Assembly: GCA_016866995.1 (NCBI GenBank)
Contig: VGKQ01000010.1
Coordinates: 1-35,057 of the forward strand
DNA from: Candidatus Pacearchaeota archaeon
GTDB taxonomy: Archaea; Nanobdellota; Nanobdellia; Pacearchaeales; GW2011-AR1
Direction: 5' to 3'
Length of the DNA: 35,057 bases
Shown piece by piece: positions 1-35,057 of this stretch. The position numbers and the translations under genes were made by a program. Position 1 is the first letter of the stretch, and the number at the start of each line of letters is the position of its first letter. The notes under the pieces are model-generated. The model was not told where the DNA came from, ran no database searches, and was given only the letters and a program-made list of their open reading frames with translations.

Positions 1-123
1 TTTGATAATTTAGTTCATGGGGATAGAGTCAATCCCCATTTTTCTATAGGTTTTCAAGAATTAAATATTGGTGGTCGCATTCCTCCTGTGCTTGAAAGCA
101 CAGGTATCCTGCGACTAATGTAA
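1..123 (+). CDS. Possible 3' end of an upstream ORF (partial)
   Basis: Frame 1 is open from position 1 to TAA at 121-123, overlapping the next ATG as TAATG. The peptide ...GFQELNIGGRIPPVLESTGILRLM is not recognised. Confidence 0.3.
   Translation, partial: FDNLVHGDRVNPHFSIGFQELNIGGRIPPVLESTGILRLM
17..117 (+). other. Two strong hairpins immediately upstream of the hydrogenase genes (structured leader, mobile-element end or unusual coding tail)
   Basis: ATGGGGAT(17-24)/ATCCCCAT(32-39), 7-nt loop. TGGTCGCA(72-79)/TGCGACTA(110-117, one G-T) enclosing CCTGTGCTT(85-93)-GA-AAGCACAGG(96-104), with a symmetric 5x5 internal loop. Confidence 0.5.
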
Positions 124-899
124 TGAAAAAAAATGAAAAATTAAAAATTGGCATTTATGGAATTAGCGGATGTGCTGGATGTTTGCTGACTTTTTTGTAC
201 GAGCCGGTTTTCAGGGAAATTTCAAAAATTTTTGATATAAAATCATTTCCATTAATCAAAGAAGACAAGTATAAAGGCGAGTTTGACTATGTTTTCATAG
301 AAGGAACTGTTTGTTTTGATGATGATATTATTATGTTAAAAGAACTTAGAAACAGGGCAAAAAAAGTGGTTGCTCTTGGGGCGTGCGCTCATGTGGGAGG
401 GGTTCCATCCATGAGAAATTTTATGGATAATGAAAAAATAATAAAGTTTGTTTATCCAAAATATAATCATCTAAAATCAAGCCTGCCAGAGCCAATTGAC
501 AAGCATATTAAAGTTGACTGCTATCTGCCTCAATGTCCTCCTTCTAAATCTGAAATCCTCGAATTTATCAAGTGTATTGCAAGAGATATTGAGTTCAAGA
601 ATTATGAAGACCCTGTTTGTTTTGAGTGCAGAAAAATGGGAAATTTGTGCTTGCTGGATAAAGGCAAATTATGCCTCGGCCCTGTAACTAACGGAGGCTG
701 TGAAGCATTATGCCCCGGCAATAAAGTAACGTGTTATGGATGCAGAGGGCCGTGCAGGGATGCAAATTTAAAAGCATTTTTAGAATTATTGAAAGAAAAA
801 GGATATACAAGCAAGGAGCTGGAAGAAAAAATGCAGACATTTGCAGGACTCAAGTTTAAAGAAGAGGAGGAAAAAGTTTCAAAATGGCTAGAGAAATAA
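123..899 (+). CDS. [NiFe]-hydrogenase small subunit (group 3-like, sulfhydrogenase delta-type)
   Basis: GISGCAGC N-terminus, GACAHVGGVP, and Cys-rich C-terminal Fe-S ligands (CxxC, CPGNKVTCYGCRGPC). Overlaps the large subunit gene. Confidence 0.9.
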   Translation: MKKNEKLKIGIYGISGCAGCLLTFLYEPVFREISKIFDIKSFPLIKEDKYKGEFDYVFIEGTVCFDDDIIMLKELRNRAKKVVALGACAHVGGVPSMRNFMDNEKIIKFVYPKYNHLKSSLPEPIDKHIKVDCYLPQCPPSKSEILEFIKCIARDIEFKNYEDPVCFECRKMGNLCLLDKGKLCLGPVTNGGCEALCPGNKVTCYGCRGPCRDANLKAFLELLKEKGYTSKELEEKMQTFAGLKFKEEEEKVSKWLEK

Positions 900-2149
900 A
901 CCTAAATCATATATGCAAAGTTGAAGGGCATGCAAATCTCAGCTTAAAAATAGAAAATAATAGAGTTGAAAAATGCGAGTTGAAGGCAGTTGAAGGCGCA
1001 AGATTTTTTGAAGCTCTTGTTGTGGGAAAAAAAGTAAAAGATGTGCAGGAAATTGTTTCAAGAATATGCGGCATCTGTTCAAGTGCGCATAGTGTTGCTT
1101 GCATCCAGGCATTAGAAGAGGCAATGGGAATCAAAGCCAGCAGGCAGCAGGAAATTATAAGAGAGCTTTTAATGATAGGCGAAAGAATAAGAAGCCACGC
1201 CACCCATCTTTATTTCCTTGTGCTTCCAGATTATTATAATATAAGCTCTGCCCTCCAGCTTTCAGAAAAAAATCAGGACAAAATAGATGATGCTGTCTCG
1301 CTAATCTCGCTTGGAAATAAAATTATAGAAATTGTGGGAGGAAGGGAGATACATCCTTTTTTAGGAATTCAAGACAGCATAAAAAAAAGCATAAAAGAAA
1401 ATATCAGCAGGAAAATAGAAGAAATTGAAAAGAAAAAAGAAGTGATAGAAAAAACAATAAACCTTTTCTTGTCTTTAAAATATCCAAAATTAGAGAGAAA
1501 AACAGACTATCTTTCTCTCTATAATTCTGAAAATTATGCCACAATTTCAGGAAAGATAAAATCTCAGTCTGGAATGATTATTGATGATGACTATAAAAAA
1601 CATCTTCAAGAAAATATTAGAGAGTATGCTACATCAAAATTTGCGCTAAAAGACAAAAAGCCGTATATGGTGGGGGCAATGGCAAGAATAAACAACAGCT
1701 ATAATCAGCTTGATAAAGAAACCAAAAAGTTCTTGAAAACAATTAAGCTTCCTTTTAATAATCCTTTTCAGAATAATATCGCCCAAGCTATTGAGCTTTT
1801 GCATCTTGCAAATCGGGCTATAAAAATATCTTCTGAATTAGAAACAGATGAACCAGAAGAAATTAAAATTAAAGATGGAAGAGGCATATCTGCTGTAGAA
1901 GCTCCGCGAGGGACTTTATTCCACGAGTATGTCATAGACAAAGAAGGAAAAATAAGCTATTGCAACATAATAACTCCAACTGTTCAGAATCTTAACATGA
2001 TGGAGCAGGATATAAAAATGCTTGTTAATTTTCTTCTTGCAAAAAAATCAAACAAGGAAAAAATTGTTCTGGAGATTGAAAAGCTTATACGCGCATATGA
2101 CCCATGCTTTTCGTGTTCTACTCATTTTCTCAAAGTTAATTGGGAATAA
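884..2149 (+). CDS. [NiFe]-hydrogenase large subunit (group 3-like)
   Basis: L1 motif RICGICSSAH and C-terminal L2 motif DPCFSCSTH followed by a short tail (FLKVNWE). Confidence 0.93.
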   Translation: MAREINLNHICKVEGHANLSLKIENNRVEKCELKAVEGARFFEALVVGKKVKDVQEIVSRICGICSSAHSVACIQALEEAMGIKASRQQEIIRELLMIGERIRSHATHLYFLVLPDYYNISSALQLSEKNQDKIDDAVSLISLGNKIIEIVGGREIHPFLGIQDSIKKSIKENISRKIEEIEKKKEVIEKTINLFLSLKYPKLERKTDYLSLYNSENYATISGKIKSQSGMIIDDDYKKHLQENIREYATSKFALKDKKPYMVGAMARINNSYNQLDKETKKFLKTIKLPFNNPFQNNIAQAIELLHLANRAIKISSELETDEPEEIKIKDGRGISAVEAPRGTLFHEYVIDKEGKISYCNIITPTVQNLNMMEQDIKMLVNFLLAKKSNKEKIVLEIEKLIRAYDPCFSCSTHFLKVNWE

Positions 2150-2492
2150 GATTCTTGATTTCTTGAATTGCTTTTTCTTCTGAATAATTGCTTGGAATTC
2201 CAATTATTTTAATATTTTTTTTCTTCAGCTTGAGAAAAAATCCCAAGTCAAAATCATGCAAACTGAAGATTTTGGCTTGCTTAATTTCTTTTTCTGACAT
2301 TTTTCTTACATTATCTATGCCTAAAACAACATCCAAAATAATAGCATCATTTAAATCCAAGTCAATCAACTCAAATGTATCTTTTATATAGCAAAATTCA
2401 TGATTTTTAAACTCATCTTCAAGTTTCCTGCAGACTTTAACTGCAAGATTGTCTTCTTCCAAATGTGGATTTCCAAAATATAAAATCTTCAT
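2136..2492 (-). CDS. Hydrogenase maturation endopeptidase-like protein
   Basis: MKILYFGNPHLEEDNLAVKV resembles the GN...DD(G) start of HycI/HyaD proteases, and IILDVVLG. Next to the large subunit. Confidence 0.75.
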   Translation of the reverse strand: MKILYFGNPHLEEDNLAVKVCRKLEDEFKNHEFCYIKDTFELIDLDLNDAIILDVVLGIDNVRKMSEKEIKQAKIFSLHDFDLGFFLKLKKKNIKIIGIPSNYSEEKAIQEIKNLIPN

Positions 2493-2493
2493 T

Positions 2494-2997
2494 TTATCTA
2501 ATTATGTCAACAGCTTCTTTCCAATGCGCGCTTATTTTGTCGCCTTTTTTTGCATTTGGAAGATATTTTCCTACAACTTTTTCTTCTCTCCCTCCAAAAT
2601 CAACTGTATAAACTATAAATCCCCTGTCCTCCTTCCCTGTAACTATTCCAACTCTTACTTTGCATAGTTCTTTTATTACATCCGGAGCTTGTGCATAATA
2701 TCCTTCTCCCCTGTCAATAACTCTGTTATGCTCTTCAAGAAAATATTTTTTTATTATTTCTATGCTCCAGTAATCTCTTCCTAGAGATGTAGCTAGTCTT
2801 TTTATTCTTTCTATTGCTACTGGATAAACTTTTTCCAAGAAAGCTCTGTCAGGAATTTCTCCTCTGGCTCTAAAATTTTTTATTTCATCATAATCTTGTT
2901 TTGTTATCCTGCCAAGATTAAATAATTGGTATGCACAGCCAGCAGAATATCTAAAGAAAACTGCTTCTGGTGTTTCATCAATCATTTTTTCCAGCAT
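2494..2997 (-). CDS. Conserved hydrogenase-linked protein of unknown function
   Basis: Intact 167-aa ORF between hypC and the maturation protease, overlapping hypC. Family not recognised with confidence (possibly DUF6390-like). Confidence 0.7.
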   Translation of the reverse strand: MLEKMIDETPEAVFFRYSAGCAYQLFNLGRITKQDYDEIKNFRARGEIPDRAFLEKVYPVAIERIKRLATSLGRDYWSIEIIKKYFLEEHNRVIDRGEGYYAQAPDVIKELCKVRVGIVTGKEDRGFIVYTVDFGGREEKVVGKYLPNAKKGDKISAHWKEAVDIIR

Positions 2998-3193
2998 TTT
3001 TTATTAATTTCAGGTATTCTTCAGCTTCTTTTTTTGGGATTTTTTCTATTACAATTTTTTCTTTTACAATAACATAATCTCCCTCTTGAATATCAGCCAG
3101 TGAAAAATCAGCTGTTCTCTTCCCGCTTCCGTAATCTACAATAATCTTGCCATTTTCTATTTTCTCGACTTTTCCTGGAATTGAGAGGCACAT
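2978..3193 (-). CDS. hypC: Hydrogenase maturation chaperone HypC/HupF
   Basis: MCLSIPGKVEKI N-terminus with essential Cys2, 71 aa. Confidence 0.93.
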   Translation of the reverse strand: MCLSIPGKVEKIENGKIIVDYGSGKRTADFSLADIQEGDYVIVKEKIVIEKIPKKEAEEYLKLIKNAGKND

Positions 3194-3514
3194 CTAATTA
3201 TAATTTATCTTCTTCAATTTAATTTTATTTCCTTTAATAATCTTTGGAAGCGAGGAGCATTTTGGGCAGTTGTAAATAATAAAATCATGCCCTTTTTCTC
3301 TGATATTTGCCCTTCCCATATACCCGCACGAACAATTCACATCAGAAGGCCTTTCTTTTACAACAACTTTCCATCCTGTTATTGTCTCAATCGCATGCTT
3401 TAATTCATCTCCAGTTATCTGGGCAAGCTCGCCAACCTCAAGCTCTATAGATTCTACCTTGTCTTTTTCTTTTATCTGGTTAATTATGTGGTTTGCAAAT
3501 GTTATTTCGTGCAT
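3194..3514 (-). CDS. hypA: Hydrogenase nickel insertion protein HypA
   Basis: MHEITFANHI Ni-binding N-terminus, zinc site CSCG...CPKC. Confidence 0.92.
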   Translation of the reverse strand: MHEITFANHIINQIKEKDKVESIELEVGELAQITGDELKHAIETITGWKVVVKERPSDVNCSCGYMGRANIREKGHDFIIYNCPKCSSLPKIIKGNKIKLKKINYN

Positions 3515-3520
3515 AAATTA

Positions 3521-4147
3521 TCAAGATAAAAGAAGTTTTAATACTTTTCCAGGGTTGCTGGAAAGAACAACTGCAGAAGAAACAGCAAAGCCAGAAGCCC
3601 CAAGCTTCATTGCGATTTGAACATCATCTCGCGAGTGAATTCCAGCTCCAGCAATAAAAGGCATTTTTATTTCTTCCCTGATTTTTTTGATTATTTCAGG
3701 TTTTGCTTCTGAAACAGACAGCTTGCCTGCAACAAGCTCAGGAGGCTCGTATACAAGAAAATCTGGCTTTAATTTCTCAATTTTTTTTGCTTCTGAAACT
3801 GATGAAGCAAATACAAGTGTTTTCAAGCCAACTTGATTGCATCTCTTGATTGTTTTTTTCAGCACAGAAAAAGATAATTTATGCTCTGAATGATTTAAAA
3901 AACTTCCTTCTGCCCCGTCTATCTTGACTGATTCTGGAATAATATATCCTGTCTCTCTTCCAGGCAGAAAGAAATCAATGTGTTGTGCATAAACTCGAAG
4001 TTTTGTTTTTCTTGCAATTTCATAAATATCAGATGCCTGAACTCCAATTATAGCTTTCTTGCATACTTTCTCTATTTCTCGAGCAAGCTTCAAAACATCC
4101 TCGCCTTGTTTGTATGTTTTAAAATTTATTATAACTGTAGGATTCAT
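3521..4147 (-). CDS. tpiA: Triosephosphate isomerase (archaeal type)
   Basis: NFKTYKQG, VYAQHIDF, EGSFLNHSE, VYEPPELVAG, GAGI motifs; short (~208 aa) archaeal form. Confidence 0.93.
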   Translation of the reverse strand: MNPTVIINFKTYKQGEDVLKLAREIEKVCKKAIIGVQASDIYEIARKTKLRVYAQHIDFFLPGRETGYIIPESVKIDGAEGSFLNHSEHKLSFSVLKKTIKRCNQVGLKTLVFASSVSEAKKIEKLKPDFLVYEPPELVAGKLSVSEAKPEIIKKIREEIKMPFIAGAGIHSRDDVQIAMKLGASGFAVSSAVVLSSNPGKVLKLLLS

Positions 4148-4150
4148 TTT

Positions 4151-4900
4151 TCATCTCCAGATTATTTTTTTTATATCTTGGGTTATTTTAAGAGGAGAAT
4201 TTGACTGCCAGATGTTTCTTCCTATTGCCAAGCCAATACAGCCCGCCTGCATAATTTCTTTTACTTGCTTCAATAAATTCTTTTCATCTTTTTTCATCCC
4301 GCCAGCTACAACTACTTTTGTTTTGCCTGCTGACTTAACAGCCCATTTCAAGTCATCAATTTTATTATTGTACTGAATTTTAATAATATCTGCTCCTATT
4401 TCCAGTCCCACGCGGCAAGAATAAGCCATTAATTCTTTTTCTGGCTTGTTTTTAACTGACTTTCCGCGAGGATAAATCCAAGCTATAACTGGAAGGTTTT
4501 TAGAGTGAGCTTCTCTCTGTATATTTTCAAACTCCTGAAACATCTCATCTTCATAATCGCTTCCAATATAGATTGTATAGCCAACTGCTGATGCTCCAAG
4601 TCCAAGTGCTTCTTCAACACTGCACAGCTGCCTTGAAATCGGCTCCCCTTTGAACAAATTTGTTTTTCCATTCAGCTTAAGAATTAAAGGAACCCCGGAT
4701 TTTTTTATTTCTTTGTTGTATTTCTCAGCAATTCCTTTTTGAAATATTATTCCTGTAAATTTTCCTTTTCTTGCAATCTCAATTATATAATTTGGATTAA
4801 TATTTTTATCATTAAAATCAGTCGGGCCGTGCTCTAATCCTTGGTCATATGCAAGAAAAAAAGCTTTTCCTTTCTTTAAAATTTTATTAAGTTTAATCAT
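4151..4900 (-). CDS. Fructose-bisphosphate aldolase, archaeal class I (DhnA/DeoC-LacD family)
   Basis: FLAYDQGLEHGP, VGYTIYIGSDYE, ADIIKIQY (Schiff-base Lys region), VVVAGG. Confidence 0.92.
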   Translation of the reverse strand: MIKLNKILKKGKAFFLAYDQGLEHGPTDFNDKNINPNYIIEIARKGKFTGIIFQKGIAEKYNKEIKKSGVPLILKLNGKTNLFKGEPISRQLCSVEEALGLGASAVGYTIYIGSDYEDEMFQEFENIQREAHSKNLPVIAWIYPRGKSVKNKPEKELMAYSCRVGLEIGADIIKIQYNNKIDDLKWAVKSAGKTKVVVAGGMKKDEKNLLKQVKEIMQAGCIGLAIGRNIWQSNSPLKITQDIKKIIWR

Positions 4901-5795
4901 TTTTAATATTTATTCTTAAAAGCCCGTTTTTTGCGCCAGTATGAGTCAGTATTGACTCGCTTTCTTTTAACCCAAGCTCAAGGCATTTCTGTATATCCAA
5001 ATTCATAATTCTGCCAGCAACAAAACCAGACGCAAATGCATCCCCTGCTCCTGTTCTTTCTACTACTTTAATATTTTTATGAGGGTTTATAGAATACTTC
5101 TTTTTCCCGTCATAACAGAGTATTTCTTTGTCTTTATCGGTAATTACAACTAATTTCGGGCCGAGTTTATGCAAACCCAAAAGCAAATCTTTTTCTTTTG
5201 TCAGCATGCCGGCTTCTTCCTTATTTAAAATTAATACATCGCATAATTTCAACAGAGGATGAATATTAACATTCTTAATAAGATACTCGCTTGGGTTAAA
5301 AGCGATTTTTGTTCCTTTTTTAGACAGAATTTCTGCAAGTTTTTTCTGAGACTTAAAACTTGTGCCAAGAAGAGCCGAGAAATAAAGCCATTTTGTCTTG
5401 GTTTTTTTTAATGGAATATCATTAATTGAAATCTCATCATTTATGCCCTTATAAGTTAAAATAGTCCTGTCGTGGGCATAACTGTCAAGGACAATTGAAT
5501 ATCCTGTCAATCCTTTGGAAATTTTTCCAAGAAAATCAACTTTCTCTGACTTCATCATCTCGATAATTTTCTTGCCGTTTTCATCATCTCCAAGCTTTCC
5601 TATCCAGCCTGTTTTCAATCCAAAGCGTGAAAATGCAACAGCAGTATTAGTTCCTCCTCCTCCAATGTCAAATCTTAAATTCTTGATTAATATTTTGCTC
5701 CCCACACTGTAGCAGACAAAATTTTTTATCTCTTTTGCTGCTGTATTAACAAATACGTCCACAACAGCGCTCCCAAAAGTTATCACATCAAACAT
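4893..5795 (-). CDS. PfkB/ribokinase-family carbohydrate kinase
   Basis: FDIGGGGTNTAVAFSRFG and catalytic RTGAGDAFASGF. Confidence 0.92.
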   Translation of the reverse strand: MFDVITFGSAVVDVFVNTAAKEIKNFVCYSVGSKILIKNLRFDIGGGGTNTAVAFSRFGLKTGWIGKLGDDENGKKIIEMMKSEKVDFLGKISKGLTGYSIVLDSYAHDRTILTYKGINDEISINDIPLKKTKTKWLYFSALLGTSFKSQKKLAEILSKKGTKIAFNPSEYLIKNVNIHPLLKLCDVLILNKEEAGMLTKEKDLLLGLHKLGPKLVVITDKDKEILCYDGKKKYSINPHKNIKVVERTGAGDAFASGFVAGRIMNLDIQKCLELGLKESESILTHTGAKNGLLRINIKND

Positions 5796-5860
5796 TTTCC
5801 CTCCCTTTTTATTTTCTCATTTATAGCAAGATTTATCTAATTAAAAATCTTTTCTTTTTC

Positions 5861-6445
5861 ATGAAACAAAAGAAAGTGCTTGTTGTGGTGGCTCATCCAG
5901 ATGATGAGACAATATGGATGGGTGGAACTTTAATCAGAAACAGCGTGTTTAGCAGAAAATGGGATTTGACAATAATAAGCCTGTGCAGAAGAAACGACAC
6001 TGACAGGGCTCCAAAATTCTTCAGAGTTTGCCAGATTCTTAATGCAAAAGGATTCATGTCTGATTTAGAAGATGAAAAACTTGAAGAGATTGACAATAAT
6101 GAAGTAATTGAAAGGATTAAAGAAATGCTTGAGAAAGCAGGAAAAAAATATGACTATGTTTTCACTCACGGAGAAAATGGAGAATACGGGCATATCAGGC
6201 ACAAAGACACAAATAAAGCTGTAATAGAAATGATTAAAAAGAAATTTATCTCGTGCAGGAGATTATTTTTCTTTGCTTACACTAAAATTGGGGGAGAATG
6301 TTATATAGACTTGAGTGCAAAAAAATTTATAAATCTGAATAAACAGGAATTATCAAAGAAAAAAGAATTAATAACAATGATATATGGATTTGGCAATGGA
6401 AGTTTTGAAGAGACAAGCTGCAAAGAGAAAGAGGCTTTTAAATAA
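5861..6445 (+). CDS. PIG-L/LmbE family deacetylase
   Basis: VVVAHPDDETIWMGGTL (zinc site AHPDDE) and HGENGEYGHIRHKDT. Confidence 0.92.
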   Translation: MKQKKVLVVVAHPDDETIWMGGTLIRNSVFSRKWDLTIISLCRRNDTDRAPKFFRVCQILNAKGFMSDLEDEKLEEIDNNEVIERIKEMLEKAGKKYDYVFTHGENGEYGHIRHKDTNKAVIEMIKKKFISCRRLFFFAYTKIGGECYIDLSAKKFINLNKQELSKKKELITMIYGFGNGSFEETSCKEKEAFK

Positions 6446-6540
6446 AATATGATTAATTATATAGCATTATTAAATTTAAATGGAAATAAAATATGATTAA
6501 TTATATAGCATTATTAAATTTAAATGGAAATAAAATATGA
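6441..6540. repeat. 44-bp tandem duplication (about 2.3 copies) spanning the start of the glycosyltransferase gene
   Basis: AATAAAATATGATTAATTATATAGCATTATTAAATTTAAATGGA repeated exactly at 6441 and 6485, with a partial third copy (AATAAAATATGA) at 6529-6540. Confidence 0.95.
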
Positions 6541-7676
6541 AATGCATTATTTTTTATGCTTATCCTCCAGAACCTGACGGACAAAGCCTTCAGGGACACA
6601 TGCTCTATCAGGGAATATTAAAACAGGGAATAAATGTTATTCCGTGCCATTTTCAGGACGGAATACAAAAACAATTTTATTTAAAACATTTTAAGCCAGA
6701 TTTTGCCATTGGAGTTGGATTTTGGGGAAATGTGCCTGATGTTGTAAGAGAGCCATGGAAATATAATGTCACGCCAGTGCCATGGTTCAATGCTGACGGG
6801 TGGGTTGCCAATTACAAAGAGGACTTTGAAAAACTGCCTTTAATGTTCACAACAAGCGAATGGGTTAAGAGCATCTATAAAAGAGACGGAATTAATGTTG
6901 ATAAAATAATTCCCATGCACATCGGAATTGACACTGATTTTTTTAAGCCAACTAACAATCCTTATTACAATAAATCAGTAAAAGAAATGCTTGGTATTAA
7001 AGAAAATGAGAAAATGATTTTGACAGTAGGCGGAGATGTTACAAGCAAGGGAGCCCAGGAAATGTTCAGGGCGCTTGTTGAAGTTGACAAAGAATATAAA
7101 AACTGGAAATATGTCTGCAAATCCTGGCCAAGCGCGTGTGCTAGCGAGTGGCACGAACATGAAATGGAAATAGTTGAGCAATTGGGAATAAAAGACAAGG
7201 TAATATTTGTTGATGATGTATTTTCTCAGGAGTTTATGGTTGACTTATTGAATTCATGTGATATTTATGCTGCTCCTTCAAGAATTGAAGGATTTGGGAT
7301 GATTCAGGTTGAAGCAATGGCCTGCGAAAAGCCTGTTATCTCAATAAATAAAATGGGCCCTGCCGAAACAATTATACATAACAAAACTGGCTTTCTAGCT
7401 GATGTGGCAGAAGAAGTAGTTTTAAATGAAGAATGGGCTTATTCCCATATGGGTTTTTCCCAGAAAAAAATAATTAAATTTGACAAGCCAAAGACATTTG
7501 CCTATCGTGCAAGCATTGATGATTTGAAAAAATACACCCTGAAATTACTGACAGAGCCAGAGCTTGGAGTGAAAATGGGAATAGAAGGAAGAAAGCATGT
7601 GGTTGAAAATTTGGATTACAGGATTATATCAAAAAAAATGATTTCTATAATCAAAGAAAAACTAAAATTAAAATAA
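6537..7676 (+). CDS. Glycosyltransferase family 4 (GT-B)
   Basis: IIPMHIGIDTDFFKP, ILTVGGDVTSKGAQ, APSRIEGFGMIQVEAMACEKPVIS (E-x7-E). Confidence 0.9.
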   Translation: MKCIIFYAYPPEPDGQSLQGHMLYQGILKQGINVIPCHFQDGIQKQFYLKHFKPDFAIGVGFWGNVPDVVREPWKYNVTPVPWFNADGWVANYKEDFEKLPLMFTTSEWVKSIYKRDGINVDKIIPMHIGIDTDFFKPTNNPYYNKSVKEMLGIKENEKMILTVGGDVTSKGAQEMFRALVEVDKEYKNWKYVCKSWPSACASEWHEHEMEIVEQLGIKDKVIFVDDVFSQEFMVDLLNSCDIYAAPSRIEGFGMIQVEAMACEKPVISINKMGPAETIIHNKTGFLADVAEEVVLNEEWAYSHMGFSQKKIIKFDKPKTFAYRASIDDLKKYTLKLLTEPELGVKMGIEGRKHVVENLDYRIISKKMISIIKEKLKLK

Positions 7677-7870
7677 AACCAAATATTATTTATCCTTCTA
7701 TTATTAGCTTATATAAACAGGGTTAATTCCCTTATTACATATAATAATTAATAACTTTAATATCAGATACCATATACTTAACATTGCCTAATCTTATGCA
7801 AAAATATTAATGTATAAAATTAAAAAATATAAATCTTTAAATATTCTCGACAAATAATTGTTAATTTAAG

Positions 7871-8962
7871 CTAAAATCTTTTTAATTCTTTTAAGATATC
7901 TTTCAAGTTAACTTTGCTTACACTAGTTACTCTGTCTGATTCCCCTGAAAAAATCAGGAGATTTTTTTTGCTTTCATCAAATATGGCGCCGGTTGGAAAA
8001 ATAACTCTTTTAGTGCCAAAAACCATAATATTTTCTTTTGATGGAAGCAAAATAGGCTTCCCTGTCGTAGCTATAACTTTTTCTGGATTTTTTAAATCAA
8101 ACAAGGCAGCACCCACAATATATTTATATACTTCTTTATTATTTTCTTGTTTTTCCTCGACAGCATGATATATCAAAAGCCACCCTCTGTCTGTTTTTAA
8201 AGGAGGCGGGCCTGCCCCGTTTCTTGGACACGTTCTTCCTTTTTTATAAACACAGCCAACAGGCTTTAAATCCCCCCAAGATTCAAGATTATCAGAGTAT
8301 GCAATCCAGATATGCGGAAGGCTAAATTGAAAACTGCTTTCTGGCCTGTCAAAGGCAATGTATTTTCCCTTGACTTTTTGAGGAAATATAACAACATCCT
8401 TGTCCTGCTCCCCAAATATAATTCCTCTTCTTTTCCAGTTTTTGCAGTCTCTTGATATGGCAAGGCTTGTGGATATGTTCTGCTCTTTTGAAAGGCTTAC
8501 ATAAGTCATAACATACCATTTTCCTATTTTAGTTATTCTCGGATCTTCAACCCCGAACTCGCCGTCATTATGCAAGCCATAAAAACTCGGCTTCTTGTCT
8601 ATTGACTTTATATTAAATCCAGTCTTGTCTAGAATAATTCTTTTAAAATAAGAAATAAAAGTGATTCTTTTTGTTCCGTCTTTAAATACAATATCCAAAT
8701 CAGATTTAGTCTTTGCAGTTTCTTTTTTGAACTTGTCTATTGCTATTTTAAAGTTCTTTTTTCCAATCATTCTTGGAGCATAATAATAATTTTTATCTTC
8801 TGTTTTTACAAGCCTTTCCCACACCCTCACATAAAGAACTATGTTTCTGTTAGCAAGTCTTACTGCTCCAGGATTAAATACGCCAAGAATCTCAAACTTG
8901 TTTGAAGAAGGAGGCAAATCCTCTGGCTTTATAATTATTTTTTTCTCCTTTATTTTTATCAT
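7871..8962 (-). CDS. GH130-like glycoside phosphorylase/hydrolase (5-bladed beta-propeller)
   Basis: NPGAVRLANRNIVLYVRV, GVEDPRITKIGKWYVMTYVS, NGAGPPPLKTDRGWLLIYH. Confidence 0.85.
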   Translation of the reverse strand: MIKIKEKKIIIKPEDLPPSSNKFEILGVFNPGAVRLANRNIVLYVRVWERLVKTEDKNYYYAPRMIGKKNFKIAIDKFKKETAKTKSDLDIVFKDGTKRITFISYFKRIILDKTGFNIKSIDKKPSFYGLHNDGEFGVEDPRITKIGKWYVMTYVSLSKEQNISTSLAISRDCKNWKRRGIIFGEQDKDVVIFPQKVKGKYIAFDRPESSFQFSLPHIWIAYSDNLESWGDLKPVGCVYKKGRTCPRNGAGPPPLKTDRGWLLIYHAVEEKQENNKEVYKYIVGAALFDLKNPEKVIATTGKPILLPSKENIMVFGTKRVIFPTGAIFDESKKNLLIFSGESDRVTSVSKVNLKDILKELKRF

Positions 8963-9186
8963 CTTATGCTCTGTAGTTAATTTTGTTATATTATTTTAAT
9001 GTTTTATTTATGTGCTTTGTTTTCTTTCTTTTATATATTTTTCTGATAATCCATATAAGAATTATTGCCCATGTTACTGGATTTATAATTATATCCAAAC
9101 TGAATTTTATTATCCAATATAGTATTGTTTGTATTAAATTTGCCATATTTCACATAATCTTTTTTTTATTATCTTGTTTGATATTT

Positions 9187-10302
9187 TTATAGTAAACATT
9201 TTTTTTGTTTTAATGAATCATATGCCAGAATAAAAGCTCCTGCTTCCCACGCCTGCAGTTTATTTTTCTCTCCGGCTATCTTTTCTATAGGATGAACCCA
9301 TTCTGGAAATCCCCATTTTAATTCAATTTCTGCAATTTTCTTGAGTTCTGTTTCAGCTTCTTTTATTTTTCCTGCTTTTATCAGTGCCAGGACATAAAAA
9401 CACCCTATATAACCCCAAATGCCTCCGTTTGAATAGCTGTTTGGCTTTCCTGCCTGGCAGTCAAGATAATAATTCTGCCAGTATTTGCTTCCCCTTTTTA
9501 TGGGAGGAAATATATCTCTCACAGGATAAGGGCGAGTGATTTTTTTGCTTTTGATATAATTCAGGATTTTTTTTGCTTTCTCATCATCAGCAAGCTCAAA
9601 AATAATTGCAAGAATATTCCCCAGGCTGTCAAACCACTCTCCAATTTCCCTGTATTTGCCGTGATTTTTCCATTTGTATGCATAATAAAAATTTCCGTTC
9701 CATAAGCCGTCATCCTTGTCTTCATTAACTAAAAATTTCAGTTGTTTTGCGCCGGCATTGTCTCCTGTTAAATTCAATACTTTATAATAAAGAGCCTGTG
9801 TGTTTATAGTATAGCCATACTTGTGCGGGAAAGCATCCTGCCAGTCTGATGTTGGAAGCTGTGCAAGCAAGCCGTTTTCCCCTGAATCCTGGCAAGCCAG
9901 CCACGACAGCGCCCTTTCAATTGAAATTTTGTTTGCATCAAATAAAGAATCATCTTTATATCTCTCTTTATAAACATAATTTCCAATAATATACCACAGG
10001 CTTGAATCAATTGTCTTAAAATCAACATGCGGCTGTCTGTTTGAAAATTTATCAACACAATTTGGAATCTGCCCGTTTTTGCTTTGATGCTCCCCAAGAG
10101 TTATTATGCTTTGCTTAAATACTTCCTGAAAAGACTCTTCATGAGACAGGCTTGCTCCAATCATAGTTATCATAGAATCTCTTGACCAGATAGCATTATA
10201 TCCATCTGCCCCGCCAGAAGCAAACAAGCCATAAGGTGTAGAACATTTTTTTATAACTAGTTTTGCTTTTTCATAGCATTCATGAAGAATATCCTGTTTC
10301 AT
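9187..10302 (-). CDS. (alpha/alpha)6-barrel glycosidase, glycogen-debranching/GH100/GH63-like
   Basis: GLFASGGADGYNAIWSRDSMITMIGASL, PTSDWQDAF, SYSNGGIWGYIGCFYVLAL, QAWEAGAFILAYDSL. Confidence 0.8.
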   Translation of the reverse strand: MKQDILHECYEKAKLVIKKCSTPYGLFASGGADGYNAIWSRDSMITMIGASLSHEESFQEVFKQSIITLGEHQSKNGQIPNCVDKFSNRQPHVDFKTIDSSLWYIIGNYVYKERYKDDSLFDANKISIERALSWLACQDSGENGLLAQLPTSDWQDAFPHKYGYTINTQALYYKVLNLTGDNAGAKQLKFLVNEDKDDGLWNGNFYYAYKWKNHGKYREIGEWFDSLGNILAIIFELADDEKAKKILNYIKSKKITRPYPVRDIFPPIKRGSKYWQNYYLDCQAGKPNSYSNGGIWGYIGCFYVLALIKAGKIKEAETELKKIAEIELKWGFPEWVHPIEKIAGEKNKLQAWEAGAFILAYDSLKQKKCLL

Positions 10303-10370
10303 CTTTCTTCCTCTTTTATTAATAAAGAATATTAAGGTTTTAAATTTAACTTTTGTGTAAAGTAAACCTT

Positions 10371-10475
10371 CTAACTTAACATAGATTTATTTGTATAGTT
10401 CCATAAAAACTGTAAGTATAACTAATAAATTAATGGTTTTTACGAAGTTTTATATAATATGCTATGTTAAGTTAG
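10371..10475. repeat. Perfect 14-bp inverted repeat flanking 77 bp
   Basis: CTAACTTAACATAG at 10371-10384 and CTATGTTAAGTTAG at 10462-10475. Confidence 0.85.
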
Positions 10476-10685
10476 CTAATTGACTTAACTTTTGTTGTTT
10501 TATTATGCTTATTGTTAGTTTTATTAAATTATTCCAAAAGCTGCATATGAACTATTTTATTAATTCAATATAAGACTTATTAATGGTTATTTATTGGGAA
10601 TATTTAAGATTTATATTTTTCTCCATGTATTAATTTTTTATATTGCTCCAATTAATAGCAAGATAAATTTTGAGCATTCGCAAGT

Positions 10686-11420
10686 TTACAATTTTTTTAA
10701 AATTAAACTTGCAGCTTTTTTATCAATAATAACCACAAGATTGTTATGGTTTTTTAATGAGGTTAAAGGCCATTTTTCATCCAGATTTCCTTTAACAAGA
10801 TGAAATATGGCTTCTGCCTTTTTTTCCCCAGACGCAAGCAAAATTATTTTTTTTGCTTTTTTTATTGTGGATATCCCCATTGTCAATGCTTTTTTTGGCA
10901 TGCTTTTTTTATTTTTAAAAAATCTTGAATTTGCTTTTATTGTTTCCTGAGAAAGTCTGACAAGCCGCGTCTTCGAATTAAACTTTGAGCCGGGCTCATT
11001 AAATGCTATATGCCCGTTAACACCAACTCCCAAAATCTGGATATCTATTGGCTTGTCATTAATTTTTTTTTCATAATTTTCGCATTCTTTCTTGTAATTT
11101 TTTGCTTCTCCATTTAAAAAATTTATATTTTTATTTTTTATATTAATTTTATCAAAAAGAATTTTATGCATATAATAGCAATAGCTGTTCTTGTCTTTTC
11201 TTTTTATTTTATAATATTCGTCAAGATTAAAGCTTGTTATTCCTGAAAATCTTATTTTTTTCTTTTTGTATGCAAGAACCAGCTTTTTATACATGCCAGG
11301 CGGTGTTGAGCCTGTTGCAAAACAAATTACAATACTCGGGTTTTTTGATATTTCTTTTATCAGAATTTCAGCTGCTTTTTCTGACAATTCTTTATAATTT
11401 TTCTGAATTTTCACCAGCAT
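10686..11420 (-). CDS. nagB: Glucosamine-6-phosphate deaminase
   Basis: ATGSTPPGMYKKL, FNLDEYY, LGVGVNGHIAFNEPGS, TMGISTIKKAK. Start moved to MLVKIQKNY because the longer ORF intrudes on the upstream CDS. Confidence 0.9.
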   Translation of the reverse strand: MLVKIQKNYKELSEKAAEILIKEISKNPSIVICFATGSTPPGMYKKLVLAYKKKKIRFSGITSFNLDEYYKIKRKDKNSYCYYMHKILFDKINIKNKNINFLNGEAKNYKKECENYEKKINDKPIDIQILGVGVNGHIAFNEPGSKFNSKTRLVRLSQETIKANSRFFKNKKSMPKKALTMGISTIKKAKKIILLASGEKKAEAIFHLVKGNLDEKWPLTSLKNHNNLVVIIDKKAASLILKKL

Positions 11421-11838
11421 TTTTAGCCTTTGATACCAGTTCGCTTGATGATTGAATTTTTTCCCCCAATCCATCAATAATTTCTATTCCATATTTTTTG
11501 CAGATTTCAGCTTCAGGTATCTCTGAAGCAAATCTATCCCCGCCTTTGGCAAATATTATCTTGTGATTTAAATTATCTTTAGCTATTTTTTCTATTGATT
11601 TGGATACGCTCCTGTCTTCATCAATGCTGTCAAAAACCCTGTCAACACACCCCAATTCCATCAAAATTTCTTTTTTCTCTTTTAGAGGCATAAACTCAAA
11701 TCCTTTTTTTAATAATACTTGTTTAGTGTTGTTTAAAATAACTATATGGTGGTCTCCTAATTTCTTAGCCAATCTTAAATACTGGATATGCCCTATATGA
11801 AGCGGGTCAAAATAACCGCTGCTTATTATAATTTTCAT
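11392..11838 (-). CDS. Cytidylyltransferase-fold nucleotidyltransferase (RfaE2/HldE-like)
   Basis: SSGYFDPLHIGHIQYLRLAKKLGD (HIGH motif), 148 aa. Confidence 0.88.
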   Translation of the reverse strand: MKIIISSGYFDPLHIGHIQYLRLAKKLGDHHIVILNNTKQVLLKKGFEFMPLKEKKEILMELGCVDRVFDSIDEDRSVSKSIEKIAKDNLNHKIIFAKGGDRFASEIPEAEICKKYGIEIIDGLGEKIQSSSELVSKAKNAGENSEKL

Positions 11839-12100
11839 TTTTTATAGGCAAGGATATTATTATAAATTAAGAGTTGCCTCCCCAAAATGTTTAAGTTTAT
11901 TTCTTTCTAAAGTTTTGTATTGGAAAAACCCCTGCGTAATTTTTATTTTCATTTTGCTTATATTTTTTTCAATTTCTAACTATTAAAACTTTTCTATATT
12001 CATGGCTCTGCCCGGATTGGACAGAAAACTACAACTAATAAAGCACATAAAAATATCTTAAATATAATCGCAAACTATAATTTTTGACAGATTAATAAAA

Positions 12101-13237
12101 CTATTGATGTTTTTTTTCCAGAACATCAATTCCAGGAAGGTTTTTTCCTGACAAATAACTGACAAGCGCCCCCCCAGAAAGAGAAATATGGCTGAATTTT
12201 TTTTTGTTAATGTGCAAATAACTGATTGCTGCTGATAAATGCCCTCCGCCTATAACAGAAAATATTTTTCTTGATGAGATTGCTTCCAAAATCTCTTTTG
12301 TTCCTTTCTGAAACTGCTTGTCCTCGCAATAGCCAAGAGGGCCTTTCATAAAAACACATTCCGCTTTTTTTATTTCTGTTTTAAATTTTTCAATTGTTTT
12401 TTTGCCGATATCAAATATCTCATAATCATTTGGAAAATCTTTTAGTTCAAGCTCTTTTCTTTTTCCTTTTTCTTTTACTGCAAAATCCTCTGGTGTTGTC
12501 AAGGAAATATTTTTTACTGTGTTTTTTGTAATTTCAAGATTTTTGATGTCAAGAAATTCTTCATGCTTGCCAAACTTGAAGTCAGAAGCAAGCATGCATA
12601 GCTGTCCAAACATGCCAGCCGTAATAATCTTTCTGCCTGGCTGAATTAAAAGAAGATTTTCTTCTGTTTTTGAGCCTCCAAGAATATAAAGGGCATCTTT
12701 GATTTTTATTTTAGAAAGCGCTTCAAGTTCTTTTTCAAGATTAATGCCAGCACAGCTCTTAATAATTTTTGGAAAACTGACAATAGATGCCTGCTCTCTG
12801 TGGCTGACAGAAAAAGCATCGTTGACATATATTTCTGCCAACCCGGATAATATTCTAACAAATTTATTATCCAGAGATAAGTTATTTTCTTCTTCAAGAA
12901 ATCTTACATTTTCAAGCAGCAAGGCTTCTCCCTCCTTTAAAGCTTTTATTTCTTTTACTGCTTTCTCTCCGATTATGTCTGAAACAAATTTAATTTTTAC
13001 AATCTTATTAAGAAGCCTGGAATGCTGCTCGAGTGATATAAAATCAGAATCTCCTTTTCTTCCCTGATGTGCCAGAACAACTACTTTTGCCTTTTTATCC
13101 TGCAGTGATTTTATTGATTTTGCTGCTTCTTCTATTCTCTCATTCATTAAAACTTTTTTTCCTTTAACAGGCGAATTAATGTCTACTCTAAGCAAAACAC
13201 TCTTTCCCTTAAAATTAAAATCAGAAAGTGTTTTCAT
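12101..13237 (-). CDS. pgk: Phosphoglycerate kinase (archaeal-like)
   Basis: SVLLRVDINSPV, VVLAHQGRKGD, LLLENVRF, FSHISLSGGALVSYLSG. Confidence 0.94.
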   Translation of the reverse strand: MKTLSDFNFKGKSVLLRVDINSPVKGKKVLMNERIEEAAKSIKSLQDKKAKVVVLAHQGRKGDSDFISLEQHSRLLNKIVKIKFVSDIIGEKAVKEIKALKEGEALLLENVRFLEEENNLSLDNKFVRILSGLAEIYVNDAFSVSHREQASIVSFPKIIKSCAGINLEKELEALSKIKIKDALYILGGSKTEENLLLIQPGRKIITAGMFGQLCMLASDFKFGKHEEFLDIKNLEITKNTVKNISLTTPEDFAVKEKGKRKELELKDFPNDYEIFDIGKKTIEKFKTEIKKAECVFMKGPLGYCEDKQFQKGTKEILEAISSRKIFSVIGGGHLSAAISYLHINKKKFSHISLSGGALVSYLSGKNLPGIDVLEKKHQ

Positions 13238-13259
13238 CTTGTTTTTGTCAAGTTTAATT

Positions 13260-14240
13260 TCAAAGAAGTTTTATCATGTCTGCAAGCCTGCATGAATAGC
13301 CGTATTCATTATCATACCATGAAAGAACTTTGACAAGATTGCCTATTGATTGTGTTAAAGCGCCGTCAACAACAGATGAGCTTGGATTGCCTATCACATC
13401 ACTTGAGACAATTGCGTCTTCAGTATACTGCAAAATTCCTTTTAGATTTCCTTCTGCTGCTTTTTTCAGAGCAGCATTTATTTCTTTTACAGAAGCTTTT
13501 TTGTCAAGTTCTGCAACAAAATCAACTATAGAACCGCAGGAAACAGGAACTCTAAGCGCCAAGCCGTCCATCTTTCCCTTTAGTTCTGGAATTACATCTG
13601 CAACAGATGTTGTTGCTCCTGAGGATGTGGGAATAATGTTGATTGCAGCTGCTCTTCCGCGCCTGAGCTTTTTATGCGGAACATCAAGTATTTCCTGGTC
13701 ATTTGTGTATGCGTGCGCAGTTGTCATAAATGCCTTTTTTATTTTAAAATTATCATTTAGAACTTTTGCAATAGGAGCAAGACAGTTTGTTGTGCATGAT
13801 GCCATGGATATAATTTTATGTTCTTTCTTAAGAATGTTATTATTCACTCCCGGAACAATTGTAATGTCTGGATTTTTTGCAGGCGCTGTTATAATAACTT
13901 TTTTTGCTCCTGCTTTAATGTGCTTGCTTGCTCCTTCTCTATCTGTAAATATTCCTGTAGATTCTATAACTATATCCACTCCAAGTTTTTTCCATGGCAG
14001 TTTGCCAGGCTCTTTTTCAGAGAAAACCATTATCTTTTTATTGTCAACTTTTATAAAACCCTTTCCTGACTCAACCTTTTTCCTGTAATTTCCGTAAACA
14101 GAATCATATTTTAAAAGATAAGTAAGAACATCAGGGCTTGTGAGGTCATTAATTGCAACTATATCAATTCCCTTTTCCAGTGCTATTTTAAAAAAAGCTC
14201 TTCCTATTCGTCCAAATCCATTAATAGCTGTTTTCACCAT
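13260..14240 (-). CDS. gap: Glyceraldehyde-3-phosphate dehydrogenase, bacterial-type (class I)
   Basis: INGFGRIGRAFFK, MASCTTNCLAPIAK, HAYTNDQEILDVPHKKLRRGRAAAINIIPTSSGA, WYDNEYGYSCRL. Confidence 0.96.
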   Translation of the reverse strand: MVKTAINGFGRIGRAFFKIALEKGIDIVAINDLTSPDVLTYLLKYDSVYGNYRKKVESGKGFIKVDNKKIMVFSEKEPGKLPWKKLGVDIVIESTGIFTDREGASKHIKAGAKKVIITAPAKNPDITIVPGVNNNILKKEHKIISMASCTTNCLAPIAKVLNDNFKIKKAFMTTAHAYTNDQEILDVPHKKLRRGRAAAINIIPTSSGATTSVADVIPELKGKMDGLALRVPVSCGSIVDFVAELDKKASVKEINAALKKAAEGNLKGILQYTEDAIVSSDVIGNPSSSVVDGALTQSIGNLVKVLSWYDNEYGYSCRLADMIKLL

Positions 14241-14310
14241 TTTTACAGCAATAAAAGCATAGAGATATTAATAAACCTTTCTCTAAACATAAAACACATA
14301 TAGAAAGATA

Positions 14311-14339
14311 TTTAAATAAGTTAGGCTTACCTAACTTAT
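14311..14339 (+). promoter_or_regulatory. TATA-like element plus DtxR-type palindromic operator overlapping the regulator's start codon
   Basis: TTTAAATA at 14311-14318. ATAAGTTAGG-CTTA-CCTAACTTAT at 14316-14339 has perfect 10-bp arms and resembles DtxR/IdeR boxes (TTAGG...CCTAA). Confidence 0.75.
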
Positions 14340-14706
14340 GAAGGGAAAAGAGGATTATTTAAAAGTTATTTATGAACTAAAAAAAGCAAGAAGCATAGAT
14401 ATTTCCCGCGAGCTGGGAATAAGCAAGCCAAGTGTTTCTGAAATGCTCAGAAAGCTCGCAAAATTAAAGCTTGTCAAGTTCAAGCCATATTCAAAAGTTT
14501 CTCTGACAGCAAGAGGAAGAAGAGAAGCAGGAAAAATAATAAAAAAGCACGAAATAATTGAAAAATTTGCAGGAAAAATCGGGCATAAAAATCCGCACCA
14601 AGAAGCCCATATACTTGAACATTATTTTTCAGATAATATGATTAAACATCTGGATAATTTTCTTTCTGAGAAAAAGCCAGAAACTCTTCCTTCATACATT
14701 AACTGA
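14338..14706 (+). CDS. DtxR/MntR-family metal-dependent transcriptional regulator
   Basis: MKGKEDYLKVIYEL, wHTH DISRELGISKPSVSEMLRKLAKLKLV, dimerisation segment IIKKHEIIEKF...HILEHYFSDNM. Confidence 0.9.
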   Translation: MKGKEDYLKVIYELKKARSIDISRELGISKPSVSEMLRKLAKLKLVKFKPYSKVSLTARGRREAGKIIKKHEIIEKFAGKIGHKNPHQEAHILEHYFSDNMIKHLDNFLSEKKPETLPSYIN

Positions 14707-14739
14707 AAGCTTTATAAATCACTTTTTCCATCTTCAAGC

Positions 14740-14856
14740 ATGAAAAGAAGCAGCAGAAGATGGAAAAAGAAGCGCCAGATGAGATGGAAGTGGCAGCGTA
14801 AAAGATTAAAGAGGGAAAAAAGAAAAAGACGAATGCATAGACAGCGAGCAAAATGA
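14740..14856 (+). CDS. rpl41e: Ribosomal protein eL41 (L41e); absent from the supplied ORF track
   Basis: MKRSSRRWKKKRQMRWKWQRKRLKREKRKRRMHRQRAK*. The last 25 aa match the eL41 pattern (human [25 protein letters not shown]). TATA-like TTTATAAATC at 14711-14720, about 25 nt upstream. Confidence 0.88.
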   Translation: MKRSSRRWKKKRQMRWKWQRKRLKREKRKRRMHRQRAK

Positions 14857-15083
14857 GATAAGTAGAATAATTAGTTCTTCAGGAAATAAGACTATAAATA
14901 CATCCTCATTTTGGGAGAGAGTAAATAATTTTAAATTAACTTAATCTCGCTTATTAATTGATAATTATTAGATTTTATTTTTTTGATTAATATATTTTAC
15001 AAGTAAAAAACTTTTAAACTATAAATAATATATAAGAATTAAAATATATGACAGTTAGTGTTATTATGCTAATTTATCTAAGA

Positions 15084-15509
15084 TTATTTTTTCAAAGAAG
15101 TTAAAGTTATATTCCCTTCTTTATCAGCAGTATACCATTTCCCAGTCAGATTAACTTGTCTAACTTGGCTTGGAGAAGATAATGTATAAGCAACAATCCC
15201 TCTTGTTCCTGAAACAAAAAGCCACTCAACAGCATTATCTTTTACAACCCCATTCCCAGTTAAAGATGTAACATTAAATCCAGCAGGAATATTTTCAGAA
15301 ACCCCAAGAACAGGTTCTGTCGACCTTATATAAACATAAACAGAAATCTTAGTCCCTCTCGAATCCATTGACAAATATCTTGCACTCCTGTAAATGTTAG
15401 ATGAAGTTAGTACAGCATATCCTGTAAATTTTGTATAAATCAAAAAGCCAATGATAACAGCAGCCAGAACTGCCAAGGCAATAATCAAAATTATCGAACT
15501 CTTTTTCAT
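15084..15509 (-). CDS. N-terminally membrane-anchored extracytoplasmic protein, unknown
   Basis: Single N-terminal TM (IILIIALAVLAAVIIGFLIY) followed by FTGYAVLT and a beta-rich domain. Confidence 0.75.
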   Translation of the reverse strand: MKKSSIILIIALAVLAAVIIGFLIYTKFTGYAVLTSSNIYRSARYLSMDSRGTKISVYVYIRSTEPVLGVSENIPAGFNVTSLTGNGVVKDNAVEWLFVSGTRGIVAYTLSSPSQVRQVNLTGKWYTADKEGNITLTSLKK

Positions 15510-15531
15510 TTTTTATAATAGATGTGTTCTG

Positions 15532-15550
15532 TTTCTCTTTCAAAGAGAAA
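15532..15550. promoter_or_regulatory. 19-bp palindrome in a divergent intergenic region
   Basis: TTTCTCTTT-C-AAAGAGAAA, perfect 9-bp arms. Confidence 0.4.
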
Positions 15551-15641
15551 AGGATTTATAAATTTAATCTTAATATTTTTAACTATTATTAAGTAACAAC
15601 AAAACCAAAAGATTTAAATACTAGTAAAACATAGATAAATT

Positions 15642-16256
15642 ATGAAAACAAGAAAAAATGTTTTAAAAGGGCTTGCTAGAATTGTAGCAGGCGCAGGATT
15701 GGGTGGATTAATGGCAATTCTTCCTGCTTCACAAATTTCATGCACAAATAGTCGGGCTCCGGTTGTATATAAAGAATATAAAGAGCAGGAAGCAGCTTAT
15801 AATTTCGGGCAGGAATTAAAAAGAGAAAATCCTAAAGCATTTAAAAAATCCTATGGAAATGACAGCATAATTTATCATGATTCTAGCTTAAAGTTTGGAA
15901 ATGATAGTCTTATAAGAGGATTTCCAGAAAGCGGAAAAGGAAGATTTGTAGATATAAGCAAAGACGGAAGAATAAATGCAGGATACTGGGGCGATAAAGA
16001 AAAAGTAGTCGCTTTTTCATACGAACCTGAAAAACAAGAAATAATTATAGCAGAAGGAAATACACTGACATATTTAAAAAAGGGAGATGCTGGCTGGGAA
16101 AAAAGAACTTATTCAGGAAGTGTGCCAGAAGGCATGAAATTTGAAGATATTCCTTTTAGAAATTTAGGAAAAGCTGACAAAAATGAAGTTCAGAAATGGC
16201 TTGATTTAGTCAGGGAAATTTCAGGAAAATTTTCTGCAAAGAGAACACTTCAATAA
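15642..16256 (+). CDS. Predicted exported/lipoprotein-like protein, unknown
   Basis: KTRKNVLKGLARIVAGAGLGGLMAILPASQISC: basic, hydrophobic segment then Cys. Confidence 0.7.
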   Translation: MKTRKNVLKGLARIVAGAGLGGLMAILPASQISCTNSRAPVVYKEYKEQEAAYNFGQELKRENPKAFKKSYGNDSIIYHDSSLKFGNDSLIRGFPESGKGRFVDISKDGRINAGYWGDKEKVVAFSYEPEKQEIIIAEGNTLTYLKKGDAGWEKRTYSGSVPEGMKFEDIPFRNLGKADKNEVQKWLDLVREISGKFSAKRTLQ

Positions 16257-17009
16257 TTAAATCCACTGTCTGATTTTTTTAATCGCAGATTTTAAGTCTA
16301 TATTTCCCTTTTTCCATTCAGAAGAATACCATAAAATTTCTTTCAAATTAGGAGGAAATTTAATTAAGTCAGGAGCCCCGCAACCTCTAAAAATAATGCA
16401 TTTTTTTCCTTGAATATAATCATTATAAAAATTAGTCAGAATATTTATAGAAGAAATTAATTCTGAATCACTTGAACCAGACAAAGTTATATATTCATCT
16501 TCTTTAACATAAATAATTCCCAGCCCTTCTGAAAAATTATAATTATTCAGAGTATTAGTAATTCTTGTTGAATTTCCAATAAAAATAACATTTGAATTCT
16601 TGTTAGGAAAATCACTCTCTTTAAATGAACTTAAATTAAACAATTTAGAAAAATTTTTTATTGAATTCATTTTTAAAGAACTTGCATCAGAATCATAAAG
16701 AACAGTTAAATTATTTTTATTAAGCAGAATATAATTGATTACATTATAAGCAAACCTGCCACCACATCCAGAATCTATAAAAATAATATCCACACTCTTG
16801 TTGTTTGTGCTGTTGGCTTTATCTAATTCATCCAGACAATTATTTGAGGATACATATTTTGAAAATGGAATCATCTGATTGCCTTTATAATCATACTCTC
16901 TAATCTCGCCATTCTGGTGGATATAACTATATGTTGAAGCACAGGCAATATTTATGCCAGCAACAGCCAGCAAAATTGCAAAAACAAGCATCAAAATATT
17001 CTTATTCAT
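16257..17009 (-). CDS. Secreted protein rich in N-glycosylation sequons, unknown
   Basis: Signal peptide-like N-terminus; several N-x-S/T sites (NST, NKS, NLT, NFS, NLS); paired Cys. Confidence 0.72.
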   Translation of the reverse strand: MNKNILMLVFAILLAVAGINIACASTYSYIHQNGEIREYDYKGNQMIPFSKYVSSNNCLDELDKANSTNNKSVDIIFIDSGCGGRFAYNVINYILLNKNNLTVLYDSDASSLKMNSIKNFSKLFNLSSFKESDFPNKNSNVIFIGNSTRITNTLNNYNFSEGLGIIYVKEDEYITLSGSSDSELISSINILTNFYNDYIQGKKCIIFRGCGAPDLIKFPPNLKEILWYSSEWKKGNIDLKSAIKKIRQWI

Positions 17010-17010
17010 T

Positions 17011-18507
17011 TTACCCCTCCTCTGACAGCTCCTTTAATGTCTTCTCATCCTCATTTGTACCCTCGCCTTCTACACAATATTTAGTTTGGCTTGCATAAAC
17101 AGATATTTCATATTCTTGTTCTCCCTTAAATTTTCCAGTGCAGTAAATTTTATAATCAACTTTTGCATTAATTGAATTATAAATAAGTATTATAAACGGC
17201 TCACCAAGCGTAACTTTAGATTCTGTCCTTACGCTGCATTCAGCAGGGCATGTTTTTTGTATTTGTGGATCTGCCCTGAATTCTGCAACTTTTTCACTCA
17301 TTTTTGCATTAACATCTGCTAATAGTTTGGCTCTTGCTTCAGATAGTGAATAGCAATTTCCACTTGAAGCTTCAAAGCTTCCTGTTTTAATTCCAGAACA
17401 CTCTTTTTCCTGCCCTGTGTTTTTAGGAGTGCAAGTCACTTTATTATCTGATTTTGCTGAGAAATCAGTATGACATACTGTTCCTGACGGAGCAGATGCA
17501 GGAGGACATTTATAATCTGGAGGATATTTGCATTTCAGAAACTCTATCCTTTGTGGGTCTTTGTCTGCTTCTTTCTTTTTTTCCAGATATAATGCATTAT
17601 TTTTTGCATCAAATGGATTTCCAGTTATTGTAAATGTTATAGTCTTACTAAAAGTCCCAAAACCATAACATGAAGATGGCGGGACACACTCCCCATTCTT
17701 GCATATTCCGTCAAGAATTTTATCTTTGCCAAACCATCCTCCACTTTTAATATACTTGCATGGCTTTCCATCCTTGCTCTTGTCAGGGACAATTCCTCCA
17801 AAACCATCACACATTTTGCACTCAGAAGAATCTCCTACTTTTTTCTGCTGAACAGCAGTTCCTCTTGCTTTTGGCTCTACATAACAGCTTTCTTCAGACG
17901 ATGCAAACCCTGATATGGCTGCTCCTGTATAATAATTTTCAGAAGAATAGCCATAACCACAAATATATCTGTATCTGTATTTCCACTCGGGCTGTCCATA
18001 TCCATATCCGCATTCGTAATTACTATAACCCCAAAACCAAGAATAAGAGCCATATCCGCACCCATAATCATAACCATAACTATATCCATAGCCGCATGAA
18101 TAGCCATAATCATCAGAAGAATATCCAGAGTTTGAATCATAGTCAGAACTGTATCCAGAAGAATAACCATAAGAGTAGCCAGTATTATCACCATATCCAG
18201 AGTCATATCCACAACTTGAATCTGGTTCACATCTTGAAATTTCAGTGCAATCAGCAGTATCGCCATAAGTTATATCTCGTGTCTGCTGCCTCTCTGCACT
18301 TGAGCAACTTCCTCCACAACTCCCAGAACTCCAATCAGAATACTCACATCCATAGCCATGTTCATATCCATAACATTCACATATTTCACAAACCCCATAA
18401 GGCTGCCCCCCGCAATCCCCATAACCATAACTCTGAGAACTGACAGAAAAAGTAATTAATCCTATAATAAGCAACGAGCAAAAAATTAATATAACCTCAA
18501 TTTTCAT
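17011..18507 (-). CDS. Secreted Gly/Tyr/Ser/Cys-rich low-complexity protein, unknown
   Basis: Signal peptide, then (S)GYGYS/YGYGC-type repeats, then a Cys-rich globular region. Confidence 0.82.
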   Translation of the reverse strand: MKIEVILIFCSLLIIGLITFSVSSQSYGYGDCGGQPYGVCEICECYGYEHGYGCEYSDWSSGSCGGSCSSAERQQTRDITYGDTADCTEISRCEPDSSCGYDSGYGDNTGYSYGYSSGYSSDYDSNSGYSSDDYGYSCGYGYSYGYDYGCGYGSYSWFWGYSNYECGYGYGQPEWKYRYRYICGYGYSSENYYTGAAISGFASSEESCYVEPKARGTAVQQKKVGDSSECKMCDGFGGIVPDKSKDGKPCKYIKSGGWFGKDKILDGICKNGECVPPSSCYGFGTFSKTITFTITGNPFDAKNNALYLEKKKEADKDPQRIEFLKCKYPPDYKCPPASAPSGTVCHTDFSAKSDNKVTCTPKNTGQEKECSGIKTGSFEASSGNCYSLSEARAKLLADVNAKMSEKVAEFRADPQIQKTCPAECSVRTESKVTLGEPFIILIYNSINAKVDYKIYCTGKFKGEQEYEISVYASQTKYCVEGEGTNEDEKTLKELSEEG

Positions 18508-18759
18508 TATTTATAATAGAAAATCAAGTTTTTAAGTTTTTTGATGATGTTATAATATTTAAGATTTAATTTAATAAATACAAAAAATAATCAATAATAG
18601 GAAAACTAATGCAATTAATAACATATGCCCAATAATTTTGACTGGTTAACAAATATAAAACATTGAGTTTAAAAGATTATAATTCCAGATTTAATTTTAA
18701 AAAATTGATTATACTGCATCATAGCAATCTTTATAAAATAAAAACCAAGTTAACTTATC

Positions 18760-19731
18760 ATGATAAATAAAGAGAGTGAAATATGGACAGAAAAATATCG
18801 TCCTGAAACTTTTGAGGAAATTATAGGGCAGGATGAGATTGTAAAGAGAGTTAAAAATCTAACTGATAGCTTGAATATTCCTCATCTTCTTTTCGCAGGC
18901 CCTGCAGGAACAGGCAAATCTTCTTTAGCTTTAATCACAGTCAAGCAGCTTTTTGGCGAGAAATGGCATGAGAATTATCTTGAGTTGAACGCAAGCGATG
19001 AAAGAGGAATAGATGTTATAAGGCAGAAAGTAAAAGATTTTGCAAGGACAAAAGCAATTCATTCTGTTCCTTTCAAGGTAATTTTTCTCGACGAGGCAGA
19101 TGCTCTGACAAGAGAGGCGCAGCAAGCTCTAAGAAGAACAATGGAGAATTATACAAACACGTGCAGATTTATTCTTTCCTGCAATTATTCTTCAAAGATA
19201 ATAGACCCAATACAATCAAGATGCGCAATTTTCCGTTTCAAGCTTCTCGAGAAAAAGGACATGGATAAGATTATAAAAAGAATAGGAGAGGGAGAAAAAT
19301 TAAATATTTTGGAAGATGCCTATGAATCTTTGTATGAGGCATCAGAAGGAGATTGCAGAAGAGTTATAAATTTGATACAAGCCACAGCTTCAATCTCAGT
19401 AAATATTACAAAAGAGCTTGTAAACACAATAGTTTCAAATGCAAAGCCAAAAGACATAAAAGTTGTTCTCGAGTATGCATTATCAGGAGATTTTATTGCT
19501 GCCAAGGATAAATTGCTTGATATTATGCTGAAAGAATCCATTTCAGGGCAGGATGTTATAAAAGCAATACAAAAAGAAATCTGGAATCTGCAGATTGAAC
19601 CGGAAATAAAAGTAAGATTGACAGAAAAAACAGGCGAGATAGAATTCAGATTAGTTGAAGGAAGCGATGAATTTATCCAGCTTGAATCATTATTAGCAAG
19701 TTTTGTCCTGGCAGGACAGGGCAAGATTTAG
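18760..19731 (+). CDS. rfcS: Replication factor C small subunit
   Basis: WTEKYRPETFEEIIGQ, GPAGTGKSS, LNASDERGIDVIR, FLDEADALT, SCNYSSKIIDPIQSRC. Confidence 0.96.
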   Translation: MINKESEIWTEKYRPETFEEIIGQDEIVKRVKNLTDSLNIPHLLFAGPAGTGKSSLALITVKQLFGEKWHENYLELNASDERGIDVIRQKVKDFARTKAIHSVPFKVIFLDEADALTREAQQALRRTMENYTNTCRFILSCNYSSKIIDPIQSRCAIFRFKLLEKKDMDKIIKRIGEGEKLNILEDAYESLYEASEGDCRRVINLIQATASISVNITKELVNTIVSNAKPKDIKVVLEYALSGDFIAAKDKLLDIMLKESISGQDVIKAIQKEIWNLQIEPEIKVRLTEKTGEIEFRLVEGSDEFIQLESLLASFVLAGQGKI

Positions 19732-19804
19732 CATGAGACTAAATAAAGATTGTATCAATGAATGATAAATCTTGCAAAGATTTAATTTTAAAAAAATATA
19801 AAAA

Positions 19805-20089
19805 ATGATAATTACAGCAAGAGAATTTTTTGATGTATATTATGAGCTTGAAAGAGGCTTGATATGTCTCCAGCTTCAAGGCATTATGCCAGAAGATTCA
19901 ATTAATTATCTTGCTGAGTTAAGGCAAACTAAGAGAAAATTAAAGCCATATTTTACAGAAGGCAGATTAGATGAAAACAGTCCGCTTATAATGCCTGACA
20001 GAGTTCATTGTAAGATAGCAGAAATAGAAAAATTTATCCAGGCAGAACTTGGAAAAATTGAATTGGAAATTGCAGAGGTTGGAGAATAG
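19805..20089 (+). CDS. Small unknown protein between RFC genes
   Basis: 94-aa ORF, co-directional, between rfcS and rfcL, no frame conflict. Confidence 0.7.
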   Translation: MIITAREFFDVYYELERGLICLQLQGIMPEDSINYLAELRQTKRKLKPYFTEGRLDENSPLIMPDRVHCKIAEIEKFIQAELGKIELEIAEVGE

Positions 20090-20121
20090 ATTAAAAGATA
20101 AATCAAAACAAAATCTAGAAA

Positions 20122-21282
20122 ATGACAACATTATGCGAGAAATATCGTGGAAAATGCTTTCTTGATGTAAAAGGGCAGGACTTGGCAGTAGACAGAATAA
20201 AAGCATTTATAAAAATATTTCCGAGCAAAAAAGCAATTCTTCTCCACGGCCCAACAGGAACAGGAAAGACAAGTTTGGCATATGTTCTTGCTCAAGAAAC
20301 AAACTCAGAAATTCTCGAGTTAAATGCCTCTGATTTGAGAAATCGCGAGCAGCTTGAAAAAGTCCTCAAGCCAGCAACACAGGAATCAACTTTATTTGGA
20401 AAAGGAAGAATAATTCTTGTTGATGAAGTTGATGGCATATCAGCAGCAGACAAAGGCGGACTGCCAGAGCTTCTCAGCTTGATAGAAAAAACAAAATTCC
20501 CAATAATAATAACTGCAAATGACATCTGGCAGCAGAAATTCAACTTACTCAGGCAGAAATCAGAACTTGTTCCTCTCAAAGCTCTTAATTACAAAACAAT
20601 TCTTCTTATTCTTAAGGAGATTGCAGAAAAAGAAAAAATCCAAGTTAATGAAGAAATACTTACAAGCATCTCAATAAAGTCAAGAGGTGATGTCAGGGCT
20701 GCTTTAAATGACTTGCAGGCTGTTTTTCAAATTAATAAGCCAGAAGAGATTGGAGAAAGAGACAAGGAAGATGATGTTTTCAATGTTCTGAAGCAGATTT
20801 TTAAGAATCTTGTAAATCATGAAACTCTTAGATTGTATGACACAGTAAATATGCCTCTTGATGAGATTTTGTTGTGGCTTGAAGAAAATATTCCGTATGA
20901 ATATCATGGAGAAGAACTCGCGAAAGCTTATGAAGTATTGAGCAAGGCAGATGTTTTTCGCGGCAGAATACACAGGCAGCAGCACTGGAGATTTCTTGTC
21001 TATCAGAATATTCTTCTGTCTGCAGGAGTTTCAAGTGCAAAAGAAAAGCCAAAAATTGGGTTTACATTATACAAGAAACCTTCAAGAATTTTAAAAATCT
21101 GGATGTCAAATCAGCGGCAGCAAAAAAAGAAATCAATTGCAGTAAAATACGCAGAATATTGCCATATCTCAGTAAAAAGAGCAATGCGCGAGTTTCCAGT
21201 AATTAAATATATAATTCAAAAGCCAGAAATACAGAAACAGCTCAAATTAGAGGAAGATGAGATTGAATTTCTTAGTAAATAA
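20122..21282 (+). CDS. rfcL: Replication factor C large subunit
   Basis: LLHGPTGTGKTSLAYVLA, ELNASDLRN, IILVDEVDGI, RGDVRAALNDLQ. Confidence 0.95.
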   Translation: MTTLCEKYRGKCFLDVKGQDLAVDRIKAFIKIFPSKKAILLHGPTGTGKTSLAYVLAQETNSEILELNASDLRNREQLEKVLKPATQESTLFGKGRIILVDEVDGISAADKGGLPELLSLIEKTKFPIIITANDIWQQKFNLLRQKSELVPLKALNYKTILLILKEIAEKEKIQVNEEILTSISIKSRGDVRAALNDLQAVFQINKPEEIGERDKEDDVFNVLKQIFKNLVNHETLRLYDTVNMPLDEILLWLEENIPYEYHGEELAKAYEVLSKADVFRGRIHRQQHWRFLVYQNILLSAGVSSAKEKPKIGFTLYKKPSRILKIWMSNQRQQKKKSIAVKYAEYCHISVKRAMREFPVIKYIIQKPEIQKQLKLEEDEIEFLSK

Positions 21283-21407
21283 TCAATTTCATCTCATTTC
21301 TGTTAATAATATTATGTTATACTTAACTTAAATAAATTAATCAAATTAAATATTAATTATTGATTAAATAATTGAGGATATGCACATTAATTTGAGTCTG
21401 TGAAAAT

Positions 21408-21695
21408 TTATTTTACAACCTCAATTTTCCCGTATTTTCCGGCTGTTAATTGCTTCTCTGCCTGAAACTCATTCACAAACCCGTTTGTAATCTTAATCTT
21501 GTCTCCTTCCTTGATTTTTGTTATATCATCATTCCACAACGCAAGCTTTATTGCTCCAGAATCATCTTCAAGAATAGCGTCTGCCACTTTCAATTCTCTT
21601 CCATATTTGTTAAAAACTCTTGTGTCAGAAATCTTCTTCACAATCCCGGAAACTTCAACTCTTCCCTGCCCGACTTTTAATTCTGATATTTTCAT
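21408..21695 (-). CDS. OB-fold nucleic-acid-binding protein (RPA/SSB-like)
   Basis: VEVSGIVKKISDTRVFNKYGRELKVADAILEDDSGAIKLALWNDD.. is an RPA-type OB fold. Confidence 0.85.
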   Translation of the reverse strand: MKISELKVGQGRVEVSGIVKKISDTRVFNKYGRELKVADAILEDDSGAIKLALWNDDITKIKEGDKIKITNGFVNEFQAEKQLTAGKYGKIEVVK

Positions 21696-21831
21696 AAATT
21701 AACATTGCAAGCAGGTTATTTAAACTTAATTATAAGTTTAAATTAATAATTCTTAGATAATATAAAAACAATTAATATATAAAAATAAACTGCAACCCAT
21801 TAAGTTATAGATAAGCTAATTTAAAATAAAA

Positions 21832-22794
21832 TTAGGCAGTTCCGCAGCTTGTTGCCCCGGTATCTGTTCCAGTTGTGCTTGTAGTGGTAGTGCCAAATCC
21901 TGGAGAAGGGTTTGCTGTAGATAACTCAGAGCTGCACTCGCTTGGAGCTGTGTTAAATGCAGAGCAAATTACTTGAAGAGCATTGCTTGGAGATCTTGGA
22001 TAAAATTCTGCTTGGACATCATTAATAACAAGCGTAGGAGAGCCTTGAACACCATAACTCTGGCTTAATTCTGAATCCAGCTTGTAATAATCTTTTGACT
22101 TGTCAGCAATACATCCTGATAATGCAACCGAACTTATGCCTGTCTTAGCCAGGCATCTTGAAGAGTTTCCGTCTTCTAAAAAGCATTCTAAATAAGGAAT
22201 ATATTTGTCTTTCTGCCCTTCTCTAATGCATAGCTGAGTATAAGTTTCCTTTTCTTCCTTGTCTCCGTGCATAAAGTAGTGCACAAATCTTATATTAAAA
22301 TCAATCTTGTCTCCAAGAGCTTTTGCAGCAGGGAGAACTCCTTTTTCAGCCTGGGTTCCATATGGGCAGTGAGTCATTACAAATAATTCTGCTTTTGGCT
22401 TGTCTGATTTTGGAATTTTTTTTGGTGGGGTTGGTGTTGTTGTGGCTGTAGTTTTAGAAGTTGAGATTATATTGGTGCCGACAAAATATTTTCCATCTTT
22501 TGTAAAATAAGCAGGAACTTTCTGCCCGTTAAAAATCACAAAAACTTCATAAATCCCGTTTTTCTCAGAAACAGAATCAAGTGTTACTTGTCCTTGTCCC
22601 TGCAATAGCTGAGTATTAATAAAATTGACAGCCTGGGGCCCTATCTCGCCCTGGCTTACTCCGCCTCCTCCCCTAAATGTCAAATATAAAAGCACAATCA
22701 CAATAATTCCAAGAACTATAGTAGATACAATCCACGGATTTTTTTTAATATTCTTAACAAAATCCTCAACTCTTTTATCCACTTTTTCTGCCAT
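21832..22794 (-). CDS. Membrane-anchored DsbA/thioredoxin-fold protein
   Basis: N-terminal TM; ELFVMTHCPYGTQAEKGVLPA; SYGVQGSPTLVINDV (cis-Pro); Thr/Ser-rich tail ending SCGTA. Confidence 0.85.
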   Translation of the reverse strand: MAEKVDKRVEDFVKNIKKNPWIVSTIVLGIIVIVLLYLTFRGGGGVSQGEIGPQAVNFINTQLLQGQGQVTLDSVSEKNGIYEVFVIFNGQKVPAYFTKDGKYFVGTNIISTSKTTATTTPTPPKKIPKSDKPKAELFVMTHCPYGTQAEKGVLPAAKALGDKIDFNIRFVHYFMHGDKEEKETYTQLCIREGQKDKYIPYLECFLEDGNSSRCLAKTGISSVALSGCIADKSKDYYKLDSELSQSYGVQGSPTLVINDVQAEFYPRSPSNALQVICSAFNTAPSECSSELSTANPSPGFGTTTTSTTGTDTGATSCGTA

Positions 22795-22916
22795 CTTTGT
22801 TATTATTTATTTGGCTTTATAAACTTTATGATAAATCAAATTACACAAAATTAAAGAAAAAATAATATAATAATTTAAAATATAAATATTTATAAATCTC
22901 AAAAATATAAATTATA

Positions 22917-23348
22917 ATGCCAGATTCCAGCAAAGTTTCACAGAATTTAGAAGTAATAAGGCAGGCTCAAAGAGGAAGTGATGTTTTTGGGGTTCTTGAA
23001 AAAATAGCATGGATATATTCTACAATTCAGCCAGCCGCAAGCCCTGAGCAAAACTGGTTTTCTGCACAGGAAACTCTTGCAAATTGGCAGATTAATATTC
23101 CTAAAAAAAATGATCTTGGATATGAAAAAGTTCCTGCCAAACTTCCAGATGCTGTAACAACTCACTTAAATAAAATAGCATACCAGTTGTATGATGTAAA
23201 ATATCGTGAAATAGATGAAGAAGAGCGAAAGGCAGGCAGAAATCCAAACTGGCAGGAAATTATAGCAAGAATAAATCCTGATGAAAAATGGTTTAAAGCA
23301 CTATATGTTTTAGCACACCAGATTATTTATGGTTACACTTATGACTAA
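22917..23348 (+). CDS. Unknown protein
   Basis: 143-aa ORF with TATA-like TATTTATAAATC upstream. Confidence 0.7.
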   Translation: MPDSSKVSQNLEVIRQAQRGSDVFGVLEKIAWIYSTIQPAASPEQNWFSAQETLANWQINIPKKNDLGYEKVPAKLPDAVTTHLNKIAYQLYDVKYREIDEEERKAGRNPNWQEIIARINPDEKWFKALYVLAHQIIYGYTYD

Positions 23349-23425
23349 GTTATTAATAAAATAAATTAATTCTGGAAAATAAAATTCTTTAGAAGAATTT
23401 TTAAACATAATATCTATATATAATA

Positions 23426-24724
23426 ATGCCATATAACATAATTATTGGAAGAGATGATTCAGACAAAAAAAGATTTGGTGACAAAGGACTAGTTTTTCTT
23501 GGAAAAGGTTATGTAAAAATGGGGCAATATACCTCATTAAGCAATCCAATTTTTCTTGATATAGCAAGAACTCATGTAATTCTTGTTGCAGGAAAAAGGG
23601 GAAGTGGAAAATCATACAGCCTCGGAACAATTGCAGAAGAGCTCTCAACTCTCAAGCCAGAAGAAAGAAAAAATATTGCAAGCTTGATTTTTGATACAAT
23701 GGGTGTTTTCTGGACAATGAAATTCAAGAACGAGAAGGAAAAAGAGCTTCTTTCTGAGTGGGGATTGAAGCCGAAAAATATCCCTGTCCGTGTTTTTGTC
23801 CCTTATGGATATTTTTCAGAATTTGAAAAAAGAGGAATTCCTGCTGATTTCAAATTTTCAATTAATCCTGCCGAGCTTGAAGCAGAAGACTGGATTACAA
23901 CCTTTAATTTAGATATTATACATCCTGTCTCTGTGCTGATAGAAAGAGTAATCTCAAGATTAAAGGAAAGGGGGGAATTCTCAATCAAAAATATAATTGA
24001 AGAAATAAACAAAGACAATTCAGCAGAAGAAATAAAAAATTCTGCTGCAAGTTTGTTTGAAGCAGCTGAAACCTGGAAGGTTTTCTCGTCAGAAAGCTCA
24101 AAAATTTCAGAGCTTGTGAAAGCAGGAGAGACAACAATTCTTGACTTGTCAATGTATTCATCAATAGGGGCATTTAATGTCCGAGCCCTTGTAATTGGCT
24201 TGATATCAAGAAAATTATTTAATTCAAGAGTTTTAGCAAGAAAAAACGAGGAATTGCAGGCAGTCCAGCACGGGATTGATTATCTTTCTTTCAAGCAGGA
24301 GAGAGAAATGCCTCTTGTCTGGCTTTTTATTGATGAGGTTCATGAATTCATAGGAAACGAAGGGAAAACACCTGCAACAGATGCTCTAATCCAATTATTA
24401 AGAGAAGGACGACAGCCCGGATTATCTTTAGTAATGGCAACACAGCAGCCAGGAGCATTGCACAGAGATGCAATAACACAATCAGATATTGTAATTTCTC
24501 ACAGGGTTACAGCCGAGCCAGATATTAAAGCTTTAAATGAGATGATGCAGTCATATCTCTTCGAGAGTATAAAGAAACATATGGATGACTTGCCTAATCT
24601 GAAAGGAAGCGCAATAATTCTAGATGATAACAGCGAAAGAATATATCCAATGCGAATACGCCCGAAATTCACCTGGCACGGAGGAGAGGCTCCAACTGCG
24701 ATAAAAATTGAAAAGAGAATTTAG
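23426..24724 (+). CDS. HerA-like/DUF87 ATPase
   Basis: Walker A AGKRGSGKSYSLG, Walker B LVWLFIDEVHEF, LLREGRQPGLSLVMATQQPGALH. Confidence 0.9.
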   Translation: MPYNIIIGRDDSDKKRFGDKGLVFLGKGYVKMGQYTSLSNPIFLDIARTHVILVAGKRGSGKSYSLGTIAEELSTLKPEERKNIASLIFDTMGVFWTMKFKNEKEKELLSEWGLKPKNIPVRVFVPYGYFSEFEKRGIPADFKFSINPAELEAEDWITTFNLDIIHPVSVLIERVISRLKERGEFSIKNIIEEINKDNSAEEIKNSAASLFEAAETWKVFSSESSKISELVKAGETTILDLSMYSSIGAFNVRALVIGLISRKLFNSRVLARKNEELQAVQHGIDYLSFKQEREMPLVWLFIDEVHEFIGNEGKTPATDALIQLLREGRQPGLSLVMATQQPGALHRDAITQSDIVISHRVTAEPDIKALNEMMQSYLFESIKKHMDDLPNLKGSAIILDDNSERIYPMRIRPKFTWHGGEAPTAIKIEKRI

Positions 24725-24757
24725 CAGTTGGAGATAATCAACTGTCTTGGTTGATGT

Positions 24758-24800
24758 ATGGCTTTATGCCATGTTTGCTAAAAGATTTGGAAAATCTTTT
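24758..24800 (+). ncRNA. Spacer 1 hairpins
   Basis: ATGGC-TTTAT-GCCAT (24758-24772) and AAAAGATTT-GGA-AAATCTTTT (24780-24800). Confidence 0.5.
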
Positions 24801-24876
24801 CAGAGAGGCTCCAACTGCGATAAAAATTGAGAAGAGAATTTAGCAGTTGGAGATAATCAACTGTCTTGGTTGATGT

Positions 24877-24929
24877 ATTGTGCTGAAGAATGAAGCACGA
24901 TGTCTATTAAAAGTTCTTCCAGAACTTTT
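24877..24929 (+). ncRNA. Spacer 2 hairpins
   Basis: ATTGTGCT-N9-AGCACGAT (24877-24901) and AAAAGTTCT-TCC-AGAACTTTT (24909-24929); compensatory changes relative to spacer 1. Confidence 0.5.
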
Positions 24930-25133
24930 CAGAGAGGCTCCAACTGCGATAAAAATAGAAAAGAGAATTTAGCAGTTGGAGATAATCAACTGTCTTGGTT
25001 TTTCATTTAATTATCTTTAATTAATACTGTTCAATTTATTGATTATTAGGAGTTAATTTTGGAATATTTAATTATATAAACAATATAAAAAGAGTATAAA
25101 AAAGCTTTTAAACCATAATTTTGTTGATTTTAG

Positions 25134-25559
25134 ATGCCAGACAGAAAATATGGCAATGTAGGGGAAAGAGATAAATTAGAAATTCTTCTCGCAGATACAA
25201 TACAGGCAACTCTTGCAAGGTTATATCCCGAATTAGCTGATTCTCCAGAATTCAGAAGATACGCGACAGATGAAAGAATAAGAAATATGAATCTGCCTAA
25301 AATGTATCATAATTCACCTTCTGGAAAAGAGATTGAATTGCCAAAATGTGAGCAAAGAAGGATAAGAATAATCAGAGATTGTGTAGATGCTATTGAAATA
25401 GAGCTTAAAAGAATATATGACAGAGAAATAAGATTACTAGAGCCAAACGAGCACGAAATAGATTTGACACCAAAAATAAATGATTTTAAAGAACTTGCTG
25501 ATTATATTGAAGAAGAAATTCTTGAAGCTGTTAAAAGAGAGCACCTCGTTGCTTGTTAA
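25134..25559 (+). CDS. Unknown protein, possible divergent ACP-like paralogue of the next gene
   Basis: 141-aa ORF. Its C-terminal half RDCVDAIEIELKRIYDREI...INDFKELADYIEEEI resembles FDSLDIVDLQMQLEDRFDIKI...YGTVGDLAAYIYRRL of the neighbour. Confidence 0.7.
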   Translation: MPDRKYGNVGERDKLEILLADTIQATLARLYPELADSPEFRRYATDERIRNMNLPKMYHNSPSGKEIELPKCEQRRIRIIRDCVDAIEIELKRIYDREIRLLEPNEHEIDLTPKINDFKELADYIEEEILEAVKREHLVAC

Positions 25560-25579
25560 TAAATAAAAATAAAATAAAA

Positions 25580-25903
25580 ATGCCAGCCATAACACAAGAA
25601 CAAATACAACAGGAAGTTTATGATTGCATCAAGAAGGTTGCAGAAAGAACAGAAGCAAGTCCAGAATTTAAATTCTCACTTGATACAAGCTTAGAAGAAT
25701 TGCCTTTTGATTCTCTTGACATAGTTGATTTGCAAATGCAATTAGAAGATAGATTTGACATAAAAATTCCTGACAAAAGCATGAAAAGATTATATCCTCT
25801 TAAAATAGATATTGTAATGCAACAAGAAAAATTAAGATATGGAACAGTAGGAGATTTAGCAGCCTATATTTACAGAAGATTATCTCAAACAAAAGCAGCT
25901 TAG
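25580..25903 (+). CDS. Acyl carrier protein-like (phosphopantetheine attachment motif)
   Basis: LPFDSLDIVDLQMQLEDRFDIKIPD (DSL motif) and YGTVGDLAAYIYRRL. Start moved to MPAITQEQ. Confidence 0.82.
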   Translation: MPAITQEQIQQEVYDCIKKVAERTEASPEFKFSLDTSLEELPFDSLDIVDLQMQLEDRFDIKIPDKSMKRLYPLKIDIVMQQEKLRYGTVGDLAAYIYRRLSQTKAA

Positions 25904-26096
25904 TGAACCTCTCCGCAACAAGATATACAGCATCTAAATTAATTTCTAAATTTAACTGCTTACTTTCTTTATGTTTTAATTTATTTTCTGCTAATAATGC
26001 CCACAGAGAATTTATTTAATGGTTTAGATATGTTAATTGAGACAAGTTAGATTTGTTTTTCATTCTGATTTGAACAGCAAGCCACGAGTATAACAA

Positions 26097-26873
26097 TTAA
26101 TTCACAATAAATCTAACAAGCCATCTGTATTTGTAAGGTGCAATATCTCCTGCTTTTCTGAACTCAAGAATTTTTATTTTCTTTTTTCCTTGTGCCTCTG
26201 TCTCAATTTTTTCCAGTATCAAATCAGCATCTTTTCCAAAATCATAATAAAAAATTTCTGTATTTTTCTTGGTGAATTTCCAGATATATTTCAGAAAAGT
26301 TTCTCTAAGCTGGGGGCGAGGCATGATTATAAAATCAAACTTTCCCTCAAGTTTCAATTTTTTAACATCTTTCTGGATTATCTCAACATTTTCAAGCTTG
26401 TTCAGCTTGACATTTTCAAAAGCATATTCTGAAGCTTTCCTGTTAATCTCAACAGAATAAATCTCAGCTTTCTTTCCTTCCTGCTTCAATTTTCTCGCAA
26501 TTATTATTGAAAAAGGCGCAACTCCTGCAAACAAAACCAAAATTCTCGAATTATTCTTTGATTTTTCTGCAATATAATCAGCTACTCTTGCTCTCTCTCC
26601 AGACAATCTTGAAGAAAAATAAGTTTCATCAACATTTAACTTGAATCTTGCTCCTGATTCAGTATAAATTGTCTCCCGAGTATTCTTGCCAGCAATAAAT
26701 CTAGTCTTAGATATTCTTAATCTTCCCTTAACCCTATCTGCTTTCTCCAAAATTGTTTTTATGTTCTTGTGTTCTTTAAGCAATTTTAAAGCTTCTTTTT
26801 TCTTTTCTTTCAGGTTAGTTTTCTCAGGAAATTTCAGAATTGCAATATCCCCAATTATATCATAAGTTGCCAT
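26097..26873 (-). CDS. Trm5-like class I tRNA (m1G37) methyltransferase
   Basis: RFIAGKNTRETIYTESGARFKLNVDETYFSSRLSGER, LFAGVAPFSIIIA, SVEINRKASEYAFENVKLN. Confidence 0.87.
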   Translation of the reverse strand: MATYDIIGDIAILKFPEKTNLKEKKKEALKLLKEHKNIKTILEKADRVKGRLRISKTRFIAGKNTRETIYTESGARFKLNVDETYFSSRLSGERARVADYIAEKSKNNSRILVLFAGVAPFSIIIARKLKQEGKKAEIYSVEINRKASEYAFENVKLNKLENVEIIQKDVKKLKLEGKFDFIIMPRPQLRETFLKYIWKFTKKNTEIFYYDFGKDADLILEKIETEAQGKKKIKILEFRKAGDIAPYKYRWLVRFIVN

Positions 26874-27064
26874 GATTAATTAAAATAATGTATATTTAAA
26901 ATTGTTTGGTATTTGATTATAATATAATTAAATGACTTGATTAATAAAAACAATAAATAACACACAATAACCCATGACAAATATAAGCTAATATAAACTA
27001 TAAATATTTAAGAAAGAAATATTTATAAATCACAATTAACTAAAAATATCATAAAAAGGTGAAA

Positions 27065-27325
27065 ATGAATAAGCTTGTTGGTTATATTATAGCATTGATT
27101 GGATTAATAGTTGCAGCTGCAAGTGTAAATCTTGCCAAGCTAGGAATTACTCTTCCTTCATCAATTAAATCAGTTTATATCATGATTCTTGGAATTGCCT
27201 TGATAATTCTTGGCTTGACTCTTGCTCTTGGAGGGAAACAAGAAGTAAAACAAGCCACAGAAGAAGTTCCAATATATGAGGGAACAGGCAAAAAAAGAAA
27301 AATTGTCGGATACAGAAAAGATTAA
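27065..27325 (+). CDS. Small 2-TM membrane protein, unknown
   Basis: MNKLVGYIIALIGLIVAAA.. then TM2 and a charged tail. AAGGTG SD-like sequence upstream. Confidence 0.75.
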   Translation: MNKLVGYIIALIGLIVAAASVNLAKLGITLPSSIKSVYIMILGIALIILGLTLALGGKQEVKQATEEVPIYEGTGKKRKIVGYRKD

Positions 27326-27539
27326 ATTTTTCCTGAAAATTTAATCTTTAATAATAGAAGAAATAAAAGAATTATGATAAATTAACTTACAACCCTTATT
27401 GTTAATGTCACACTAATTAATTGTTAATAAATAATTATTAATTTTCTATGGATTTATATTGGTTGATAAAAATATAATAGTTAAATTAAACAATAAAAAG
27501 CTAAATTAAGGTTAATTAAAGATGAATTAATTAAGGAGA

Positions 27540-28358
27540 TTAAATTCCAGATTTAACTATCTCCTTAATCCTTCTCTTGCACTGCTTGATTATGCCTCTT
27601 GCTCTTTTCCTATCTTCCTCGCTCGCATGAGGATTTGCAAGCATATCCTCTGCCCTGAACATCTCTGTTCTAATCTGATTTATAGCAGCATCTCCTGCAT
27701 ATCCTTTTCCTGCCTTCATCAGAAAATGATAAATATATTCTGCATGAATTGCCTTGTCAAACATCAAAAATATCAAGGATATTATTGCAACAGCAAAATA
27801 AATCCATGCTATGTTTCCAAGTTCTCCCATTCTCATAACCCATAACCCAAAAAATATGCAGATAAAAACAATCCACCCTATTTTTCTTATAACATGAGAG
27901 TCAAAACTTTCTATAAAGAAGAAATATAAAATTAATGGAAGAATAGAAGCCACAGCAACCCCATAAATCTCATAAGGCACAAGAACAGCTCTAAATAAAT
28001 CTATGTCAGAGAAAAATCTGGTTGCAAGAAGCGAAACAGACAATGTAATAATCCAGACAACTGATTTATTCTTGGCAATAGGAGGAATTCTTGACACAGC
28101 AATATAAATAAATGAAATTAGCACAAGCAATAAAGCCATTTTCTCGAGAAGATATCCTGGCCCGAACAAAGCTTCAAGATACGGGCCGAACACAACCTGA
28201 AACCACGAGATTGAATCATAAATCATCTGCTCGCCAGAAGAAAGAGGAGCTCCTCCACCTCCAAATCCTCCTCCCCACCACCCCCATCCATCATAAGCAG
28301 AAACAAAACTCAAGTTAATAATAAATAAAAATGCAAGAATAATCCATCTTTTTTTCAT
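27540..28358 (-). CDS. Multi-TM membrane protein family A with cytoplasmic charged tail, unknown
   Basis: Signal-like N-terminus, several TMs, SLLATRFFSD, FFFIESFDSHVIRKIGWIVFI, basic C-terminus. Paralogous to 28625-29443. Confidence 0.85.
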   Translation of the reverse strand: MKKRWIILAFLFIINLSFVSAYDGWGWWGGGFGGGGAPLSSGEQMIYDSISWFQVVFGPYLEALFGPGYLLEKMALLLVLISFIYIAVSRIPPIAKNKSVVWIITLSVSLLATRFFSDIDLFRAVLVPYEIYGVAVASILPLILYFFFIESFDSHVIRKIGWIVFICIFFGLWVMRMGELGNIAWIYFAVAIISLIFLMFDKAIHAEYIYHFLMKAGKGYAGDAAINQIRTEMFRAEDMLANPHASEEDRKRARGIIKQCKRRIKEIVKSGI

Positions 28359-28624
28359 TTTATTTTCCTTGTTTTGCTTCTTTATTAAAAGAAGAGGTAT
28401 TTATAAATATTTGTGAAAATTTCAGAATTAGTTTGAATTATTTTATTTTAAACTTGATTATTCTCAATTATCTGCTCTTTAACTTAGTTATTGTCTGTTA
28501 TTTGTTAGAATTATTTATTGATAATTATTGCCAGTTATTTTTTAATTAAAATTTAAGCTGAATTAATTTATCTCCCCAAGTTTATAGCTCTCGCACACAA
28601 AAAACTAAGATAAAAAATAAAAAA

Positions 28625-29437
28625 TTACTCACTGGCAAGTTCTGCTATCTGTTTTCTGATTTTCTTTGCTTCATCTTTTGCGGTATTTCTTTGAGCGTCA
28701 GTCAAAGCTAAATTATGGGCTGCTTTTTCATATTCTCTTAAATCTTCTGTAAATCTGCTCATCTGAAGAATATTTCTCTTGGAGGTTTTTCCCTTTAATT
28801 CTGCCAGCATCATCCACGCCCTAATATTCTTGTCAAATACTAGAACAAGAATTGATATAACACCAATAGCCATATACCACCAAGCAAGAGTATTCCACCA
28901 CTCTCCTCCTTTTGGTGCCAAATCATACCATCTGTAAATAGCCATGGCAAAATATATTACTATAAATATAACCCACCCAACTCTCGTAATAATAAAATTA
29001 TCTATTTTATTGATTAAAAAGAAAAATAATACAAAAGGAAAAAGAGTGGCAAAAGCCATCCCTGCTGTTCCAGAAGGCAGCCATATAAAAGTAATTAATT
29101 CAGGAGTTGCTAAAAATCTTGTCGCAAGCAATGCTATAACTACAGAAATAAGCAACATAAAAAATGTGCTGTCTTTTAATCCAGGAGTAAACCCAGCAGC
29201 ATAATAAGCAACCCCAAAAATTAATATCAAGAATAAAACCTTGACAAACAGCAAGTCAATTGTCTTAGCAGGCCCTACAATAAATTGTGCAATAGGATTT
29301 ACAACCTCTGCAATTTTGTTCAAAGCATTCTGAACATCAGAATTAACAGCAAGTTCTTCCTGAGCAAGAACAAAACTTGAAACTAAAATTAATGCCAAAA
29401 TTGATGTAACAAAAATTGCCACCTTTTTCTTATTCAT
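28625..29437 (-). CDS. Multi-TM membrane protein family A, unknown
   Basis: IALLATRFLATPEL, FFFLINKIDNFIITRVGWVIFI, VLVFDKNIRAW and charged tail. Start taken at second Met (MNKKK). Confidence 0.85.
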   Translation of the reverse strand: MNKKKVAIFVTSILALILVSSFVLAQEELAVNSDVQNALNKIAEVVNPIAQFIVGPAKTIDLLFVKVLFLILIFGVAYYAAGFTPGLKDSTFFMLLISVVIALLATRFLATPELITFIWLPSGTAGMAFATLFPFVLFFFLINKIDNFIITRVGWVIFIVIYFAMAIYRWYDLAPKGGEWWNTLAWWYMAIGVISILVLVFDKNIRAWMMLAELKGKTSKRNILQMSRFTEDLREYEKAAHNLALTDAQRNTAKDEAKKIRKQIAELASE

Positions 29438-29800
29438 AGTCAATCTATAATTTTGTCATTTATAAACCTTTCGCCGTTAAGTTGCCACTTTTCCCAGATA
29501 AAAATCAAAAATATTTTTTCAGAATAAAATTAAAAATTAATAGAATAATTATGAGATAAACTCTAAAAAATTATCTTTCTTTTAATATATATAATTTAGG
29601 TGTAGCAATAAAAAATTTTATGTTGAACTTAATAATTCATTCTTCTAATTTCTAAAAAGTTAATATGTGATTAATTTATATTATTTTATTATTCAAAGAA
29701 ATAATAAGATTTTTATCACTTCAAACAAGATAAAAATCTCAAATAGAAAAACAAAATATTTATAAAACCCCTTTGCATAGGAATATTAATTATATTATTG

Positions 29801-29809
29801 AAAGGAGGT
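29801..29809 (+). promoter_or_regulatory. Strong Shine-Dalgarno sequence
   Basis: AAAGGAGGT 7 nt before the ATG at 29816; TATA-like ATATTTATAAAA further upstream. Confidence 0.75.
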
Positions 29810-29815
29810 TAAAAA

Positions 29816-30412
29816 ATGAATTGGAAAAAATTAGGTGTTTACAGCGTTCTTCTTCTAATGCAAATAGGAAGTTTAATTATGGCTGTTTCTGCGCTAACTC
29901 CATTTAGTGCACCAGAATCAGAAAAATGGTTGACTGAAAGCCAGTTCTATGCAGTAATATCCCCTTATTTAGTACCTGATGGATTTGAAGGACTTGGTGG
30001 ATTGATTATTGGAATTGTAACATTAGTTATTATATTTTCAATATTCATGGATGTTATCTACTTAGCTACACCTTTTAGCAAACCTGTTGTATGGATAATG
30101 ACAATAGGTTTTGCCATAATTGCAATCTTTTCTAAGCTTAGTGTAATTGTCGCAGGGTGGATATTCGTGGTCGGCGCCACGGCTTTCGCATGGGCAGGAG
30201 CTCTAGCAGGATTGTTGACAATAGTTTTAGCAATATTAATATTATTCTTTATCTTCTTCACAGGCGAATGGATAAGAAAGTGGGTAGTCAATATAAGACT
30301 AAGAAGAAAAGGACTTGAAAAGCAAGAAGCAGCAATTGAAAAAGGACAAAATGTCGCAAGTGCTGTAAAAATGGCAGAAGCGATGACTGGTAAAAAAGTT
30401 AAAGTTCAATAA
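29816..30412 (+). CDS. Multi-TM membrane protein family B with charged tail, unknown
   Basis: Signal-like N-terminus, 3-4 TMs, PFSKPVVWIMTIGFA shared with 31574-32266, basic/coiled tail. Confidence 0.85.
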   Translation: MNWKKLGVYSVLLLMQIGSLIMAVSALTPFSAPESEKWLTESQFYAVISPYLVPDGFEGLGGLIIGIVTLVIIFSIFMDVIYLATPFSKPVVWIMTIGFAIIAIFSKLSVIVAGWIFVVGATAFAWAGALAGLLTIVLAILILFFIFFTGEWIRKWVVNIRLRRKGLEKQEAAIEKGQNVASAVKMAEAMTGKKVKVQ

Positions 30413-30450
30413 TTTTTTATTTTTTTACTTTTTCTTTTTTTATTATAAGT
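30412..30450 (+). terminator. Archaeal poly-T termination region
   Basis: TTTTTTATTTTTTTACTTTTTCTTTTTTTATT directly after the stop. Confidence 0.7.
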
Positions 30451-30483
30451 AATATTTATAAATCTCAAACAAATAATAAGAAT

Positions 30484-30561
30484 ATGAGAAAAGTAATATT
30501 AAACTTTTTGCTATCTGTTTTATATTTAAATCCTTCTGGAAAGGTTTATAAACTATTGTAA
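30484..30561 (+). CDS. Possible 25-aa hydrophobic peptide upstream of the MNT/HEPN operon
   Basis: MRKVILNFLLSVLYLNPSGKVYKLL*; TATA-like AATATTTATAAATC about 25 nt before the ATG. Confidence 0.35.
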   Translation: MRKVILNFLLSVLYLNPSGKVYKLL

Positions 30562-30614
30562 TGTTAAATTAACATAAGTAAAAATAAATTAACAATTGTA
30601 ATGTTAAATTAACA
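30555..30614 (+). promoter_or_regulatory. Duplicated palindromic operator-like sites before the wHTH-MNT gene
   Basis: ATTGTAATGTTAAATTAACA repeated exactly at 30555-30574 and 30595-30614; each contains the palindrome TGTTAA-A-TTAACA. Confidence 0.75.
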
Positions 30615-31139
30615 ATGAAGAATACAGATACAAAAGAGAAAATTCTGGAATTGCTGTTTGATTTTCCTACAGCAAGATTTCATGTAAGGGAAATCTCAAG
30701 AAAACTCAAAATTTCCGCACCAGCAGTTTCAAAAGCATTGAAAGAGCTTGAAAATCATGAATTAATTAAAATTGAAAAAAATTTTCTGTATGAAATAAAG
30801 GCAAATTCCGGCAATGATGATTTTAAAAACTTAAAAAGAGTGAGCAATCTTAAAAAAATTTATCTTTCTGGATTATCTCATTTTTTAAGCGAAAAATTTC
30901 CCCTGTCAACAATAATTTTGTTTGGGAGCTATTCAAGAGGTGAGGACATAGAAAACTCGGATATTGATATTGCTGTAATTGGCTCAAAAGAAAGGGAAAT
31001 AAGCTTGGAAAAATATGAAAAACTGGTTCAAAGAAAGATAAATCTTCAGTTTTATCCTAGCCTGAAAAATATAGAAATAAATTTAAAGAGTAATATTCTG
31101 AATGGAATAACACTAAAGGGGGGAATTGACTTATCTTGA
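30615..31139 (+). CDS. wHTH-nucleotidyltransferase (MNT-like) fusion
   Basis: wHTH FHVREISRKLKISAPAVSKALKELENHELI plus GSYSRGEDIENSDIDIAVIG. Confidence 0.9.
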   Translation: MKNTDTKEKILELLFDFPTARFHVREISRKLKISAPAVSKALKELENHELIKIEKNFLYEIKANSGNDDFKNLKRVSNLKKIYLSGLSHFLSEKFPLSTIILFGSYSRGEDIENSDIDIAVIGSKEREISLEKYEKLVQRKINLQFYPSLKNIEINLKSNILNGITLKGGIDLS

Positions 31140-31570
31140 AAAATTTCAGTGAATACTTAAAGGAAGGAATTGCAAGAAAAACACTGCCTGATAAAAAAAG
31201 AGCCAGCTCATTAATAGAAAATTCAGATAAAAGAAATTTTTTCTTTGAACAGATAATAAACGCAGTGGATATTACAGATGATAATGCTAATTATGTTATA
31301 GAGCAGGTTTATGATATTTTAATAGAATTAATACGGGCAAAAATAATTTTTGATGGCTATTATGCCTCTGGAAATTATGCTCACGAAGCAGAAGTTTCCT
31401 ATCTAAAAGAGCTTAATTTTACTGATTTTGAAATAAGCATGCTTGATGAAATAAGGAAGTTCAGAAACGGAGTTAAATATTACGGAAAGAGATATAATAA
31501 AAATGAGGCTGAAAGCTCCATTAGGTTTAAAAATTCTGTTATCAATAAATTAAAAGAGAAAATAAGATAA
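31136..31570 (+). CDS. HEPN-domain protein paired with the MNT gene
   Basis: LDEIRKFRNGVKYYGKRY HEPN-like motif; TTG start overlaps the MNT stop. Confidence 0.78.
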   Translation: MKNFSEYLKEGIARKTLPDKKRASSLIENSDKRNFFFEQIINAVDITDDNANYVIEQVYDILIELIRAKIIFDGYYASGNYAHEAEVSYLKELNFTDFEISMLDEIRKFRNGVKYYGKRYNKNEAESSIRFKNSVINKLKEKIR

Positions 31571-31573
31571 AAA

Positions 31574-32266
31574 ATGAGAAAAGAAGTGATATTAATTATA
31601 GCATTGTTGATTTCTGGAATTATATTTGCAAATCTTATCAAAGCGCAGGATATAGAAGATTTGCAGAATATGGAAAACCCGGCAGATGTTATAAAAAACA
31701 AAACAGGCGGAATAATAAGCGAGGAAGGGATTAACACAAGCGAGGAAGCGTGGCAGCCGTACAAGAGCAAGGCAGAAGAAAGAATCGAATGGATAAATGA
31801 AAAAATAGGATTTCTCAAGCCCTATCTAGATCCAATAACAAATTTTGTCTTAAAAGAAGAATTTGCAATATCTAAAATATTTTTCCTTGTTTTGGCAATA
31901 TTTATCCTTATATTAATTTATATCTTAAGATTAGCAGAACTCGCACTTCCATTCTCAAAATGGGTAAGTTGGGTTATATCGATAGCTTTTTCTCTTGTTT
32001 TAGGAATAACAGGCTCAATAAAAAAAATTGGCGAAGTCATTATTAAAATTGTGGAAATTTATCAGACATGGTGGGTTCAACTTATTATCTGGGCAGGAAT
32101 TATAGTTATTATTATAATTGCTATTTATTTGTCAAAATTTTTAAAGAAAATAAAAGAAAACCAAGTACAAGAAAACAAAAAATTTGAAGAAGAGCAAAAT
32201 TTGGAAAAATTAAAAGGAAATGTAGAAATCGCAGAAATATTTACAAAAGGAATAACTGAAGAATAG
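31574..32266 (+). CDS. Multi-TM membrane protein family B, unknown
   Basis: Signal-like N-terminus, 3 TMs, LPFSKWVSWVISIAFSL, charged C-terminal tail. Confidence 0.82.
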   Translation: MRKEVILIIALLISGIIFANLIKAQDIEDLQNMENPADVIKNKTGGIISEEGINTSEEAWQPYKSKAEERIEWINEKIGFLKPYLDPITNFVLKEEFAISKIFFLVLAIFILILIYILRLAELALPFSKWVSWVISIAFSLVLGITGSIKKIGEVIIKIVEIYQTWWVQLIIWAGIIVIIIIAIYLSKFLKKIKENQVQENKKFEEEQNLEKLKGNVEIAEIFTKGITEE

Positions 32267-32318
32267 AGAAACTTTTTAAAGTTACTATTAATTTAAAACA
32301 AAATTTAAAACAGAGTTT

Positions 32319-33341
32319 TCAAAACAAAGTTTTCTGCTTCCTATTGTCCAAGGCAAGATTTAACTTGTCAAGAGCATTTGTAACTCGCTCTTCTGAAAAA
32401 TCATGTTCTATCACAAGAATTCTCTTGATTTTCTCCCTGTCTAATTTTGGAAAATTAATCTCGGGATTTTTTTCTATATCTGGATTTTTGAACAATGAAA
32501 AAATTTCCTGCCAGTCAAACTTGTTTTCCTGATTTTCAAGCAAATTTTCAACTGATTTGAAAATTTGCACAGGATATCTGTATTTTTTCACAATCTCAAG
32601 AGCTTTTCTCTGCCCAATCCCCTTGATTCCGCCAGGATTATAATCAGTCCCAACAAGTATGCCTAAACATATAAGTTGTTCAAGATTAATTCCAAGAACA
32701 TTTAAAACATGCTCCAATTCAATCATTTCAGGAGAAATATAAATATATCCAGAAACTGTTTTTCTTTTTCTTGAAAGTGTCAGGTTTTGTATCAATCTTG
32801 TAGCTCCAAATAATAATGAATCATAATCCTGCGAGCCAACAGCATATGCAGAGTGTTTTGCAATTTCAGATACATATACTTCTCACTCGCTTGGAGCCTG
32901 GACAACAGCAATTCCAAGAGCTTCAAGAAGTTTTTTTGAATCTTCAAGTATCTCGGGAGTTAGTCTAACAAATTGTCTCGCATACTTTCCCATTCCCTCT
33001 ATGTCTTCTTCATCTCTGGCTTGTTTGTATTTCTCTCTTGCTTCATCCTTAATTTCACTTCTTCTCATATTTGTCTTGAATTTTAATTCAGGAGGAACGC
33101 CGTCAAAAACATAAATCAACTTGACACCTTCCTGCATCAAGTTAATGTTTCTGTAAAATAATCCAGATAAATGGCTAGTTATTCGCTTCTTGCTATCCAT
33201 GAGTGGAGTTCCATCACTCTGCCTGATAGTAGAAAGAAACTGGTAAATAGTATTGTATGCATCTATTGCTATAGTTTTCCCTTTCAATTCAGAAAACTCA
33301 ACAACTTTTCTCGGAATTATTTCAGCTATGTTCAGTCCCAT
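32319..33341 (-). pseudogene. fen: Flap endonuclease 1, single frame interrupted by in-frame TGA at 32883-32885 (pseudogene, recoded, or sequence error)
   Basis: MGLNIAEIIPRKVVEF...FDGVPPELK...VVQAPSE[TGA]EVYVSEIAKHSAYAVGSQDYDSLLFGATRLIQNLTLSRKRK...GTDYNPGGIKGIGQRKAL. Frame open on both sides of the TGA. Confidence 0.9.
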
Positions 33342-33562
33342 GTTTATAATAATATCAGATATATTAATAAAATTATCTAAAATTAACTGTTCTTAATATA
33401 ATTTATTTACAATTTTATGTTATTTAAGTATTATAAATTTATTTTGAGAAAGAAGAAATAAAATTAATGATAATAAGATTTGTATTATAACTAACCTTGC
33501 TGCTTAATTAATAAACTAATTAATGGTTATTTGAAAGCTAATTTAAATTAAAATTAAGCTAA

Positions 33563-34243
33563 CTAGCTCCCATGATAAGTAGGAAAAAGCAAAGGCTGCC
33601 TGTCAATTTTTTTGCTTCTTGTTCTTGCTGGTTGTTTATGTTGTCTTGTTGGTGTGGGTTGTGCAGGTATTATTCGTGGTTCTTTCTTTTCTTTTTGTTC
33701 TTGAGCTTTCATCTGTTTTTCAGCCCATCTCATAGCCCTCAAGTAAGTATTTGAAAAAGCCCACAAAACTCTTGAAACTTTAACCTTTTCAATAGGCCAG
33801 CTCTTTCCTCCAGCAATAATAAGCTTGTCATATCCTGCCTCTCTCAAAATTCTCATTTTTTCATGATATTGTGTTTCATCAAATGCATCATGCGGATTTG
33901 CAAAGCTTGCATCTGTCAATCTTAAAAATTTAGAATAACTTATTTTTGTTGTTTTTCTGTAATCTTCTGGTTCTGGCTGTTCATGTTCTGCTGGTTTGGA
34001 ATTAACAGCATTTTGATAAGCAGGATTTCTAGTTATATTTTGCCTTCTTCTTCCAAGCTCCATAACCCCCTGAGCATACAAATCACCATAAGGAGAAGGT
34101 TTTAATCCAAGTAAATTGCATCTCAAAACAAAAGTAACCACATCTACTTTTCTTGCAGCTTCTATCATTTCTCTTTCAAGCTTCTGAATTCTCGGAGTTC
34201 TTCCATCATAAGGAACATAGGCTGTCATCTTCTTTTTATGCAA
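33563..34243 (-). CDS. Unknown protein with basic Pro/Gln-rich tail
   Basis: 226-aa ORF overlapping the next upstream gene; alternative start MTAYVPYDG. Confidence 0.68.
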   Translation of the reverse strand: MHKKKMTAYVPYDGRTPRIQKLEREMIEAARKVDVVTFVLRCNLLGLKPSPYGDLYAQGVMELGRRRQNITRNPAYQNAVNSKPAEHEQPEPEDYRKTTKISYSKFLRLTDASFANPHDAFDETQYHEKMRILREAGYDKLIIAGGKSWPIEKVKVSRVLWAFSNTYLRAMRWAEKQMKAQEQKEKKEPRIIPAQPTPTRQHKQPARTRSKKIDRQPLLFPTYHGS

Positions 34244-34782
34244 ACTTTGCAGGGTTTATATTTCTTTTTCCTGAAAAAAGCCTGGCTGTTTGAGTGAATT
34301 TTATACTTTTTCTTTATTAATTTTCCCAATCTGCAAAATCTTGTGTGATATCTTCTAGTTTGATTTGAGCCAATGAATTTGTAGTGAGGAATCTCAAGCT
34401 TTTTTGTTCTGGGCTTTATTGTTTTTTCCATATAAATCGGTTTTTCTATAATTTCAACTGTCTTGTTTTCAATTGGAACTTGAAGAGGAATTTCTTTAAC
34501 AACTTCCTGAATTATAGGAAATGGCTTGTCAATATAAACCGGTTTTTCAACTATTTTCTCAACATAAACCGGCTTCTCAACTAGTCTTGGCACAATTTTG
34601 CTTCCAGTAATCAAAATTGCAAATATAGCATATAAAGTTGTAAATATCCAGAATAAAACAATATTTTCAACAAGATTAAAATTAAAAATTAAAGCTATAA
34701 GAACAGCAAGAAGAACAGTCAATGCTCCTGTGAGTATTGCAACAATTATTTTCTCATTCTCATCCACAAATTTTCCTGTCAT
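34225..34782 (-). CDS. Two-TM protein with EKPVY-type repeats and C-terminal Ada-like metal-binding motif
   Basis: Two N-terminal TMs; VEKPVYVEKIVEKPVYIDKP...; IGSNQTRRYHTRFCRLGK...KKYKPCKVCIKRR resembles an Ada-type Cys cluster. Confidence 0.78.
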   Translation of the reverse strand: MTGKFVDENEKIIVAILTGALTVLLAVLIALIFNFNLVENIVLFWIFTTLYAIFAILITGSKIVPRLVEKPVYVEKIVEKPVYIDKPFPIIQEVVKEIPLQVPIENKTVEIIEKPIYMEKTIKPRTKKLEIPHYKFIGSNQTRRYHTRFCRLGKLIKKKYKIHSNSQAFFRKKKYKPCKVCIKRR

Positions 34783-34859
34783 TTTTCTTGTTTTTTTATT
34801 TATGAAGCCTGGCTGGTTTCTTGCTATTCTCTGGATTATTTTGTTTAAATATAAAAAAT

Positions 34860-35057
34860 TTAAAGGCAGTACGAATTTGGTTTGCCCATTAATTCCAAAA
34901 TTGCAGCTTGTGGATTGAAAGGCCTTATTTTAGGAACTACGCTTCTGCCGCTTCTGTCCCTCAAATCTGTAACAAGTTTTGCAACAACATCAACTAAAAG
35001 ATAGCCTCTATGCTCTGTTCCGTCTGCATTTTTCCCAGCTAAAAATTCAGTTAAAGA
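34860..35057 (-). CDS. C-terminal part of an unknown protein (truncated by window edge)
   Basis: Open frame ...SLTEFLAGKNADGTEHRGYLLVDVVAKLVTDLRDRSGRSVVPKIRPFNPQAAILELMGKPNSYCL*. Confidence 0.65.
   Translation of the reverse strand, partial: SLTEFLAGKNADGTEHRGYLLVDVVAKLVTDLRDRSGRSVVPKIRPFNPQAAILELMGKPNSYCL

Follow-up and report, generated by a model that had tools for sequence, protein, structure and literature searches.

DPANN archaea live on other archaea, and their contact machinery is poorly known. A contig of 35,057 bases from a member of the Pacearchaeota (G000:C10; hereafter the window) carries four neighbouring genes for multi-spanning membrane proteins, P1 to P4, and raises the question of whether these proteins are related to one another and what they might build. 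The source archaeon is tiny and probably symbiotic. Its placement follows from 58 matches gathered with the HerA gene as anchor, in named genomes that are mostly 'Candidatus Pacearchaeota' or 'Nanoarchaeota'; the relatives searched are those of the window's phylum, with mechanical gene calls.

Four membrane proteins with a common predicted layout

All four open reading frames described in an earlier note on this DNA are present (Table 1), and hydropathy and charge support the signal-like start, TM bundle and charged cytoplasmic tail that it ascribed to them. In P1 and P2 (branch A), the signal-like start leads into an outer segment, and five TM helices follow before a basic inner tail of 70 residues; P3 and P4 (branch B) begin in the same way but have three TM helices, and their tail is charged. 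The predicted layout common to the four is a signal peptide, an outer amphipathic helix and a TM1-TM2 hairpin whose inner loop is basic, after which come one or three further TM helices and then a basic cytoplasmic tail. The AF2 model of P1 (mean pLDDT 84.7, pTM 0.63) is fairly confident; it shows five TM helices plus a helix on the outer side, and the tail is helical too.

Table 1. Features of the P1-P4 cluster and its surroundings in the window
Feature	Position	Strand	Remarks
HerA-family ATPase, 432 aa	23426..24724	+	conserved slot neighbour
TRM5/TYW2-type methyltransferase	26097..26873	-	left conserved flank of slot
Small 2-TM protein	27059..27325	+	conserved C-terminal motif (V)PIYEG...GYR
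P1, branch A	27540..28358	-	signal peptide, outer amphipathic helix, 5 TM, basic cytoplasmic tail (predicted)
P2, branch A	28625..29443	-	P1 paralog; topology as P1
P3, branch B	29816..30412	+	signal peptide, 3 TM, basic tail (predicted)
MNT protein, winged-helix + minimal nucleotidyltransferase	30615..31139	+	NTP_transf_2 5.8e-11; HTH_24 7.5e-7
HEPN/HepT-like partner of MNT gene	31136..31570	+	HepT-like_2 E 0.025, weak match
P4, branch B	31574..32266	+	signal peptide, long charged outer segment, 3 TM, charged tail (predicted)
FEN1 nuclease	32319..33341	-	right conserved flank; split here by one in-frame TGA

The note had recognised no known family, and no characterised transporter or pilus family was matched in Pfam, NCBIfam, PHROG or PDB profile searches or with Foldseek. 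P1-P4 taken singly had no family match in Pfam, NCBIfam or PHROGs, 51 branch A members converged on no consistent Pfam family, PDB profile searches returned just chance-level TM matches, and Foldseek found nothing at E 0.001 when the P1 model was compared with the PDB and viral models. Nor did Pfam, NCBIfam or PHROGs reveal homology of A or B to a named pilus component (ATPase, TadC/FlaJ or pilin), the one such connection being to the unnamed C triplet described below. We also considered a type IV pilin or class III signal peptide protein, the criterion being a single N-terminal hydrophobic helix with a prepilin peptidase site, and rejected it for both branches because their Sec-like start is followed by five or three further TM helices.

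Relationships within and between branches

P1 and P2 are clear paralogs, as had been proposed (BLASTP, 26% identity over 237 aa, E 2e-21). Of the motifs cited for them, FDKAI/FDKNI is present in both; SLLATRF belongs to P1 and reads ALLATRF in P2, and the 'FFF' motif stands save for its third F, which aligns with L in P2. The pairing of P3 with P4 holds as a profile family and fails as a pairwise similarity: with an E value of 0.8 and a common stretch of just LAxPFSKxVxW, their kinship is unprovable by eye. Leave-one-out branch B profiles, from which the tested protein was excluded, gave 41.8 bits for P3 and 117.9 bits for P4, against maxima of 22.0 and 22.7 bits for block-shuffled copies (n = 200; the hydropathy profile is roughly kept) and of 9.7 and 10.5 bits for unrelated membrane proteins encoded in the same loci (n = 113). 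The leave-one-out scores in branch A were 208 bits for P1 and 197 bits for P2. P3 is 48% identical to its ortholog in another genome (G021).

The two families of the note are, on profile evidence, probably two branches of one superfamily. Compared with hhalign, A and B match at 97.4% (E 1.5e-11) over the signal peptide and TM1-2, and profile A places 27 of 45 B proteins above every membrane decoy; its scores for single sequences are weak (12.3 bits for P3, 16.9 bits for P4). The superfamily has two further members, introduced below as C and D. By profile, the A-C, A-D and D-C links are clear; the A-B link, mainly profile-profile, is likely, but it is the weakest joint. Direct B-C similarity was not detected by profile-profile comparison, and just 2 of the 57 C proteins outscored the decoys. 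In a tree, each of the three branches A, B and C lies to one side of a supported split (95-99).

Membrane proteins can resemble one another through hydrophobicity, and such a coincidence of composition among unrelated A, B and C proteins would account for the concentration of the similarity in TM segments and for the low single-sequence scores between A and B. We regard it as highly improbable, given the leave-one-out, block-shuffle and membrane-decoy controls, the supported separation of the three branches in the tree, and the positional orthology at the TRM5-FEN1 slot. Apart from the direct B-C comparison, profile similarity across the superfamily lies above both shuffles and membrane decoys, and the topology of the TM1-TM2 hairpin is shared.

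Probable amplification of a resident gene between TRM5 and FEN1

The superfamily is real, is undescribed in the libraries and literature searched, and has a conserved home. The gene order in relatives is RFC-RFC-DsbA-HerA, then TRM5-[A/B cluster]-FEN1, where the cluster comprises one to five diverging A/B genes on mixed strands. The small 2-TM protein accompanies it in most relatives and has a homolog in 17 loci. That the proteins are paralogous, clustered and from a DPANN archaeon was borne out by BLASTP, profiles, the locus survey and the Pacearchaeota relatives, and the co-occurrence that the earlier note had suggested checking across DPANN genomes was found within the window's phylum, where 14 of the 19 complete loci contain genes of both branches, A and B. 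P1-P4 diverge much faster than the neighbouring genes: their median best identity is 25-30%, compared with 48-75% for TRM5, FEN1, HerA and RFC of the same loci.

Of the named loci containing HerA together with FEN1, 29 in all, eight carry A/B genes. Among the remaining 21, the TRM5-FEN1 interval mostly still contains a protein with four to eight predicted TM segments, D, which by profile resembles A (97.8%) and C (97.3%). In three loci from other families of the class (L130, L143 and L144) the same interval holds one homolog of 418-517 aa, and other orders likewise have one long homolog there. Since the slot is occupied by a single divergent homolog, with 5-6 TM helices, in most complete loci that lack A/B genes, the cluster can be understood as a resident gene that expanded in one lineage, by amplification at the slot and not by independent gene recruitment. 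The simplest history, we infer, is that an old single gene at this position was amplified into an A/B array in some Pacearchaeota.

A related triplet beside the type IV pilus motor

Branch C proteins have five TM helices and are encoded as a tandem triplet. Of the 194 genomes sampled from the phylum, 189 carry them, in three copies as a rule. The C genes of the window's own genome lie on another contig (C49), beside a PRC-barrel-like gene. Compared with hhalign, A and C match at 97.5% (E 6e-12), or at 94.7% with a deeper C set, and the branch A profile ranks 53 of 57 C proteins above all 113 membrane decoys. In a model of a C protein from the window's genome (pLDDT 82.2), two short helices at the N-terminus are followed by five long ones, and Foldseek returned no match for it in the PDB. 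A PDB profile hit of branch C to NuoJ (E 0.003) was judged compositional, being unsupported by Foldseek.

All 18 of the loci with complete C triplets that were inspected contain two coiled-coil-like genes, 17 a T2SSE-type ATPase, and 15 TadC, as called from TM pattern and position; this gene set is retained where the outer flanks change. Because the closest relatives of P1-P4 are thus a triplet beside the pilus motor, P1-P4 may themselves belong to a cell-surface machine.

In most genomes the A/B locus sits between housekeeping genes, away from the pilus locus, and in the window the cluster has no adjacent pilus machinery genes. In five Pacearchaeota genomes (L063, L076, L087, L090 and L096), A/B genes lie 0.2-5.4 kb from a prepilin peptidase gene; pilins are also found in three of these, TadC in two, and the ATPase in G041. 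A contig stretch of ~20 kb in G002, pieced from the overlapping loci L138 and L076, includes C genes, ATPase, TadC, pilins, peptidase, A/B genes and HerA. Five pilus-adjacent cases among 33 would arise by chance with a probability of ~0.035 if independent, at an assumed background of 5.6%. They probably represent one ancestral rearrangement and so carry little statistical weight, and because long-range gene order is conserved in the class, adjacency is weak evidence.

A candidate membrane base for an envelope machine

The best single reading of these observations, which we hold tentatively and which derives from sequence comparison, is that P1-P4 are subunits at the membrane base of an envelope machine that is driven by an ATPase and resembles a type IV pilus. 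It draws on the homology between A and C, the C triplet with its motor, the five peptidase-adjacent clusters, the co-occurrence of A and B, and the fast divergence; against it stand the housekeeping location in most genomes, the restriction of the A-B match to TM1-2, the scant link of B to C, and C members that are without a signal peptide. The 'surface or secretion complex' of the earlier note gains only indirect support, from distant homology to the C triplet and from the five pilus-adjacent genomes. In such a machine the P1-P4 paralogs would assemble together as one membrane complex, forming a membrane-embedded base in the manner of a channel, platform or stator-like ring, and their cytoplasmic tails would dock the motor ATPase. 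The machine as a whole could be pilus- or secretion-like, and the fast divergence might reflect host-cell contact. More doubtful is a broader form of the idea, in which the superfamily would provide the base complex of pilus- or translocation-type machines in the Nanoarchaeia, with the near-universal C set serving the pilus motor and the fast-diverging P1-P4 set, expanded in Pacearchaeota, a host-contact or translocation machine.

Archaeal type IV pili combine a T2SSE ATPase, TadC/FlaJ, class III pilins and an A24 prepilin peptidase, and the described systems, as far as covered in the portion of the source used here, comprise ATPase, platform, pilins and few lineage-specific membrane proteins (PMC4858521). 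The resemblance lies in the C homologs, encoded with the motor in nearly all loci inspected, and in the five genomes whose A/B cluster adjoins genes for the peptidase or for pilins; the difference is that the same portion of that source names no paralogous family of signal-peptide-bearing multi-TM proteins like P1-P4. Similarly, the DPANN 'dark matter' islands (PMC6393860) contain fast-evolving, signal-peptide-bearing proteins of unknown function near FlaI/TadC genes, but those were read as pilins, whereas P1-P4 are multi-TM proteins with predicted cytoplasmic tails.

The HerA-family ATPase near the cluster suggests another kind of machine, a DNA-transfer system of the Ced/Ted type (simplified type IV secretion), in which A would play the part of a VirB6/CedA-like channel, the 2-TM protein would stand for a CedA1-like pilin and the HerA-family ATPase for a CedB-like motor, and a nearby OB-fold protein would handle DNA. 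Where a HerA-family gene was found, its distance from the A/B cluster is nearly always ~1.3-4.5 kb, and the proximity is kept in two different arrangements within Pacearchaeota; in other orders a family gene has one of three different HerA paralogs (~440, 512 and 653 aa) no more than 4 kb away in 6 of 15 genomes, each of which has just 1-7 such genes. The topology (signal and TM hairpin with a basic inner loop; five TM helices) also resembles TedC/CedA, and the known systems (CedA/TedA, CedA1/TedC, CedB/TedB) likewise have channel paralogs with 5-7 TM helices, a 2-TM partner, a HerA/VirB4-type ATPase nearby and extreme sequence divergence (PMC9905601, PMC11868833). However, P1-P4 differ in that the multi-TM proteins themselves bear a signal peptide, and neither PDB profiles nor Foldseek detected a match to VirB2, VirB6 or CedA1 structures. 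TrbL/VirB6 (PF04610) is absent from the window's genome, no VirB4-type ATPase was seen at the locus, where the ATPase matches HerA (closest HerA/DUF87), and the nearest homologs, C, stand beside a T2SSE motor. The HerA-TRM5-slot-FEN1 order is, moreover, a conserved housekeeping synteny. We consider a Ced/Ted-type system unlikely; the recurrence of HerA supports either a motor-ATPase partnership or a reading of this type, with housekeeping synteny explaining part of it.

Somewhat less improbable is a stand-alone family unrelated to pili, in which the proteins would shape membranes, act as scaffolds or form small-solute channels, their tails binding coiled-coil or SPFH-type scaffolds. Long homologs in other orders have helical tails of 200-300 aa and lie beside helical proteins (L129, L131, L134 and L142), one family pair adjoins an SPFH/Band 7 gene (L128), and most A/B/D loci are without machine genes except HerA. 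What this proposal leaves unexplained is why the homologous C triplet is so tightly associated with the pilus motor.

A near-universal multi-TM family at the pilus motor, with no named relative or known fold in the libraries searched, offers concrete candidate genes for attachment or transfer, and a large block of 'hypothetical membrane proteins' would become a single family whose ancestral gene slot is defined. The MNT and HEPN genes inside the window's cluster are probably an inserted toxin-antitoxin-like pair and no part of the complex; the same pair recurs inside the locus in one relative (L072).

Genes accompanying the A/B cluster

A small 2-TM protein whose C-terminus carries a conserved motif, PIYEG...GYR, accompanies the A/B membrane-protein genes. 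Within the cluster also lies a winged-helix MNT gene with a HepT-like partner, the latter a weak match, and MNT genes recur within or adjoining the A/B locus in several relatives (loci L072, L081, L093 and L245).

Elsewhere in related genomes, two long family members at L128 have an SPFH/Band 7 protein (5e-22) as their immediate neighbour, and two family members at L132 are adjoined by a membrane-anchored protein with a Walker-A-like motif (GKRGSGKS) that, judged from its sequence, is possibly a Zot/HerA-like ATPase.

Coordinates of the features discussed
Locus	Position (strand)	Feature
Window	17011-18507 (-)	498-aa secreted protein
Window	25553-25903 (+)	Acyl-carrier-protein-like gene
Window	27059-27325 (+)	2-TM protein
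Window	30615-31570 (+)	MNT gene and HepT-like partner
Window	32319-33341 (-)	FEN1
Window	32883-32885	In-frame TGA
L128	7241-8248 (-)	SPFH/Band 7 protein
L132	8634-9479 (-)	Membrane-anchored protein
L154	3309-4959	5-TM triplet

The branch C triplet and T2SSE ATPases

The T2SSE/TadC genes are adjoined by a tandem triplet of 5-TM proteins (L154; L186-L204), an arrangement nearly universal in the class. Searches of Pfam gave no family match for the triplet, which is a worthwhile target in its own right. The T2SSE ATPases of G020:C16, G021:C74, G022:C35 and G026:C18 (genome:contig) have open frames of ~1000 aa in which the family match is broken into two parts, as if by a large insert near the middle, perhaps an intein.

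FEN1 and other window genes

FEN1, the right flank of the slot, is divided by a single TGA codon that falls in frame where an acidic motif is conserved; its halves share a reading frame and are each otherwise intact. Because TGA is also the stop codon of nine other genes in the window, the interruption may be an error of sequencing, mark a broken copy of the gene or be a genuine split.

The secreted 498-aa protein has a very high content of Tyr, Gly, Ser and Cys and no Pfam match. The acyl-carrier-protein-like gene (PP-binding, E 1.2e-8), unusual for an archaeon, starts within the 3' end of an uncharacterised 141-aa gene.
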